The position numbers and the translations under genes were made by a program. Shown here one piece after another: positions 1 through 64,000 of a stretch of DNA of 64,000 bases. The DNA comes from Pseudomonas sp. RC10 (lineage in GTDB: Bacteria; Pseudomonadota; Gammaproteobacteria; Pseudomonadales; Pseudomonadaceae), in the NCBI RefSeq assembly GCF_038397775.1, contig NZ_CP151650.1, positions 4,898,001 through 4,962,000 of the forward strand, given 5' to 3'. Position 1 is the stretch's first letter, and every line of letters starts with the position of its first letter. The notes beneath the pieces were generated by a model, which worked only from the letters and a program-made list of their open reading frames with translations, had not been told where the DNA came from and made no database searches.

Positions 1-1419
1 CTGCTCTTTCGGCCATGCCACCAGGTTGCTGCCCACCGAACGGCCATGTTCGAACGCCAGCGGGCGCGAACCCTGAACCTCGACGGGACGGGCGATCCAC
101 CAGTCGCGACCGCTGGCCGCGTTCAACGAATCCTGGCCGAAACGTTGGTCCGCCAGCAGACCAACGTCCGCCTCGATCCCGCGCTTTTTCAGGTCGGCTT
201 CGACCCGCTCCACCGCCTGAATGAACAACTGCTTGAGCTGGCCGATGCAGGCCAGATCGCGCCCGGCTTTTTGCGCGAGTTCAACCAATTGCCCGCGATG
301 ATCGAAGGCGAAGATAAACAGCTGCTTCCATTCCTTGCGCGGCACGCTGACCTGATGCAGGCGTTGCAGCACCTGATCCTGATCGGGTCGGGTGATCGGC
401 ACCGGGCTGTTGAACAGGTATTCCAGTTCGACCAGCGTCGGCATCGCCGGGGCGCAGGCGTGACGGGAAACGACCAGTCCACCGCAGGCATTGGCCAACT
501 GGCAGCAGCGTTCGTCGCTCTCGTCGTTGAGCCAACCCTTGAGGAAGCCCGACATGAACGCATCGCCCGCACCCAGTACGTTCAGCACCTCGACGCGCAC
601 GCCGGGGTAGATCGCGCCGTCTTCAAGGCGCGAAGGAATGGCGCCGTGAATCACCGTGCAGCCTTGCGGGCCGAGCTTGACCACCAACGCGGCGGCGGTC
701 AGCTCGCGGACGTTGCGCAAGGCGGCAAGCAGGTCAGTCGAGCCGCCCGCGATGAGGAATTCTTCTTCAGTGCCGACGATCAGGTCGAAGCGCGGCAGGA
801 TGCGTTGCACGTGCTGGCTGACGCTTTGGTTAGCCACAAAACGGGTCTCGCCGTCGGCCTTGCCGGTCAGGCCCCAGAGGACCGGGCGGTAATCGATGTC
901 GAGGACGCGCTTGACGTTGTGCTTCTCGGCGTAGTCCAGCGCCTGGCTGCTGGCCTTGAACACCTGATCGGTGGAGAAATGCGTGCCGGTGATCAGCAGC
1001 GCCTTGCTGGAGGCGATCTGCGCTTCGTCGATGTCTTCGGCGTTCAGCGCCATGTCGGCGCAGTTCTCGCGGTAGAACACCAGCGGGAAGGTTTCGCGGT
1101 CCTTGATGCCCAGCAGGACCATGGCGGTCAGGCGCTCGGCATCGACCTTGATGCCGCTGACGTCGCAGCCTTCGCGGGCGAGGGACTCGGTGAGAAAACG
1201 GCCCATGTGGTCGTTGCCGACGCGGGTCAACATGGCCGACTTTACGCCCAGTCGCGCCGTGCCGAAGGCGATGTTGGCGGACGAACCACCGAGGTATTTG
1301 GCGAAACTGCTGACGTCTTCGAGACGCGCACCAATCTGCTGCGCGTAAAGGTCGACCCCCAGACGTCCAAGGCATACCACGTCCAACGAACGTCCACTGG
1401 CAAAACGAGTCTGGCCCAT
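1..1419 (-). CDS. iolC: 5-dehydro-2-deoxygluconokinase with C-terminal DUF2090 domain, 3' end outside window
   Basis: PfkB-family sugar kinase of myo-inositol catabolism, phosphorylating 5-dehydro-2-deoxy-D-gluconate. The 473 codons visible run off the left window edge, so the C-terminus is missing. Seen: start MGQTRFASGRSLDVVCLGRLG, a GGSSANIAFG sugar-binding segment near residue 45 and the PfkB signature NVLGAGDAF near residue 283. From about residue 340 there is a second domain (KEWKQLFIFAFDHRGQL) typical of the DUF2090 aldolase-like part of long bacterial IolC proteins. ATG at 1419 has an AAGGAG site just upstream. Transcribed away from the RpiR regulator at 1787; the GGAA-N6-TTCC site at 1532-1545 lies in its promoter region. 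The fused form is common in Proteobacteria. Confidence 0.93.
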   Translation of the reverse strand, partial: MGQTRFASGRSLDVVCLGRLGVDLYAQQIGARLEDVSSFAKYLGGSSANIAFGTARLGVKSAMLTRVGNDHMGRFLTESLAREGCDVSGIKVDAERLTAMVLLGIKDRETFPLVFYRENCADMALNAEDIDEAQIASSKALLITGTHFSTDQVFKASSQALDYAEKHNVKRVLDIDYRPVLWGLTGKADGETRFVANQSVSQHVQRILPRFDLIVGTEEEFLIAGGSTDLLAALRNVRELTAAALVVKLGPQGCTVIHGAIPSRLEDGAIYPGVRVEVLNVLGAGDAFMSGFLKGWLNDESDERCCQLANACGGLVVSRHACAPAMPTLVELEYLFNSPVPITRPDQDQVLQRLHQVSVPRKEWKQLFIFAFDHRGQLVELAQKAGRDLACIGQLKQLFIQAVERVEADLKKRGIEADVGLLADQRFGQDSLNAASGRDWWIARPVEVQGSRPLAFEHGRSVGSNLVAWPKEQ

Positions 1420-1531
1420 GCTGGCTCCTTTTATTTTTATAAGCCCGGCTTCAACGAAGCGCTGTATGTGGAATGCAGACTAGAACGCTCTCCCGTCAGG
1501 ATCAATGATTTTTTCTAAATTATTTTCATGT

Positions 1532-1545
1532 GGAATATTTTTTCC
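1532..1545. promoter_or_regulatory. IolR-like operator GGAA-N6-TTCC
   Basis: The sequence reads GGAATATTTTTTCC, extended by one base each side to TGGAA-N6-TTCCA. RpiR-type IolR regulators of rhizobial inositol genes are described as binding GGAA-N6-TTCC palindromes. It lies 113 bp upstream of the iolC start and in front of the divergent RpiR gene, so it could serve both. Binding is inferred. Confidence 0.6.
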
Positions 1546-1639
1546 AATTTGCGCAAACGGTGGCAGATCGTGCTAAACAGGAGCGACCGGAACATGAGCC
1601 ACGGTAAACTCCGCCGTCGGTTTGCCATGCACCCACACC

Positions 1640-1729
1640 GTGGGAGCGAATTTATTCGCGATGCGATGTTCCGGCCGACACATAATTAGCGCCTGAGCAG
1701 GCCCTTCGCGAATGAATTCGCTCCCACAG
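1640..1729. repeat. REP pair, inverted (GAATTCATTCGCGA type)
   Basis: Two REP copies face each other: the left arm starts GTGGGAGCGAATTTATTCGCGA and the right arm ends TTCGCGAATGAATTCGCTCCCAC, with about 40 bp between. Same family as the pairs near 3115, 17867-18292, 24158, 43263 and 55910. It fills much of the 367-bp iolC-iolR intergenic region. Confidence 0.85.
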
Positions 1730-1786
1730 AAACCTGCTAAACCGGCCATTCGCGTTTCACATGAACGAGTCAGAGGATTCATCCGT

Positions 1787-2710
1787 ATGCCCAGCCCCGA
1801 TCAGCCGACCTTGCCCGAGACCGACGACGCCACGCCGTCGCAGATCAGCGCGCCGGAGACCGCCGACGCCCTGCTCAAGCTGATCACTGCGGAATACGAA
1901 AGCCTGCCCCGCCAGCTCAAGCGCATCGCCAGTTACATGAGCCAGCAGAGCGACCGGATCATGGTCGATCGCATCAGCGACATCGCGCGGGAATGCGAAG
2001 TGCATCCTTCCGCCATCGTTCGTTTCTCCCAGCGTTTCGGCTTCAGCGGCTTCAGCGAGATGCAGGCGCTGTTCCGCGAGGCGTACACCCACAAAGCCAC
2101 GCCGGTGCAGAATTACCAGCAACGCATCCGCAGCATGATCGCCAACAAATCTCAGAAAGCCAGCGGCGGCGATCTGGCGCGAGAATGCGTGAACGCGACG
2201 CTTTCGGGGCTGGAACGGCTGGCGCTGGAACTGGACGACGAAGCCTTCGAGAAGGCGGTGGACCTGGTGGTCAACGCCGACAACATCTACGTGGTCGGCG
2301 TACGACGGTCCTTCGCGGTGGCGGATTATCTGGTCTACAACCTGCAACACACCAACAAGCGCATTCACCTGATCTCGGGCCTTGGCGGCAGCTATCGCGA
2401 GCAGATGCGCAGCGTGCGGGCGAACGATCTGGTGATCGCCATCAGCTTCACGCCGTATGGCAAGGAGACGCAGCATTGCCTGCGGATTGCGCAGCATCAT
2501 CAGGCCAAGACGTTGATCATTACCGACAGCAACCTGTCGCCGCTGGCCAAGCGGGCGAATTCGGTGTTGTTGGTGAATGAGGGGAGTTCGTTTGCGTTCC
2601 GGTCGTTGAGTGCGACGTTGTGTTTGTGTCAGGCGCTTTTTATCGCGGTGGCGTACCGGTTGGAGTTGAAGGTGGATGAGATGTCGGAGCAGGTGGGGTT
2701 TGAGGATTAG
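1787..2710 (+). CDS. iolR: RpiR/MurR-family transcriptional regulator, probable inositol regulator
   Basis: A 307-aa regulator with an N-terminal RpiR helix-turn-helix (LKRIASYMSQQSDRIMVDRISDIARECEVHPSAIVRFSQRFGFSGF, about residues 45-95) and a C-terminal SIS sugar-isomerase fold (YVVGVRRSFAVADYL, DLVIAISFTPYGKET, IITDSNLSPLAK) that senses a sugar-phosphate-like ligand in this family. The start at 1787 has AGAGGA nine bases upstream; a longer frame starts at 1712 but runs back into the REP pair. Divergence from iolC and the nearby GGAA-N6-TTCC site make inositol catabolism the likely regulon. The symbol is inferred from context. Confidence 0.88.
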   Translation: MPSPDQPTLPETDDATPSQISAPETADALLKLITAEYESLPRQLKRIASYMSQQSDRIMVDRISDIARECEVHPSAIVRFSQRFGFSGFSEMQALFREAYTHKATPVQNYQQRIRSMIANKSQKASGGDLARECVNATLSGLERLALELDDEAFEKAVDLVVNADNIYVVGVRRSFAVADYLVYNLQHTNKRIHLISGLGGSYREQMRSVRANDLVIAISFTPYGKETQHCLRIAQHHQAKTLIITDSNLSPLAKRANSVLLVNEGSSFAFRSLSATLCLCQALFIAVAYRLELKVDEMSEQVGFED

Positions 2711-2712
2711 GT

Positions 2713-2734
2713 TTTTGGGTTTGGGTTTGGGTTC
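2713..2734. repeat. GGGTTT hexanucleotide tract
   Basis: About three tandem TTTGGG units directly after the iolR stop, at the left edge of the composite repeat block. One of two hexanucleotide tracts flanking long-repeat copy A. Confidence 0.7.
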
Positions 2735-2747
2735 TGTGTGAATATCC

Positions 2748-3010
2748 ATTGCTGCGGTCACGGCTACTTAGGGTTCCGCCCTTACGGCGGGTCACTTTTT
2801 CCAAGAGCCGAAAAAGTAACCAAAAAGGCCCTGCTCCTGGTTTGGCCCTGACTTCGTCAGGGTCCCTCACTCCGGCGACGCTTCGTGGGCCCGCCGCGAA
2901 GGGCCATCCATGGCCCAGCGCGGCTCTCGCGGCATCCATGCCGCTCGACCCACTCCGCGCCGCCTGCGTTCGGCCTGCACCCAAGTCGCGTTCGGCGGTG
3001 TCTGGAATTT
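2748..3010 (+). repeat. Long dispersed intergenic repeat, copy A
   Basis: About 260 bp, strongly structured, matched in reverse orientation at 3299-3596 (B) and 56101-56345 (C). Landmarks: CCGCCCTTACGGCGG hairpin, CCCTGACTTCGTCAGGG hairpin, CTCCGGCGACGCTTCGTGGG, GGCATCCATGCCGCTCGACC, and CTGCACCCAAGTCGCG at the right end. Open frames inside it (arginine/proline/serine-rich) are by-products of the repeat and are not called as genes. Confidence 0.85.
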
Positions 3011-3025
3011 TTCGGTACAAGATCA

Positions 3026-3055
3026 AAAGCCAAAGCCAAAGCCAAAGCCAAAGCC
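3026..3055. repeat. (AAAGCC)5 tandem hexanucleotide
   Basis: Five perfect AAAGCC units follow GATCA, at the right edge of long-repeat copy A. A related six-base tract with the same GATCTTG anchor lies in the equivalent place next to copy C (56036-56089). Confidence 0.9.
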
Positions 3056-3114
3056 AAGCGACGCCTCTGGCTCTTTTAGGTTTAGCGCAAACCTGTGCCG
3101 CTCCGCCATTCCCC

Positions 3115-3204
3115 TGTGGGAGCGAATTCATTCGCGAGGGGTCGGTACATCCGACACATCTCCATCGCCTGAGCGCCTTTTCGCGAATGAATTCGCTCCC
3201 ACAG
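3115..3204. repeat. REP pair, inverted
   Basis: Begins TGTGGGAGCGAATTCATTCG and ends with its reverse complement, CGAATGAATTCGCTCCCACA. It sits between long-repeat copies A and B. Confidence 0.88.
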
Positions 3205-3298
3205 TTAAGACCCGTGTACGGATTGAAGCTTTGCGCAGGTCATTACACCGCGAAGAGCGTTAGCTCCAGCCAGAAAAGCTTTTTACCGCGACAGTCCA

Positions 3299-3596
3299 GA
3301 CACCGCGAAACGCGACTTGGGTGCAGGCTGAACGCAGGCGACGCGGAGTGGGTCGAGCGGCATGGATGCCGCGAGAGCGCCGCAAGGACATGGATGTCCG
3401 TTCGGCGCGGGCCCACGGAGCGTCGCCGGAGTGAGGGAACCCTGACGCAGTCAGGGCCAAACTAGGAGCAGGCACCCTTGGTTACTTGGGGTGCTTTTCC
3501 AAGTAACTCGCCGAAGGCGAAACGCTTCTGCCGTTAGGCAGAACCCGCCGTAAGGGCGGAACCGTAATCAGCCATTACCGCAGCATCGGATCTACA
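3299..3596 (-). repeat. Long dispersed intergenic repeat, copy B (reverse)
   Basis: Reverse-orientation copy of the 2748-3010 repeat. It starts GACACCGCGAAACGCGACTT, continues through GAGTGGGTCGAGCGGCATGG, GTCGCCGGAGTGAGGG and CCCTGACGCAGTCAGGG, and ends with CCCGCCGTAAGGGCGGAACC. Relative to A it has extra sequence at 3500-3545. A and B form a large inverted repeat around the central REP pair. Confidence 0.85.
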
Positions 3597-3654
3597 CACC
3601 ACTCAAAAATCCTGTACAAACCCGACGAGCTGTACAACACAAACTGTAGCTTTT

Positions 3655-3675
3655 TGATATCACGTTTGTGATGAT
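3655..3675. promoter_or_regulatory. Small palindrome upstream of chemoreceptor gene
   Basis: ATCAC-GTTT-GTGAT dyad about 100 bp before the chemoreceptor start. It resembles a regulator site only in form; no protein is assigned. Confidence 0.25.
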
Positions 3676-3772
3676 CTCTGCACTGCAAAAGGAAACCGCA
3701 GCTGAGCATTGACCCATGCTCCATGGCCAAGGAAAGGAGCCCCTCGTTGTTCCATTTGCCTGAGCCGCCATC

Positions 3773-5086
3773 ATGTTTTTCGACTCGTCCAAGAACAAGA
3801 CCATCCAGGACCTGCAACTGACCGTCGCTCACCAGGCCAGTCTGCTGGAAGCCATCAGCCGCTCCATGGCAAGCATCGAATTCGACCTCAATGGCGTCGT
3901 GCTCAGTGCCAACGACAACTTCTACAAAGCGATGCGCTATCGCCCCGAGCAGGTGATCGGCAAAGAACACCGCATGTTCTGCACCCCCGACTACGCCCGC
4001 AGCGCGGAATATAGCCAGCTGTGGTCACGCCTGCGCAGTGGTGAATTCGTCTCGGCGACGTTCCAGCGTGTGGCGGGAGACGGCAGCACGGTGTGGCTGG
4101 AAGCCAGTTACAACCCGGTGCGTGACGCCAGCGGCAAGGTGGTGAAGGTCGTCAAATATGCGATGGACGTGACTGCACGCATACAGGCCGAAAACGAATC
4201 CCGCAACAAACTGCAAGCCATTGACCGCGCCATGGCGGTGATCGAATTCGATCTGGACGGGCGCATTCTGTCGGCCAACGACAACCTGCTGCGCCTCATG
4301 GGCTACAGCCGTCAGGAGTTGATCGGGAAGAACCACAAGCAGCTCTGCCCTCCGGACCTGGTCAACAGTTCCGAGTATCAGGACTTCTGGCGCCGGCTGA
4401 ATAAGGGCGAGTTTTTCAGCGATCAGTTTAAGCGCGTCGGCAAGCACGGCCAGACCCTGTGGCTCGAAGCTTCGTACAACCCGCTGTACGACGCCAGCGG
4501 CAAGTTGTGCAAGATCGTCAAGTTTGCCTCGGACGTCACGGCGCGCATTGAGAAGCACGAACAGGACGCCCACAGTGCCGCGCAGGCCTATCACATTTCG
4601 GTCCAGACCCAGAAAGTCGCCGAGCAAGGCACGCAGGTGATCCAGCAGGCGGCCGGGGAAATGCGCCAGATCTCACAAAACATCGAGGACTCGTCGCGGA
4701 TTATCGGCCAGTTGGGCGAACGCTCCGAGCAGATCACGGCCATCGTCAACACCATCCACAGCATCGCCGATCAGACCAACCTCCTCGCGTTGAACGCCGC
4801 CATTGAAGCGGCGCGGGCCGGTGATCAGGGCCGTGGATTTGCGGTCGTGGCCGATGAAGTGCGGCAACTGGCGGGGCGCACCAGTCGTTCGACGCAGGAG
4901 ATTTCGGAGATGATCCAGTTGATTCAGACCGAAACCCGACAGGCCATCGTCAGCATGGACAACACCCGCAGCAATGCTGCCAAGGGCGTGGACCTGGCGG
5001 ATCAGGCGGGGTCGGCCATCGTGCAGATCAGCAATGGGACGAATGAAGCGGTGGATGCAGTGAGGATGTTTGCGGGGCGGGATTGA
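3773..5086 (+). CDS. Soluble methyl-accepting chemotaxis protein with two PAS domains
   Basis: A 437-aa chemoreceptor-type signal transducer. Two consecutive PAS/PAC units are visible: PAS1 about 20-135 ([32 protein letters not shown], ending [12 protein letters not shown]) and PAS2 about 145-255 (same pattern, ending [14 protein letters not shown]). They are followed by the MCP signalling hairpin tip ([41 protein letters not shown], about 320-360), which contacts CheA/CheW. No membrane segment is seen, so it is probably cytoplasmic and senses redox, a cofactor or a small ligand through PAS. The C-terminal half of the signalling coil is short, as in other roughly 430-aa PAS-MCPs of Pseudomonas. 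The ribosome site is weak; no better in-frame start is seen. Confidence 0.88.
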
Positions 5087-5116
5087 TCGCGAAACTTCAG
5101 GGCTGACTCGGTCTAT

Positions 5117-5199
5117 TGTGGGAGCCGGCTTGCTGGCGAAAGCGGAGTGTCAGTCACCTCATCCTTGACTGGCCCGCCGCTTTCGCCAGCAAGCCGGCT
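5117..5199. repeat. REP pair (GAGCCGGCTTGCTGGCGAAAGC type), interrupted by the IS element
   Basis: The left arm TGTGGGAGCCGGCTTGCTGG at 5117 is intact. The facing arm GCCAGCAAGCCGGCT stops at 5199 and its missing end, CTCCCACAG, reappears at 6370-6378 beyond the transposase gene. An intact pair of the same type is at 40441-40532. Confidence 0.88.
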
Positions 5200-5210
5200 T
5201 GTATGTTTAG

Positions 5211-5300
5211 ACTTGATGGGGTGGGAGGGACGGAAAGCCGAATCTGACTCTAGCCAGTACAGACCGTTGGGAGACTTCCAGCCCCACCCTGTCACCTACA
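5211..5300 (+). ncRNA. Candidate IS110 bridge RNA, target-binding loop region
   Basis: Left-end non-coding part of the IS. GGGTGGG (5219-5225) can pair with CCCACCC (5283-5289), closing a loop of about 57 nt. The loop contains AAGCCG (5235-5240), identical to the left flank of the insertion site, and TTGGGAG (5267-5273), six bases of which (TGGGAG) can pair with the right flank CTCCCA. This is the arrangement expected of left and right target guides. Matches are short, so chance is possible; the donor loop is not assigned. Confidence 0.45.
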
Positions 5301-5403
5301 AGCGCCGATATGGAATGCATCGGCCTGGACCGACGATAGAAGCAAGCCAGCGCTTACGGTGAACCCCCAGCAAGCTCTTCAACCCTAACTCGGAGGGTGT
5401 GAC

Positions 5404-6366
5404 ATGGCAATCCTTGATGCAGCGGCGATTGTGGGTGTCGATGTGGCGATGGCGGAACTTGTCACCGCTCAGCGTGGTGTGGATAAAACTCATTGTTTGG
5501 TCAATGAGCGAACTTCGATTCACCACTGGCTCAAGACATTGCCTCAAGGCAGTGCCATCGCCCTCGAGGCGACCAATACCTACCATCTGGACCTAGTGGA
5601 AATGGCCCATGACATGGGGCACCTGGTGTTTGTCGTCGATGCGGCACGCGTAAGCAAATATCGAGAAAGTCTGGGCAAGCGCGCCAAAACAGATGCGTGC
5701 GATGCACATCTGCTGGCTCGCTATCTGGAAAAGGAAGGTGACGAGCTGCGTCAGTGGAGCCCGCCACCCCAGTTGCACACCCAGCTCAAGCATCTGCTGC
5801 ATCGCAGGGCCTCGCTGGTCAATAGCCAGACGTCACTGCGCCAAGGCTGGAAGGATGAAAAAGACCTCAGGAAGGGGTTCGAGAAGTTGATGCGTCGCTT
5901 CAGCCATCTGATCAAAGATATCGAGAAACAGCTCAAGCAAGTGCTGATCAAGTCCGGTGAAATGGATCAGGTCAAACGTTGCCAGGGCATCGAAGGCGTC
6001 GGGTTCCTGACCGCCACAGCGCTGTTTGCGGCATTCCTTCGAGGCGAATTCAAAAACGTAGATGCGTACATCGCCTATCTGGGGCTGGATTTGCGGGTGT
6101 CGGATTCCGGGAACAAATCCGGTCGCCGCCGGCTAAGCAAGAAAGGCGACCCCGAGGTACGCCGGCTAGGCTACAACGCTTCAATGGCCGCCTGCCGATC
6201 GGCGACATGGAAACCGTATTACGAGAAGAAAATAGGCGAGGGGAAAGCCAGAACTGAAGCGTTGACGATATTGAGCAGGAAGCTCGCAGGGGTGGCCTTC
6301 TCGCTGATGAAGAAACGGGAAGAGTACGACTCTACGAAACGTTTGGGGGTTGCCCCCCAAACATAG
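5404..6366 (+). CDS. IS110-family DEDD transposase/recombinase
   Basis: A 320-aa RNA-guided recombinase of the IS110 family. The RuvC-like DEDD residues are visible: Asp13 (VGVDVA), Glu55 (ALEATNTY), Asp97 and Asp100 (KTDACDAHLLA). The C-terminal transposase-20 domain has GIEGVGFLTATALFA (about 195-209) and the segment NKSGRRRLSKKGDPEVRR, in which Ser245 is the candidate catalytic serine. The start has GGAGG seven bases upstream. It is full length, with no frameshift seen, so the copy may be active. The stop lies 3 bp from the right IS boundary. Confidence 0.93.
   Translation: MAILDAAAIVGVDVAMAELVTAQRGVDKTHCLVNERTSIHHWLKTLPQGSAIALEATNTYHLDLVEMAHDMGHLVFVVDAARVSKYRESLGKRAKTDACDAHLLARYLEKEGDELRQWSPPPQLHTQLKHLLHRRASLVNSQTSLRQGWKDEKDLRKGFEKLMRRFSHLIKDIEKQLKQVLIKSGEMDQVKRCQGIEGVGFLTATALFAAFLRGEFKNVDAYIAYLGLDLRVSDSGNKSGRRRLSKKGDPEVRRLGYNASMAACRSATWKPYYEKKIGEGKARTEALTILSRKLAGVAFSLMKKREEYDSTKRLGVAPQT
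6341..6362. other. Strong hairpin at transposase 3' end
   Basis: Perfect nine-base stem GTTTGGGGG / CCCCCAAAC with TTGC loop, overlapping the last codons of the transposase gene and ending 7 bp from the right IS boundary. It could mark the right end or limit read-through; there is no T-run. Confidence 0.5.
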
Positions 6367-6408
6367 AATCTCCCACAGTTCTAACCGCAGCGTCCCAGAC
6401 GTATCGCA

Positions 6409-7416
6409 TCAACCCGCCCTGCGCGCCTCGTTCTTGCTGCGCATCGCCTTGGCGCGCTTTTCCAGCACCAGGTACACGACAAGCGCCAGCATCAACGGAA
6501 TCAGGAAGTAGATCACCCGATACCCGATCAGCGCGGCCAGCAGTTGCCCTTTGCTGAACTGGTGCTGCATCAGGGTGATGAACACCGTCTCCAGCACTCC
6601 GAGCCCCGCCGGGATATGGGCGATGACCCCGGCGATGCTGCTGATCAGCAGAATCCCCAGCACGGCCGGGTAGAAGGCTTTTTCCGGCAGCAAAATGTAA
6701 ATCAGCAGCGCCATCAGCCCCCAATTCAACGCGCCTAACAGCGCCTGTCGCAACGCCTGATTCAGCGACGGCAGCACCAGTTGTTGCTTGCGAATGGTGA
6801 AGGTGCGCTTCCTGGAAAACCGGCACGCGGTGAAATAACCGAAGCACACCACCAGCAATACACAGCCGATCAGCTGCAGCGTGGTGTCGCCGATTTTCCA
6901 GCCGTCGGGCAGGTCGATGAAACCGCCCGCGAAGACGAACCCCGCCAGCAGCATGTAGCCCAGCCAGTTCGTGATCAGGCTCAGGCTGAGAATCCGGGTG
7001 ATCGTCGGCACGTCCAGCCCCAATCGTGAATACAGACGATAGCGCAAGGCGATCCCGCCGACCCACGAGCTCAGGTTGAGGTTGAACGCATAGCAGACGA
7101 AAGTTACCGGCACGATCTGCGCCACCGACAGTTTGTGCTCGGTGTAGCGCCGGGCGAGTACGTCGAAGCCGCAATAGGTCAGGTAACTCCCCGTCGCCAC
7201 CAGAAACCCCAACGCCAGGGTGCTGAGCTTGTACGACTCCAGCGCGTGGGCGACTTCGTTCCAGTCCAGGTTCTTCATCAACAGGAACAGCATCACCGGC
7301 ACGGCGATGAAGAAGAACAGCGTGAACCCGCGCTTGGCCCACGTCAGCCACGCCTTGTGTTTCCCAGCTGCCGCTGGCTTCTCGGCATGGGTCGATGCTT
7401 GCGTTACCCCGCTCAT
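6409..7416 (-). CDS. ybhN: YbhN/UPF0104 family lysylphosphatidylglycerol-synthase-like membrane protein
   Basis: A 335-aa polytopic inner-membrane protein with about eight hydrophobic segments; the first is FTLFFFIAVPVMLFLLM near residue 32. Family motifs include YCGFDVLARRYT, CYAFNLNLSSWVGGIALRYRLYSRLGL (about 108-134) and IAGVIAHIPAGLGVLETVF (about 264-282). It resembles the membrane half of MprF without the synthase half. The start overlaps the clsB stop as ATGA and has AGGAG upstream. The same gene order ybhP-clsB-ybhN occurs in enterobacteria, suggesting a role linked to cardiolipin or phospholipid handling. Substrate unknown. Confidence 0.85.
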   Translation of the reverse strand: MSGVTQASTHAEKPAAAGKHKAWLTWAKRGFTLFFFIAVPVMLFLLMKNLDWNEVAHALESYKLSTLALGFLVATGSYLTYCGFDVLARRYTEHKLSVAQIVPVTFVCYAFNLNLSSWVGGIALRYRLYSRLGLDVPTITRILSLSLITNWLGYMLLAGFVFAGGFIDLPDGWKIGDTTLQLIGCVLLVVCFGYFTACRFSRKRTFTIRKQQLVLPSLNQALRQALLGALNWGLMALLIYILLPEKAFYPAVLGILLISSIAGVIAHIPAGLGVLETVFITLMQHQFSKGQLLAALIGYRVIYFLIPLMLALVVYLVLEKRAKAMRSKNEARRAG

Positions 7417-8663
7417 GACAATTTCTCCTGATCAGGCGACAGCTCGCCTTTGAGCACTTCGGCTTCGGGCAAGGCATCCGGCGCGCGCACCGGTTTCAGG
7501 CGCGGCCCGTGGACCGGGAACAAGCCGGCGATGGCCGGAAAGTGCCGCAGAAAGTGAAAACTGAAGAAGATCATCGGCGCCCGCCACCACTGCCCTTTCG
7601 CCAGGCCCTTGAGGTTGGCCTGCTTGCTGTGAGTCGCCGCCAGTTCCTGCAAGTGTTCGTGCAGTTGGTGATTGAGCGCGGGATCGCGGATGAACAGGTT
7701 GGCTTCCAGATTCAGGGCCAGGCTCAGCGGGTCGAGGTTGCTGGAGCCGACGGTGGACCACTCCTGATCGATCAGCGCGACCTTGCCGTGCAGCGCCCGC
7801 TGTTTGTATTCGTGAATCACCACACCTTCACGCAGCAGCCAGGTGTAGGTCAGGCGCGAACACATGCGCACGAACGGCATGTCCGGCTGGCCTTGCAGCA
7901 CCAGCGTGACCTTCACGCCGCGCCGGGCCGCGTTGCGCAGTTCGCGCAGAAACCGATAGCTGGGGAAGAAATACGCGTTGGCGATGGTGATGCGCTGGGT
8001 CGCACTGCGCATGGCCAGCAGGTATTGCTCTTCGATGTCCGTGGTGTGGCGCGCGTTGTCCCGTTCAGCCATCAACATCCGTGCGCTGCCCGCCCGACGC
8101 GTCACCACCTTCAGCGGGGTGAAGGTTTTGCGCACGACAGGGCCGAGCATGTTCAGGGTCGAGCGATAGATGTCGGCGACGATAGGGCCGCGCACCAATA
8201 CGGCGTAATCCTGCTTGGCGGTGATGCCGGTGTCGGCCATGTGATCGACGCTGTAATTGATACCGCCCATGAACGCCAGTTCGGCGTCGATCACCACCAC
8301 CTTGCGGTGCAGGCGACGAAACAGATTGGTGCGCATGCCCATGAGTTTCGGGCGCGGGTCGAACAGCTGGATTTGCACGCCTGCCGAGATCATCGCCTGG
8401 ACGAACGCCGTGCTCAGATCGCTGGTGCCGTAGTCATCGACGGTGATCACCACCCGCACGCCTCGACTGGCCGCTTCGATCACCGCCTGCTGCAAGCCCT
8501 CGCCCACCCGGTCTTCGAAGATGATGAAGGTCTCGATCAGCACCTCTTTCTGCGCGGCACGAATGCACTCGAAAACCCGGCCGAAAAAGTCTTCGCCGTT
8601 GATCAACAACTCGGCAGAGTTACCGTCCTGCCACACACCACATCGGTCACTGAATGGCTTCAC
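7413..8663 (-). CDS. clsB: Cardiolipin synthase B (phospholipase D family)
   Basis: A 416-aa enzyme with two HKD phospholipase D motifs: [20 protein letters not shown] (about 120-140) and [20 protein letters not shown] (about 297-317). It joins phosphatidyl groups to form cardiolipin at the inner membrane. The chosen GTG start at 8663 has GGAGGTGA upstream and overlaps the ybhP stop as GTGA. A longer in-frame opening to 9185 merely covers ybhP in another frame. Middle gene of a translationally coupled operon. Confidence 0.92.
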
Positions 8664-9454
8664 AACGTCACCTCCACCGCCAGCGGCGCGTGATCGGAAA
8701 GGTGCGACCAGGGCCGATTCGACAGCACCCTGGGCGCGCGAATCTGCGCATTGCGCACGTAAATGCGGTCCAGCCGCAGCAGCGGAAAACGCGCCGGAAA
8801 ACTTTTCGCCGGGGCGCCGAACGATTCGACGAACACTTCGCGCAGTCCGGTCGGGAGCAGCGCGGCATCGGCCTTTTGTCGCCAGTCGTTGAAGTCGCCG
8901 GCGATGATCACGGGGTCGTCTGGCGGCAGCCGTGTCACCAGATCGGCCAGCAGTTTGAGTTGCTGCTGTCGGTGCCCTTCCTTGAGGCCCAAGTGCACGC
9001 AAATTGCGTGGACTTCGCCGAAACGCGGAACGTCCAGCACGCAATGCAGCAGGCCGCGCTCTTCGGTGCCGAGGATCGATATGTCGAGGTTTTCGTGGCG
9101 GATGATCGGGTATTTCGACAGCAGCGCATTGCCGTGATGGCCGTGGGGATAGACCGCGTTGCGCCCGTAGGCGAAGTCGTTCCACATGCTGTCGGCGAGG
9201 AATTCATACTGCGAGGTGGTCGGCCAGTTCTTGACCTTCTGCGCGTGGTTTTGCTGCTCGCCGTGGACTTCCTGCAGGAACACCACGTCCGCCGACACGC
9301 TGCGCACGGCATCCCGCAACTCGGGCAGGATGAAGCGGCGATTGAGAAAGCCAAAGCCCATGTGCATGTTCATGGTCAGCACGTTCAACGTGATCTCGGC
9401 CGACGCGGCCTGGCGTCGGCTGGCGATGTCTTCAGGGGTCAGGGCGCGGGTCAA
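8660..9454 (-). CDS. ybhP: Endonuclease/exonuclease/phosphatase family protein YbhP
   Basis: A 264-aa EEP-fold hydrolase. Seen: [18 protein letters not shown] at the N-terminus (metal-binding Asn), [11 protein letters not shown] (catalytic Glu, about 60), [11 protein letters not shown] (about 178-188) and [11 protein letters not shown] at the end (catalytic Asp-His). The start is TTG at 9454 with AAGGAG at good distance and a TTGA overlap with the stop of the gene before it. Its constant linkage to clsB suggests a phosphodiester or lipid-related substrate, but this is not established. Confidence 0.87.
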
Positions 9455-10368
9455 AACGTCACTCCTTGCAGATCGCCGGGGGCGACTTCCAGATCGGCGG
9501 TCAGCTCGAAACGTTCCAGCAAACTGCGGGCGTCATAGGGCGCGCGCACTTTGATGTCGTTATCGAAGTAGCAATAAATATCCCGAGACTTGCGTGCCCG
9601 AGGGGCCTTGGTTTCGGCGAGGTGCGCGTCCTTGGGTTGCGAGCCGTGCTGCCACAGGTCGATCCGGTCGCCCCAGCGTTTCAGTGCCTTGGGGGTGTAG
9701 CCGCTGGCGTACAGCTGTTTGTCCCCGTGCAGCCTCAGGTAGACGAAATCGCAGGTCAGGTCTTCCAGATAGGGCCACTTGCCTGCGGTATCGGCGACCA
9801 CCAGCGCCACTTTGTAGGTGCGCAGGAGCTTGATGAATTCAGGGACAGCGAAGCTTTCATGGCGGATTTCCACGGCGTGGCGCAGGCGGGCTTTGGCGGG
9901 GATGACGAGGTAACCGGGCTTCTCCATCCGCGCGGCACAGCCTTTGGCACAGGCCTTGGCGGCCTTTCCATCGTGGGGCAACTGCTTGAGGAAGGCTTCG
10001 AATTTCTCGGCGTCGAATTTGAAACTGGGTGGGAATTGCCAGAGGATCGGGCCGAGTTTTTCCTTGAGCTGGAAAATGCCCGAGGCAAAGAAGTTAGCAA
10101 GCGCTTCGTCGATGTCGTTCAGGCGTTTGACGTGGGTGATGTAACGCGGCGCCTTGAGGCTGAACACAAAGCCCTTGGGAGCGTCGGCGTACCAGCGGGC
10201 ATAGAGGTCCGGCGACTGCAGAGAGTAGAACGAGCCATTGATTTCAATGCTGTTCACCGCTCTGGAGGCGAATTTGAGTTCGTTTTTCTGGGCCAGACCT
10301 ACCGGGTAGAAATCCCCACGCCACGGCACATAGCGCCAGCCCGATATGCCGATGCGGATATCGCTCAT
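9451..10368 (-). CDS. DUF72 family protein (YecE-like)
   Basis: A 305-aa protein starting [13 protein letters not shown], a classical DUF72 opening with a TIM-barrel-like fold. Other conserved pieces: [78 protein letters not shown] and [18 protein letters not shown]. The biochemical role of the family is not settled. First gene of the operon running into ybhP-clsB-ybhN. ATG at 10368 was chosen over an in-frame start 54 bases upstream because family members begin here. Confidence 0.85.
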
Positions 10369-10598
10369 GCAAGTGCTCTCTGTGCTCGACCTCACGGCGG
10401 GTGCCGCGACGGCTCTGAACAAGAGATATGAAGCTTGAGAACGGGGCAGGTTCCGTGGTTTTTGTATCAGCTAGGCCGGTTCGCACATCACGGGTGCCCT
10501 GGCACCGCCTCCGCCCGATGAGCGGAGGAACGGGCATGCCTTCTCCTTCGGCCTTCGGGCAGAAGCAGAAGGCGTCGGCCTCCAAGACTGTCAGCGCT

Positions 10599-11234
10599 TC
10601 AAACTGCCCCTACCGCCCGCTTCGCCTTTTCCTTGGCCCCGCAGACGTTCATCTGGCACCACCGCCGACGCCCGTTTTTGGAGGTATCCAGAAACAGCCA
10701 GTCACAATCCGGGGTCGCGCACACTTTCAATCGCGCCAGATCCGGCGACGTCAATAATCCCGCCGCCTGCACCGCCAGACGCCCGGTAAAGCCCGCGACC
10801 ATGTCATCCAGGGTTTCGAGCCCACGCCAGCGCCAAAGCACGCCCATCGGCGTTGACACCAGCGTCCGTTGCGCCGCTGTCTCGACCAGCATGGCATTCA
10901 GGGTCTCCAGCGCCGAGACATCCGCCGCGCGCCCCAACGCCAAGCCGAGGAACAAGCGATACAGCGACTCGCGGACCGCGATCAGGCCCTTGAAGGCGGT
11001 GACCGTATGCCAGGACGACTCCCCCACCACCTCCAGCAATCGCTGATGCTCATCCGGCTCGATCAGACCCGCGTGCCTGAACCAGTGCACGATGTCTTCG
11101 AGGTTCGACAGTTTGTCTACCACCTCCGTCAATGAGCTGCCAGGGCGCCGACCGTCGCAACTGTTCAGGTAGTCGAGCACACTCACGCCGCCGACCAACC
11201 GGATGGCGTTGATTTTCAACTGACCGATGGACAT
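10599..11234 (-). CDS. ABATE-domain / CGNR-type zinc-finger protein, candidate transcription regulator
   Basis: A 211-aa protein. The N-terminal part (GGVSVLDYLNSCDGRRPG, then WFRHAGLIEPDEHQRLLEV and AFKGLIAVRESLYRLFLGLA) fits the ABATE stress-response domain. The C-terminus CATPDCDWLFLDTSKNGRRRWCQMNVCG is the CGNR zinc-finger region, although the usual CGNR reads CGAK here. ATG 11234 was preferred: the upstream ATG at 11261 has no ribosome site and lies inside a perfect palindrome (11249-11266) that may be its own operator. It follows the sulfation operon on the same strand after 125 bp and may regulate it (inference). Confidence 0.75.
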   Translation of the reverse strand: MSIGQLKINAIRLVGGVSVLDYLNSCDGRRPGSSLTEVVDKLSNLEDIVHWFRHAGLIEPDEHQRLLEVVGESSWHTVTAFKGLIAVRESLYRLFLGLALGRAADVSALETLNAMLVETAAQRTLVSTPMGVLWRWRGLETLDDMVAGFTGRLAVQAAGLLTSPDLARLKVCATPDCDWLFLDTSKNGRRRWCQMNVCGAKEKAKRAVGAV

Positions 11235-11248
11235 CGCCCGCCCCTGCC

Positions 11249-11266
11249 ATTGATTGAGCAATCAAT
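11249..11266. promoter_or_regulatory. Perfect palindrome ATTGATTG-AG-CAATCAAT
   Basis: Eight-base arms with a two-base spacer, 15 bp upstream of the CGNR gene start and about 95 bp after the cysC stop. Its form and place suggest a regulator operator, possibly autoregulatory. Confidence 0.5.
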
Positions 11267-11359
11267 AATGGCAGAGATGGCCGCAGTCGCTGACTTTTCT
11301 GACGGCCGTGACAGCAACGTCGCGCGTACGCCCGTTTTCGGGCGTCGAGACCCGGAGGG

Positions 11360-11986
11360 CTATAAACCGGAGGCTACAGCCCTTTCAGGCGCCCCTAACC
11401 ACTCATCAATCACAGCCGCCGCTTCGCACACCCCAAGCTGGTCGCTGCGAATGTGCACCTCTGGCCACACCGGCGCCTCGTACGCCGAATCGATCCCCGT
11501 AAAGCCACGAATCTCACCCTGCCTCGCCCGTCGGTACAGGCCTTTTGGGTCACGTGCCTCTGCCACCGCCAACGGCACATCGACGAACACCTCGACGAAA
11601 CGTTCGTTGCCGATGATCGAACGGGCGTGATGCCGAGACGCGCGGGAAGGCGAAATCAGCGCCACCAACACCGTCAGCCCTGCATCTGCCATCAGCGCCG
11701 CGACTTCCGCGACCCGACGCACGTTTTCCTCCCGATCAAGGTCGGAAAAACCCAAGTCCCGACACAGCCCTGTGCGTACGCTATCGCCATCGAGAATGCA
11801 GGTGTTTAACCCGCGCGCCCGCAAGATCGGATTCAGATGGTCAGCCAGGGTGGATTTCCCCGCCGCCGACAGCCCGGTGAACCAGATCACACGCGGGCAC
11901 GAGACGCCCGGGGTGATCGCGAACGAGCGAAACGGATAGGCGACCAAATGCGTGGCCGCAGGGAAAAAATGCTGGGGACTGTTCAT
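11360..11986 (-). CDS. cysC: Adenylyl-sulfate (APS) kinase
   Basis: A 208-aa kinase converting APS to PAPS. Seen: P-loop [13 protein letters not shown] (about 36-48), [31 protein letters not shown] (about 66-96), a SPSRASR segment, [22 protein letters not shown] and [11 protein letters not shown], all typical of CysC. GGGAGG lies six bases before the ATG. It is the last gene of the operon, 20 bp after the methyltransferase. No ATP sulfurylase accompanies it, so APS must come from the core pathway. Sitting with a sulfotransferase, it probably supplies PAPS for a dedicated sulfation rather than for cysteine synthesis. Confidence 0.92.
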
Positions 11987-12006
11987 GAGCTCGCCTCCCT
12001 GGCGTT

Positions 12007-12801
12007 TCAGGCGATGGCCTGGTGAATGATGAAGTCCGCGTGCATCGGGTCGTAGACCCGCTTGAAATCACCGAAACTTTGCTGGATCGAGAAGCCTGCC
12101 GCCCTGAGTTCGCTGCGCAACTGCGCCGGAAGAAGGGGAAACACCCGCAACTGATAGCGGGCGCCGTCGGCGAAGGTGTAGACAAACTCACACAGCGAGT
12201 CATGCAGCGCGCCAATGGTGACCTTCGCCGTCTTGCCGCAGTAGTAATACTGGCCGGATGACGTGAAGTGCCCGGCAAGAATGGCCTGAAAGTTTCGTTG
12301 ATCGATCAGCAACATCCCCCCCGGCTTCAGCAGGCCGCGAAAGCGGCGCAGCGCCTCGATCCGTTGCTCACGGTCGAAGAGATGGCAGAGCGAGCTGCCC
12401 AGGCACACCACGGCATCGAATGATCCAAGCCGATGCCTTCGTTGCAGACGATTGAGATCGGCCCAATCGCTCTGGTAGATCGGAATATGAATGTCGAGCC
12501 GTCCCAGGTTGGCCCGCGCCTGCTGAACCATGGTCGGGCTGCCGTCGCAGGCTGTGACCTCGAAACAGGCTTTGCGCAACTGGGCGGCGTGATAGCCGCT
12601 GCCCGTGGACGCGTCGAACACCCGGCAGGCCCCGGCGGCGAGCAATAGATCGGTGAAAAAATGCCCCTCACCTGCAGCGCGTTTGTCCCAATCGATCAAT
12701 TCGTCCCAGCGGCTGACGAAATCGGCGTTGTATTGACGGGCGTAATCAGCGTCGGCCGTATCAGCCAACCTGACGGGTGAAGAGGCTTGGTTGAGTAACA
12801 T
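12007..12801 (-). CDS. Class I SAM-dependent methyltransferase, glycine/sarcosine N-methyltransferase-like
   Basis: A 264-aa protein. The segment [31 protein letters not shown] (about 20-50), the SAM motif [17 protein letters not shown] (about 59-75), [24 protein letters not shown] and [26 protein letters not shown] follow the glycine/sarcosine N-methyltransferase pattern. The tail [20 protein letters not shown] also fits. It probably N-methylates an amino-acid-like substrate. ATG 12801 has AGGGAG upstream and overlaps the previous gene by 41 bp; a longer frame to 12867 is possible but lacks support. Confidence 0.8.
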
Positions 12802-13948
12802 GGCTGGCTCCCTGTTGGCGGATTTTATCGGCGAACGCCTGGTATTTACGGCCCAGTTCGCAGGCATGAGCCGCTGCGTCCTGCACCTTCATTTCGTGCG
12901 TGAAGTAGCCCAGCATCGTTTCCATGACGTGCATCTGCTCCCGGCCAAACTCGACGGAGCCATCCGCGTGGATGATGTCGATGCCGTCCTGTTGCTGACC
13001 GATCTCGTTGAGTTTGATCGCGACCTCACGCTTGAGGCCGTACGGCAGGCCCAGCAAGACACGCCCCATGCCCACCTTCACCGGATAACCGCCCGGCAAT
13101 CCGTCCGGACCTGGCGCATGAAGATGGGCCTCGGTGTCGGAAAACAGATGTTCGATCACCGAAACCGCCGACATGGCTGTGAGGTATTGCCCGTCGATCC
13201 CGCCGAGTCGCCGGAAGGTGTCGCACACGCAGCCGAAAATATCCCGGTTGCGGAAGTAACCGGTGTATTCCTTGTCGCCAATCCAGTACGTCAGGTCGAA
13301 ACTGGCGTTCGGTGGCAGCCCGCGCCGTGGCACGTAATGGCTGAAATAATGCTGACCCACGAGTTTGATCTTCACTTCCTGCGGCTCGCACCGGGCCAGC
13401 CGTGCAATGGCGCTGCGGGTCGCCGGGACGAGGTTGGCAATGTTGCCAATCCCCACTGTTGGCGCCATGCCCACCTTGTACAGCACGGCGTTGACCGCAT
13501 CGGGAAACGCCGCGTTGACGACCAGACTTTTCGGACACGCATGTTTCACGGCCCGCATCAAGGCGTAGGCCGGTGCAAGGTGCATGGGCAGCCAAGGCCC
13601 GAGTTGAGCCTGATCGAGGGCTTCGAACGTGGCCCTCGGCAATTGCGTGATGATCCGCCAGGACTGGAGCGACGCGCAGTTGAGGATGATGTCCGGCCTG
13701 ATGCGCGCCAGGGTTTCTGCATTGCGCTCGATGTCCGATTCGATGAGGTCCATCTTCCAGCACTGAACGTGCGCCTGCACGTCCAGTTGCAGTGCGGCCA
13801 AACGGACCAGATTGCTCAGTCGTGCGACGTTTTCCGGGTCGCGACTGGCGACGTGAAATTCGAACTGATCGCGGGGCACGAGGATTTGCAGAATCTGCAG
13901 GCACAGATTCCCGCCACCGACGATAAGCAGCCTTTTTTTGCGTTGCAT
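12761..13948 (-). CDS. Rossmann-fold NAD(P)-binding protein, saccharopine-dehydrogenase-like
   Basis: A 395-aa protein opening KKRLLIVGGGNLCLQILQIL, a dinucleotide-binding GxGNxxxxI variant, followed by VASRDPENVARLSNLVRLAA. DIILNCASLQSWRIITQLP resembles the second part of saccharopine-dehydrogenase-type Rossmann domains. The C-terminal two thirds (LVGQHYFSHYVPRRGLPP, GGYPVKVGMGRVLLGLPYG) match no family I recognise. Probably an oxidoreductase making or reducing an imine or carbonyl intermediate of the operon's product. Transcribed between the SDR (35-bp gap) and the methyltransferase. The reaction is unknown. Confidence 0.6.
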   Translation of the reverse strand: MQRKKRLLIVGGGNLCLQILQILVPRDQFEFHVASRDPENVARLSNLVRLAALQLDVQAHVQCWKMDLIESDIERNAETLARIRPDIILNCASLQSWRIITQLPRATFEALDQAQLGPWLPMHLAPAYALMRAVKHACPKSLVVNAAFPDAVNAVLYKVGMAPTVGIGNIANLVPATRSAIARLARCEPQEVKIKLVGQHYFSHYVPRRGLPPNASFDLTYWIGDKEYTGYFRNRDIFGCVCDTFRRLGGIDGQYLTAMSAVSVIEHLFSDTEAHLHAPGPDGLPGGYPVKVGMGRVLLGLPYGLKREVAIKLNEIGQQQDGIDIIHADGSVEFGREQMHVMETMLGYFTHEMKVQDAAAHACELGRKYQAFADKIRQQGASHVTQPSLFTRQVG

Positions 13949-13983
13949 GATGAATCTCCAGAAGCGATTACGTTGCGCCGGGA

Positions 13984-14715
13984 CTAGCGCGGGTAGGCCC
14001 CGTTATCCACTGCGATGACTTTTCCCGTGAGATGGCGGCTGTGATCGGAAAGCAGAAACATGATCACGTCAGCGACCCCTTCGGGCTCGATGGGGTCCTT
14101 GAGAACTTCCTGACGCTCGTACTCTTTGCGGCGATGCTCAGGAATGCGGTCGTGAATCGAGGTATTGCGGATCAGCGCGGGCGACACGGCGTTCACCCGA
14201 ATCCGAGGGGCGAAATTCCAGGCATTGGCTTTCGTCAGCCCGATGACGCCCGCCTTGGTGGCGCCGTACAGCGCATCCATGCTGCCGACTTCACCGGCCA
14301 CCGAGGTGATGTTGATGATGTTGCGGGTGTGTGGGGCGTTCAGCTCTTGCTGAGCGAAATCTCTGGACAAGTAGACCAGCGACTTGAGGTTGACCTTCCA
14401 TATTTCGTCGATCTCACGGTCGCTGTATTCGTTGACGCTTTTGCCGTGGTAAATCCCCGCGTTGTTGATCAGGCCGTGCAAGGCGCGGTGGTTGTATACC
14501 CCATACAGTCGGCTGATGAACTCCTTGTAAACGGATGGCCGGGAGAAGTCGGCAACGTGGGTTTCCAGTTGATGGACGGCTATTTTGCTCTGCAAATCCC
14601 GCAGACCGGCCTTGTCCTTGTCGGCGGCAATCACGTAATACCCCGCCTCCACGCAGGCCTTGGCGGTGGCTTTGCCGATGCCGTTCCCTGCGCCGGTGAT
14701 GACGATCTTCTTCAT
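13984..14715 (-). CDS. Short-chain dehydrogenase/reductase
   Basis: A 243-aa classical SDR. Seen: GAGNGIGKATAKA cofactor motif (residues 7-19), NNAGIYHG (NNAG, about 87), Ser in INITSVAGEVG (about 137), catalytic YGATK (about 151-155) and the family end LTGKVIAVDNGAYPR. The Asp after the second strand (AADKDKAG) suggests NAD preference. The start overlaps the sulfotransferase stop as ATGA, showing translational coupling. Substrate unknown; part of the orphan operon. Confidence 0.85.
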   Translation of the reverse strand: MKKIVITGAGNGIGKATAKACVEAGYYVIAADKDKAGLRDLQSKIAVHQLETHVADFSRPSVYKEFISRLYGVYNHRALHGLINNAGIYHGKSVNEYSDREIDEIWKVNLKSLVYLSRDFAQQELNAPHTRNIINITSVAGEVGSMDALYGATKAGVIGLTKANAWNFAPRIRVNAVSPALIRNTSIHDRIPEHRRKEYERQEVLKDPIEPEGVADVIMFLLSDHSRHLTGKVIAVDNGAYPR

Positions 14716-15449
14716 GAAGGCTCCTGCTGCACGAACTGGTTCATGCGCTCATAAAACGGTCGGTGAATGCGGTAGTACGCCATCAGGTGCGGGTGGGTCT
14801 GGAGGGGGAGATCGTCGAACGTGTCAGGTGAAGCAACGATGCCACTGCTACGCTCAGCGGCCCGGTGCCAGCTACGCCACGCCATCCATTGCGGCGGGCA
14901 GGAGGGTTCCCAACTCAGGGCGTGCGGCAGAAATTCCAGCTGCAAGTGATCGCAGAGTTTGCGCACGGTGTGTTCCGGACGTTTCGCCAGATCATCGCCA
15001 TTGACGACGTAGGGAATTTTTCCGGTGATCTTGGTTACGCGGCAGAAGATGTCGTAGAGCGCACGATGACCGATGGCGTCCATGGGCATCTGCTCGAACA
15101 TCGCGAAGTGCGACACGATGCTCCGGGCGGTCTCGCGGATGATGAACACGTGCTGCTGTTCCAACAGAAATTCGGCGTCGGCGCCCAACTCGTCCGGGCA
15201 GTGGTAGCACATGTCTTTGTGAAACACATGGCGCCGCTGGCGGGTCGAGCGCAGCAGTGCCTTGACGCCCTCATACGTGCGCGGTAATCCGCAGTTCAGA
15301 TCGTCATGAGGGATGGCGGACCGTTCATCGAAGGCGACTGAGGCGAAGGGTTCGTGAAACACCTCGAAATCCCCCCGTTCGATAAACACCCGCTCCAACG
15401 CCGTTGAACGAGAGCGAGGGTGCGCCCAGAGCGCGATCATGCGATTCAT
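14712..15449 (-). CDS. Sulfotransferase-family protein
   Basis: A 245-aa protein with an N-terminal PAPS 5'-phosphosulfate-type loop, ALWAHPRSRSTALERVF (about 6-22), followed by FEVFHEPFASV. HVFIIRETARSIVSHFAMFEQMP (about 101-123) resembles the 3'-phosphate-binding strand and helix. This subtype is often annotated as sulfotransferase or P-loop NTP-dependent. The APS kinase four genes downstream supports PAPS use. ATGA overlaps at both ends couple it to the transaldolase-like and SDR genes. Confidence 0.75.
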   Translation of the reverse strand: MNRMIALWAHPRSRSTALERVFIERGDFEVFHEPFASVAFDERSAIPHDDLNCGLPRTYEGVKALLRSTRQRRHVFHKDMCYHCPDELGADAEFLLEQQHVFIIRETARSIVSHFAMFEQMPMDAIGHRALYDIFCRVTKITGKIPYVVNGDDLAKRPEHTVRKLCDHLQLEFLPHALSWEPSCPPQWMAWRSWHRAAERSSGIVASPDTFDDLPLQTHPHLMAYYRIHRPFYERMNQFVQQEPS

Positions 15450-16678
15450 GATGCACGCTCCATGGGCAATCGCATCGGGGCGCTGATTGACCGGGCACGA
15501 GGGGTGTACCCTGCAGCAATCCCTTTGACGAAAGCGAGCAACGTGTCCTCCCCGTCAGAAGCATATTGGCTCGCCGTGCGGAACGCCGGATGCGCGGCGA
15601 ACTGCCAGGGCGCGAGATCGCCTTCAAAGTACGCTTGATTGAAATAAGGAATCGCGATGAGTCGTTGCAACACGCGCTTGGGCATCTGCACCCATCCACC
15701 CGCCGGGGTAATCGGCTGCTTCTGCAGTTGACGGCGAATCAGGAACGCGATGATCTGCGGGGTCAGGGTGTAGAGGGTCGTATCGGCTCCCGTGCGTTGC
15801 AGGTGCCAGCAGTGTTCCCGGCCGCAGGCATCAATGTCGATTTTCAGGCTGCACAGCAGCAGGCGGGCGGGTGTCTGATGACGCCGCATCAAGGCCTGTA
15901 TGGCTTGATAGACCGCGATTTCCGCCCAGCGTCGGTCCGATGCAGTCAGCCGCAACCGTCGCCGCTCGGCCTGGTGCTCGAACTCGCTTTCAGCGCCGAG
16001 TCGACCGATCATGAAGCTGATCACGTACTGCGCGGAATCGGTGTTGACGCCCCGAAGCCTGGCGCGCAGTTGACCCGCGTTAATGGCCTTGAGGCACGCC
16101 GCGACTTGAGAGACCGTGAAGCAGAACGTGTTGTTGATGGAACATCCCTGCGCCACCAAATCTTCAATGGCCTGATAGCCCTCCTCACTGCCAGGCACTT
16201 TGATCATGACGTTGGGTGCCAGAGCGGCCAATTGCAGCCCTCGTGCGACCATCGCATCAGCGGTCATCCCCTGCGCACCGGGGATCTGCGCGGACAACCA
16301 GCCCTGGCGACGACGTGACGCGACCCAAAGCGGCTCCATTGTCGCGGCACCGAGGGTGATCACGTGGTCGTAGAGTTGGCGTGCCTTGTCGGCATCGCTG
16401 AAACTGGCCGGTAATCCGGACAGAAAATCACGCCACCGCCGTGGCTCGCTCAAGACAGCCTGAGTTATTAAACAAGGATTGGTAGTTGCGCCACTGATGC
16501 CGTTCAAGCCTGTAGCGAGCGCGTCCGGCATCCACTGTTCAATGACGGCGGACATGCTCGGGTATTTCATGAGCAGTGTGTGTTTAAACGCGATGTATAC
16601 GGTTGGAGAAGCGTCCCACCACACTTCGGAATCCATATTTCTTAGTTTTAAAAGGCGAACGAATTCTGGGACATCCAT
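15446..16678 (-). CDS. Transaldolase-family protein, first gene of orphan operon
   Basis: A 410-aa protein with transaldolase signatures: VWWDASPTVYIAF (about 19-31), GATTNPCLITQAVL (about 63-76), NVMIKVPGSEEGYQAIEDL with the Schiff-base lysine candidate (about 157-175), and GCSINNTFCFTVSQVAACL. The region after about residue 230 is longer than in metabolic transaldolases and unfamiliar, so this is probably a specialised aldolase acting on a secondary-metabolism substrate. ATG 16678 has AAAGGA upstream; an in-frame opening to 16741 lacks a site. It is preceded by an AT-rich promoter region with two dyads. Confidence 0.8.
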   Translation of the reverse strand: MDVPEFVRLLKLRNMDSEVWWDASPTVYIAFKHTLLMKYPSMSAVIEQWMPDALATGLNGISGATTNPCLITQAVLSEPRRWRDFLSGLPASFSDADKARQLYDHVITLGAATMEPLWVASRRRQGWLSAQIPGAQGMTADAMVARGLQLAALAPNVMIKVPGSEEGYQAIEDLVAQGCSINNTFCFTVSQVAACLKAINAGQLRARLRGVNTDSAQYVISFMIGRLGAESEFEHQAERRRLRLTASDRRWAEIAVYQAIQALMRRHQTPARLLLCSLKIDIDACGREHCWHLQRTGADTTLYTLTPQIIAFLIRRQLQKQPITPAGGWVQMPKRVLQRLIAIPYFNQAYFEGDLAPWQFAAHPAFRTASQYASDGEDTLLAFVKGIAAGYTPRARSISAPMRLPMERAS

Positions 16679-17285
16679 GATGTAGAGTCCTTTCTGCGAT
16701 TTTTTGTGAGTCAACAAAAGGTCCCAAAGAATTCTGGGCAAAATGCCAGTCTATTCAGACTGATAGTCCGGGGCTTTGAACCGTCGGACCTAAAGATGGA
16801 TCCATGATAATGCCCTGTCAAATCCGTTTTGATGGTTTTTTAATCACGAATAGTTATAAGAAAAAGATAAGACCTCATTAACAATTCAAAACTATTCAAC
16901 CCCGATTTTTATATTCATTTGAATATCCCCGAACGAGGATGAAACTAAATGGCGTCAGGGTATTGACGATACTTATCAGGACAATCTCAACAAGTCTTAC
17001 TATTTATTGACATTCTTAATGATGTGAAACCACTCAGTTAAAGATGACGCTCACTTAACGACAGGGCAAAGTTTCACAAGGGCTCTCGACGTATCGGTTT
17101 TAACGTTAATCCTGCCCGTCATGATGTTGCCTCAATCAACCCCGACTCGCGATATGCACCCCGGCGCGGCACGCAAATCGCAGACAGTGCTTGAGGTGGA
17201 GCGAAACCTGCTGCCATCCTCGCGTTCATAACGCCAAGCCCGGCAAAAGCGGGGCAAAAAACGACCTGAACCAAGGAGACTGGCC
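16679..17285. other. AT-rich intergenic region, 607 bp
   Basis: No gene is seen. Between about 16790 and 17100 the composition is clearly more AT-rich than the surroundings, with A/T runs such as GGTTTTTTAATCACG and TTTTTATATTCATTTG. It contains the promoter region of the orphan operon (minus) and of cytochrome b561 (plus). On the minus strand a TTGACA hexamer (rc at about 16816-16821) could be a -35 box, but no good -10 was found. Confidence 0.6.
16702..16719. promoter_or_regulatory. Dyad TTTTGT-N6-ACAAAA upstream of orphan operon
   Basis: Six-base arms 24 bp before the transaldolase-like start, a possible operator. A second dyad, CAGTCT-ATTC-AGACTG, lies at 16747-16762. No regulator is assigned. 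Confidence 0.4.
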
Positions 17286-17828
17286 GTGAGCACACCTGCA
17301 AACACCGAGCGCTACAGCTACAAAGCCCGCTGGTTTCATTGGGTGATGGCCATTCTGATCGTGCTGGCTTACGCGCTGATCCTTAGCCGCAGTCAGTTCG
17401 CCCGAGGCAGCGACCTGCGAACCTTTGTGGTGCAAACGCATTTCTGGGTGGGAATCGTGTTGCTGATCATGGCGTTCTTCAGGATCGCTGAACGTCATCG
17501 CCACACGCCGCCGGGCATTACGCCGCCGCTCGAAGGTGCCCTTCGTCTGGCGGCCACGCTGTCCCATTACGCGCTGTATGCGTTTCTGTTCATTCAACCG
17601 CTGCTGGGGCTCTTCACGGTGTTGCTGGAGCGCGGCGCCCTGCCCGTCCCGCTGACCTCGCTGGCCATCCCGGCACCGTTCGCCATTTCCAAGGAGACCG
17701 CCGAGACCCTCGAACACTTTCACGTCCTGCTGGGCACGATTTTCTACTACGTGATCGGCCTGCATGTCGTCGCCGCGATCTGGCACCACGTCGTGCGCAA
17801 GGACAACACCGTACGGCGGATGGTGTAA
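17286..17828 (+). CDS. Cytochrome b561
   Basis: A 180-aa four-helix di-heme membrane protein of the prokaryotic b561 (CybB-like) family. Heme-ligand histidines are visible in KARWFHWVMAILIVLAYALIL (first helix), VQTHFWVGIVLLIMAFFR, LSHYALYAFLFIQPLLGLF and VLLGTIFYYVIGLHVVAAIWHHVVRK (last helix). It probably passes electrons from the quinone pool at the inner membrane. GTG 17286 was chosen because AAGGAG lies eight bases before it. Isolated gene followed by the REP array. Confidence 0.9.
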   Translation: MSTPANTERYSYKARWFHWVMAILIVLAYALILSRSQFARGSDLRTFVVQTHFWVGIVLLIMAFFRIAERHRHTPPGITPPLEGALRLAATLSHYALYAFLFIQPLLGLFTVLLERGALPVPLTSLAIPAPFAISKETAETLEHFHVLLGTIFYYVIGLHVVAAIWHHVVRKDNTVRRMV

Positions 17829-17866
17829 GCCTGACTCACTCCCATCACCGAGGCGCTGTCGTCCCC

Positions 17867-18292
17867 TGTAGGCGCGAATTCATTCGCGAGACGGAGGTTC
17901 AGGCGACACATGCATGTCGCCTGTTCGGGCCTCTCGCGAATGAATTCGCTCCCACAGTTAAAACCGCGTTCGCCGCGATCGGCAGGGTGCCGCTGAACCC
18001 TGTGGGAGCGAATTCATTCGCGAGACGGAGGTTGAGGCGATACATGCATGTCGCCTGCTCGGGCCTCTCGCGAATGAATTCGCTCCTACCGTTAAAACCG
18101 CGTTCGCCGCTATCGGCAGGGCGCCGCCGAACCCTGTGGGAGCGAATTCATTCGCGAGACGGAGGTTCAGGCGATGCATGCATGTCGCCTGTTCGGGCCT
18201 CTCGCGAACGAATTCGCTCCTACGGTTCAAATCGCGTTCGCCCCTCTCTACGGGGCGCCGCTGAACCCTGTGGGAGCGAATTCATTCGCGAA
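17867..18292. repeat. Tandem REP array, 134-bp period, three full units plus a partial one
   Basis: Units begin at 17867, 18001, 18135 and 18269, exactly 134 bp apart. Each unit has the left REP (GCGAATTCATTCGCGAGACG), a central palindrome (GGCGACA-CATGCA-TGTCGCC in unit 1), the inverted right REP (CTCGCGAATGAATTCGCTCC) and a spacer with CCGCGTTCGCCGC. Unit 4 stops after the left REP. Unit-to-unit changes are few, indicating recent tandem duplication. It fills the 511-bp gap between cytochrome b561 and the HlyD gene. Confidence 0.92.
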
Positions 18293-18339
18293 GAAGCCGT
18301 TAGGCTCGCACTCATCGTCAGCGTACATCGTCGCCAACG

Positions 18340-19524
18340 TCACCGGCCCTGATCCACCGTCCCGTCCACCGGGTCAGGCGGCACGGGGCCGTCCTGGCTG
18401 GTGTCGATGCTGACCACGACCGACATGCCCGGACGCAAGTGATCGACAGCGTCCTGATCGTTGTCCACCGTGATGCGCACGGGTATCCGTTGGGCGATCT
18501 TCACGAAGTTGCCGGTGGCGTTGTCGGCCGGCAACAGGCTGAACTCAGACCCGGCAGCCGGCGAAATGCGCTGCACGCGGCCGCGCATTTTGCGGTTTTC
18601 CAATGCATCGACGGTGAAGCTCACCGGTTGTCCCAGGCGCACGTTGGCCATCTGTGTTTCTTTCATGTTGGCAATGATCCAGCGCGGACGCGGCACCAGC
18701 GCCATCAGTTGCGCCCCGGCGTTCACATAAGCCCCCAGACGCGTACCAATCTGCCCCAACTGTCCGTCGCGGGGCGCCGTGATGCGCGTGTTGGTCAGGT
18801 CGATACGCGCCAGCTCGATGCTCGCTTCCGCGTTTTTCACCGAAGCCTCCAGCGAGCCTCGGTTGACGATCACCGTTTGCAGGTCCTGTCGCGAAATCTC
18901 CAGCGACGCCTTGGCCTCGGCCAGCGCGGCACGGGCCTGGGCGTCGGCGGCGCGGGTCACGTCCAGTTCGCTTTTCGACACCGAACCGTCGCTGACCAGT
19001 GCCGAGTTGCGGCGCAGGTCGGCGGCCGCCTTGTCGCTCTGGGCCTGGGCACTCACCACGCCGGCCTGACGCTGCAGGATCGTCGCTTCGGCACTGCGAC
19101 GCTGTTGCAGGTTGTTGTCCAGCGCGGCCTTCTGAATCCCCAGCTGCGCCAGCCCTTGATCGAGATGCTGCTGATAAATGCGATCGTCGATGCGCACCAG
19201 CAAGTCGCCCTGCTTCACCCACTGAAAGTCCTGCACCGGCACTTCGTAGACGTAGCCACTCAACTGCGGCCCGATGATCGTGGTCTGCCCGCGCACCTGA
19301 GCATTTTCGGTGCTTTCAATAGGGCTGCTGAACGGCGGCAATTGCCAGGCGTACAGCACGATCAGCACGCCTGCCAGTGCGATGCCGCCAAACAGAATGG
19401 ACGACACCAGCCTGATCCTCGCTGACCGGGGCTGGCTGGTCGCGGGCATGACCGCGGGCGCCGGAGCAGGCCCGGGGGTTTGAGAGGAAGAGGCAGGGCC
19501 GGGAGACTTTTCAGATTCTGTCAT
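18340..19524 (-). CDS. HlyD/EmrA-family periplasmic adaptor of an efflux system
   Basis: A 394-aa membrane-fusion protein. Pro/Ala-rich cytoplasmic N-terminus (residues 1-35), one membrane segment (LVSSILFGGIALAGVLIVLYAW, about 39-60), lipoyl half (STENAQVRGQTTIIGPQLSGYV), a long coiled coil (about 115-235, rich in Ala, Gln, Arg), then TNTRITAPRDGQLGQIGTRLGAYVNAGAQLMALVP. It bridges the DHA2 transporter to an outer-membrane channel. ATG 19524 overlaps the MFS stop as ATGA. No TolC-type gene is adjacent. Confidence 0.88.
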   Translation of the reverse strand: MTESEKSPGPASSSQTPGPAPAPAVMPATSQPRSARIRLVSSILFGGIALAGVLIVLYAWQLPPFSSPIESTENAQVRGQTTIIGPQLSGYVYEVPVQDFQWVKQGDLLVRIDDRIYQQHLDQGLAQLGIQKAALDNNLQQRRSAEATILQRQAGVVSAQAQSDKAAADLRRNSALVSDGSVSKSELDVTRAADAQARAALAEAKASLEISRQDLQTVIVNRGSLEASVKNAEASIELARIDLTNTRITAPRDGQLGQIGTRLGAYVNAGAQLMALVPRPRWIIANMKETQMANVRLGQPVSFTVDALENRKMRGRVQRISPAAGSEFSLLPADNATGNFVKIAQRIPVRITVDNDQDAVDHLRPGMSVVVSIDTSQDGPVPPDPVDGTVDQGR

Positions 19525-21191
19525 GAAGGTTGAACGCCGGAAGGTTGTGCTGAAGGTTGTGCAGGGGTGAACGGTGCGACCGGCTCGGTGGTGATCCACA
19601 GCCAGGTCGCCCGCGCCGTGATCCAGATCGCCGTGAGGATGGCGATCAGTGCGATCAGCATGAACACGTCGTTATAGGCTAGGGTATTCGCCTCGCGTGT
19701 GGCGGCCGTGGCCAGTGCACGAATGCCTTGATTGGTGCGCGCCGAGGGATCGGCAATCGCTGAGAGATAGGCCCCGCTGGAGCTTTGCAGGCGCGATTGC
19801 ACCTGAGGATTGAGCAGCGTGACGTGCTCGACGATGTGCGCCGAATGAAACTTCTCACGCCACACCTGAAACGTTCCCAGGAGCGCCGAGCCGATCAGGC
19901 TGCCGACGTTCTGACAGATCCCGAACATCACCGAAAAACTGACCATGTTGCGCGGGTTGCTGATCACCCCGCTGATCCCCAGCACCAGCGTCGGGCCAAG
20001 AAAAAAGGTGCCGCCGAACGCCAGCAGGAACTGGCTGAAATACATCTGCGGGCCTCGGGTCAAGCTCGTGGAAAAGCTGTCCATGATCGAGCCGACCGCC
20101 ATCAGCGCCAGGGAGATGATCAGTGGCTTGAACAGGTGCTGCGGGTTAATGGTGAGGGCGCTGACCAACAGACCGGCAATGCTGCCGAGCAACATGAACA
20201 GGTACAGCGTGTGCAATTGCTCAGTGCCCTGATTCATCCCTTGCAGGAAACCCACGGCGCCGGTGGCCTGTTCAGATAACACGATGCGGGTCAGCAACAC
20301 ACCCAGGGCGAATCGGATCATCCGCCCGCTCCCCAGCCAGCGGGTGATCAGCAAAGGGCGGGTGCGGTTATGTTCGATGCACAATCCCGCCATGATGCTG
20401 GCGATGGAAAACGCCAGGGCCAGGCCGATCCAGGGTTCTTCCAGCCACCACTCGATACGCCCCAGCGACAGCGCCGCACACAGCGCGGCAAAGCCGGACG
20501 CGAGCAAGGCGAAGGTCAGAAAGTCGAGTTTTTCGAAGGTCTTGAAGCGATCCCCCGGCGGCAATTTGAGGATCAAGACGCAGCCCAGCGCCAACAGGCA
20601 CATCCCCAGTTCGAACAGGTACAGCCCCCGCCATTCGGCGATCTGCAACAGGTCTTCCGAAACGAGACGCGCCAGCGGCGTCGCCAGTTGTGCCGTGCCG
20701 AGGCCGAGCACCAACGCCTTCATCCGCCATTTCTGCGGGAAGGCCTGGATCATGTAATACAGCCCCAACGAACTGAGCGCCGCGCCCACCATACCGTGGG
20801 CCGCACGCACAGCGACGGCGGACTCGATGTCGTTGACGAACAAATGGGCAAAGGTGACGAGCGCGTACAGCACCAGAAACACTTCGGTGAACGCTCGCAG
20901 GCCGAACTGTTGACGAAACTTCACCAGCAGCAGGTTCATCGAGACATTGGTCATGACGTACGCCGCAGGCAGCCAGGCAATTTCCGCCTGCGTCGCTCCC
21001 AGCGAACCCTGGAGGTATTGCAGGTTGGCGACCACCAATGCGTTCCCCAGCCCCCCGGTCAGCGCCACAATCACACCGACGATGGCGTACGCCCATCGCT
21101 TGGGATTCGAATGCAAAGGCGTGGACGGCGAGCCCGGTATTGTCGGCCGCTCATGGGGCGCCCAGTCGTGGGGGGTGTACTTGTCGTTCAT
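19521..21191 (-). CDS. MFS transporter, DHA2 (EmrB-like) drug efflux family
   Basis: A 556-aa protein with about 14 hydrophobic segments starting at WAYAIVGVIVALTGGLGNALVVANL (about 33-57). The motif A region is LLLVKFRQQFGLRAF, and the motif C-like region is weak. It has a long hydrophilic insert near residues 455-510 (HIVEHVTLLNPQVQSRLQ), as in EmrB/FarB proteins. It works with the HlyD adaptor, with which it is translationally coupled. Substrate unknown; the nearby orphan operon could provide one (speculative). Confidence 0.88.
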   Translation of the reverse strand: MNDKYTPHDWAPHERPTIPGSPSTPLHSNPKRWAYAIVGVIVALTGGLGNALVVANLQYLQGSLGATQAEIAWLPAAYVMTNVSMNLLLVKFRQQFGLRAFTEVFLVLYALVTFAHLFVNDIESAVAVRAAHGMVGAALSSLGLYYMIQAFPQKWRMKALVLGLGTAQLATPLARLVSEDLLQIAEWRGLYLFELGMCLLALGCVLILKLPPGDRFKTFEKLDFLTFALLASGFAALCAALSLGRIEWWLEEPWIGLALAFSIASIMAGLCIEHNRTRPLLITRWLGSGRMIRFALGVLLTRIVLSEQATGAVGFLQGMNQGTEQLHTLYLFMLLGSIAGLLVSALTINPQHLFKPLIISLALMAVGSIMDSFSTSLTRGPQMYFSQFLLAFGGTFFLGPTLVLGISGVISNPRNMVSFSVMFGICQNVGSLIGSALLGTFQVWREKFHSAHIVEHVTLLNPQVQSRLQSSSGAYLSAIADPSARTNQGIRALATAATREANTLAYNDVFMLIALIAILTAIWITARATWLWITTEPVAPFTPAQPSAQPSGVQPS

Positions 21192-21503
21192 CGAGCAGAC
21201 CTGGTGAATGCAGTCCTGTGACCGTGGGCAGAACGATATTACTCACTCATGGACCGGATGCTGTGACGATCAGGTTGTTTTGCAGGTTTTTCGCGGCCGG
21301 GGTGAGTGGGAGGAGAGTCTAGTTCCGAGGCGTCTCCTGCGCGCGGCAGAACCAAGACCGCACGCCCTTGGTATCAACGCCACAAAAATCCGACCAACAT
21401 ACGGTTGCCCCTGGTTTTATGCTATTACACTCCCCATCTTCCTCGGCACCCGACCTTCCGACATTCGGGCTGCCGTTTAATCGGTCCAACAGGAGTCATT
21501 GCC
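21192..21503. other. Intergenic region between exporter and DUF427 gene
   Basis: 312 bp shared by divergent genes, so it should hold both promoters. I could not identify a convincing -35/-10 pair, operator or RNA. AGGAG at 21491-21495 serves the DUF427 gene. Confidence 0.5.
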
Positions 21504-21860
21504 ATGAAAATCCCGGGTCCCGATCACCCCATCACCATCGCCCCGCTGCAAGGCCGCGTCACGGTTCAATTCAAAGGCGTGCGCGTGGCGCAAAGCGACA
21601 AGGCGCTGGAGCTGAAAGAAGCCAAATATCCGCCGGTGATTTATATCCCCCGTTCGGATATTTCGATTGAACATTACGTTAGAACCGAACATCGAACGCA
21701 TTGCCCCTACAAGGGCGACGCCAACTATTTCAGCCTCAGCGCCAACGGCGAAACCGCGGAAAACGCCGTCTGGACCTATGAAGAGGCCTACCCATCGGTC
21801 AAGGAAATCGAGGGCCACGTCGCGTTCTATCCCGACAAGGTGACCCTGGAAATTCACTGA
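21504..21860 (+). CDS. DUF427 domain protein
   Basis: A 118-aa protein of the DUF427 beta-tent family: RVTVQFKGVRVAQSDKALELKEAKYPPVIYIPRSDI, then CPYKGDANYFSLS and a W-T-Y-E-E-A-Y-P-S segment, ending IEGHVAFYPDKVTLEI. Molecular role unknown. ATG 21504 has AGGAG upstream; the frame is open further upstream but without a site. It lies 56 bp before the EgtB-EgtD gene and may be co-transcribed with it. Confidence 0.85.
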   Translation: MKIPGPDHPITIAPLQGRVTVQFKGVRVAQSDKALELKEAKYPPVIYIPRSDISIEHYVRTEHRTHCPYKGDANYFSLSANGETAENAVWTYEEAYPSVKEIEGHVAFYPDKVTLEIH

Positions 21861-21916
21861 AACCGACGCCACTCTGCTCGAAGCGCTTGCGCTACACGAC
21901 ACCCGGAGAGAAACCG

Positions 21917-24061
21917 ATGCGTCACTCACGCCAGCTACGCGAAACCCCCACCACGGACCCGCTGTGCAAGCGCTATCAGAGCGTTCGTGGTCGCACCGAA
22001 CAGTTGGTCGCGCCGCTCAGTCCCGAAGACATGGTGGTGCAGTCGATGCCCGACGCCAGCCCGGCGAAATGGCACATGGCGCACACCACGTGGTTCTTCG
22101 AGACGTTTTTGCTCATTCCCAACGTGCCCGACTACACGCCGTTCGATCCGACGTTTGGTTATCTCTTCAACTCTTATTACGAAGCCGTGGGGCCGCGCCA
22201 TCCGCGTCCGCAACGAGGTCTGATGACCCGGCCGGGCGTCGATCAGGTCAAGGCCTACCGCAAATACGTCGATGAGCACATGTCCACGCTGTTAATGGGC
22301 GGCCTGTCCGATGAGCTGTCGAGCCTGATCGAATTGGGCCTGGCCCACGAAGAGCAGCACCAGGAACTGTTGCTGATCGACATCCTGCACCTGTTCAGCC
22401 TCTCGTCACTCAAGCCCGCTTACGACCCAACCTGGCCGAAAGATGCCACGGGCCGTCGCGGCCAGTTCAAGCCGCTGAGCGCGGGGCTGACGCAGATTGG
22501 CCATAGCGGCGAGGGCTTTGCGTTCGATCACGAAGGTCCCCGCCATACCACCTATTTGCAGTCCTTTGAAATCAGCGATCGGCTGGTCACCAACGGCGAA
22601 TGGATGAGTTTCATCGCCGACGGCGGCTATCAAACCGCTGCGCTGTGGCTGTCCGAGGGCTGGACGCTGATTCAGGAACACGGCTGGACCGCGCCCTTCT
22701 ATTGGCAACATGACGAAAACGGCTGGAAGCGCATGAGCCTGCGCGGCCTGGAAGACATCGACCCGGCCGCCCCGGTCACCCACATCAGCTATTACGAAGC
22801 CGCGGCGTTCGCGACCTGGGCCGACGCTCGCCTGCCCACCGAAGCGGAGTGGGAAGCCGCCGCGCGCGCCGGTCTGCTGGAGCAAGTGGATGACGTCGCC
22901 TGGCAGTGGACCCAGAGTGCCTACAGCGCCTACCCCGGCTTCAAGCCGTCGGCCGGTGCGGTGGGCGAGTACAACGGCAAATTCATGGTCAATCAGATGG
23001 TGTTGCGCGGCGGTGCCAGCGTCACCTCCCCCGATCATTGCCGCCTGACTTATCGCAACTTTTTCCCGACCGACAAACGCTGGGTCATCACCGGGTTGCG
23101 CCTGGCCCGCGACAGCCGCCAGCCGGGGGTGGTTAATCCGCAAGACAGCGAATTCGCCCATGACGTGATCGCCGGGTTGTCAGCGCCGAGCAAGATGCTT
23201 TCACCCAAATACTTCTACGACGCGAAAGGCTCCGACCTGTTCGAGGCCATCTGCGAGACCGACGAGTACTACCCCACCAACGCCGAAACCGGCCTGTTGA
23301 AAGGGATTGCGGGCGAGATTGCAGCGTCGATTCCCGAGGGCGCGGCGTTGGTGGAGTTTGGCAGTGGCGCCAGCGAGAAAACCCGGCTGGTGCTGGACGC
23401 AGCACCACAGTTGGCGGTCTACGTGCCCATCGACATCAGCGCCACGGCGTTAAAAAAAGCCGCCAAGGCGCTACGCCAAACCTACCCCAATCTGGTGGTC
23501 GCGCCGCAGGTGGATGACTTCACCCGCGTCGTTAAACTGCCGCAGGAAGTCGAGGGCCTGACCCGCGTCGGTTTCTTTCCCGGCTCCACCATCGGCAATT
23601 TCACGCACGACGAAGCGGTAGCGTTTTTGCGCGGCGCCCATCAGGTGCTAGGTGAACATGCGCAGTTCATCGTCGGCGTGGACATGGTCAAGGACATCGA
23701 CACGCTGGTGGCGGCTTACGACGATGCCAAGGGTGTGACGGCACGTTTCAACCTGAATCTGCTGACCCGCATCAACCGCGAGCTGGGGGCTGATTTCGAC
23801 GTCACTGCCTTCAAACACCTCGCGCTGTGGAACGCCGAGCGTTCTCGAATGGAAATGCATTTGGTGAGTCAGGTCGAGCAAGACGTGACAGTGGCGGGCC
23901 ATCGCTTTCACTTCGCGGCGGGTGAGCGGCTGCACACCGAGAATTCACACAAGTTCACGGTGGAGTCGTTTACCGGGCTGGCGGCGCGGGCGGGATGGGC
24001 GGTGAGTCAATACTGGATCAGCAACGCGCCGGAAATGGCGCTGTTCCGTTTGCACGCGTGA
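21917..24061 (+). CDS. egtBD: Fused EgtB-EgtD: ergothioneine sulfoxide synthase plus histidine N-alpha-trimethyltransferase
   Basis: A 714-aa single frame combining both central ergothioneine enzymes. Residues 15-160 are the DinB-like iron domain (KWHMAHTTWFFETF at 51-64; HEEQHQE at 144-150 with two likely iron ligands). About 165-400 is the formylglycine-generating-enzyme-like domain of EgtB (ARLPTEAEWEAAAR, QWTQSAYSAYPGFKPSAGAVGEYNGKFM, LRGGASVTSPDHCRLTYRNFF). From about 410 it is EgtD: MLSPKYFYDAKGSDLFEAICETDEYYPTNAE, SAM motif VEFGSGASEKTR, FFPGSTIGNF and ENSHKFTVESF. The two are usually separate genes of about 430 and 320 aa. GGAGAG lies seven bases before the ATG. Both halves look intact. 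Confidence 0.92.
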   Translation: MRHSRQLRETPTTDPLCKRYQSVRGRTEQLVAPLSPEDMVVQSMPDASPAKWHMAHTTWFFETFLLIPNVPDYTPFDPTFGYLFNSYYEAVGPRHPRPQRGLMTRPGVDQVKAYRKYVDEHMSTLLMGGLSDELSSLIELGLAHEEQHQELLLIDILHLFSLSSLKPAYDPTWPKDATGRRGQFKPLSAGLTQIGHSGEGFAFDHEGPRHTTYLQSFEISDRLVTNGEWMSFIADGGYQTAALWLSEGWTLIQEHGWTAPFYWQHDENGWKRMSLRGLEDIDPAAPVTHISYYEAAAFATWADARLPTEAEWEAAARAGLLEQVDDVAWQWTQSAYSAYPGFKPSAGAVGEYNGKFMVNQMVLRGGASVTSPDHCRLTYRNFFPTDKRWVITGLRLARDSRQPGVVNPQDSEFAHDVIAGLSAPSKMLSPKYFYDAKGSDLFEAICETDEYYPTNAETGLLKGIAGEIAASIPEGAALVEFGSGASEKTRLVLDAAPQLAVYVPIDISATALKKAAKALRQTYPNLVVAPQVDDFTRVVKLPQEVEGLTRVGFFPGSTIGNFTHDEAVAFLRGAHQVLGEHAQFIVGVDMVKDIDTLVAAYDDAKGVTARFNLNLLTRINRELGADFDVTAFKHLALWNAERSRMEMHLVSQVEQDVTVAGHRFHFAAGERLHTENSHKFTVESFTGLAARAGWAVSQYWISNAPEMALFRLHA

Positions 24062-24064
24062 TGC

Positions 24065-24118
24065 GGCACGGCTTGCCGGCGGTGGCGGTGTCGCTGCCGC
24101 CGGCACGCCGGACTGCTA
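24065..24118. repeat. Degenerate single REP, CGGCTTGCCGGC type
   Basis: The stretch after the egtBD stop contains the strong inverted pair GCCGGCGG...CCGCCGGC and ends in TGCTACAG like other Pseudomonas REPs. It has no T-run, so it is a hairpin rather than a clear terminator. Confidence 0.5.
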
Positions 24119-24157
24119 CAGAACCTGCGCAAGTCTTGAAGCCGTGCAAGGTCTCAA

Positions 24158-24246
24158 CTGTGGGAGCGAATTCATTCGCGAAGGCGGCTGCACATCCGAC
24201 ACATTTCTATCGCCTGCCCCTCCGTCCGCGAATGAACTCGCTCCCG
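24158..24246. repeat. REP pair, inverted, right arm degenerate
   Basis: The left arm CTGTGGGAGCGAATTCATTC is intact; the right arm CGCGAATGAACTCGCTCCCG carries changes. With the REP at 24065 it fills most of the 361-bp gap before the hydrolase gene; the rest is promoter space without recognised boxes. Confidence 0.8.
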
Positions 24247-24422
24247 TCCCGCACTTGGCTCTTCGCCGGAGGCGGAATTGTCTGTTCTGCCCTCCCCCGT
24301 CTTCGATTCTTCATTTCAATTGCAAAATGTGGCTGTTAGCATCCGGGTTGATTTTCACGGAGTGCGGCCTTCATCGGGTCGCTTGAACGAGCAAGAAGAA
24401 CAAGAGCCACAGGGAGTCAGCG

Positions 24423-25520
24423 ATGACGGCACAGGTAGTATCGGCCACGTCTTCAGGGCAGGAACCCGCCTGCTACACCGTTCTGTCCGAAGTACGCAAT
24501 CACATCGGCCACATCACCCTCAACCGCCCGCAAGGGTTGAATGCCATCGATCTGGACATGGTCCGGCAACTGCAACACCAGCTCGACGCCTGGGCCAAGG
24601 ACGACAAGGTGTACGCCGTCGTCCTGCGAGGCGCCGGGGAAAAAGCCTTCTGTGCAGGGGGCGATATCCGCTCTCTGTACGACAGCTACAAAAACAACCA
24701 GACCTACCACCAGACCTTCTTCGTCGAAGAGTACGCGCTCGACCTCACCCTCCATCACTACCGCAAACCCGTCATCGCCTTGATGGACGGCTTTGTGCTG
24801 GGCGGCGGCATGGGGCTGGCTCAGGGCGTTGATTTACGCGTGGTTACCGAACGCAGTCGTCTGGCGATGCCGGAAGTGGCGATCGGTTATTTCCCCGACG
24901 TCGGCGGCAGTTATTTCCTGCCTCGGGTGCCGGGTGAGCTTGGCGTCTACCTTGGCGTGACCGGCGTGCAGATTCAGGCCGCCGACGCGTTGTACTGCGG
25001 CCTCGCCGACTGGTACCTGCAAAGCGCCCGGCTGGCGGACCTCGACCGTCACCTCGACGGGCTGAAATGGACCCTCACCCCGCTCAAGGACCTGCAAGGC
25101 GCGCTGGCGAAAATCGCCGTCCAGCAATTGCCCGAACCGCCGCTGGAAAAGCTGCGCCCAGCCATCGATCATTTCTTCGCCCTGCCAGACATTCCGAGCA
25201 TTATCGAACAGTTGTTGGAAGTGACGGTGATCGACACCCACAGTTGGGCCGTGGACACCGCCAACCTGATGAAAACCCGTTCGCCACTCGCCATGGCCGT
25301 GACGCTGGAGCTGTTGCGCCGGGGCCGTCATCTGCCGCTGGAGGCCTGCTTCGACCTGGAGCTGCATCTGGATCGTCAGTGGTTCGAACGGGGGGACCTG
25401 ATCGAAGGCGTGCGCGCCTTGATCGTAGACAAAGACAAGAAACCGCACTGGAACCCGTCGAACGTCGAGGCGCTGGATGCCGAACACGTGGCGAGTTTTT
25501 TCAGCGGTCATGAGGCGTGA
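24423..25520 (+). CDS. 3-hydroxyisobutyryl-CoA hydrolase / enoyl-CoA hydratase family
   Basis: A 365-aa crotonase-superfamily enzyme of the HIBCH type. Seen: ITLNRPQGLNAIDLDMV (about 33-49), the oxyanion-hole segment CAGGDIRSLYDSYKNN (about 78-93), FVLGGGMGLAQGVDLRVVTERSRLAMPEVAIGYFPDVGGSYFLPRVPG (about 124-170) and a long C-terminal extension typical of HIBCH. It removes CoA from 3-hydroxyisobutyryl-CoA in valine breakdown. GGGAG lies before the ATG. Only 3 bp separate it from the acyl-CoA dehydrogenase gene, so the two form an operon. Confidence 0.88.
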   Translation: MTAQVVSATSSGQEPACYTVLSEVRNHIGHITLNRPQGLNAIDLDMVRQLQHQLDAWAKDDKVYAVVLRGAGEKAFCAGGDIRSLYDSYKNNQTYHQTFFVEEYALDLTLHHYRKPVIALMDGFVLGGGMGLAQGVDLRVVTERSRLAMPEVAIGYFPDVGGSYFLPRVPGELGVYLGVTGVQIQAADALYCGLADWYLQSARLADLDRHLDGLKWTLTPLKDLQGALAKIAVQQLPEPPLEKLRPAIDHFFALPDIPSIIEQLLEVTVIDTHSWAVDTANLMKTRSPLAMAVTLELLRRGRHLPLEACFDLELHLDRQWFERGDLIEGVRALIVDKDKKPHWNPSNVEALDAEHVASFFSGHEA

Positions 25521-25523
25521 CCC

Positions 25524-26675
25524 ATGCAAGACCTTGAACTGACCGAAGAACAAATCATGATCCGCGACATGGCGCGCGAATTCGCCCGTAATGAAATCGC
25601 GCCCTACGCCCAAGCCTGGGAAAAAGCCGGCTGGATCGACGACGCGCTGGTGAGCAAGCTCGGCGAACTGGGCCTGTTGGGCATGATCGTCCCTGAGGAA
25701 TGGGGCGGCACCTACATCGATTACGTCGCCTATGCGCTGGCAGTCGAAGAGATCTCGGCAGGTGACGCGGCCACCGGCACGTTGATGAGCGTGCACAGCT
25801 CGGTGGGCTGCGGCCCGGTGCTCAATTACGGCACCGAGGCGCAGAAAGAACAGTGGCTGGAGAAACTCGCCAGCGGCCAGGCCATCGGCTGTTTTTGCCT
25901 GACCGAACCGCAAGCCGGTTCCGAAGCCCACAACCTGCGCACCCGCGCCGAACTGAAAGACGGCGAATGGGTGCTCAACGGCGCCAAGCAATTCGTCAGC
26001 AACGGCAAGCGCGCGCAACTGGCGATTGTGTTTGCCGTGACCGACCCGGAGTTGGGCAAGAAAGGCCTGTCGGCGTTTCTGGTGCCCACCGACAACCCCG
26101 GTTACACCGTCGACCGCATGGAACACAAGATGGGCATCAAGGCCTCGGACACCTGCGCGGTGACCCTGAGCGACTGCCGCATTCCCGAAGCCAATCTGCT
26201 GGGCGAGCGCGGCAAGGGCCTCTCCATCGCCCTCGCCAACCTCGAAGGCGGGCGCATCGGCATTGCGGCTCAAGCACTGGGCATCGCCCGCGCCGCCTTC
26301 GAAGCGGCATTGTCCTATGCCCGTGAGCGGGTGCAGTTCGACAAGCCGATCATCGAGCACCAGAGCATCGCCAATCTGCTGGCCGACATGCACACCCGCA
26401 TCAATGCCGCACGCCTGATGGTCTTGCACGCCGCACGTTTGCGCACGGCGGGCAAGCCCTGTCTGTCAGAAGCGTCGCAAGCCAAACTGTTCGCTTCGGA
26501 GATGGCGGAGTGGGTCTGCTCCAAGGCGGTCCAGATCCACGGCGGCTACGGCTACCTCGAAGACTACCCGGTGGAGAAATACTACCGGGACGCCCGCATC
26601 ACCCAGATATACGAAGGCTCCAGCGAAATCCAGCGCTTGCTGATCGCCCGCGAACTTCGGCATTACGACCTGTAG
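25524..26675 (+). CDS. Acyl-CoA dehydrogenase, isobutyryl/short-branched type
   Basis: A 383-aa flavoprotein of full family length. Seen: [20 protein letters not shown] (FAD/substrate signature), [88 protein letters not shown] with the C-terminal catalytic Glu (IYEGSSE). With the hydrolase before it, it fits isobutyryl-CoA oxidation in valine catabolism; the exact acyl chain is inferred from context. Its stop lies 24 bp from the convergent stop of the first giant gene. Confidence 0.9.
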
Positions 26676-26699
26676 CACCGCCCTCTGGCGCCGGGCCTG

Positions 26700-29600
26700 T
26701 CAGGGGCTCGGCACCACAAAGTTCTCCCTTCCGAGCATCAGCATCAACAGCGTCACCGAGTCGGCGTTGCGCATGAGCAGTTGGCTGCGGATCTGAGCGT
26801 CGGACAGGAACACATCCCGTGCGTCGTCAAGGTCGTGGGAGCGAGTGACCTTCAGAATCGTCTCGAAACCCCGTCCGTCCTCAGGCTCGATGTCCCGACG
26901 CTTGGCGCCATCCATCATCGTGAACAGCGCATTGCGGTCACTGCGATGGGACAGACGTGTCTGGTGCAAGCGCACCACGCCATCCCGGACCCGCTCATTG
27001 AAGGGCGTGTCGTCGAGCAGCATGTCCGGGAACGGCGCCATGGCTTCCAGGTACGCGATGTCATGGGTATCGAGCGCCAGATGGGAGAGCTCGTGAAGCA
27101 GATTGGCCGCCCGATGATGCACGTCGACCGAAAAGCCCTGGGCCAAGGCGTCGGGTTTGACGGCAAAGGACGGCGAGATGAAGAACTGCTCGGTCAGGTA
27201 AATCCGCTGCTTGGGGTCGGCCTTGATCACGAACGCGGTGACCATGTCGTGCCCCGGTCGGGTGGAGCCCACGACATAACGCGACGATGAAAACGGCGAC
27301 AGCGAGGCGTCCATGATCGCGCTGTACAGTGCCTTCGCTGCACTCAACGTCTCATCCAGCACATACCGGGTCGGCGATTGGACGCCGAAATGATCGGCGA
27401 TGATGCGACTCACCCGAGGGTCCAGCGGCTGCCCGTTCTGGTGCGGGCTGAGGTTGTCCAGGCAGGTTTCCAGATACCGCTTGGCCTTGAGGTGGGCCTG
27501 ACCGATACGCCGGGCACGGTCGCGGTAGAGCTGCCGGATTTCGGGCATACCCCGAGCCTCGATCACCAGGATGTCCTTGGCGCTTTTATCGACCTTGCCT
27601 TCCTTGATCTTGGTGGCGACGCCACCACCGCCGCGCAACCGCAGGGTGAGGTCCAGGTGCCAGCGCTGGTCGATGTCCATGACCAGCTTCGGCCCGGTGG
27701 TGCCGTCCGGGCCGACGATGACCCAGTTACTGTCTTCCTCGATCAGCCGCACCTGATAGACCCGGCCGCTGACCACGGCGTAGGTCTCGCCGCCTTCGGT
27801 GTCTAAATACAGGTTGAGCAGGTTGTCGTGGCGCAGGTCGGTCAGCGCGACACCCTGGGCTTCCAGCCGCTGCAGGCGCAACCGCTGTTCGGCGTCCAGT
27901 GTCCCGCTGCGCCAGGAAAACGCCGACGACAACGCGTCCTCTTCCTCGGTGAGGGCATCGGCCCCGACCGCGCCCTGATCGTCGCGCACCTGCTCCTGAA
28001 GCGTCTGCTCCCGGGCCGTGACCATCACGCCAAGGGCCGCGGAAAACTCCGAAAACGCCTCGCCCCAATGCCGCCCCGACGCCGAAGCCGCCGAGGCCTG
28101 AAGCAACGTCTGGCTTTGCCACAAGGTGACCATGGCCGCCAGCTTGCTGGGCAACAGCGTCACCACTTGCTCGAAGCCCAGCGTCGCGAGAAACGCCCGG
28201 CCCGCCTGATCCTCCTGCTCGTTGGTGACGGCGTTGGACACCCCCTGGTCCAGCAGCAGCTTGACGGTGCCGCTGAACAGGAACTGCAACGCATTGCCCT
28301 TGACCTCGGCCACGTCCAGGGTCACCGGCCCCGGTGTGCCAAAGGGCACATCCCCCAGCCCTTCCACCGAAAACGGCAAATGCGGCTCGACGAAACCGCC
28401 ATGGGCGTAGCGCCGATGCACCTCGGGTTCGACCCGCGCCAGCAGCAGTTGCTGGAGCGAGGCGTCGGTGCGAATGGCCTCCAGCAGCACCTCGCGGCTC
28501 GGGTACTCCTGAAAAGTGAACGGCGAATGGTGCGTGGCGTACAGCACCTGGGTGCCTGACGGGTTGTCCTGCCCGCAGATCAGGTACACGGCGGTCACCG
28601 GGTCCGGGGTCATGCCGGCGTCGGCCACCAGTCGCAACGGGCTGATCATGGCCCGCACGCCGTTGATCGACTCGCGGGCCAGGCCATCGGGCATGTCCAG
28701 CACCCCCATGATCAGATCGAACGCCGGCGCGCTGAGTTCGCCCTTGAGTTTCTGCGCCAGTGCCACCGCCATCAGCATCGGCGGCAGTTGATCGACGAAC
28801 AGCCGGTTGCGCAGTGCGTACAGTTCATCGGTGGGGGTCAGCGCCTGACGCAACAGCGTGAGGTAGCCGGCCCCGACGTCCAGGCGCCTGACCAGTTGCC
28901 GCACGTACTCCACCGTCAGGGTCTCGGTAATACGGGGATGGTCCGTCGACGTCACGCTCAAGACAGTGCCCTGATGGCTGGCGAAACGGTTGATCGCGTA
29001 TTCGGTCAATGATTCGCGGTGCACCATCGTGGCGGCGGGCACGGCCGATGGCAGCTCACCGGCGGGCGGGAAGCCGCTCACGTAATCGCGCGACGTGACG
29101 GTGATGCCGTCCGGGTTCAAGCCTTGTCCGGGGAAGTCCACGTTCAACTGGGCGAGCAATTGCTTGCGGGTGTAGCCGTGCAGGGACGAGACGCCGAACA
29201 GGAAATCCCGGCCGCCGTCGCTGGCCTCGTAATAGCGCTTGAGCAAATCGCAGTAGAGCCCCAGGTCGGCGATGGACGCCTCGCTCAGCCACGGCGGCAG
29301 CAGCGCCTCGAACAGGCTGGTCTGGATCTTCACCGACAGCCCGTCGATCAGGCTGCTCAGCGAAGCGTCCACCTCCCACTGCGCCGCCAGTTGCGTGAAC
29401 ACCTTGGCCTCGAACCGGCAACGCCGGGCCCTGACGCACAGCTCTCGCACGTCCTGCAACTCACGCTGCAAGGCCCCCTGCTGCAAGGCATTGAGCGCGT
29501 GCCCGTCGATCCGGTCCAGACGAATCCGGATCGGGCCTGGCGCCGGTTGCGCCAGATGGCGCTTGACCCGCAAGCGGTCTTCCTCGCTGAGCAACTGCAA

Positions 29601-31724
29601 CCAGTCATCGCAATCAGGGCCGCCCAGTTTGCGTTGAAGCATGCGTTGCAGCCGTGCGCCCGAGCGAAACGAATGCCAGCCCATGAGCGCAGACCAGAAC
29701 ACCAGCGCGCGTTCCTGGGTCTGCGGCGATTGAAGCACCATGGTGTCGCACAGCAAGACGCTGGACGTTTCACCGAACAGCAACCTGACCTGGAACGCCT
29801 CGACCGCCTCGGGGTGGCCTGCCACGCGCAGGGCGCGCTCCGGTTGGTCGAGCATCTGGCGGATCAGGTCTCCTGCGGCGGCATCGATCCACTTCTGCCG
29901 GGTAGCCAGCGACGCGTACAGGCGCATCGCGTCCTCGCGCAGGTTCAGCGCTTGCAGTTCAGGCTGCATCGGATGGTCACCGTGACGCTGCCCTTCACGC
30001 CGCGCCACCTCGAACTGGCGCACGTAGCCCTCGACGAAATCCGGTGTAATCGTCCGCAGCAGGTGTTCGATCAACGCCTGGGGGAAGTCCCCGGACGCTG
30101 CTGCGTCATTCACCCGCACCCGCACCTCGGCAGGCAGGCGCAGAGGGCGATATCCCGTGACGCACTCCAGCAACAGCGACGTGAGGTCCAGCGCCAACGC
30201 ATTCTGCGTTTCACCCTCAAGGGGCGTCGGTGCTTGCCATTCCAGCCGCACCGCCGACGCGTCCAGCCCATCGGCGCTCCACACGCACAGGTAACGCTGC
30301 AACGCCTGTTCGGCATGCACCAGCAAGGAGTTGTCGAGCTGGCGCAGTGCGGTGGCGCGCTGGTCGAAGCTTCGGGTGAGGTCGCGCCAGGACGGCGTCG
30401 CCTCGGCGGTCACGGCCTCAGTCACCGTCGGCGCCGCTGAACCGGCCGCCTGGGGTGTTGCCTGAGCAAGTGCAGACGCTGGCGTCAAAGCCGGCGCGGG
30501 CTGAAGCCACACCGCCACGAAATCGAACGGTGCCTGCCGACGCCAGCGTCCTGCGGTGAAACGCAGTTGCCGGGGGTCGAGCCACTGACGAATGTCCAGC
30601 GCATCGTCGATCATCGCGGCCTGTTGACCGGAGGGCTGAGGCAGGCCCAGCGCATAGATCAGGTTGCGCGCCTGGGCGGCGATGATCGAATCCACCAGCG
30701 CGGCGCATGGCGCGGTCTGGATCTGCGCGAACCCGATCCTCACCTCCCCTTCGCGCTGCAACACGGCATGGTCTTCGAGGGCCAGCGTGCGGACGAGCTG
30801 CTGGCGCCCTTCAGGTGTCGCGAAATACGCGGTGAGCGCCACCGTGTCGGCGAAGCTGTGCCAGTGATGATCGGGCGAACACCACAGCACCGCGCCTGCC
30901 GCGCCCGCCTGCGGCTTGACCACGAACGTCCCCGCCAACGGACAGGACGCGCTGTCGCCGACCCTGATCGCCAGCTGGTAGCAGCCCAACGGGCTGTCGA
31001 CACGGGGCTGTCCCGGCAGCAGCTGCATCAGCGAGAGCAGCGCGTGGCACGACTGCGGGGTCGACAGGCCGCTGGCGTCGCGACGATACAGCCGGTCACG
31101 CACGCTGTTTTCAAACGCTTCGACAGCGAGGTCTCGTGGGCTGGACGCGCCCGTGGTGGCACGCCAGAACGTCGCGAGCCGTTCGCTGTAACGCCCGGTC
31201 TGCTCGGCCACGGCCACAGGGGCTGAATCCGTCGACGCCGGCTCAAGCGTGGGCGTCTGCTTCAGTTGTGCGGTCAGGGCTGCGACGCGCTCGGCACCAT
31301 GATCGACGATGGCCAGCATCTGCGCCTGAAACGGATCGCCGTCGATTTTTTCAGACTCGACGATCGCCTCGCCCTCGCCACCGGCATAGCGGGCGCGCAA
31401 TGCGGCGAGCAGGCTGACGCGGTCGGCGAACGCTTCGACGCCCAGGCCCAGGGTGTACAGATAGACCTGCGGCGCATCAGTGGCGCCATGACTGAACAAC
31501 AGCGCCCCCGCCAGTTCGGCATGCCGATGCAAGGGGTCGGCAGCGACCAGGCGGTCGACCCGCACCGGGTCGGGGTCGTCGGCATTGACCGGCTCGATCA
31601 ACGCCTGGAGCCAGCGCCCTTCATCGACGCTGATACGGCTGCCACTCAAGGCCTCGCTCAGCGCGAAGGTGTAACGCTGGCGCAGTCGGGCGCTGTGGAA
31701 ATACGGGAGGGTTGCGGTAGACAT
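26700..31724 (-). CDS. Giant protein with C-terminal HExxH metalloprotease-like domain, paralogue 1
   Basis: A 1674-aa protein; ATG 31724 has AAGGAG upstream. It aligns over its whole length with the next gene: N-terminus MSTATLPYFHSARLRQRY, central YAHGGFVEPHLPFSVEGLGD, LLLDQGVSNAVTNEQEDQAGRAFLATL, RLRGGGGVATKIKEGK, and C-terminus MRNADSVTLLMLMLGR. Near residues 1544-1560 it has HELSHLALDTHDIAYLE, which fits the aspzincin pattern HExxH...(G/D)TxDxxY with the second Asp as third zinc ligand. The large N-terminal part resembles Pseudomonas proteins annotated as dermonecrotic-toxin-domain (DUF6543) proteins (recalled, not searched). No signal peptide is seen. Probably a toxin or effector; target unknown. 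Confidence 0.75.
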   Translation of the reverse strand: MSTATLPYFHSARLRQRYTFALSEALSGSRISVDEGRWLQALIEPVNADDPDPVRVDRLVAADPLHRHAELAGALLFSHGATDAPQVYLYTLGLGVEAFADRVSLLAALRARYAGGEGEAIVESEKIDGDPFQAQMLAIVDHGAERVAALTAQLKQTPTLEPASTDSAPVAVAEQTGRYSERLATFWRATTGASSPRDLAVEAFENSVRDRLYRRDASGLSTPQSCHALLSLMQLLPGQPRVDSPLGCYQLAIRVGDSASCPLAGTFVVKPQAGAAGAVLWCSPDHHWHSFADTVALTAYFATPEGRQQLVRTLALEDHAVLQREGEVRIGFAQIQTAPCAALVDSIIAAQARNLIYALGLPQPSGQQAAMIDDALDIRQWLDPRQLRFTAGRWRRQAPFDFVAVWLQPAPALTPASALAQATPQAAGSAAPTVTEAVTAEATPSWRDLTRSFDQRATALRQLDNSLLVHAEQALQRYLCVWSADGLDASAVRLEWQAPTPLEGETQNALALDLTSLLLECVTGYRPLRLPAEVRVRVNDAAASGDFPQALIEHLLRTITPDFVEGYVRQFEVARREGQRHGDHPMQPELQALNLREDAMRLYASLATRQKWIDAAAGDLIRQMLDQPERALRVAGHPEAVEAFQVRLLFGETSSVLLCDTMVLQSPQTQERALVFWSALMGWHSFRSGARLQRMLQRKLGGPDCDDWLQLLSEEDRLRVKRHLAQPAPGPIRIRLDRIDGHALNALQQGALQRELQDVRELCVRARRCRFEAKVFTQLAAQWEVDASLSSLIDGLSVKIQTSLFEALLPPWLSEASIADLGLYCDLLKRYYEASDGGRDFLFGVSSLHGYTRKQLLAQLNVDFPGQGLNPDGITVTSRDYVSGFPPAGELPSAVPAATMVHRESLTEYAINRFASHQGTVLSVTSTDHPRITETLTVEYVRQLVRRLDVGAGYLTLLRQALTPTDELYALRNRLFVDQLPPMLMAVALAQKLKGELSAPAFDLIMGVLDMPDGLARESINGVRAMISPLRLVADAGMTPDPVTAVYLICGQDNPSGTQVLYATHHSPFTFQEYPSREVLLEAIRTDASLQQLLLARVEPEVHRRYAHGGFVEPHLPFSVEGLGDVPFGTPGPVTLDVAEVKGNALQFLFSGTVKLLLDQGVSNAVTNEQEDQAGRAFLATLGFEQVVTLLPSKLAAMVTLWQSQTLLQASAASASGRHWGEAFSEFSAALGVMVTAREQTLQEQVRDDQGAVGADALTEEEDALSSAFSWRSGTLDAEQRLRLQRLEAQGVALTDLRHDNLLNLYLDTEGGETYAVVSGRVYQVRLIEEDSNWVIVGPDGTTGPKLVMDIDQRWHLDLTLRLRGGGGVATKIKEGKVDKSAKDILVIEARGMPEIRQLYRDRARRIGQAHLKAKRYLETCLDNLSPHQNGQPLDPRVSRIIADHFGVQSPTRYVLDETLSAAKALYSAIMDASLSPFSSSRYVVGSTRPGHDMVTAFVIKADPKQRIYLTEQFFISPSFAVKPDALAQGFSVDVHHRAANLLHELSHLALDTHDIAYLEAMAPFPDMLLDDTPFNERVRDGVVRLHQTRLSHRSDRNALFTMMDGAKRRDIEPEDGRGFETILKVTRSHDLDDARDVFLSDAQIRSQLLMRNADSVTLLMLMLGRENFVVPSP

Positions 31725-31803
31725 GAAAACTCCTTTTGCATGACAGCCCCCCGTGTGGCGATGAATCGCAGAGGGGCAACGATGCAAGGAGCGTATGAAG
31801 AAA

Positions 31804-31843
31804 GCCCCGGTGCGCGGCGTTACATAACGCTGCACATCGGGGC
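31804..31843. other. Hairpin in the leader between the giant genes
   Basis: Long imperfect stem: GCCCCG (31804-31809) with CGGGGC (31838-31843) and inner GCGTTA (31817-31822) with TAACGC (31825-31830). A T-run (GGTTTTTTCC) follows on the plus strand and TTTCTTC on the minus strand. It may end transcription of paralogue 2 or shape the leader of paralogue 1. The core TACATAACGCTG recurs at 37375-37386 before paralogue 2. Confidence 0.5.
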
Positions 31844-31904
31844 GGTTTTTTCCGATTCACTGAAGGTCGTGACCACCCTCACACAGGGCGGCGCGACGGG
31901 TTCA

Positions 31905-34900
31905 TCACGGGTTCAACGCGGTGTAATTGTGGCGCCCCAGACGCACAATCATCAGGGTCACCGAGTCGGCGTTCTTGAGCATGATCTGGCTGCGCTTGTC
32001 GACGTCGGCGAGGAAGATCGTGCGGGCTTCATTCAGCGTCTTGGCGCCCGTGATGCGCAGGATGCTGGTGTAGCCCAGGGCATCGTTGCGCCGCACATCG
32101 CGCCAGTGGTCGTCCTCCTGCTGGGTGAACAGGTCCTGCCCGGGGGTGCGATGGGAGAGCCGGTAATCCTGCAGCCGCTCGATCTGGGCACGGGTGCGAA
32201 CGTTGGCGGCCGTGTCTGCGCGCAACAGGTCCGGAAACGGCGCGTTGGACTCAAGGTACGCGATGTCCTTGGTGTCCAGCACCAGGTGCGACACCTCGTG
32301 AATCAGCGTCGCCCCCTGAAAATGCGGCAGGGTCTCGAACCCTTGCTGGATCGCCTCCGGCTTGAGACGAAAACGCGGCGGACGGAAAAACCGGTCGGTG
32401 AGGAAGATGCGTTGCTGCGGGTCCAGCGGGATGGTGAACGCCGTCACATGGCCGCGCCCCGGCCGGTTGGTGCCGACGACGATACGCGTCGACGACAGCG
32501 GGGAAAGCGACGCATCCATCATCGCGTCGAGCAGGGTTTTGATCGCCACTTCGACTCGTGTCAACAGCGCCTGATCCGGCGTCTCGACGCCAAAGAAATC
32601 ACCGACGATGCGCTGCACCCGAGGGTCCAGCGTGCCGTCCGGCCGGTGCGCGTGGAGATTGTCCAGAGCGTTCTCCAGGTAATTTCTGGCCTGGGCATGG
32701 GCCTCGTCGATACGCCGTGCCCGATAGCGGTAGGTTTGACGGATCTCGGTCATGCCGCGGGCCTCGACCACCAAGCTGCCCTCGGCGCTAGCGGTGGCGG
32801 CGCTGTCCAGGCACCGCGTGACGACACCCCCGCCGCCTCTCAGGCGCAGGCTCAGGTCAAGCTGCCAGTGCTGATTGTCGTCCAGCACGATGTAAGGACC
32901 AGGCGAGCCCTGCGCGTCGACGATTTTCCACTCGCCCCGCTCCGTCAGGCGCTGCACCTGATAGACCCGACCGGCGACCACGGCGTAGGGTTTTTCATCC
33001 TCGTTGTCGAAATACAGGTTGAGCAATTCGTCATGGCGCATCTCATCCAGCTCGACGTTTCGCGCTTCGAGCCCTTCCAGACGCGCCCGCTGCTCCGCCG
33101 TGAGCACGGTTCGGGTCCAGGAAAACGACGTACCCACCGTTTCCGCGTCTTCTGCCGCCTGCCCTCCATGGCGCGTCTGCTCCTCGGGCGGGGCCTCCAG
33201 AAGGGCCTGCTCCCTGACCGTAACGACGACGCCCAAGGCCGCGGTGAATTCCGACAGCGCCCGCCCCCACCGATGCCGGGACGCTGAAAGCGCCGATGCC
33301 CGAAACAGCGTGTGGCTCTGCCAGAGCGTGACCAGCGCCGCCAGTTTGTTGGGCAGCAACGTGAGCGCCTGACTCAAGGCCAGTGTCGCCAGGAACAGCC
33401 GCCCCGCGCGGTCAGCCTGAGCGTTGCTGACCGCGTTGGACACGCCCATGTCCAGCAGCAATTTCAGAGTGCCGGTGAAGATCGTGTGCAGGGCATTGCC
33501 TTTGTCCTCGGCGATGTCGATGGTCACCGGCCCCGGCGCGCGAACCGGCAGGTCGTTGAATCCTTCCACCGAAAACGGCAGATGGGGTTCGACGAATCCA
33601 CCGTGGGCATAACGTCGCTGCACTTCAGGGTCCAGCCGCTCCAGCAAGAAGGCCTGCAAAGCGGTGTCCGTACGCAACGCCTGTTGCAGCGCCTCGCGAC
33701 TGGCGTATTCCCTGAACACGAAATCCGGGTGATACACGGCGTACAGCACCACCGGGCCCTCGTGCGGCGCGGCCGGGCAGATCAGGTAGACACCGGCGAC
33801 CGGGTCGGGGCTCATGCCCGCATCTGCCACCAGTTGCAGCGGGCTGAGAATCACCCAAGTGCCGTCCAGCGGTTCGCGGGCGATGCCGTCCGGCATGCTC
33901 AGCACCGTTGCAAGGAAGCGATAACCGCGCTCACTGAGCCTGCCCTCGACCTTTTCCGGCAAGGCAACAGCCATCAGGGCAGCAGGCAACTGGGTCACGA
34001 ACAGGTGTTTGCGTTCGGCGTAATGGGCATCGGTTGGCATGAACGCCTTGCGCAGCAAACCCATATAGGCCGCGCCGATGTCCACCTCCCGGATAAGGGC
34101 ACGCAGGTAATCGGGCGTCAACGAGGCAGCCGCCTGTGGATAGCGGGCGGATTGCACACTCAGTGCGCCGTCCTGTGCATCGACGAACCGGTTGATCGCA
34201 TACTCGACCAGCGACTCGGTGCGCGTCAGCGTAGCCGCCGGCACGCCAGACGGCAGCTCGCCCGCCGCCGGCAACGCCGACACATAGCGATGGGACGTGA
34301 CCGTGATGTGGTCCGGATCGAACGCTTGCTCGGGAAAATCCTGCTTGAGTCGGTCCATCAGCTTTTGATGCGCGAGCTCTTGCAACAACGGGATGCCGAA
34401 CATGAAATCCTTGCCGTCATCACTGGTCTGGTAGTAGCGCTTGAAGATGTTGTAGTACTCCATCAACTCGGCAATCGAGGCCCTGCTCACCCAAGGCGGC
34501 AACATCGCTTCGAAGATGCTGTTGTCGATGCGGATGGACAGCCCGTCGAGCAGATTGACGAGTGGTCGGTCTTGCTCGGTGACCTTCGCGAGCCGCACGA
34601 ACAACCTCGCTTCCAATCGACAACGCAGCGCTCGCTTGCACAGCTGAAGCACGTCCTGCTGCTGGTGATCGAGCGAAACGTCCTGCATCGCCTGCATCAC
34701 ATGGCCGTCGATGCGGGCCAGGGCGACATGCATCGGCGCGTCAGAGGCGCTCAGCAGATCGGCGCGCACGGCCCGACGCTCACCTTCGCTCAGCAAGACC
34801 AGCCACCGCTCGCGGTTCTCGCCGCGCAGGTTCAGTCGCAACGTCGCCTGTAGCCGCTCCACCGAGCTGAACTGCCGCCAGCCGAACTCGCACGACCACA

Positions 34901-37280
34901 GCAGCACCGGGCTGTCTGCCACAAGGGGTTGATGCAGGATGAGCGTGTCCCCCAGCATCGCGCCCGGCTGATCGCCCCAGGACAACGACACCGAACACGC
35001 CTCGACCACCGGTACACCCAACGCTGATCGCAGGCTGCGCACGGGACGGTCCAGCACTTGTCGGGCAAGGGTCATGGCGTGGCTGTCGATCCTGCCTTGG
35101 CGCTTGGCCAGCGAAAGGTCGAGGCGCATGGCGTCTTCGCGGATGCCGAGCGCGTCCTGGTACGGCCTGGACAGCACGTCCTCCTGGCGCTGCGGACTCA
35201 GTCGGGATCGCCGGAAATCACTCACATAGCGCGCCTCGAAACCGTCCATGGCACCGGTCAGCATGTGCTGGATCAGCGTCACTTCCAGATGCACGGCGAA
35301 CAACGGCGGCTCCGCCTTGATCTGCGTGCTGGGCTGCACCACGGCAGACCGATGCCCGGTGACGCATTCGATCAACATGGACACCAGGTCCAGCGACACG
35401 GCATGAAGCGATTCGCTGACCGTAACCGCATGGGGCTCGACGTCCGAGGACTCAAGGGCGGCCGATTCCAGCCACTGGATATGCAGGTTGCTCGCCCGCG
35501 CCTGAGGGCCGATCAGCACGCACACGTAGCGTTGCAGGGCCTGAGTTGCGCAGTGGCTCAGCCTGTCAGGCAGACTCCGCAAACCTTCGGCGCGGGCATC
35601 GAAAGCTTTGGCGAACTCGACCCAGGAAGCGGACAACGAGCGGCTGGCGCCGGACACCCCGGAGGTCTCTGTCGCCGACGATACGGCGCCGTTACGCCGG
35701 GCTTCGTCGGCAATGGCGTCGAGACCGGCAGCCGTCGCCGTCTCAACGGCCTCGCGGACGGGGGGAAGGTCTGCGTGGCCAGCGGGTTGCTGAGCGTTTT
35801 CCTCGGCAGGCGCGGGCGTTACCTGCGCATCGAGCCACGCGCTGGCAAAATCGAACGGTGCGTCCTCACGCCAGCGCCCCGAGCCGAATGCCAGTTGCCG
35901 TGGATCGACCAGTGGCCGAACGTCCAGCGCGTCATCAACCATCGCCGCGCGCTTTTCCGACGCACAGGGCAGGCCCAGGGCGAACGCCAGATTGCGCGAC
36001 TGCAAGGCAATGATCGAGTCGACCCGGTCGGCGCACAGCGGCGCCAGAATGTCGACCAGCGAGACCTGCAACACCCCCGCTCCGCCAAGCATCGGCTGAT
36101 CGGCCAGCGTCAGCGCCGGTCGCAACTGGTCGCGTCCCGGTGCTGTGTTCAGAAACTCGGTCAGCGCCGCCAGGTCGGCGAAGTGCAGCAACCGGTGGTC
36201 CGTGGAAAACCACAGCACCTGCTCATTGCCGTCGTCGGGCTTGATCAGAAACGTCGCCGCCAGTGGACGACCGGGGCCGTCATTGACGCTGAGCAGCAGC
36301 CGCTGGCAGCGCAGGTCCGTTGCTTCCGGCGCCGCGTGCAACAACCGTAGCAGCGCGTGCTGCGCGGCGGTATGGGCAGGGCCGTCGTGGCAATGGTCAT
36401 ACAGCTCGCGGCGCAGGCTGCTGTCGAAACCGGCGATGGCCTGGGCACGGCAGTTGCCTGCCGTAGCGTCCGTGCCTTGCCAGAACGTCGCCAGCCGTTC
36501 GCGATAACACGCGCCGAGGTCCGTCTGCGCCGCCGCGAACGCCTCGCGCAGCAACGCGCTGTCGGCCGGGGTCGCCAGACGTCCCTGAGCGTCGAGAAAG
36601 CGGCGTTCATACCCGGCGTCCAGATTGACCTGGCAGCTGTCGTCGAACGCCGCGTGCGCCAGGGTCTGAACCACAAGATCCGGCTCGGCATTACCATCGT
36701 CTGTCGGCGTGACCTGCAACAGGTGCGAGGTGGGGTCGAGAGGCATGTGCGGCAGCAGGCGTTGTAACTGCGCGGTCAACGAAGCGGTCGAGGCGTCCAG
36801 CAACGACGGGGTCCGGCTCAGTTGTTCCGTCAGTTGCCCAACGTGTTCGACCTGTTGATCAACGATGGCCAGCATCTGCGCCGTGAACGGGTCGACCTCG
36901 ATCCTCTCGTACTCGAACAGCGTGTCGGCATTGCCCTGCGCGAAGCGCTCGCGCAGGGCGGCCAGCAGCAGGTGGCGATCGTCAAACACCTCAAGGCCTC
37001 TGGCGAGGGTATGAAGGTACACGCGAGGATCATCGGTCCGGGCGTGGCTCAACATCAACGCGGCGGCCAGCTCCAGGGGCCGTGGCGAGCCGTCGCTGAA
37101 GACGAGACGGTCAACCCGCAACAGGTCCGGCGCATCGTCGTCCGGGTCGTGGGTGATGCACTGCAGCCAGGTGCGCTGCGCAGAGGTGATGCGGTGGGCC
37201 TGCTCGGCCTCGGCCAGCCCCTCTAAAAAGCGCTGCCGCAGGGACGCGCTGTGGAAATACGTGACAGTGGCAGTAGACAT
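31905..37280 (-). CDS. Giant protein with C-terminal HExxH metalloprotease-like domain, paralogue 2
   Basis: A 1791-aa paralogue of the downstream neighbour: N-terminus MSTATVTYFHSASLRQRF, central YAHGGFVEPHLPFSVEGFND, LLLDMGVSNAVSNAQADRAGRLFLATL, RLRGGGGVVTRCLDS, C-terminus LKNADSVTLMIVRLGR. HEVSHLVLDTKDIAYLE at about 1661-1677 keeps the same zinc-site pattern, and both proteins have exactly 126 residues after HExxH. It is 117 aa longer than paralogue 1, mainly in the N-terminal third. AGGAG precedes ATG 37280. Tandem duplication, upstream region included, is the simplest origin. Secretion route and target are unknown. Confidence 0.75.
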   Translation of the reverse strand: MSTATVTYFHSASLRQRFLEGLAEAEQAHRITSAQRTWLQCITHDPDDDAPDLLRVDRLVFSDGSPRPLELAAALMLSHARTDDPRVYLHTLARGLEVFDDRHLLLAALRERFAQGNADTLFEYERIEVDPFTAQMLAIVDQQVEHVGQLTEQLSRTPSLLDASTASLTAQLQRLLPHMPLDPTSHLLQVTPTDDGNAEPDLVVQTLAHAAFDDSCQVNLDAGYERRFLDAQGRLATPADSALLREAFAAAQTDLGACYRERLATFWQGTDATAGNCRAQAIAGFDSSLRRELYDHCHDGPAHTAAQHALLRLLHAAPEATDLRCQRLLLSVNDGPGRPLAATFLIKPDDGNEQVLWFSTDHRLLHFADLAALTEFLNTAPGRDQLRPALTLADQPMLGGAGVLQVSLVDILAPLCADRVDSIIALQSRNLAFALGLPCASEKRAAMVDDALDVRPLVDPRQLAFGSGRWREDAPFDFASAWLDAQVTPAPAEENAQQPAGHADLPPVREAVETATAAGLDAIADEARRNGAVSSATETSGVSGASRSLSASWVEFAKAFDARAEGLRSLPDRLSHCATQALQRYVCVLIGPQARASNLHIQWLESAALESSDVEPHAVTVSESLHAVSLDLVSMLIECVTGHRSAVVQPSTQIKAEPPLFAVHLEVTLIQHMLTGAMDGFEARYVSDFRRSRLSPQRQEDVLSRPYQDALGIREDAMRLDLSLAKRQGRIDSHAMTLARQVLDRPVRSLRSALGVPVVEACSVSLSWGDQPGAMLGDTLILHQPLVADSPVLLWSCEFGWRQFSSVERLQATLRLNLRGENRERWLVLLSEGERRAVRADLLSASDAPMHVALARIDGHVMQAMQDVSLDHQQQDVLQLCKRALRCRLEARLFVRLAKVTEQDRPLVNLLDGLSIRIDNSIFEAMLPPWVSRASIAELMEYYNIFKRYYQTSDDGKDFMFGIPLLQELAHQKLMDRLKQDFPEQAFDPDHITVTSHRYVSALPAAGELPSGVPAATLTRTESLVEYAINRFVDAQDGALSVQSARYPQAAASLTPDYLRALIREVDIGAAYMGLLRKAFMPTDAHYAERKHLFVTQLPAALMAVALPEKVEGRLSERGYRFLATVLSMPDGIAREPLDGTWVILSPLQLVADAGMSPDPVAGVYLICPAAPHEGPVVLYAVYHPDFVFREYASREALQQALRTDTALQAFLLERLDPEVQRRYAHGGFVEPHLPFSVEGFNDLPVRAPGPVTIDIAEDKGNALHTIFTGTLKLLLDMGVSNAVSNAQADRAGRLFLATLALSQALTLLPNKLAALVTLWQSHTLFRASALSASRHRWGRALSEFTAALGVVVTVREQALLEAPPEEQTRHGGQAAEDAETVGTSFSWTRTVLTAEQRARLEGLEARNVELDEMRHDELLNLYFDNEDEKPYAVVAGRVYQVQRLTERGEWKIVDAQGSPGPYIVLDDNQHWQLDLSLRLRGGGGVVTRCLDSAATASAEGSLVVEARGMTEIRQTYRYRARRIDEAHAQARNYLENALDNLHAHRPDGTLDPRVQRIVGDFFGVETPDQALLTRVEVAIKTLLDAMMDASLSPLSSTRIVVGTNRPGRGHVTAFTIPLDPQQRIFLTDRFFRPPRFRLKPEAIQQGFETLPHFQGATLIHEVSHLVLDTKDIAYLESNAPFPDLLRADTAANVRTRAQIERLQDYRLSHRTPGQDLFTQQEDDHWRDVRRNDALGYTSILRITGAKTLNEARTIFLADVDKRSQIMLKNADSVTLMIVRLGRHNYTALNP

Positions 37281-37374
37281 GAAAGCTCCTTTTCACAAAA
37301 TGCCCACGACCGGGTTTGAACCGGCCACGGGCCACATGTGGGGAGCGTAGGGAGAAACACGGGGCGGGCTGCGC

Positions 37375-37386
37375 TACATAACGCTG
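37375..37386 (-). promoter_or_regulatory. Conserved upstream element shared by both giant genes
   Basis: TACATAACGCTG (plus strand) lies 95 bp before this start and, identically, 97 bp before the paralogue 1 start (31821-31832); flanks are also similar. On the coding strand it reads CAGCGTTATGTA and could contain a -10 box (TATGTA), giving a leader of about 90 nt. Function inferred. Confidence 0.45.
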
Positions 37387-37482
37387 TGCACAGCGACGGG
37401 ATTTTCAGATTGACTGAGCCGCCCCTTTGCAGCAGCGCGGCTTGCCGACGGCAGCGATCCCACTGACGCCACCGCCTGGCTG

Positions 37483-38337
37483 CTACAGGGCCAATGCGAA
37501 AAACGCTTTGATCAGCCGCAGCTCACGGCGTCGTTCCAGGCAGCCGATGAAATGCTGATTCACCAACCCCTCCCCCACCAGCGGCATCGCCACCACGCGC
37601 GGGTCGTGGCTGACTTCGACCGACGACACGATGCCGATGCCAAGGTCCGCCGCCACCGCTTCGGCGACCGCTTCACGACTGTCCAGCTCCAGCAACACCC
37701 GAGGATTGACCTCGGCCCGCGCACACGCGGCATCGAACGTCTTGCGGGTCACTGACGACGACTCACGCAACACCATGATCTGTCGGTCCAGCCGCTCGGC
37801 CGCGATTTCGACCTCATTCGCCCACGCGTGCCCAACCGGCAACAACGCACAGATTCGCGACTGCACGAGACTTTCCAGACAGAGCCCTTTGCGCGATTCC
37901 ACTTCGGTCAACACCGCCACATCGGCATGCTCCGAGACCAGCGCAGCCAGGGTTTCCTGGGCATTGCCCAAGCGCAGATTGACCGTGATCCCCGGAAATT
38001 TCGCCCGCAGCCGAGCCAGCATGGGCATCACCAAGTGCGGCCCATCCGCCACAACTTCCAGACGCCCCGTCAACAATTCACGATGGGCCTCCAGCAGCGC
38101 TTCGGCTTCCTCGGCCATGCCGAACATCGCACGGGTGATCGCCGCGAGTTTCACCCCCTCTTCCGTCAATTCGACCCGCCGCGCCGTGCGCCGCAGCAGG
38201 GTGATCTGGTAGCGATCTTCCAGCGCCTTCACGTGACCGGTCACGGCAGGCTGGCTGATGAACAGGCGGGCGGCAGCACGGGTAAAGCTGCCTTCACGGG
38301 CCACGGCGTCGAAGGCGCGCAGTTGAAAGAGGTTCAT
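37483..38337 (-). CDS. LysR-family regulator, probable 2-aminoethylphosphonate regulator
   Basis: A 284-aa LysR-type regulator: N-terminal helix-turn-helix FDAVAREGSFTRAAARLFISQPAVTGHVKALEDRYQITLLRR (about 9-50), then a substrate-binding domain (LEVVADGPHLVMPMLARLRAKFPGITVNLRLGN and so on). It is divergent from phnW with 101 bp between, and probably activates phnWX in the presence of 2-AEP or an intermediate. A dyad with a T-N11-A core at 38351-38365 is its likely site. Confidence 0.88.
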   Translation of the reverse strand: MNLFQLRAFDAVAREGSFTRAAARLFISQPAVTGHVKALEDRYQITLLRRTARRVELTEEGVKLAAITRAMFGMAEEAEALLEAHRELLTGRLEVVADGPHLVMPMLARLRAKFPGITVNLRLGNAQETLAALVSEHADVAVLTEVESRKGLCLESLVQSRICALLPVGHAWANEVEIAAERLDRQIMVLRESSSVTRKTFDAACARAEVNPRVLLELDSREAVAEAVAADLGIGIVSSVEVSHDPRVVAMPLVGEGLVNQHFIGCLERRRELRLIKAFFALAL

Positions 38338-38350
38338 GAATCGGCCTGAC

Positions 38351-38365
38351 TTATAGTTCGGATAA
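38351..38365. promoter_or_regulatory. LysR-type box TTAT-N7-ATAA
   Basis: TTATAGTTCGGATAA contains a T-N11-A core with inverted arms, in the phnW/LysR divergent region just upstream of the LysR start. Typical place for autoregulation; binding is inferred. Confidence 0.45.
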
Positions 38366-38438
38366 CAACAAGCAATTTGATTGATAGCCGCCCGAGCGTC
38401 AACGTAGCCCCATCACGTTCTGACCCTGCGAGGCCCTC

Positions 38439-39548
38439 ATGAGAAATACGCCACCCGTCCTGCTGACCCCCGGCCCTTTGACGACATCCCTGCGTACCCG
38501 GCAGGCAATGAGGGTGGATTGGGGATCGTGGGATGAACGCTTCAATGCCCTGACCGCCAGCGTCTGCACGCAGTTGCTGGACATTCTCAACGGCCACGGC
38601 ACCCATCACTGCGTTCCCCTTCAGGGCAGCGGCACCTTCGCCGTCGAAGCCGCCATCGGCACCCTCGTGCCTCGCGACGGCAAGGTGCTGGTACTGATCA
38701 ACGGCGCTTACGGCAAACGACTGGCCAAGATTTGCGACGTGCTGGGCCGCGCGTTTTGCACCTTTGAAGCTCCGGAAGACCAGCCCATCACGGAGGCCGA
38801 TCTCGAAGCGATGTTGCGAGCCGATTCGCGTATCACCCATATCGCGCTGATTCATTGCGAAACCAGCACCGGCATCCTCAACCCGCTGCCGGAGATCGCG
38901 GACGTCGTCGCTCGCCACGGTAAACGGCTGATCATTGATGCCATGAGCTCATTCGGCGCACTGCCGGTGGATGCCGCGAACATCCCGTTCGACGCGCTGA
39001 TCGCCGCTTCGGGTAAATGCCTGGAGGGCGTGCCGGGGATGGGTTTCGTCTTTGTCCGCAAAGAAACGCTGGAGGCTGCCGCCGGGCGCTCGCCGTCGCT
39101 GGCACTGGACCTGCACGACCAATACGCCTACATGGCCAAGACCGGGCAGTGGCGTTTCACCCCACCAACCCACGTGGTCGCGGCGCTGCACGAAGCCCTG
39201 CTGCAATACCGGGAAGACGGCGGCTTGCCCGCGCGCAATGCTCGCTACACCGCCAACTGCCAGACGTTGATCAAAGGCATGGTCGAACGGGGATTGCGCC
39301 CGTTTCTGCCCCCCTCGATTCAAGCGCCGATCATCGTCACCTTCCATGCCCCACGCGATGCGCGTTATCAATTCAAAGATTTCTACGAGCGGGTCAAGGC
39401 CAAGGGTTTCATCCTCTATCCCGGAAAACTGACCCAGGTTGACACTTTCCGCGTTGGTTGCATCGGCCACGTGGACGCCCAAGGCATGCAGGCTGCCGTC
39501 GATGCCATCGGTGACGTCCTGCTGGAAATGGAAGTGGTCGACATCTGA
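38439..39548 (+). CDS. phnW: 2-aminoethylphosphonate--pyruvate transaminase
   Basis: A 369-aa PLP enzyme converting 2-aminoethylphosphonate and pyruvate to phosphonoacetaldehyde and alanine. Seen: [17 protein letters not shown] at the N-terminus, [18 protein letters not shown] (about 60-77), [27 protein letters not shown] and the PLP lysine in [15 protein letters not shown] (about 190-204). Full family length. GAGG lies before the ATG. phnX follows after 51 bp. Confidence 0.94.
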
Positions 39549-39599
39549 GCCTCGCCCCCATTTGAAACCCTGACTTCGCACGACTTTAAGGATCTCCTC

Positions 39600-40427
39600 A
39601 TGAACTACAGCAACCCCACCCACCTGCAGGCGGCCATTCTCGACTGGGCGGGCACGGTCGTCGATTTCGGCTCGTTCGCCCCGACGCAGATTTTCGTCGA
39701 AGCCTTCGCCGAATTCGACGTGCAAGTCTCCATCGAAGAAGCCCGCGGCCCCATGGGCATGGGCAAGTGGGACCACATTCGGACGCTGTGCGATCAATCA
39801 CCGATTGCCGAGCGTTACCGCAAGGTGTTCGGCCGCGTGCCCACAGACGAGGACGTGACGGCGATCTATGAACGCTTCATGCCGTTGCAAATCGAAAAAA
39901 TCGCCGAGCACTCGGCACTGATCCCCGGCGCGTTGGACACCCTCACCCGTCTGCGCCAGCAAGGACTGAAAATCGGTTCCTGCTCGGGCTATCCGGCGGT
40001 GGTGATGAACAAAGTCGTCGAACTGGCCGCGCAAAACGGTTACGTGGCCGACCACGTGGTCGCCACTGATGAAGTGCCAAACGGGCGCCCCTGGCCTGCA
40101 CAAGCGCTGGCCAATGTGATTGCGTTGGGGGTCGACGATGTCGCGGCGTGCGTCAAAGTAGACGACACCGTGCCAGGGATTCTCGAAGGCCGCCGCGCGG
40201 GAATGTGGACGGTGGCACTGCTCTGCTCGGGCAATGCGCTGGGCATGACGCACGAACAGTATCAAGCGCTGACACCCGAGAGGCTGGACGCCGAGCGCAC
40301 ACGTATTCACGCATTGTTCGAAGGCTCACGCCCGCACTATCTCGTCGATACGATCAATGAGTTGCCCGAGGTGATCGCCGACATCAACCGGCGTCTGGAG
40401 AAAGGGGAAGTGCCGCAGCTGGCATGA
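39600..40427 (+). CDS. phnX: Phosphonoacetaldehyde hydrolase (phosphonatase)
   Basis: A 275-aa HAD-superfamily enzyme cleaving phosphonoacetaldehyde to acetaldehyde and phosphate. Seen: nucleophile motif [12 protein letters not shown] (about 14-25), Schiff-base lysine in [12 protein letters not shown] (about 50-61), [10 protein letters not shown] (motif II), [10 protein letters not shown] and [19 protein letters not shown] (motif IV acidic residues). AAGGA lies before the ATG. With phnW it completes 2-AEP degradation; no phosphonate transporter is in the window. Confidence 0.95.
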
Positions 40428-40440
40428 CACAAACCTGAAC

Positions 40441-40532
40441 CTGTAGGAGCCGGCTCGCTGGCGAAAGCGGTGTGTCAGTGACCAAATGAGCTATCTGACA
40501 CCGCGCGTTCGCCAGCAAGCCGGCTCCTACAG
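40441..40532. repeat. REP pair (GAGCCGGCTCGCTGGCGAAAGC type), intact
   Basis: Starts CTGTAGGAGCCGGCTCGCTG and ends CAGCAAGCCGGCTCCTACAG. Lies between the convergent stops of phnX and the FMN reductase gene, where its fold may end transcription from both sides. It is the intact counterpart of the REP hit by the IS at 5200. Confidence 0.88.
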
Positions 40533-40544
40533 TTTGGGGCAGCT

Positions 40545-41108
40545 TCAGGCCTTGACCGTGCGCTCAACGTGCGCCGCAAACGCATCGATGATGGCCTGCA
40601 GGAACGGGCGGGTCTTCTCGCTCAGCTTGCCTTGCTCATCGAAGAACGTCCCGGCGTTGCCCAGATACGCCTCAGGTTGCTGCATGCACAGCACGTCGAG
40701 GAACACAAAGCTCTGGCGCAAATGCTGGTTCGCACCGAAACCACCGATGGCACCCGGCGATACGCTCACCACTGCCGCAGGTTTGGCCTTGCCCCACGAG
40801 CTCTTGCCGTACGGACGCGAGCCCACGTCGATGGCGTTTTTCAGTGCACCCGGCACCGAGCGGTTGTACTCAGGGGTGACGAACAGGAAACCGTCCGCGC
40901 CCTGGAGCGACTGACGGAATGCCGTGTAGGCGGCCGGAGGAGAATCCAGGTCGATGTCTTCGTTGTACAGCGGCAGGTCGCCGATTTCGACGATGCTCAG
41001 TTTCAGGCTGGGCGGTGCCAACTCTGCCAGTGCGCGGGCGACTTTGCGGTTAATGGAGTCTTTTCGCAAGCTGCCGACGATCACTGCAATGGTATGGGGC
41101 TGGCTCAT
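40545..41108 (-). CDS. NADPH-dependent FMN reductase (ChrR/YieF-like)
   Basis: A 187-aa flavodoxin-fold enzyme: IAVIVGSLRKDSINRKVARAL (FMN phosphate loop, residues 7-27), the family signature LFVTPEYNRSVPGALKNAIDVGSRP (about 74-98), and VVSVSPGAIGGFGANQHLR. It reduces quinones or other electron acceptors with two electrons. Convergent with phnX across a REP pair. Confidence 0.88.
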   Translation of the reverse strand: MSQPHTIAVIVGSLRKDSINRKVARALAELAPPSLKLSIVEIGDLPLYNEDIDLDSPPAAYTAFRQSLQGADGFLFVTPEYNRSVPGALKNAIDVGSRPYGKSSWGKAKPAAVVSVSPGAIGGFGANQHLRQSFVFLDVLCMQQPEAYLGNAGTFFDEQGKLSEKTRPFLQAIIDAFAAHVERTVKA

Positions 41109-41424
41109 GAAGCTGACCTTCTTCTGATGGAGGAGTGGACAGTTATAGATGAAAGATGCCGTTCAGTCCGCCCTGTTTTTTGGTTGCCACTCATCGAATC
41201 CGCCGATCTTCGTGGCGAATCTCGTCGCGTCCACGCCTACCGTTGGTCGAGACTATTTTTTTCCTCGGCGAAAACTCCCCCTCAAAACGGCGGTCTGAAA
41301 GGCTTGAGCGAGTAAGGTGCCTACAGATCCTACGGATTTGCCTTACGAGCGGACACGGATTCACGGCGCGCAGTGGTACGATGCGAGCGAAAACGAGCAG
41401 TTATTTCCAGAGGTTACAAAGCAA
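41109..41424. other. Intergenic region upstream of small hypothetical gene
   Basis: About 316 bp with no recognised gene, RNA or promoter boxes. The frame of the following small gene is open back to 41317 (GTG), so part of this may be coding if that earlier start is used. Confidence 0.4.
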
Positions 41425-41637
41425 ATGGCTTCAGTTCTAGTTGGGCAATTTCATGCCAGAGATGCGGAAGGTCGCATCTACCCGGTGCATGAATTCCGCG
41501 AATCACAGCCCGACGAGGCTGACGGCAAGGAGCCCGTGTCCACCTATCGCCTGGCCATTGGCGACCGCGTGAACCACTTGGGTGGCGATGAATTCGAATT
41601 GGTGCAGTCAGGGATCAAACTTACCCGCACGAGTTAA
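41425..41637 (+). CDS. Small hypothetical protein
   Basis: A 70-aa protein beginning MASVLVGQFHARDAEGRIYPVHEFRE and ending FELVQSGIKLTRTS. Not recognised as a named family; the pattern of beta-prone and acidic stretches (VSTYRLAIGDRVNHLGGDEFELV) suggests a small soluble fold. ATG 41425 has AGAGG about ten bases upstream; an alternative GTG at 41317 would give 106 aa. Kept because the frame has good codon usage and stands alone on the plus strand. Confidence 0.55.
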   Translation: MASVLVGQFHARDAEGRIYPVHEFRESQPDEADGKEPVSTYRLAIGDRVNHLGGDEFELVQSGIKLTRTS

Positions 41638-41639
41638 CA

Positions 41640-41770
41640 GCCACGAGCTCCGGAGAAGCAGCTGCGAGTTGCAAGTGACGAGCTGCAAGCAGAAGCAGTG
41701 CGCGGTGTCTGGGAATGCGTTGTTTGCTTTTAGCTCGTGGCTTGCAGCTTATAGCTCGGAGCTGTCGACG
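41640..41770. repeat. Imperfect inverted repeat of GAGCTGCAAGC-like words
   Basis: Left arm: ACGAGCTCCGGAG, AGCTGCGAGTTGCAAG, GACGAGCTGCAAGC. Right arm: TAGCTCGTGGCTTGCAGC, TATAGCTCGGAGCTG. It can fold into a long hairpin between the small gene and the convergent GNAT gene, and overlaps the last codons of the latter. Confidence 0.6.
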
Positions 41771-42315
41771 GAGTCGAAAAGCAGGTACCAGAAGATCGCT
41801 GATTCTTGCGTCGTCGGGTCGATGGCGCGGTAGCGCAGGTGGTCGATTCCGCCGACCACGAACCCGTAGCGTTCATACAGTTTGCATGCTGCCAGGTTGT
41901 TGTTCTGGGTTTCCAGCATGATGCCGGGCAGGTGGTGTTTGCGGGCCCAGAACTGCGCCACGTCCAGCAGCTTTCGGGCCACGCCGTTGCGCCGGGCCAC
42001 GGTGTCCACCGCCAGCTCATCGATGTGCGCGAAACCATTCCAGTGCTTGCTGATGACGATATGCCCGACCGGGTCCTCGTCCAGCCACGCGACCAGCACG
42101 GTGCCGTCGCCACCGTCGCGGTAGTTGCAGAACTCTTCCGAATCAATCCCGTAATTCTTCAGATAAGGTTCGACCGGCGTCACGGGCCATTGCGCCACGG
42201 GCTGACCGATCTGCACCTGCGCGTAGCCGGTGACCTCAAAGGTGAATTCGCAATTGAGGATGTAATCCTCGAAGCACTCGTCCGCGACACGAATGCTCAG
42301 GGTCGGGCTGGCCAT
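41749..42315 (-). CDS. GNAT-family N-acetyltransferase
   Basis: A 188-aa protein of the GNAT fold, similar in layout to streptothricin acetyltransferases: HIVISKHWNGFAHIDELAVDTVARRNGVARKLLDVAQFWARK contains the acetyl-CoA pyrophosphate-binding loop (RRNGVA), followed by MLETQNNNLAACKLYERYGFVVGG. Substrate unknown. ATG 42315 has AGGAGG about 12 bases upstream; a longer frame exists but gives a basic, low-quality extension. The 3' end lies in an inverted repeat. Confidence 0.82.
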   Translation of the reverse strand: MASPTLSIRVADECFEDYILNCEFTFEVTGYAQVQIGQPVAQWPVTPVEPYLKNYGIDSEEFCNYRDGGDGTVLVAWLDEDPVGHIVISKHWNGFAHIDELAVDTVARRNGVARKLLDVAQFWARKHHLPGIMLETQNNNLAACKLYERYGFVVGGIDHLRYRAIDPTTQESAIFWYLLFDSVDSSEL

Positions 42316-42370
42316 TGTCACCGGGAGCCTCCTGCGCCTTGGATGAACGGAGTCAAGCCTGCCTGGCGGC

Positions 42371-43132
42371 TCAGGCTTGCTGGGCCTGCGCTTCCAGCAA
42401 CTGAGTCCAGAGTGCCGGAGCGCCAGCCGACCTGGCGATGACCGCCAGACGCGCTTCGTGCTCGGCCCTTTCGGCCTCACTCGCCATGACGATCCGACCC
42501 GGCGTGCGGTTGACGATCTTGCGGACTTCGGAAGGACGGTCCGCACCGCCCTCGCCATCATTGTTACCCGCCAGGGACAGGGCCGTCTGGCCACCGGTCA
42601 TCGCCAGGTAAACATCCGCCAGAATCTCGGAGTCGAGCAACGCGCCGTGCAGCTCACGACCGGAGTTGTCGACGTCGTAGCGTTTGCACAGAGCGTCGAG
42701 GCTGTTGCGTTGACCCGGATGACGCTCACGGGCCATGGCCAGGGTGTCAAGGATCGAGCAGTAGCTGGAAAGATTGGCGCGGTCGTGCTGGCCAATCAGA
42801 TTGAATTCGTTATTGAGGAAGCCAACGTCGAAGGGCGCGTTGTGGATAATCAGCTGCGCGCCCTTGATGAACTCGTAGAACTCATCGGCGACTTCGGCAA
42901 AACGCGGCTTGCCGATCAGGAACTGGTCCGTGATGCCGTGAACGCCGATGGCGCCCTCGTCGCTGTCACGGTCCGGTTGCAGGTACACGTGGAAATGACG
43001 CCCGGTCAACCGCCGACCGATCACCTCGACACACCCGATCTCGATGACCCGGTGGCCATCAGTGACGGGCATACCGGTGGTTTCGGTGTCGAGTACGACT
43101 CGACGTTCAGTGATGATGTTCTGTGCAGTCAT
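42371..43132 (-). CDS. dnaQ: DNA polymerase III subunit epsilon
   Basis: A 253-aa proofreading 3'-5' exonuclease. Exo motifs: VVLDTETTGMPV (Exo I, about 12-23), QLIIHNAPFDVGFLNNEF (Exo II, about 92-109) and HGALLDSEILADVYLAM (Exo III, about 162-178, with the catalytic His). The C-terminal 70 residues are the alpha-subunit-binding tail. Conserved neighbour of rnhA in gammaproteobacteria. Confidence 0.96.
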   Translation of the reverse strand: MTAQNIITERRVVLDTETTGMPVTDGHRVIEIGCVEVIGRRLTGRHFHVYLQPDRDSDEGAIGVHGITDQFLIGKPRFAEVADEFYEFIKGAQLIIHNAPFDVGFLNNEFNLIGQHDRANLSSYCSILDTLAMARERHPGQRNSLDALCKRYDVDNSGRELHGALLDSEILADVYLAMTGGQTALSLAGNNDGEGGADRPSEVRKIVNRTPGRIVMASEAERAEHEARLAVIARSAGAPALWTQLLEAQAQQA

Positions 43133-43262
43133 TGCCTGGCGCCTCGGTTGCAGGCGCGGATATTAACACGGGAGTTTTCGGGATGTGTGCACGACCGATT
43201 GGATGAAGCCCACCCCCACAGAGTTTATCTGCGCCGCGAGTCTGGGCCAGACGCGGCCCCCA

Positions 43263-43351
43263 CTGTAGGAGCGAATTCATTCGTGAAGGTGGGTCAGGCG
43301 ATGGAGATGCTCGGCTGCACCGGCCAATCGCGAATAAATTCGCTCCTACAG
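43263..43351. repeat. REP pair, inverted, between rnhA and dnaQ
   Basis: The left arm CTGTAGGAGCGAATTCATTC and right arm CGAATAAATTCGCTCCTACAG face each other. The two T-for-C changes that mirror each other in GTAGGAG/CTCCTAC preserve pairing. Confidence 0.87.
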
Positions 43352-43393
43352 GGTCCATCTGCGCCGCGAATTCCGGGCTTAACATGGACTCAA

Positions 43394-43421
43394 CTGTGGG
43401 AGCGAATTCATTCGCGAAGAT
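43394..43421. repeat. Single REP arm, partner missing
   Basis: CTGTGGGAGCGAATTCATTC followed by the usual inner spacer, but the facing arm is absent where the rnhA stop begins (43459). With the preceding pair it occupies the 326-bp rnhA-dnaQ gap. Confidence 0.75.
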
Positions 43422-43458
43422 GGGTCAGGCGGTGGAAATGTATCGGCCGCACAGGCCA

Positions 43459-43917
43459 TCAACCGTGCTTGATCCCCCGCACCTCATCCACCCCGCGATT
43501 CGCCAACTGGTCGGCTCGTTCGTTGCCGGGGTGGCCGATGTGCCCGCGCACCCACTTCCAGGTGACATTGTGGCGATTGACCTGCTCGTCCAGTTGTTTC
43601 CAGAGGTCGGCGTTCTTCACCGGTTCTTTCGCCGCCGTCTTCCAGCCGCGCTTCTTCCAGTTGACCATCCACTCGGTGATGCCCTTCATCACGTACTGCG
43701 AGTCGGTCACAAGGATCACGTCGCACGAACGCTTGAGCTCTTCCAGCCCGCGAATCGCCCCCAGCAGCTCCATGCGATTGTTGGTGGTGTTGGCCTCACC
43801 GCCCCAGAGTTCCTTTTCAACGCCTTTGCAGACCAGCAATGCGCCCCAGCCGCCAGGACCGGGATTGCCCTTGCAGGCGCCATCGGAGAAGAGTTCGACG
43901 GTATCGGTATCGCTCAT
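43459..43917 (-). CDS. rnhA: Ribonuclease HI
   Basis: A 152-aa enzyme cleaving RNA in RNA-DNA hybrids. Catalytic residues are visible: Asp in [20 protein letters not shown] (about 9-28), Glu in [16 protein letters not shown] (about 46-61), Asp in [13 protein letters not shown] (about 68-80), and His/Asp in [17 protein letters not shown]. The basic handle [16 protein letters not shown] is present. Downstream of the methyltransferase gene on the same strand, 47 bp gap. Confidence 0.96.
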
Positions 43918-43964
43918 TACATTCGTTCCAGAATTGATGAAGCCCGGCTATCCACCCTAAGGCA

Positions 43965-44723
43965 TCAAAGCTCGGGGGTGCGCCGATTGACCTTGGCCAT
44001 CGGCAACGGCAGGAGTTTGCCCATGGGTTCCCGGCGGGGCATGCGCACCGGTCGCAGACCGACCACCATCTTGCGCGCCACCAATAGATAGAAGCCGCCA
44101 CCGGGGCTCTGCCAGCCACCGCCCAGACGCTCAAGGCCTGACAGGCGGTTTTGCCACTTGGGCGAAGCAAGCGGCGGACGATAGCACCCGAACCGGCGTT
44201 TCTCCAGCGCGAAGCCCAGCAGATTGAGCCAGTCGCCAACCCGCGATGGCGAGATGCAACGCGCCCGACGCAAGGCATCGTTGGCGAAGAAATGACGGAC
44301 GCCCCACGTGCTCCAAGGGTTGATGCCGACGATCACCAAATGGCCACCAGGTCGCACACTGCTGGCGGCTTCGCGCAACAGACCGTGGGGAGAAAGACAG
44401 AAATCCAGCCCGTGCTGCATCACCACGACGTCAGCCGCGTGCTCGCTCAACGGCCAGGCCTGCTCTTCGCAAACGATCTCAACCCCCGGCAACGGCGCGC
44501 CAAGCCGTACGTTGCGCTGCACCTGCTTGGCTTCGGGCGGGTTTTGCGCCGACGGTCCGTAATGCACCAGGTAGCCGCCAAAGAACCGTTCGAGCTCTTC
44601 CTCCAGCACCTTTCGTTCTTCTTCCAGCAACAACTGCCCTAAAGGGCCGGACAGCCACTCACGGGCAGCGCTGATCAACTCAAGCCACTCGGGGTCGGCC
44701 TGGGCGAACGCTTCATCGGTCAT
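43965..44723 (-). CDS. Class I SAM-dependent methyltransferase adjacent to rnhA
   Basis: A 252-aa conserved protein found between gloB and rnhA in Pseudomonas (recalled). It has [22 protein letters not shown] N-terminal sequence and a methyltransferase type 11 core: [61 protein letters not shown] (about 105-165). The glycine-rich SAM loop is degenerate, so activity is uncertain. Substrate unknown. Confidence 0.82.
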
Positions 44724-44820
44724 TTCCGGTCTCCATGAGATGGCCCGCGCCAGGAAGGCTCGCGTGGACGCTATTCAGACTCTAAGATTGCGCTTTGTTT
44801 CCAGCCAAGTGAATCGCGCC

Positions 44821-45600
44821 ATGATACAGATCGATGCCCTGCCCGCTTTCACCGATAACTACATCTGGTTGTTACAAGACAATGCCAGCCAGCGTTGCGC
44901 CGTGGTCGATCCCGGCGACGCTGCGCCCGTGCTGGCCTGGCTGGGCAACCACCCAGGCTGGGAACTGAGCGACATCCTGATCACCCATCACCACGCGGAC
45001 CACACCGGTGGCGTGGCCGAGCTCAAGGACCTTACGGGCGCTAAAGTCTACGGCCCGGCCAACGAAAAAATTCCGGGCCGGGACGTTGCGCTGTCCGATC
45101 ACGATGAAGTCACCGTACTCGGCCTGACCTTCGCCGTCCATGCGGTCCCCGGCCACACCCTCGGACACATCGCCTTTTATCACGCCGATCCGCAGACACC
45201 GTTGCTGTTCAGCGGCGACACCCTGTTCGCGGCGGGCTGTGGTCGCCTGTTCGAAGGCACCCCGGAACAGATGCATCATTCGCTGAGCCGCCTGGCCGAA
45301 TTGCCTGATAGCACTGAGGTGTATTGCGCCCATGAATACACCCTGAGCAATCTGCGTTTTGCCGTGGCCGTGGAGCCGGAGAACCCGGACGTCACTGGCC
45401 GTTTCGAGCAAGTGACCCGCTGGCGCGAGAAAAACCGTATCAGCCTGCCCTCGACATTGGGTCTGGAGCGCAAGACCAATCCGTTTTTGCGCGCTTCGCA
45501 ACCTTCAGTAAAACAAAAAGCGGACGAACGGACGGGTATAGACAACGCGTCGCCTGTAGCCGTTTTTGCCGCCTTGCGGGCTTGGAAAGATAAGTTCTAA
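44821..45600 (+). CDS. gloB: Hydroxyacylglutathione hydrolase (glyoxalase II)
   Basis: A 259-aa metallo-beta-lactamase-fold enzyme hydrolysing S-lactoylglutathione. Seen: DNYIWLLQD at the N-terminus, the metal motif [11 protein letters not shown] (about 54-64), [12 protein letters not shown] (about 107-118), [18 protein letters not shown] and [14 protein letters not shown], then a C-terminal helical glutathione-binding domain with CoA/GSH-type basic residues ([12 protein letters not shown]). Start at ATG 44821 matches family N-termini. Confidence 0.95.
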
Positions 45601-45634
45601 ACGGGTCGCGGATCGGCACAAAAATTCTGAAAGG

Positions 45635-45663
45635 TTGACCGTTCTTAAGACGCTTTCTAGAAT
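45635..45663 (+). promoter_or_regulatory. Sigma-70-type promoter of mltD
   Basis: TTGACC (45635-45640), 17-bp spacer, TAGAAT (45658-45663): five of six matches to each consensus box with ideal spacing. Transcription would start near 45670, leaving a leader of about 30 nt before ATG 45700. Confidence 0.72.
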
Positions 45664-45699
45664 CGCCCGACATTTTCGACTGGAACTATCCCCCAGCCA

Positions 45700-47340
45700 A
45701 TGTCGTCATCCATACGCAGAACCTTTAATTCCGACGCATTGACTCGGTTAGCTCAGGCAATCGCGGTGGTCGCGAGCGCAACGTTGGCAGGCTGCCAGAC
45801 CACCAGCAGCCTGGAGCCCAGTGGCTCGACCAACGTCTCTCACACCCCCGCCGTCGCCAAACCTCAGCCCGTTTTCGTGGCACGCAAACCCGCTCCGCTG
45901 GCCCCGCCCCATGATGTGTGGGAGCGCATGCGTCAGGGCTTCCAGTTGCAAGACGGCAACGGCCTCAACCCGCGCATCGACCAACAGCGTCTCTGGTTCG
46001 CCAACAACCCGTCGTTTCTTGAAACGGCCGGTGAGCGTGGCAGCCTATATATGCACTACATCGTCGAACGCCTCGAAGAACGCAACATGCCGTTGGAACT
46101 GGCGCTGCTGCCGGTCATCGAAAGCGCCTACAACCCGAACGCGCTGTCCCGCAGCGATGCCGCCGGCATCTGGCAGTTCATCCCGTCCACGGGGCGTTAC
46201 TTCAACCTGCGCCAGACCAGTTTCTACGATGGCCGCCGCGACATCACAGCGTCCACCGCCGCCGCCCTTGACTACCTGACCAAGCTGCACGACATGTTCA
46301 ACGGCGACTGGCTGCTGGCTCTCGCGGCCTATAACGCCGGTGAAGGCACCGTCAGCCGCGCCATTGAACGCAACGAAAAGCTCAATCTGCCGACCGACTA
46401 CTGGAACCTGCCCCTGCCGCAGGAAACCCGCGACTACGTGCCGAAACTGCTGGCCCTGTCGCAAGTGGTGATGTCGCCGGAAGCCTACGGCGTCAACCTC
46501 AACCCGATCGACAACAAGCCTTACTTCGAAGTCGTCGAGCTGAACCAGCGCATGGACCTGTCCAAAGTCGCGCAGATGGCCAACATCGATGAAGACGAGC
46601 TGATGCAGCTCAACCCGGCGTTCAAGAAGCGCCTGACCATCGACGGCCCTCAGCACCTGTTGGTGCCGACCTCCAAATCACAATTGCTGACCGCCAACCT
46701 CTCGAACATGAAGCCCGAAGAGTTGGTGGACTGGCAGCAATACCGCGTGCGTCCGGGCGACAGCCTGGCCAGCATCGCCAGCCGCTACAAGGTGTCGACC
46801 AGCACGCTCAAGGACTTGAACAAGCTCTCGGGCAATCACCTCAAGCGCGGCCAGGCCCTGACCATCCCCGTGCAACCGGGCATGAAAACCGCGATGCCGG
46901 TGTTCGAAGAAGTGGCCGAGGTGGATGAAAAGCCTGTCCGCATGCGCACCTATAAAGTGAAGAAGGGCGACACCCTCGCGCAGATCGCCCGCGTCAACAA
47001 GGTGGACGCCAAGGACCTGCAGCACTGGAACAAGCTGACCGGCCACAACATGAAAGTGGGCCAGACGCTGGTGATGCAGGACAACAGCAAGCCTGCCCCT
47101 GCGCCAACCACCAAAGCCAGCGCTCGCGCGGTGGCCAAAGCCGACACCGGCAGCAAGGCCAAAGGCAAGGCTCAGGACGCCGAACCGAAGGCGATGCAGT
47201 ACAAGATCCAGAAAGGCGATTCGATGTACGCCGTGGCCAAGCGTTTCAACGTCGAGATGCAACACCTCAAGCGCTGGAACCCGCGCAGCGGCCAGGCGTT
47301 GAAGCCTGGGCAGACGTTGACGGTTTATTTGCCGCATTGA
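45700..47340 (+). CDS. mltD: Membrane-bound lytic murein transglycosylase D with three LysM domains
   Basis: A 546-aa lipoprotein. Lipobox ATLAGC gives Cys32 as the lipidated residue. The SLT domain (about 110-260) has the catalytic Glu in LLPVIESAYNPNALSRSDAAGIWQFIPSTGRYFNL and the AAYNAGEGTVSRAI motif. Three LysM repeats follow: YRVRPGDSLASIASRYKVS (about 348), YKVKKGDTLAQIARVNKVD (about 424) and YKIQKGDSMYAVAKRFNVE (about 501). It cleaves the glycan strands of peptidoglycan at the outer membrane, forming 1,6-anhydro ends. Confidence 0.96.
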   Translation: MSSSIRRTFNSDALTRLAQAIAVVASATLAGCQTTSSLEPSGSTNVSHTPAVAKPQPVFVARKPAPLAPPHDVWERMRQGFQLQDGNGLNPRIDQQRLWFANNPSFLETAGERGSLYMHYIVERLEERNMPLELALLPVIESAYNPNALSRSDAAGIWQFIPSTGRYFNLRQTSFYDGRRDITASTAAALDYLTKLHDMFNGDWLLALAAYNAGEGTVSRAIERNEKLNLPTDYWNLPLPQETRDYVPKLLALSQVVMSPEAYGVNLNPIDNKPYFEVVELNQRMDLSKVAQMANIDEDELMQLNPAFKKRLTIDGPQHLLVPTSKSQLLTANLSNMKPEELVDWQQYRVRPGDSLASIASRYKVSTSTLKDLNKLSGNHLKRGQALTIPVQPGMKTAMPVFEEVAEVDEKPVRMRTYKVKKGDTLAQIARVNKVDAKDLQHWNKLTGHNMKVGQTLVMQDNSKPAPAPTTKASARAVAKADTGSKAKGKAQDAEPKAMQYKIQKGDSMYAVAKRFNVEMQHLKRWNPRSGQALKPGQTLTVYLPH

Positions 47341-47418
47341 TCTACCGACACCGCCCCCTCCGCAGAGCGCGATTGCGTTGAATCCTTCAACGCATCATTC
47401 GCTGACACGCTTCTGAAC

Positions 47419-47509
47419 CTGTAGGAGTGAGCTCGCTCGCGATAGCGGTGTGTCTCTGACACATCGGTCGCCTGAAACACCGCTATCGCGAGCAAGCTCA
47501 CTCCTACAG
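47419..47509. repeat. REP pair (GAGTGAGCTCGCTCGCGATAGC type)
   Basis: Starts CTGTAGGAGTGAGCTCGCTC and ends GAGCAAGCTCACTCCTACAG. A third REP sequence class in the window; it lies after mltD and probably stabilises or ends its transcript. Confidence 0.85.
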
Positions 47510-47588
47510 GTTCGATGCTGGCCACCACCCTTTTTCCAGCCCATACAAGCTGTTACTGTGACCGACCGCTGCCTGGATCGAACGCCAT

Positions 47589-49418
47589 TTGATACGCCTC
47601 CTGCTGCTGACTTTCAGCCTGGTCTTGAGCACGACAGCCGCCGCGACCATCAGCGAAAGCCATGGTTACGCACAGTTCGGTGTCCTCAAGTACCCGGCCA
47701 GCTTCACCCATTTCGACTGGGTCAACCCCGAGGCGCCGAAGGCTGGCACCTTGCGAATCATGGCCAACGGCACGTTCGACACGCTCAACCCCTACACTTT
47801 CAAGGGCAGCAGCCCGATCTCGACCCCCAATTTCGGCCAGTACGGCGTCAGTGAGCTGAACGAGCCGCTCATGGTCGGCACCGGGCAATACGACCCGTCC
47901 GGGGACGAACCGACGTCAAGCTACGGCCTGATCGCCAAAACCGTCGAATACAGCGAAGACCGCAGCTGGGTGGTGTTCAACCTGCGCCCCGAAGCGCGCT
48001 TTCACGATGGCAAGCCGATTACCGCCTACGACGTGGCGTTTTCCTACAGAACTCTGTTGAAAGACGGACACCCGCAATACCGCACGGCGTTGCAGGAAGT
48101 GCAGCGGGTGGACATCCTCAACCGCCATCGCATCCGTTTCGTGTTCAAGCGATCCGGCAATCCATTATTGATTCTGCGCCTCGGCGAACTGCCCGTGCTG
48201 CCGCAGCATTACTGGAAGAACCGCGACTTCAAGGCCACCACCTTCGAGGCGCCGCTGGGCAGCGGGCCGTACCGCATCACTCAGGTCCGTCCGGGGCGCA
48301 GCCTGGTGTTCGAGCGGGTCAAGGATTACTGGGGCAAGGATCTGCCGGTCAATCGCGGCAAGTACAACTTCAACCGCGTGGAAGTGGAGTTCTACCGCGA
48401 CGCCGACGTCGCCTTCGAAGCCTTCAAAGCGGGCGAATTCGACATCTACATCGAGCATCAGGCCAAGAACTGGTTCACCGGCTACGACTACCCCGCCGTC
48501 AACGAAGGCCGTGTGATCAAGGCGCAGATTGCGCACCAGATCCCGACCCAGACCCAGGGCCTATTCATGAACACCCGGCGCGGCACCTTCGCTGACATTC
48601 GCGTCCGGGAAGCCTTGGGCCTGATGTTCAATTTCGAGTGGACCAACCGCACCCTGTTCAACAACGCCTACCAGCGCTCGACCAGCTACTACCCCAACAG
48701 CGAATTTTCCGCGACCGACCTGCCGTCCGGCCGCGAATTCCTGATGCTGTCGCCCTATCGCAATCAATTGCCCGCGCCGCTGTTCACCCAGCCGTTTGCG
48801 GTGTCGAAAACCGATGGCGGCGGCGTGCCCCGCGACACCATTCGCCGCGCCCTCGGCCTGCTCGCCGACGCCGGTTGGAAATTCACCGACCGTGGCCTGA
48901 CCAACGCGGCCGGTCAGCCGTTGCGTTTTGAAATACTCCTGGTCAACCCCAGCCTCGAACGAATCCTGCAGCCCTACATCGAAGACCTCACGCGAATCGG
49001 CATCGAGGCTCGGCTGCGCACGGTCGATCGCGCTCAATACAAGCAGCGGCTGGACCAGTTCGATTTCGACATGATTCTGATGACCCTCAGCCAGACCCTG
49101 AGTCCGGGCCTGGAGCAATGGCAGTACTTCCATTCCAGCCAGGCGGGCATCAAGGGCAGCAAAAACTACGCGGGCGTCGCCAATCCGGTGGTGGATAGCC
49201 TCCTCAGCCAGTTATTGTCGGCGAAAACCCGTGAAGATCAGGTCGCCGCGACCAAAGCACTGGACCGCGTCCTGCTCTGGCAGCATTACATGATCCCCAA
49301 CTGGTACCTCAGCACCCATCGTCTGGCGTACCGCAACAGATTCGCCTTCGTCACCACCCCGCCCTATACCCTGGGCCTGCGTGCGTGGTGGCTCAAGCCT
49401 TCGGAGAAAAACCCATGA
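47589..49418 (+). CDS. Periplasmic peptide-type substrate-binding protein 1 (SBP family 5, YejA-like)
   Basis: A 609-aa binding protein with a signal peptide (MIRLLLLTFSLVLSTTAAA). Family 5 features: [90 protein letters not shown] and ALGLMFNFEWTNRTLF. It delivers oligopeptides to the YejBEF permease. The only usable start is TTG 47589; an in-frame stop lies 30 bases upstream. The stop overlaps the next gene's start as ATGA. Confidence 0.9.
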   Translation: MIRLLLLTFSLVLSTTAAATISESHGYAQFGVLKYPASFTHFDWVNPEAPKAGTLRIMANGTFDTLNPYTFKGSSPISTPNFGQYGVSELNEPLMVGTGQYDPSGDEPTSSYGLIAKTVEYSEDRSWVVFNLRPEARFHDGKPITAYDVAFSYRTLLKDGHPQYRTALQEVQRVDILNRHRIRFVFKRSGNPLLILRLGELPVLPQHYWKNRDFKATTFEAPLGSGPYRITQVRPGRSLVFERVKDYWGKDLPVNRGKYNFNRVEVEFYRDADVAFEAFKAGEFDIYIEHQAKNWFTGYDYPAVNEGRVIKAQIAHQIPTQTQGLFMNTRRGTFADIRVREALGLMFNFEWTNRTLFNNAYQRSTSYYPNSEFSATDLPSGREFLMLSPYRNQLPAPLFTQPFAVSKTDGGGVPRDTIRRALGLLADAGWKFTDRGLTNAAGQPLRFEILLVNPSLERILQPYIEDLTRIGIEARLRTVDRAQYKQRLDQFDFDMILMTLSQTLSPGLEQWQYFHSSQAGIKGSKNYAGVANPVVDSLLSQLLSAKTREDQVAATKALDRVLLWQHYMIPNWYLSTHRLAYRNRFAFVTTPPYTLGLRAWWLKPSEKNP

Positions 49419-51307
49419 CTGCCCTCCGCTCCCTGACGCGGGTTGGCGGCTTGTTGCTGAGCCCATTCCTGCTGACCCCACTGCTGCTGGGGATGGCCAC
49501 CTCATCCCAGGCCGCGCCGCAACATGCCATCACGCTCTACAACGAAGCGCCCAAATACCCGGCGGACTACAAGCACTTCGATTACGTAAACCCCGACGCG
49601 CCGAAGGGCGGCATCCTGCGCAGCGCGGGGTTTGGCGGCTTCGACAGCCTCAATCCGTTCATCAGCAAGGGCGTGCCCGCCGACGACATCGGCCTGATTT
49701 ACGACACCCTGATGCGTCAGGGTCTGGACGAGCCGTTCACCGAATACGGCCTCATCGCCGAGAAAGTCGAACGCGCCCCGGACAACAGCTGGGTGCGTTT
49801 CTACCTGCGACCTGAAGCCAGGTTCAACGACGGCCACGCGGTGCGTGCCGACGACGTGGTGTTCAGTTTCGAGACATTGATCAAGGACGGCTCGCCGCTG
49901 TACCGCAGCTATTACGCCGATGTCGATCAGGCGGTGGCGGAAAACCCCACCACGGTACTGTTCAAGTTCAAGCACAACGACAACCGCGAGCTGCCACTGA
50001 TCATTGGCCAACTGCCGGTGCTGCCTAAACATTGGTGGGCCACCCGCGATTTCAGCAAGGGCAATCTGGAGATTCCGTTGGGCAGCGGGCCGTACAAGGT
50101 GGTCGACGTCAAACCCGGACGCTCGGTGCGTTACGAGCGGGTCAAGGATTACTGGGGCAAGGACCTGCCGGTCAACAAGGGCTTCTACAACTTCGACAAG
50201 CTGTCCACCGACTACTACCGCGACAACACCGTGGCCCTCGAAGCCTTGAAGGCCGGGGCCTTCGACTTCTGGCAGGAGATGACCGCGAAAAACTGGGCCA
50301 CGGCCTACGACGTGCCCGCCGTGCGTGAGGGCCGTTTGATCAAGGAAGAAATCCCCAACGGCAACCCGCAAGGCATGCAGGGTTTCATCTTCAACCTGCG
50401 CAAGCCGATGTTCCAGGACGTTCGTGTGCGTCAGGCCCTCAGCCTGCTGCTGGATTTCGAGTGGACCAACAAGCAACTATTTTTTGGCACCTATACACGT
50501 ACAAAAAGTTATTTCGACAACTCGGACATGGGCTCTCGTGGGCTGCCGTCCGAGGCCGAGCTGAAAATCCTCGAACCGCTGCGTGACAAACTGCCGCCCG
50601 CGCTGTTCACCGATGAATTCAAACTGCCGGTCACCGATGGCAGCGGGATCATTCGCGAGCAACAGCGCAAGGCGTTCGCGTTGCTGAAAGACGCGGGCTG
50701 GAAGATCGTCGGCGACAAGATGGTCGACACCGAAGGCAAGCCGGTCAGCATCGAATTCCTGCTGGCTCAGACCGAATTCGAGCGCGTGCTGTTACCGTTC
50801 AAGCGCAACCTCGCGGACATCGGCATCAACCTGGAGATTCGCCGGGTGGACGTCTCGCAATACATCACCCGCCGCCGCTCGCGGGACTACGACATGATCG
50901 TCGGCAGCTTCCCGCAATCCAGCTCGCCGGGTAATGAACAGCGCGAATACTGGGATTCGTCCGCCGCCGACAAACCGGGCAGCTACAACCTGATCGGGCT
51001 CAAAGACCCCGCCGTCGACACGCTGGTCAGTGGCCTGATCAACGCGGACTCGCGTCAGAGCCTGATCGACCACACCCGCGCCCTCGATCGCGCCCTGCTC
51101 TGGGGCTATTACGTGATCCCCAACTGGCACATCAAAACCTGGCGGTTGGCGTACTGGGATCACCTCGGTCATCCGAAAAAATCCCCGCTTTACGACATCG
51201 GCACCATGACCTGGTGGGTCAAACCCGACGCGACTCCTGCGATTCCGGTGCAAACCACGCAGGACGCCGCCGGGCCTGAAACGCCATCCAAGGACACGGA
51301 GCAATAA
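49415..51307 (+). CDS. Periplasmic peptide-type substrate-binding protein 2 (SBP family 5, YejA-like)
   Basis: A 630-aa paralogue of the preceding protein ([86 protein letters not shown]). It has a longer hydrophobic signal region ([27 protein letters not shown]). GGAG precedes ATG 49415. Two binding proteins feeding one permease suggest different peptide preferences (inference). Confidence 0.92.
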
Positions 51308-51308
51308 C

Positions 51309-52382
51309 ATGCTGGCGTACATTCTGCGGCGTTTGCTGCTGATCGTGCCGACCCTGTTCGGCATCCTGTTGATCAACTTCGTGATCATCCAGGCCGCTCC
51401 CGGTGGCCCGGTGGAACAGATGATCGCCAAGCTCGAAGGCTTCGAAGGCGCCACCAGCCGCATCGCCGGGGGCGGCGCGGAAGTCTCGGTGGCAGGCTCG
51501 ACCTACCGCGGCGCACAGGGCCTGGACCCGGCGCTGATCAAGGAAATCGAGCACATGTACGGCTTCGACAAGTCGGCGCCGGAACGCCTGTGGATCATGG
51601 TCAAGAACTACGCCCGGCTCGATTTCGGCGACAGCTTCTTCCGCGACGCCAAGGTCATCGACCTGATCGTCGAGAAGATGCCGGTGTCGATCTCGCTCGG
51701 GCTGTGGAGCACCCTGATCATGTACCTGGTGTCGATCCCGCTCGGGATCGCCAAGGCCACGCGACACGGCAGCCAGTTCGACGTCTGGACCAGCTCGGCG
51801 ATCATCGTCGGCTATGCAATCCCGGCGTTCCTGTTCGCCATCCTGCTGATCGTGGTCTTCGCAGGCGGCAGTTATTTCGACTGGTTCCCGCTGCGGGGCC
51901 TGACCTCCAGCAACTTCGACGAGCTGAGCTGGCTGGGCAAGGTCGGCGATTACTTCTGGCACCTTGTACTGCCAATCACCGCGTTGGTGATCGGCAACTT
52001 TGCCACCATGACCTTGCTGACCAAAAACAGCTTCCTCGATGAAATCGGCAAGCAGTACGTGATCACCGCCAAGGCCAAGGGCCTGACTCAGCATCGCGTG
52101 CTCTACGGCCATGTGTTTCGCAACGCGATGCTGCTGGTGATCGCGGGTTTCCCGTCGGCGTTCATTGGCATTTTCTTCACCGGCTCGCTGCTGGTGGAAG
52201 TGATCTTTTCCCTCGACGGCCTCGGCCTGATGAGTTTCGAAGCCGCGATCAACCGCGACTACCCGGTGGTGTTCGGCACCCTCTTCATCTTCACCCTGCT
52301 GGGGCTGGTGGTGAAACTGATCGGCGACCTGACCTACACGCTGGTTGACCCACGTATCGACTTCGACCGCAGGGATCATTGA
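51309..52382 (+). CDS. yejB: Peptide ABC transporter permease, YejB type
   Basis: A 357-aa inner-membrane permease. First helix [34 protein letters not shown]; the long periplasmic insert ([22 protein letters not shown], about 43-80) is typical of YejB. ABC permease signature: [38 protein letters not shown] (about 242-280), whose EAA loop contacts the ATPase. It begins directly after the second binding-protein stop. Confidence 0.93.
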
Positions 52383-52383
52383 T

Positions 52384-53403
52384 ATGACGTTGTCCCCTCT
52401 CAATCGACGCCGTTTCGAACGCTTCAAGGCCAACAAGCGCGGCTGGTGGTCGCTGTGGCTGTTCCTCATCCTGTTCGGCCTGAGCCTGGGCGCCGAGCTG
52501 ATCGCCAACGACAAGCCGCTGATCGTGAAATACGACGGCCAGTGGTTTTTCCCGGTGTTCGAGCGCTACCCCGAAACGACCTTCGGCGGCGAATTCCCGC
52601 TGGAAGCCAACTACAAGAGCCCGTACATCAAGGAGCTGATCGCGGCCAAAGACGGCTGGACGTTATGGGCGCCGATCCCGTTCAGTTACCAGAGCATCAA
52701 CTACGACCTGAAAGTCCCGGCCCCTGCCCCGCCGTCCCGCGAGAATCTCTTCGGCACCGACGACCAGGGCCGTGATGTGCTGGCCCGGGTGATCTACGGT
52801 TTCCGGGTCTCGGTGCTGTTCGCCCTGACGCTGACGGTCCTTAGCTCGATCATCGGCGTCATCGCCGGAGCCTTGCAGGGCTTTTACGGCGGCTGGGTCG
52901 ATCTGGTCGGCCAGCGGTTTCTGGAAATCTGGTCGGGCCTGCCGGTGCTGTACCTGCTGATCATCCTCGCCAGCTTCGTGCAGCCCAACTTCTGGTGGCT
53001 GTTGGGCATCATGCTGCTGTTCTCGTGGATGAGCCTGGTGGACGTGGTGCGCGCCGAGTTCCTGCGCGGACGCAACCTCGAATACGTGCGCGCCGCCCGC
53101 GCCCTGGGCATGCAGAACGGCGCGATCATGTTCCGCCACATCCTGCCCAACGCCATGGTCTCGACCATGACCTTCATGCCGTTCATTCTCACCGGCGCGA
53201 TCGGCACCCTGACCGCGCTGGACTTCCTGGGCTTCGGCCTGCCCGCCGGCTCGCCCTCGCTGGGCGAACTGGTCGCGCAGGGTAAATCCAACCTGCAGGC
53301 GCCGTGGCTGGGCATCAGTGCCTTTGCCGTGCTGGCGATCATGTTGAGTTTGCTGGTGTTCATCGGCGAATCCGCCCGTGACGCATTCGACCCGAGGAAA
53401 TGA
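52384..53403 (+). CDS. yejE: Peptide ABC transporter permease, YejE type
   Basis: A 339-aa permease. N-terminal NRRRFERFKANKRGWWSLWLFLILFGLSLGAELIAND (first helix), periplasmic YDGQWFFPVFERYPETTFGGEFPLEANYKSPYI, GTDDQGRDVLARVIYGFRVSVLFALTLT, and the EAA loop FLRGRNLEYVRAARALGMQNGAIMFRHILPNAM (about 226-258). It forms the channel with YejB. ATG 52384 lies one base after the yejB stop. Confidence 0.93.
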   Translation: MTLSPLNRRRFERFKANKRGWWSLWLFLILFGLSLGAELIANDKPLIVKYDGQWFFPVFERYPETTFGGEFPLEANYKSPYIKELIAAKDGWTLWAPIPFSYQSINYDLKVPAPAPPSRENLFGTDDQGRDVLARVIYGFRVSVLFALTLTVLSSIIGVIAGALQGFYGGWVDLVGQRFLEIWSGLPVLYLLIILASFVQPNFWWLLGIMLLFSWMSLVDVVRAEFLRGRNLEYVRAARALGMQNGAIMFRHILPNAMVSTMTFMPFILTGAIGTLTALDFLGFGLPAGSPSLGELVAQGKSNLQAPWLGISAFAVLAIMLSLLVFIGESARDAFDPRK

Positions 53404-53404
53404 G

Positions 53405-55015
53405 ATGAATCAGGACAATCTGATCGAAATCCGCAACCTGTCCGTCGAGTTCGTCACCGGCCAGAACACCCAGCGCGTGGTCGAAGGCATCAGCTTCGAC
53501 ATTCGCAAAGGTGAAACCCTGGCGCTTGTAGGCGAAAGCGGATCGGGCAAGTCAGTTACCGCCCACTCCATCTTGCGACTGCTGCCATACCCTTTGGCGC
53601 GACACCCCACGGGGACGATCCAGTACGCGGGCAACGAGCTGCTGACGGTCAGCGAGAAACGCATGCGCGCCATTCGCGGCAACCGCATCGCGATGATCTT
53701 TCAGGAGCCGATGACCTCGCTGAACCCGCTGCAATCCATTGAAAAGCAGATCAACGAAGTGCTGGGGCTGCACAAGGGCTTGACCGGCAAGGCGGCCACC
53801 CGCCGCACGCTGGAGCTGCTGGAACTGGTGGGCATCCCTGAACCGCTCAAACGCCTCAAGGCCCTGCCCCACGAGCTCTCAGGCGGCCAGCGGCAGCGGG
53901 TGATGATTGCGATGGCGCTGGCCAACGAGCCGGAATTGCTGATCGCCGACGAGCCGACCACCGCGCTGGACGTCACGGTGCAGCTGAAAATCCTCAAACT
54001 ATTGAAAGAATTGCAGGCCCGACTGGGCATGGCATTGCTGCTGATCAGCCACGATTTGAACGTCGTTCGACAAATTGCCAACCGAGTATGTGTCATGCAG
54101 CGCGGTTGCATCGTCGAACAGGCATCGTGCGAAGAGCTGTTCCGCGCACCGCAGCATCCGTACACCAAAGAACTGCTCAGCGCCGAGCCCAAAGGCGGCC
54201 CGGCGAACAATGTACCGGGCGCGCCAATGCTGGAAGTCGAAGACCTGAAAGTCTGGTTTCCGATCAAGAAAGGCGTGTTCAAGCGCACCGTCGATCACGT
54301 CAAGGCCGTGGACGGCATCCACTTCAGTCTGCCCAAGGGCCAGACGCTGGGGATCGTCGGCGAAAGCGGCTCGGGCAAATCGACGTTGGGGCTGGCGATT
54401 CTCAGGTTGATTCGCAGCGAAGGCAAGATACGCTTTCAGGGCGATTCACTGGCCTGCCTCAAGCAGGATCAGGTGCGGCCGTTGCGGCGGCAGATGCAGG
54501 TGGTGTTTCAGGACCCGTTCGGCAGCCTGAGCCCGCGCATGTCGGTGTGTGACATCGTGGGCGAAGGCCTGCGGATTCACAAGATCGGCACGCCGGTCGA
54601 GCAAGAGGCCGCGGTGATCGCGGCGCTCAAGGAAGTGGGTCTGGACCCGGAAACCCGACACCGCTACCCCCATGAGTTTTCGGGCGGACAGCGGCAAAGG
54701 ATCGCCATCGCACGGGCATTAGTGTTAAAACCGGCGCTGATTTTACTGGACGAGCCCACATCGGCCCTCGACCGGACCGTTCAGCGTCAAGTGGTGGAGC
54801 TTTTGCGCTCCCTGCAAACCAAGTACAACCTGACGTATTTGTTTATCAGCCATGACCTGGCGGTAGTCAAAGCGCTGAGCCACCAACTGATGGTGGTCAA
54901 GCAAGGCCAAGTGGTCGAACAGGGTGTGGCAGAAGATATTTTCGCCGCACCGCAACATCCTTATACACAGCAGCTGCTGGAGGCCGCGTTTCTGGCCCCA
55001 GCAACTGTCGATTAA
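53405..55015 (+). CDS. yejF: Peptide ABC transporter ATP-binding protein, YejF type (two ABC domains)
   Basis: A 536-aa protein with two complete nucleotide-binding domains. Domain 1: Walker A GESGSGKS (about 43-50), signature LSGGQRQRV, Walker B LLIADEPTTALD. Domain 2: Walker A GESGSGKST (about 320-328), signature FSGGQRQRI, Walker B LILLDEPTSALD. Each ends in an oligopeptide-transport C-terminal segment (APQHPYTKELL, APQHPYTQQLL). It energises YejBE. Overlaps nothing; one base after the yejE stop. Confidence 0.95.
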   Translation: MNQDNLIEIRNLSVEFVTGQNTQRVVEGISFDIRKGETLALVGESGSGKSVTAHSILRLLPYPLARHPTGTIQYAGNELLTVSEKRMRAIRGNRIAMIFQEPMTSLNPLQSIEKQINEVLGLHKGLTGKAATRRTLELLELVGIPEPLKRLKALPHELSGGQRQRVMIAMALANEPELLIADEPTTALDVTVQLKILKLLKELQARLGMALLLISHDLNVVRQIANRVCVMQRGCIVEQASCEELFRAPQHPYTKELLSAEPKGGPANNVPGAPMLEVEDLKVWFPIKKGVFKRTVDHVKAVDGIHFSLPKGQTLGIVGESGSGKSTLGLAILRLIRSEGKIRFQGDSLACLKQDQVRPLRRQMQVVFQDPFGSLSPRMSVCDIVGEGLRIHKIGTPVEQEAAVIAALKEVGLDPETRHRYPHEFSGGQRQRIAIARALVLKPALILLDEPTSALDRTVQRQVVELLRSLQTKYNLTYLFISHDLAVVKALSHQLMVVKQGQVVEQGVAEDIFAAPQHPYTQQLLEAAFLAPATVD

Positions 55016-55033
55016 CCTGAAGAGGAAAAAACC

Positions 55034-55828
55034 ATGGGTTTTCTCGCCGGTAAGCGCGTCCTGATCGTCGGTGTCGCCAGCAAATTGTCCATCGCATCCG
55101 GTATCGCTGCCGCCATGCATCGCGAGGGCGCTGAGCTTGCCTTCACCTACCAGAACGAAAAACTCAAAGGCCGCGTCGAAGAATTCGCAGCGGGCTGGGG
55201 TTCGAACGCTGATCTGTGCTTCCCTTGCGATGTCGCCAGCGACGAAGAAATCGCCAAGGTTTTCGAAGAACTGAGCAAGAAGTGGGACGGCCTGGACTGC
55301 ATCGTGCACTCCGTCGGCTTCGCCCCGGGCGACCAACTGGACGGCGACTTCACCCAAGCCACCACCCGTGACGGTTTCCGCATCGCCCACGACATCAGCG
55401 CCTACAGCTTCGTGGCCCTGGCCAAAGCCGGTCGTGAACTGATGAAAGGCCGCAACGGCAGCCTGCTGACCCTGTCGTACCTGGGCGCAGAGCGCACCAT
55501 GCCGAACTACAACGTGATGGGCATGGCCAAGGCCAGCCTGGAAGCCGGTGTTCGTTATCTGGCCCGCAGCCTCGGCCCGGACGGCACTCGTGTTAACGCG
55601 GTATCGGCCGGTCCGATCCGCACCCTCGCCGCTTCCGGCATCAAAAACTTCCGCAAAATGCTGGACGCCAACGAAGCGCAAACCCCGCTGCGCCGCAACG
55701 TCACCATTGACGAAGTGGGCAACGCAGGCGCGTTCCTGTGCTCGGACCTGGCGTCGGGCGTAAGCGGCGAGATCATGTACGTCGACGGTGGTTTCAACAC
55801 CACGGCGATGGGTGATCTGGAAGGCTGA
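55034..55828 (+). CDS. fabI: Enoyl-[acyl-carrier-protein] reductase [NADH]
   Basis: A 264-aa SDR-type enzyme for the last step of fatty acid elongation, the triclosan target. Start [48 protein letters not shown] is typical FabI. The catalytic pair is in [33 protein letters not shown] (Tyr about 147 and 157, Lys about 164), and the end is [32 protein letters not shown] lies before the ATG, 18 bp after yejF. A clear terminator follows at 55854. Confidence 0.96.
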
Positions 55829-55853
55829 TCTTTCAAGCTTTGCGCGATAACTG

Positions 55854-55888
55854 AAAAGCCCCGGTTCTCTCGAACCGGGGCTTTTTTG
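55854..55888 (+). terminator. Rho-independent terminator of fabI
   Basis: AAAAGCCCCGGTT / AACCGGGGCTTTTTTG stem with TCTCTCG in the loop and a T-run, 26 bp after the fabI stop. Nearly the same sequence recurs at 56404-56441. Confidence 0.9.
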
Positions 55889-55909
55889 TTTTAGGGGCTG
55901 ACGCTGTAC

Positions 55910-55999
55910 CTGTCGGAGCGAATTCATTCGCGATGGGCCGGTACAGCCAATACATTTCCTTGCCTGAACCCTCCTTCGCGAATGAATTCGCTCCCACAG
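55910..55999. repeat. REP pair, inverted
   Basis: Starts CTGTCGGAGCGAATTCATTC (one change from the usual GTGGG) and ends CGAATGAATTCGCTCCCACAG. First part of the composite insert between fabI and ppiD. Confidence 0.86.
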
Positions 56000-56035
56000 G
56001 ATCATTCACCGATCTTCCTCGCGCCAGCCTCAGCT

Positions 56036-56089
56036 CTTCAGCTTCAGCTTGAGCTTGAGCTTGATCTTGATCATGATCTTGATCTTGGG
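56036..56089. repeat. Nine-unit hexanucleotide tract (CTTGAN-like)
   Basis: Six-base steps read CTTCAG x2, CTTGAG x2, CTTGAT x2, CATGAT, CTTGAT, CTTGGG. Same position relative to the long repeat as the (AAAGCC)5 tract at 3026, and sharing the GATCTTG anchor on the opposite strand. Confidence 0.88.
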
Positions 56090-56100
56090 ACGCGCCCTCA

Positions 56101-56345
56101 CAGACACCGCAGAACGCGACTTGGGTGCAGGCCGAACGCAGGCGGCGCGGAGTGGGTCGAGCGGCAGGGATGCCGCGAGAGCGCCGCAAGGACATGGATG
56201 TCCGTTCGGCGCGGGCCCACGGAGCGTCGCCGGAGTGAGGGAACCCTGACGAAGTCAGGGCCAAACCAGGAGCAAATGGTTTTGGTTACTTTTTCCGAAA
56301 AAAAAGTGACCCGCTGTAAGAGCGGAACCGGCACCAGCGCCACCC
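56101..56345 (-). repeat. Long dispersed intergenic repeat, copy C (reverse)
   Basis: Matches copy B closely from CAGACACCGC through GCGACTTGGGTGCAGGCC, CGGAGTGGGTCGAGCGG, GGACATGGATGTCCG, CGGAGTGAGGGAACCCTGAC and CCGCTGTAAGAGCGGAACC. Order REP pair, hexanucleotide tract, long repeat is the mirror of copy A's block at 2748-3204. Confidence 0.87.
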
Positions 56346-56403
56346 ATGGCAACGGATATGCCCCCATCCCAAACGCCACTACAAAATCTAAAACCCAAAA
56401 AAC

Positions 56404-56441
56404 AAAAAGCCCGGTTCTCTCGAACCGGGGCTTTTTGTTTT
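56404..56441 (-). terminator. Rho-independent terminator of ppiD
   Basis: Reads AAAAAGCCCGGTTC...GAACCGGGGCTTTTTG on the plus strand, so on the minus strand a GC stem is followed by a T-run (CTTTTTGTTTTTTG), 20 bp after the ppiD stop. Near-copy, in the same orientation, of the fabI terminator at 55854. Confidence 0.85.
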
Positions 56442-56461
56442 TCAGCAGGTATTACGACGGA

Positions 56462-58336
56462 TCAGTACTTCTCGATCTTCGCAGCGGATTGCAGCTGTGC
56501 CTGATACGACTCGAAGTCCTGACGGCCCTCACGGGACGCGAGGAAGCGACGGTACTGGGTCTTCTCGGCGTCAGTCGCCGGAGCGGCCTGATTCACGCCA
56601 TTGAGGCGCACCACCACGAAGCTGCCATCGGCAGCGGTCAGGCTGGCGTAAACCGGCTTGTCCTTGCCTGCAGGCTTCGGCATACGGAACAGCGCCTGCA
56701 GCACCTGAGGGTCTACACCCTCTTGGCCACGAGAAGCGGCTTCGACAACTTTCCAGCTCTGGCCTTCCTGTTTGGTCGCGGTGTACGGCACCTTGCCATC
56801 GCGCAACCCGGCCAGCAGCGCTTCGCCCTTGCCCTTGACGGCATCGCTGGCGTGGTTTTTGACCAGCTGCGCGCGAATGGCGTCAGAAACGGCTTCCAGC
56901 GGCAACTGTTCAGGTTGACGGTGCTCTTTCACGTGCACCACCACCACGGTTTCAGGATCGAGTTCCAGCGCCGAGCTGTTGGAACCCTCTTCCATCACTT
57001 CAGGGCTAAACGCGGCCTGGATCACAGCGCGGTTTGCTGCGACGCCTTCGCCACCTTCACGACCGAACGGCGCCGTGGTCTGAACCTTCAGGCCCAGGTC
57101 CTGTGCAGGTTGCGACAGATCCGAAGCTTCGTACGCCGCATCCTGCAATTTCTTGCTGGCGTCAACATACTGCTGCTCGACCTGCAGCGATTTCAGCTCG
57201 TGGGTCAGTTTGTCTTTCAGGCTGGCGAAGGTCGGCACCGACGGCGCTTCAACACCTAGCAATTTGATCAGGTGCCAGCCGAACTGGCTCTTGACCGGGG
57301 CGGACACCTGGTCCTTGTTCAGCGCATACAGCGCGTCTTCGAAGCTCGGGTCGTATACGCCCTTGCCTGCATAACCCAGATCACCGCCTTTGCCTGACGA
57401 ACCCGGGTCTTGCGAGAACTCTTTGGCCAGTGCCGCGAAGTCCTCACCCTTGGCCAGACGCTGCTGGATCTCTTCGATCTTCGCCTTCGCCTGGGCGTCG
57501 GTGGTCTTGTCGTTGACCTCGATCAGGATGTGCGCCGCACGACGCTGTTCGGCCAGGTTGGCGATCTCTTTCTGGTAGGCGGCCTGAAGGTCTTCGTCCT
57601 TCACCGACACCTTGTCGAAGAACGACGATTTTTTCAGCTCGATGTAATCCAGGACCACTTGCTCAGGGCTCAAGAATTCCTTGGCGTGCTGGTCGTAGTG
57701 CGCCTTGATTTCGTCGTCAGTGATTTTCACGTTGGACGGATCGGCGGGCAGAGTCAAAGTCGCGAAATCGCGGGTCTGTTTTTCCAGACGGGCGAACGCA
57801 TCGACCTGGGCGTCTGTGACAAAAGCACTGCCGCCGATGCCTGCGCGAATCTGGCCGATCAGCATTTCCTGACCCAGAATCTGGCGGAATTGCATGCGGC
57901 TGTAACCCAACTGACGGACGACCTGATCGAAACGGTCAGCATTGAATTTGCCGTCCACCTGGAATTCAGGGGTCATCAGGATCTGCTGATCCAGCGCCGC
58001 TTCCGAGAAGCCAAACTTGGCATCCGCGGCGCCCTGCAGCAGCAGCTTGCGATCAATCAGGCCCTTGAGCGCCGACTCCCGCAGCATCTGTTCATTGAGC
58101 ATCGCCGGATCGAAATCCTTGCCCAACTGTTGCACGAGCTGGCGGCGTTGCATCTCAACGGCCTGACCCAGGTCGGCCTGAGTGATTTCGTCACCGTTGA
58201 CCTTCGCCGCGTCCTGGCTGTGGCTGGTGGCCCTGAAAATGGCATCGAAACCCGTCAGCGCCATCAGCGCCATGACAACGCCGATGATGGTCTTGGCAAT
58301 CCAGCCTTGTGAATTGTCCCTGATATTCTGCAGCAT
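56462..58336 (-). CDS. ppiD: Peptidyl-prolyl isomerase / periplasmic folding chaperone PpiD
   Basis: A 624-aa inner-membrane-anchored chaperone that helps newly exported proteins at the Sec translocon. N-terminal anchor MLQNIRDNSQGWIAKTIIGVVMALMALTGFDAIF (helix about 14-33), SurA-type N-domain (about 40-190), parvulin domain about 265-360 (AAHILIEVNDKTTDAQAKAKIEEIQQRLAKGEDFAALAKEFSQDPGSSGKGGDLGY), then a long C-terminal domain. GGGGGA lies before the ATG. Confidence 0.95.
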   Translation of the reverse strand: MLQNIRDNSQGWIAKTIIGVVMALMALTGFDAIFRATSHSQDAAKVNGDEITQADLGQAVEMQRRQLVQQLGKDFDPAMLNEQMLRESALKGLIDRKLLLQGAADAKFGFSEAALDQQILMTPEFQVDGKFNADRFDQVVRQLGYSRMQFRQILGQEMLIGQIRAGIGGSAFVTDAQVDAFARLEKQTRDFATLTLPADPSNVKITDDEIKAHYDQHAKEFLSPEQVVLDYIELKKSSFFDKVSVKDEDLQAAYQKEIANLAEQRRAAHILIEVNDKTTDAQAKAKIEEIQQRLAKGEDFAALAKEFSQDPGSSGKGGDLGYAGKGVYDPSFEDALYALNKDQVSAPVKSQFGWHLIKLLGVEAPSVPTFASLKDKLTHELKSLQVEQQYVDASKKLQDAAYEASDLSQPAQDLGLKVQTTAPFGREGGEGVAANRAVIQAAFSPEVMEEGSNSSALELDPETVVVVHVKEHRQPEQLPLEAVSDAIRAQLVKNHASDAVKGKGEALLAGLRDGKVPYTATKQEGQSWKVVEAASRGQEGVDPQVLQALFRMPKPAGKDKPVYASLTAADGSFVVVRLNGVNQAAPATDAEKTQYRRFLASREGRQDFESYQAQLQSAAKIEKY

Positions 58337-58414
58337 GCGTCCCCCAGAGGGTTGTACTCAACTCACCAAGCTGCGACACACGGAGCGGAGCGTGGGTGTA
58401 TTCCGGATAGAAGA

Positions 58415-58438
58415 AAGGCGCATCCGAGGATGCGCCTT
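58415..58438 (-). terminator. Terminator-like hairpin after hupB
   Basis: AAGGCGCATCC / GGATGCGCCTT stem with a two-base loop; on the minus strand it is followed by TCTTCTATCC. Lies between hupB and ppiD and probably ends the hupB transcript. Confidence 0.7.
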
Positions 58439-58595
58439 CTCGTAACTTTCAAAAACGGGCATAACGGGCGAAGCGGGCAGGGTTCGATGTTGCGTTCCCT
58501 GGGGTGACAGGCCAGCGCTTGACCAACCGCACTTGCCGCTTCACGCCCGGAACAGAGGTAACGCTGTCCCGGACGGGCAAAGGTAACAAAGAAAC

Positions 58596-58868
58596 TTAGT
58601 TGACCGCTTCTTTCAGCGCTTTACCGGCTTTGAAGCCTGGCTTCTTGGCGGCAGCGATTTGCAGTGCCTTGCCTGTCTGAGGGTTGCGGCCGGTACGGGC
58701 AGGACGATCAGTTACGGAGAAAGTGCCGAAGCCAACCAGTACAACGGAGTCGCCAGCCTTAAGAGCGCCAGTGACGGATTCGATTACTGCGTCCAGCGCA
58801 CGGCCAGCAGCAGCTTTCGGGATGTCAGCGGATGCGGCGATAGCATCAATCAGTTCCGACTTGTTCAC
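58596..58868 (-). CDS. hupB: DNA-binding protein HU-beta
   Basis: A 90-aa histone-like protein: [52 protein letters not shown], then the arm signature [33 protein letters not shown]. It bends and compacts DNA as a dimer. The start is GTG at 58868 with AAGGGGA about eight bases upstream. It lies downstream of lon, as in many Proteobacteria, but has its own promoter. Confidence 0.96.
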
Positions 58869-58980
58869 TCTAAGTCCCCTTATATCTATCTATATTGAGT
58901 ATATTTTCTAAGTTTTTTGGTGTTGCCAAACGAACGCTATGTGGCCTGCCTATAAGGACAGTTTGGGCTTGAAGAGCCGC

Positions 58981-59010
58981 TTTATAACAAGGGCTCTAAA
59001 AAGCTGTCAA
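58981..59010 (-). promoter_or_regulatory. Sigma-70-type promoter of hupB
   Basis: On the minus strand: TTGACA (59010-59005), 18-bp spacer, TATAAA (58986-58981). The -35 box is perfect and the -10 matches five of six. It lies 113 bp upstream of the hupB start and just after lon. Confidence 0.72.
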
Positions 59011-59025
59011 GGAAGGCCCCACGGA

Positions 59026-61422
59026 CTAATGCGTGCTAATTCTTTCCTTAGACTCAGACTCGCGTTTTTCATCCTTTGCAACCATCTCCGGAGCCACATC
59101 CGGCAAGGGCTCCGGCGCGTATTGCAGCGCAATTTGCAGGACTTCGTCAATCCATTTAACAGGTTTGATTTGCAGGTCTGCCTTGATGTTGTCAGGAATT
59201 TCCTTCAAATCGCGTACGTTTTCTTCCGGAATGATCACCGTTTTAATTCCGCCACGGTGTGCGGCCAGCAGTTTTTCCTTCAGACCACCAATCGCCAGCA
59301 CTTGACCACGCAGGGTAATTTCACCGGTCATGGCCACGTCGGCACGCACAGGGATCTGTGTCAGCGCCGAAACCAGTGCCGTGCACATGCCTACACCCGC
59401 GCTAGGGCCGTCTTTGGGCGTCGCCCCTTCCGGCATGTGGATGTGCGTGTCGCGCTTCTCGTGGAAGTCCAGAGGGATGCCCAGGCTCTTCGCACGACTG
59501 CGCACCACCGTGAGCGCCGCGGTGATCGATTCGACCATGACGTCGCCCAATGAACCCGTCTTGATCAACTGCCCCTTACCCGGCACCACGGCCGCTTCGA
59601 TGGTCAGCAATTCGCCGCCCACTTGCGTCCATGCCAAGCCAGTCACTTGACCGATCTGATCCTGCTGCTCGGCCAGGCCGTAGCGGAATTTACGCACGCC
59701 AAGGAAGTTTTCCAGCATCGCGGCGGTGACCACAACAGTGAAACGCTTCTCGCCAGCGTGCTCTTTGACCGCCTTGCGGCAGACCTTGGCGATCTGACGC
59801 TCCAAACTCCGCACACCCGCTTCACGCGTGTAGTACCGGATAATGTCGCGTATGGCCTCTTCTTCGAACTCGATTTCGCCTTTTTTCAGGCCGTTGGCAG
59901 CGATCTGCTTGGGCGAGAGGTACTTGGTGGCGATGTTGATTTTCTCGTCTTCGGTGTAACCCGGCAGACGAATCACTTCCATACGGTCCAGCAAGGCCGC
60001 AGGAATGTTCATCGAGTTGGCGGTGCAGAGGAACATCACGTCCGACAGGTCGTAATCGACCTCCAGGTAGTGATCGTTGAAGTTGTGGTTCTGCTCGGGG
60101 TCGAGCACCTCAAGCAGCGCCGACGCCGGGTCACCGCGCATGTCGCTGCCCATCTTGTCGATTTCGTCGAGCAGGAACAGTGGGTTGCGCACGCCGACCT
60201 TGGTCATCTTCTGGATCAAACGACCCGGCATCGAACCAATGTACGTCCGACGGTGACCACGAATTTCAGCTTCGTCACGCACACCACCCAAGGCCATGCG
60301 CACGAACTTGCGGTTGGTGGCGTGTGCGATCGACTCGGCCAGCGAGGTCTTGCCCACGCCAGGCGGACCGACCAGACACAGCACCGGACCACGAATCTTC
60401 TTCACGCGCTTTTGCACGGCGAGGTATTCGAGAATCCGCTCTTTGACTTCTTCCAGACCGTAATGATCAGCGTCGAGGATGTCCTCGGCCCGCGCGAGGT
60501 CCAGACGCACCTTGCTCTGAGCCTTCCAGGGCACCTGCACCAGCCAGTCGATGTACGAACGCACGACGGTGGCTTCAGCCGACATGGGCGACATCTGTTT
60601 GAGCTTGTTCAGCTCGGCAGTGGCCTTGGTCATGGCGTCTTTCGGCAGGCCGGCGGCATCGATGCGCTTTTTCAGCTCTTCGATTTCGTTGTGGCCTTCG
60701 TCGCTGTCGCCGAGCTCTTTCTGAATGGCCTTCATCTGCTCATTCAGGTAGTACTCGCGCTGGCTACGCTCCATTTGTTTCTTCACACGACCGCGAATGC
60801 GTTTCTCGACCTGCAACAGATCGATTTCGGCATCCAACAGGGCGAGCACATGTTCGACACGGGCGCCCAGGTCGATGATTTCGAGGATTTCCTGCTTCTG
60901 CTCGATCTTCAGCGCCATGTGCGCGGCCATGGTGTCGACCAGACGGCCAGGCTCATCGATGCTGTTGAGCGACGACAGGACTTCAGCCGGGACTTTTTTG
61001 CCCAGCTGCACATATTGCTCGAACTGCGACAGCAGGCTGCGCACGAACACTTCGGATTCACGGTCTGGCGCTTCGACTTCGTCGATCAACGCCACTTCGG
61101 CGCGGCAATGGCCGTCCACTTCGATGAAACGCTCAACGGAGCCGCGCTGCTCGCCTTCGACCAACACTTTGACGGTGCCGTCCGGGAGCTTGAGCAGCTG
61201 CAATACGGTTGCAATGGTCCCTACGCTATAAAGGGCGTCTTCACCGGGATCATCGTCTGCAGGATTTCTTTGCGCGAGCAGCAGGATCTGCTTGTCACCG
61301 GTCATCGCAGCTTCAAGGGCCTCGATCGACTTCTCGCGCCCCACGAACAGTGGGATCACCATGTGCGGATACACCACGACATCACGCAATGGCAAAAGAG
61401 GCAGTTCAATGGTCGTCTTCAT
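59026..61422 (-). CDS. lon: ATP-dependent protease Lon
   Basis: A 798-aa cytoplasmic AAA+ serine protease degrading misfolded and regulatory proteins. N-terminal substrate domain ([27 protein letters not shown], residues 5-31), coiled middle, Walker A GPPGVGKT (about 351-358), Walker [10 protein letters not shown], and the protease domain with Ser in [11 protein letters not shown] (about 675-685) and Lys in [14 protein letters not shown] (about 715-728). Full length. GAGG lies before the ATG, and a sigma-32-type promoter is at 61481-61509. Confidence 0.97.
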
Positions 61423-61480
61423 GATTTCGCCTCTACGGCGGCCTTAAGGCCATGGACAGATAGAAATGAGCTGAAAACCA

Positions 61481-61509
61481 AGATGGGGGTACCGATTCAA
61501 AAAAACAAG
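61481..61509 (-). promoter_or_regulatory. Sigma-32 (RpoH) type promoter of lon
   Basis: Minus strand: CTTGTTT (61509-61503), 14-bp spacer, CCCCATCT (61488-61481). The -10 fits the heat-shock consensus CCCCATnT fully and the -35 keeps CTTG. It lies about 60 bp upstream of the lon start. Confidence 0.72.
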
Positions 61510-61548
61510 CGCCGGTTCGAGTTAATGCGAAAGGAGCCCTTGAAACGC

Positions 61549-61573
61549 AAAAAGGGCCCGAGGGCCCTTTTTG
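61549..61573 (-). terminator. Terminator after clpX
   Basis: AAAAAGGGCCC-GA-GGGCCCTTTTT stem, nearly perfect, 33 bp after the clpX stop; bidirectional in form, separating clpX from lon. Confidence 0.88.
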
Positions 61574-61605
61574 GTTTCCAGTTGCCCGGTGCGAAGCCGC
61601 AAGGC

Positions 61606-62889
61606 TTACGCGTCGGGTGCCGCCTTCGCAGGTGGCTCAATGTTTTCGTAGATCAACAGCGGCTTGGACGTACCTTCAATCACGCTTTCGTCGATCACCA
61701 CCTTGCTCACGTCGGATTGCGACGGGATTTCGTACATGGTGTCGAGCAACACGCCTTCGAGGATGGAGCGCAAACCACGGGCGCCGGTCTTGCGCTCCAG
61801 CGCGCGACGGGCAACCGACTTGAGTGCGTCAGTGCGGAACTCAAGGTCCACACCTTCCATTTCGAACAGCTTGCCGTACTGCTTGGTCAGCGCGTTTTTC
61901 GGCTCGGTCAGAATCTGCATCAACGCAGCTTCGTCCAGCTCGTCCAGGGTCGCGAGCACCGGCAGACGGCCCACGAACTCAGGGATCAGACCGAACTTGA
62001 CCAGATCGTCAGGCTCGACTTCACGCAGGGATTCGCCAACCTTCTTGCCCTCTTCCTTGCTGCGAACCTCGGCGCCAAAGCCGATGCCGCCTTTGGTGGA
62101 GCGATTCTGAATGACCTTCTCCAGGCCAGAGAACGCACCGCCGCAGATGAACAGGATGTTGCGCGTGTCCACTTGCAGGAATTCCTGCTGTGGATGCTTG
62201 CGACCGCCTTGGGGCGGAACGGAAGCCACGGTACCCTCGATCAGTTTCAGCAGGGCCTGTTGCACGCCCTCGCCCGAGACGTCACGGGTAATCGAAGGGT
62301 TGTCGGACTTGCGCGAAATCTTGTCGATTTCGTCGATGTAGACAATGCCCATCTGGGCCTTCTCGACATCGTAATCGCACTTCTGCAACAACTTCTGGAT
62401 GATGTTTTCCACGTCCTCACCCACATAACCGGCTTCGGTCAGGGTGGTGGCGTCGGCGATGGTGAACGGTACGTTGAGCAAACGTGCCAGCGTTTCAGCC
62501 AGCAGGGTCTTGCCGGAGCCTGTAGGGCCGATCAGCAGGATGTTGCTCTTGCCCAGTTCAACGTCGTCGTTTTTCTTGTCGCGCTGGTTCAGACGCTTGT
62601 AGTGGTTATACACCGCTACTGCGAGAACCTTCTTGGCACGCTCCTGACCGATGACGTACTGGTCAAGGATGCCGCTGATTTCTTTCGGCGATGGTAATTT
62701 ATGCGCGCTGCTCTCTGCCTGTGCTTCCTGCACCTCCTCGCGGATGATGTCATTGCACAGGTCGACGCACTCGTCACAGATAAATACCGAGGGGCCGGCA
62801 ATCAATTTGCGCACTTCATGCTGGCTTTTGCCGCAGAAGGAGCAATAAAGCAGTTTGCCGTTGTCCTCGCCGTTGCGGGTGTCAGTCAT
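61606..62889 (-). CDS. clpX: ATP-dependent Clp protease ATP-binding subunit ClpX
   Basis: A 427-aa AAA+ unfoldase that feeds tagged proteins to ClpP. N-terminal zinc-binding domain ([33 protein letters not shown], about 13-45), Walker A GPTGSGKT (about 119-126), pore loop AGYVGED, Walker [10 protein letters not shown], and the IGF loop ([13 protein letters not shown]) that contacts ClpP. ATG 62889 gives the usual length and start MTDTRNG; an upstream in-frame opening lacks support. Confidence 0.97.
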
Positions 62890-62922
62890 TCGATCGATCC
62901 AATCCGGTAGGCTTGCAACACA

Positions 62923-62951
62923 AGATGAAGGCAATTGCGGGCTTTTTCAAG
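62923..62951 (-). promoter_or_regulatory. Sigma-32 (RpoH) type promoter of clpX
   Basis: Minus strand: CTTGAAA (62951-62945), a perfect heat-shock -35, then 14 bp and CTTCATCT (62930-62923), six of eight to the -10 consensus. Same spacer length as the lon promoter; 34 bp upstream of the clpX start. Confidence 0.68.
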
Positions 62952-62955
62952 TCCG

Positions 62956-62983
62956 CAGGTGGCACGGGGGTCCCGACCACCTG
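62956..62983. other. Hairpin between clpP and clpX
   Basis: CAGGTGG (62956-62962) pairs with CCACCTG (62977-62983), with a G/C-rich loop and no long T-run. It could attenuate the clpP transcript ahead of the clpX promoter. Confidence 0.5.
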
Positions 62984-63004
62984 GGATTACTGCCAATCAA
63001 GCAA

Positions 63005-63646
63005 TCATTTGATCATTTGACGTTTGTCGAGCACCGCGTCCACCAGACCGTATTCAGCAGCGCGTTCGGCGCTCATGAAGTTGTCGCGGTTGGTGTCACG
63101 CTCGATAGCTTCCAGCGACTGACCGGTATGGTGCGCCAGCAGCTCGTTCAGACGCTGGCGAATGTACAGGATTTCCTTGGCGTGAATGTCGATGTCCGAC
63201 GCCTGCCCCTGGAAACCGCCCAGTGGCTGGTGAATCATCACGCGGGAATTCGGCAGGGCAAAACGCTTGCCCTTGGCACCACCTGCCAGCAGGAACGCGC
63301 CCATGCTGCAAGCCTGACCCATGACCGTCGTCGAAACGTCCGGTTTGATGAACTGCATGGTGTCGTAGATCGCCATGCCCGCAGTCACCGAACCGCCTGG
63401 GGAGTTGATGTAAAGATGGATGTCCTTGTCCGGGTTTTCCGCTTCAAGGAACAGGAGCTGCGCCGAGATCAGGTTGGCCATGTAATCTTCAACCGGGCCG
63501 ACCAGGAAGATGACGCGTTCCTTGAGCAAACGGGAGTAGATGTCATAGGCGCGTTCGCCACGGGCGGACTGCTCGATAACCATCGGGACCAGGCCGCCAG
63601 CGGCCTGGATGTCAGAGTTCTGCTGAATATAAGAATTGCGGGACAT
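63005..63646 (-). CDS. clpP: ATP-dependent Clp protease proteolytic subunit ClpP
   Basis: A 213-aa serine protease forming the tetradecameric chamber. Catalytic triad seen: Ser in [16 protein letters not shown] (about 106-121), His in [10 protein letters not shown], and Asp in ERDTNRDNF. The start [41 protein letters not shown] matches the family; an ATG three codons upstream (63655) is possible but sits only three bases from GGGAG. Followed by clpX on the same strand. Confidence 0.97.
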
Positions 63647-63688
63647 GTCTCGCATTCACTCCCAAATAGTCATGTCTTGAATACGCAT

Positions 63689-63712
63689 AAGCCAGCGCGA
63701 AGGCTGGCTTAT
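63689..63712. other. Perfect hairpin between tig and clpP
   Basis: TAAGCCAGC-GCGAAG-GCTGGCTTA, a nine-base perfect stem without a long T-run, 25 bp after the tig stop. Probably an attenuator or mRNA-stabilising fold between trigger factor and clpP. Confidence 0.6.
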
Positions 63713-63737
63713 GGTGTTTTCGAACGAGAGAAAGAAA

Positions 63738-64000
63738 TCAGTCGGCTTGTGGAGCTTCTACCGGCTTGACGGCTTCTTCGTACGAGACCGCTTTATCGGT
63801 CACGCTCGCTTTCTGCAAAACAGTATCCACAACTTGCTCTTCCAGCACAACCGAACGCACTTCGTTCATTTGCTGTTCGTTCTTGTAGTACCAGGCCACG
63901 ACCTGCTCTGGCTCCTGGTAAGCGGAAGCCATTTCCTGGATCAGCTCACGAACGCGGGCTTCGTCAGGCTTGAGGTCGAACTGCTTGACCACTTCAGCGA
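63738..64000 (-). CDS. tig: Trigger factor, C-terminal part, 5' end outside window
   Basis: The last 87 codons of a gene entering from the right edge: [73 protein letters not shown]. This is the C-terminal helical arm of trigger factor, the ribosome-bound chaperone. The position upstream of clpP-clpX-lon confirms the call. The N-terminal ribosome-binding and PPIase domains lie beyond 64000. Confidence 0.93.

Follow-up and report, generated by a model that had tools for sequence, protein, structure and literature searches.

The operon lies within a window of 64,000 nucleotides from Pseudomonas, positions 4898001-4962000 of a 6.71-Mb single-contig genome. Its features, numbered from the first base of the window and all on the minus strand, are the following.

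10599..11261 (start codon uncertain), minus strand: CGNR, a CGNR zinc-finger/ABATE transcriptional regulator, the last gene of the unit (Pfam)
11360..11986, minus strand: CysC, an APS kinase (Pfam/NCBIfam, conserved residues)
12007..12801 (longest ORF from 12867), minus strand: GSMT, a GSMT-like SAM-dependent N-methyltransferase (NCBIfam, alignment)
12761..13948, minus strand: ROS, an NAD(P)-type dehydrogenase with a predicted lactate/malate-dehydrogenase fold and no Pfam family (predicted model)
13984..14715, minus strand: SDR, a short-chain dehydrogenase/reductase (Pfam/NCBIfam)
14712..15449, minus strand: ST, a PAPS-type sulfotransferase (Pfam Sulfotransfer_5, conserved residues)
15446..16678, minus strand: TAL, a transaldolase/fructose-6-phosphate-aldolase-family enzyme (Pfam TAL_FSA, alignment, predicted fold)
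16747..16762, minus strand: leader inverted repeat CAGTCT-GAAT-AGACTG (site-I operons)
16814..16822, minus strand: promoter-like 9-mer TTTGACAGG with a consensus -35 inside (upstream of operon starts)
16823-16856, minus strand: conserved A-rich element just upstream of the 9-mer (common to sites I and II)

The six genes named in the preliminary description are found as open reading frames in the ORF list, all on the minus strand within 11360-16678, and the close packing reported there is borne out: TAL and ST overlap by an ATGA at 15446-15449, ST and SDR by another at 14712-14715, and the SDR/ROS and GSMT/CysC gaps are 35 bp and 20 bp respectively, within the maximum of 35 bp that had been given. 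GSMT most likely starts at the ATG at 12801, which gives a 41 bp overlap with the ROS gene, and the TAL start at 16678 is in line with most of the homologs aligned. A seventh gene was missed but belongs to the unit: the CGNR gene lies 98 bp downstream of CysC in the same direction and usually accompanies the operon. The family names stand for TAL, ST, SDR, the GSMT-like enzyme and CysC, but the gene described only as Rossmann-type is predicted to have the fold of lactate/malate dehydrogenase. The scan of the operon proteins against Pfam and NCBIfam found no amidinotransferase, NRPS or PKS family, in agreement with the earlier statement that NRPS and PKS genes are missing, and the operon contains none of the signature enzymes usually sought by natural-product cluster finders.

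Among 298 Pseudomonas genomes ROS has 37 matches at an E-value of 0.001, 35 of them strong (its own genome included) and two very weak, and the copy in Pseudomonas sp. SLFW (L032) is 98% identical. TAL has 35 matches in the same genomes, of which 29 are strong (at least 41% identity, own included), two are distant and four are very weak. All 29 genomes with a strong TAL also carry ROS and six have a strong ROS without a strong TAL; roughly a tenth of the Pseudomonas species in the sample have the gene set. We compared 35 ROS loci, excluding the window's own genome and scoring gene presence by tblastn, and all five core genes (TAL-ST-SDR-ROS-GSMT) are present at 27 of them, including L052, where TAL is split into two frames. 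Two loci are incomplete, one because it ends with its contig (L067) and the other because an insertion inside the sulfotransferase gene interrupts it (L042, with the front of that gene in L083), and at the remaining six ROS is either by itself or accompanied by a single SDR. The term orphan, applied to the operon earlier, suits its function but not its conservation, given this recurrence across Pseudomonas.

The operon is found at two main chromosomal sites that have a promoter-like element in common. Site I, that of the window, is between cytochrome b561-like and DUF72 genes (not every locus shows both flanks), and site II has sigma-factor/FecR/TonB-receptor-type genes nearby in many loci, with the cytochrome and site-II gene names assigned by eye. 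The flanks of L052 differ from those of both sites, and we assign it to site II on the grouping of its genes. In a ROS tree of 39 rows, from which L067 was omitted, a branch with support of 100/99 separates the 19 site-II rows from all others, and the sites also differ in accessory genes, which we counted over the 27 complete loci with the window and the near-identical SLFW locus left out. Of the 27, 20 carry a gene for an MFS transporter (19/19 at site II, 1/8 at site I), a protein that scores best in NCBIfam against carriers of lactate and sugar acids, in every case under the cut-off. A HAD sugar-phosphatase-like gene is found in 18/19 site-II and 0/8 site-I loci, as well as in L083. The window's operon has neither phosphatase nor transporter, and the best relatives of these elsewhere in its genome are 36% and 38% identical. 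CysC is missing only in L047 and L066, such that sulfotransferase and APS kinase occur together in 25 of the 27 complete loci, and CGNR is present in 24, being missing in L037-L039 and lying more than 5 kb beyond CysC in L040.

Across ten chosen locus pairs, each of the 79 pairwise gene comparisons gave a dN/dS (Nei-Gojobori) between 0.029 and 0.299, with HAD and MFS represented at site II only and CGNR in one site-I pair only, indicating purifying selection. With this selection in the genes compared, and with the set found again in other genomes, the operon is not a chance arrangement. The lone ROS genes are also kept as proteins, since pN (0.14-0.23) is well under pS (0.62-0.80) in seven comparisons, with synonymous change near saturation. 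Five of these loci have no other operon gene, and their neighbours include cytochrome b561-like and DUF72 genes, as do those of the window's operon; the sixth, L041, has ROS and an SDR that is 49% identical to the window's. The lone-ROS rows are nested among site-I operon versions, and no fewer than three changes on the tree account for their positions, so that independent reductions of the operon are likelier than a primitive state, with the exact placement of L064, L052, L077 and L041 unsure because of long branches.

The 9-mer TTTGACAGG is positioned upstream of the match to the first gene, at a distance of no more than 420 bp, at 30 of 30 operon starts (window and SLFW included), or 31 of 31 if L083 is counted, and occurs on neither strand at any of the six lone-ROS loci. 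About 60 nt downstream of it, nine of ten site-I leaders (the exception is L040) have a 6-bp inverted repeat, which is paired with three different arm sequences among these operons and could be either a hairpin in the RNA or an operator; a crude control with 20,000 random 80-mers gave such a hairpin in 0.56% of them. A search of the window with Rfam gave one sub-threshold match, located elsewhere than the leader. We also considered that the promoter might contain a palindromic operator, TCAAA-N4/5-TTTGA, and dropped the idea because its left half varies between operons. The shared promoter-like element is probably regulated by the CGNR protein.

The enzymes combine conserved key residues with unusual ones, and three of them depart from textbook active sites. 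ST matches Pfam Sulfotransfer_5 (E 5e-17) with no convincing solved relative by sequence search, and W8 to S13, S15, T16, Arg107 and Ser115 (A3 numbering) do not vary among the 12 aligned relatives. These stretches, which we take to be the PAPS-binding loops, are retained as far as sequence alignment can tell, and they support PAPS-dependent sulfation. CysC scores 221.8 bits against TIGR00455, above the curated cut-off of 138.7, and has conserved Walker-A GKST and RDPKGLY motifs.

TAL matches Pfam TAL_FSA (E 1.1e-27) and its model has the (beta/alpha)8 fold of the transaldolase/FSA family. In the numbering of the 431-aa ORF starting at 16741, Lys181, the putative Schiff-base residue, is invariant in 16 aligned family members and aligns with the lysine of all five reference transaldolase sequences, supporting a Schiff-base aldol step. 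Neither of the family's acid/base residues, TalB Glu96 or FSA Tyr131 (the latter as numbered in a passage of PMC13259622), is present. Relative to N. gonorrhoeae TAL (7bbw/3clm), E. coli TalB and FSA, the operon enzyme has Gln for TalB Glu96 and Met at the position of TalB Phe178 / FSA Tyr131; Q152 and M244 are invariant in the 16 members and align to Glu and Phe, respectively, of the five references, with M244 matched to the TalB/FSA position by eye and the TalB positions taken from PDB titles. Because both known acid/base residues are missing, the reaction may differ from a standard aldol addition.

No family in Pfam or NCBIfam matches ROS at an E-value of 0.01, and its overall predicted fold is that of lactate/malate dehydrogenase. 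The catalytic pair of those enzymes, His195-Asp168, aligns to H200 and Pro175 in a weak sequence alignment (E 0.49), so that, unlike lactate/malate dehydrogenases, ROS seems to have a proline where the Asp partner stands. H200 is Gln in a four-member clade of lone genes (L043, L044, L045, and L048) and is His in the lone genes of L041 and L064, in the operon versions, and in three distant outgroup rows. Assignment as a saccharopine-dehydrogenase-like or opine dehydrogenase was rejected in favor of the lactate/malate dehydrogenase fold, as the Pfam matches in relatives are weak and at or near the cut-off.

The methyltransferase scores 226.8 bits against the glycine/sarcosine N-methyltransferase model NF051855, below its 350-bit equivalog cut-off, and its closest solved relative is the glycine/sarcosine N-methyltransferase of Methanohalophilus portucalensis (E 2.8e-53). 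Equivalents of Arg167, Tyr206, and His138 of that enzyme are kept, with the carboxylate-binding Arg167 in a DQRN motif conserved at the 97% level (27 sequences), but the amine-binding Asn134 is replaced by Ser within a conserved CLGSSLCH motif, and Met218 by Val. These residues support N-methylation of a carboxylate-bearing amine.

On balance we think it likely that this is a self-contained, regulated biosynthetic operon whose product is a small, very polar metabolite that is probably secreted, and the most likely route is one without NRPS or PKS to a sugar-derived, sulfated and N-methylated compound. What we observe is gene content, conservation, predicted TAL and ROS folds, key residues placed by alignment and the shared promoter-like element; every reaction, the step order, the product and its function we infer. 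In the first step Lys181 of TAL would form a Schiff base and a ketol unit of the dihydroxyacetone type would be transferred or added to an aldehyde, probably a sugar phosphate, giving a new ketose skeleton. The HAD phosphatase of 18 of the 19 complete site-II operons points to a phosphorylated sugar as intermediate and would take off the phosphate, a step for which the window's genome would need another phosphatase. SDR and the LDH-fold dehydrogenase ROS would then adjust oxidation states, the GSMT-like enzyme would N-methylate an amine beside a carboxylate, and ST would sulfate a hydroxyl or amine, with the PAPS supply boosted by the operon's CysC. Finally, the MFS gene at site II suggests transport of the product, which the encoded protein could move in either direction. 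The N-methylated, sulfated product of an aldolase step that was proposed at the outset is for the most part supported, with residues for PAPS, the Schiff base and N-methylation in its favour, but the active sites of three enzymes are not of the textbook kind. The operon's genes include no amine-introducing enzyme, which also counts against this explanation. A bolder version, which we regard as speculative and rather doubtful, is a new pathway class free of NRPS, PKS, and adenylation enzymes, in which a transaldolase-fold enzyme using neither known acid/base solution builds the skeleton, and N-methylation and sulfation turn it into an opine-like or sulfobetaine-like signal; the altered-site ROS of four of the six lone-ROS genomes may have taken on a new task, such as sensing, using or neutralising what a neighbour makes.

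Three rivals, namely detoxification by conjugation, synthesis of an osmolyte and catabolism of a sugar, are all less likely than a biosynthetic operon. That the operon sulfates and methylates an environmental compound, perhaps one made by plants, for export or storage is improbable, although the patchy distribution (29/298 genomes), the set of sulfotransferase, methyltransferase, and MFS transporter, and the retention of lone ROS genes after loss of the rest would fit; a dedicated transaldolase-fold enzyme for C-C bonds plus a phosphatase is hard to explain in this way, and the five core genes stay together in 27 of 35 loci. We give still less credence to a sulfated or methylated, glycine-betaine-like compatible solute kept within the cell like the betaine made by GSMT. 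The closest solved relative of GSMT is an enzyme of betaine synthesis, but the amine-side pocket differs at Asn134 and Met218, 20 of the 27 complete loci include an MFS gene, and to our knowledge a zinc-finger regulator and a phosphatase are untypical of osmolyte synthesis.

Outside Pseudomonas the operon's relatives are scattered. Distant relatives of ROS occur in two further genomes of the class and four of the phylum (three of 274 and five of 299 when the own genome is counted), and the operon is absent from the six loci around distant ROS relatives (L075-L080), so that conservation as a primary-metabolic operon, the outcome against which the preliminary description had asked for a check, was rejected. 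ST relatives are found in 23 of 274 class genomes (E 0.001, own included, many weak), and four class-level ST loci from three genomes have no TAL, ROS, or GSMT neighbour. Two distant proteins, P0240 (38% identical to TAL) and P0326 (48% identical to ST), recur with the same longest contig of 162,969 bp, which suggests a distant version of the cluster, perhaps a Burkholderia-like one because P0326 is 56-58% identical to ST proteins of Burkholderia/Paraburkholderia; relatives with 48-49% identity to ST are present in three records from these genera. Shinella plasmids encode proteins that share about 40% identity with P0240, within sugar-catabolic clusters in two annotated stretches, and the surroundings of four TAL places (one unannotated) among the matches listed in plasmid searches of 5, 64, and 26 records contain no operon. 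These plasmid relatives, the likeness of the MFS protein to sugar-acid and lactate carriers, and the missing solved relative of ST would suit an operon of catabolism or primary metabolism that handles an unusual sugar and whose sulfotransferase is mis-annotated, which is as poor a prospect as the osmolyte, since no sulfotransferase, methyltransferase, or APS kinase is annotated in either Shinella stretch and the PAPS-loop and APS-kinase residues are conserved in the operon.

The biosynthetic reading gives an apparently intact, regulated small-molecule operon in roughly one Pseudomonas species out of every ten sampled, for whose gene set a full-text literature search on the set and on related sulfated products found no published description. 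Its interest lies in a conserved promoter-like element through which to study induction, in candidate new aldolase chemistry and, in the operons without CysC and the lone dehydrogenase genes, a natural experiment. Among known systems, the bulgecins of ATCC 31433 are described in PMC5472815 as sulfated glycopeptides with a polyhydroxy amino-acid core, for which a transketolase step is one suggested route. The sulfated product proposed here is similar by description, and unlike the bulgecin route, proposed there with NRPS and glycosyltransferase parts, the operon shows neither. The saxitoxin (sxtN/sxtO) and cylindrospermopsin (cyrJ/cyrN) clusters, according to PMC2885083, pair a predicted PAPS-dependent sulfotransferase with an APS kinase. 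Unlike them the operon has no amidinotransferase, NRPS, or PKS family and is centred on a transaldolase-fold enzyme, and the likeness is one of gene pairing; because that pairing is known from the sxt and cyr clusters, we place the operon with the sulfated-metabolite type of system and not in a new category.

Solitary, distant homologs of TAL, the transaldolase-family enzyme of the operon, are present in two Pseudomonas genomes, both of which lack the dehydrogenase ROS.

L081:9872-11164, distant TAL homolog
L082:9974-11206, distant TAL homolog

The two fall within a range of 29-33% identity, and in both the motif around the Schiff-base lysine reads NIMVSVP, with serine in place of the lysine. 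Because of this replacement, these sequences likely represent pseudo-enzymes. A bacteriophytochrome-like gene lies a short way downstream of the TAL homolog in both genomes, and in L081 a heme-oxygenase-like gene stands between them (neighbors here and below were named by eye).

Two other genomes hold a copy of the operon with a split gene. G182 carries two versions, L037 and a second, divergent one (L052) in which TAL is broken into two reading frames. In G126 (loci L042 and L083) the sulfotransferase gene, ST, is split by approximately 13 kb of inserted DNA, such that the front of ST, the sugar-phosphatase-like HAD gene and TAL lie on one side and the remaining operon on the other.

Repeats are also present in the window, between cytochrome b561-like and EmrA-like genes. 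They are spaced 134 bp apart, and the second and third copies match the first at 91% and 88% identity.

window:17852-18291, three tandem copies of a REP-like unit with long inverted repeats

A ROS relative is found outside the operon in another genome of the phylum.

L075:9971-16644 region, ROS relative (37%)

It lies near alanine-racemase-like, amino-acid ABC permease-like and phosphoenolpyruvate-mutase-like genes, and these neighbors suggest that amino- or phosphono-acids may be substrates of ROS-family enzymes elsewhere.
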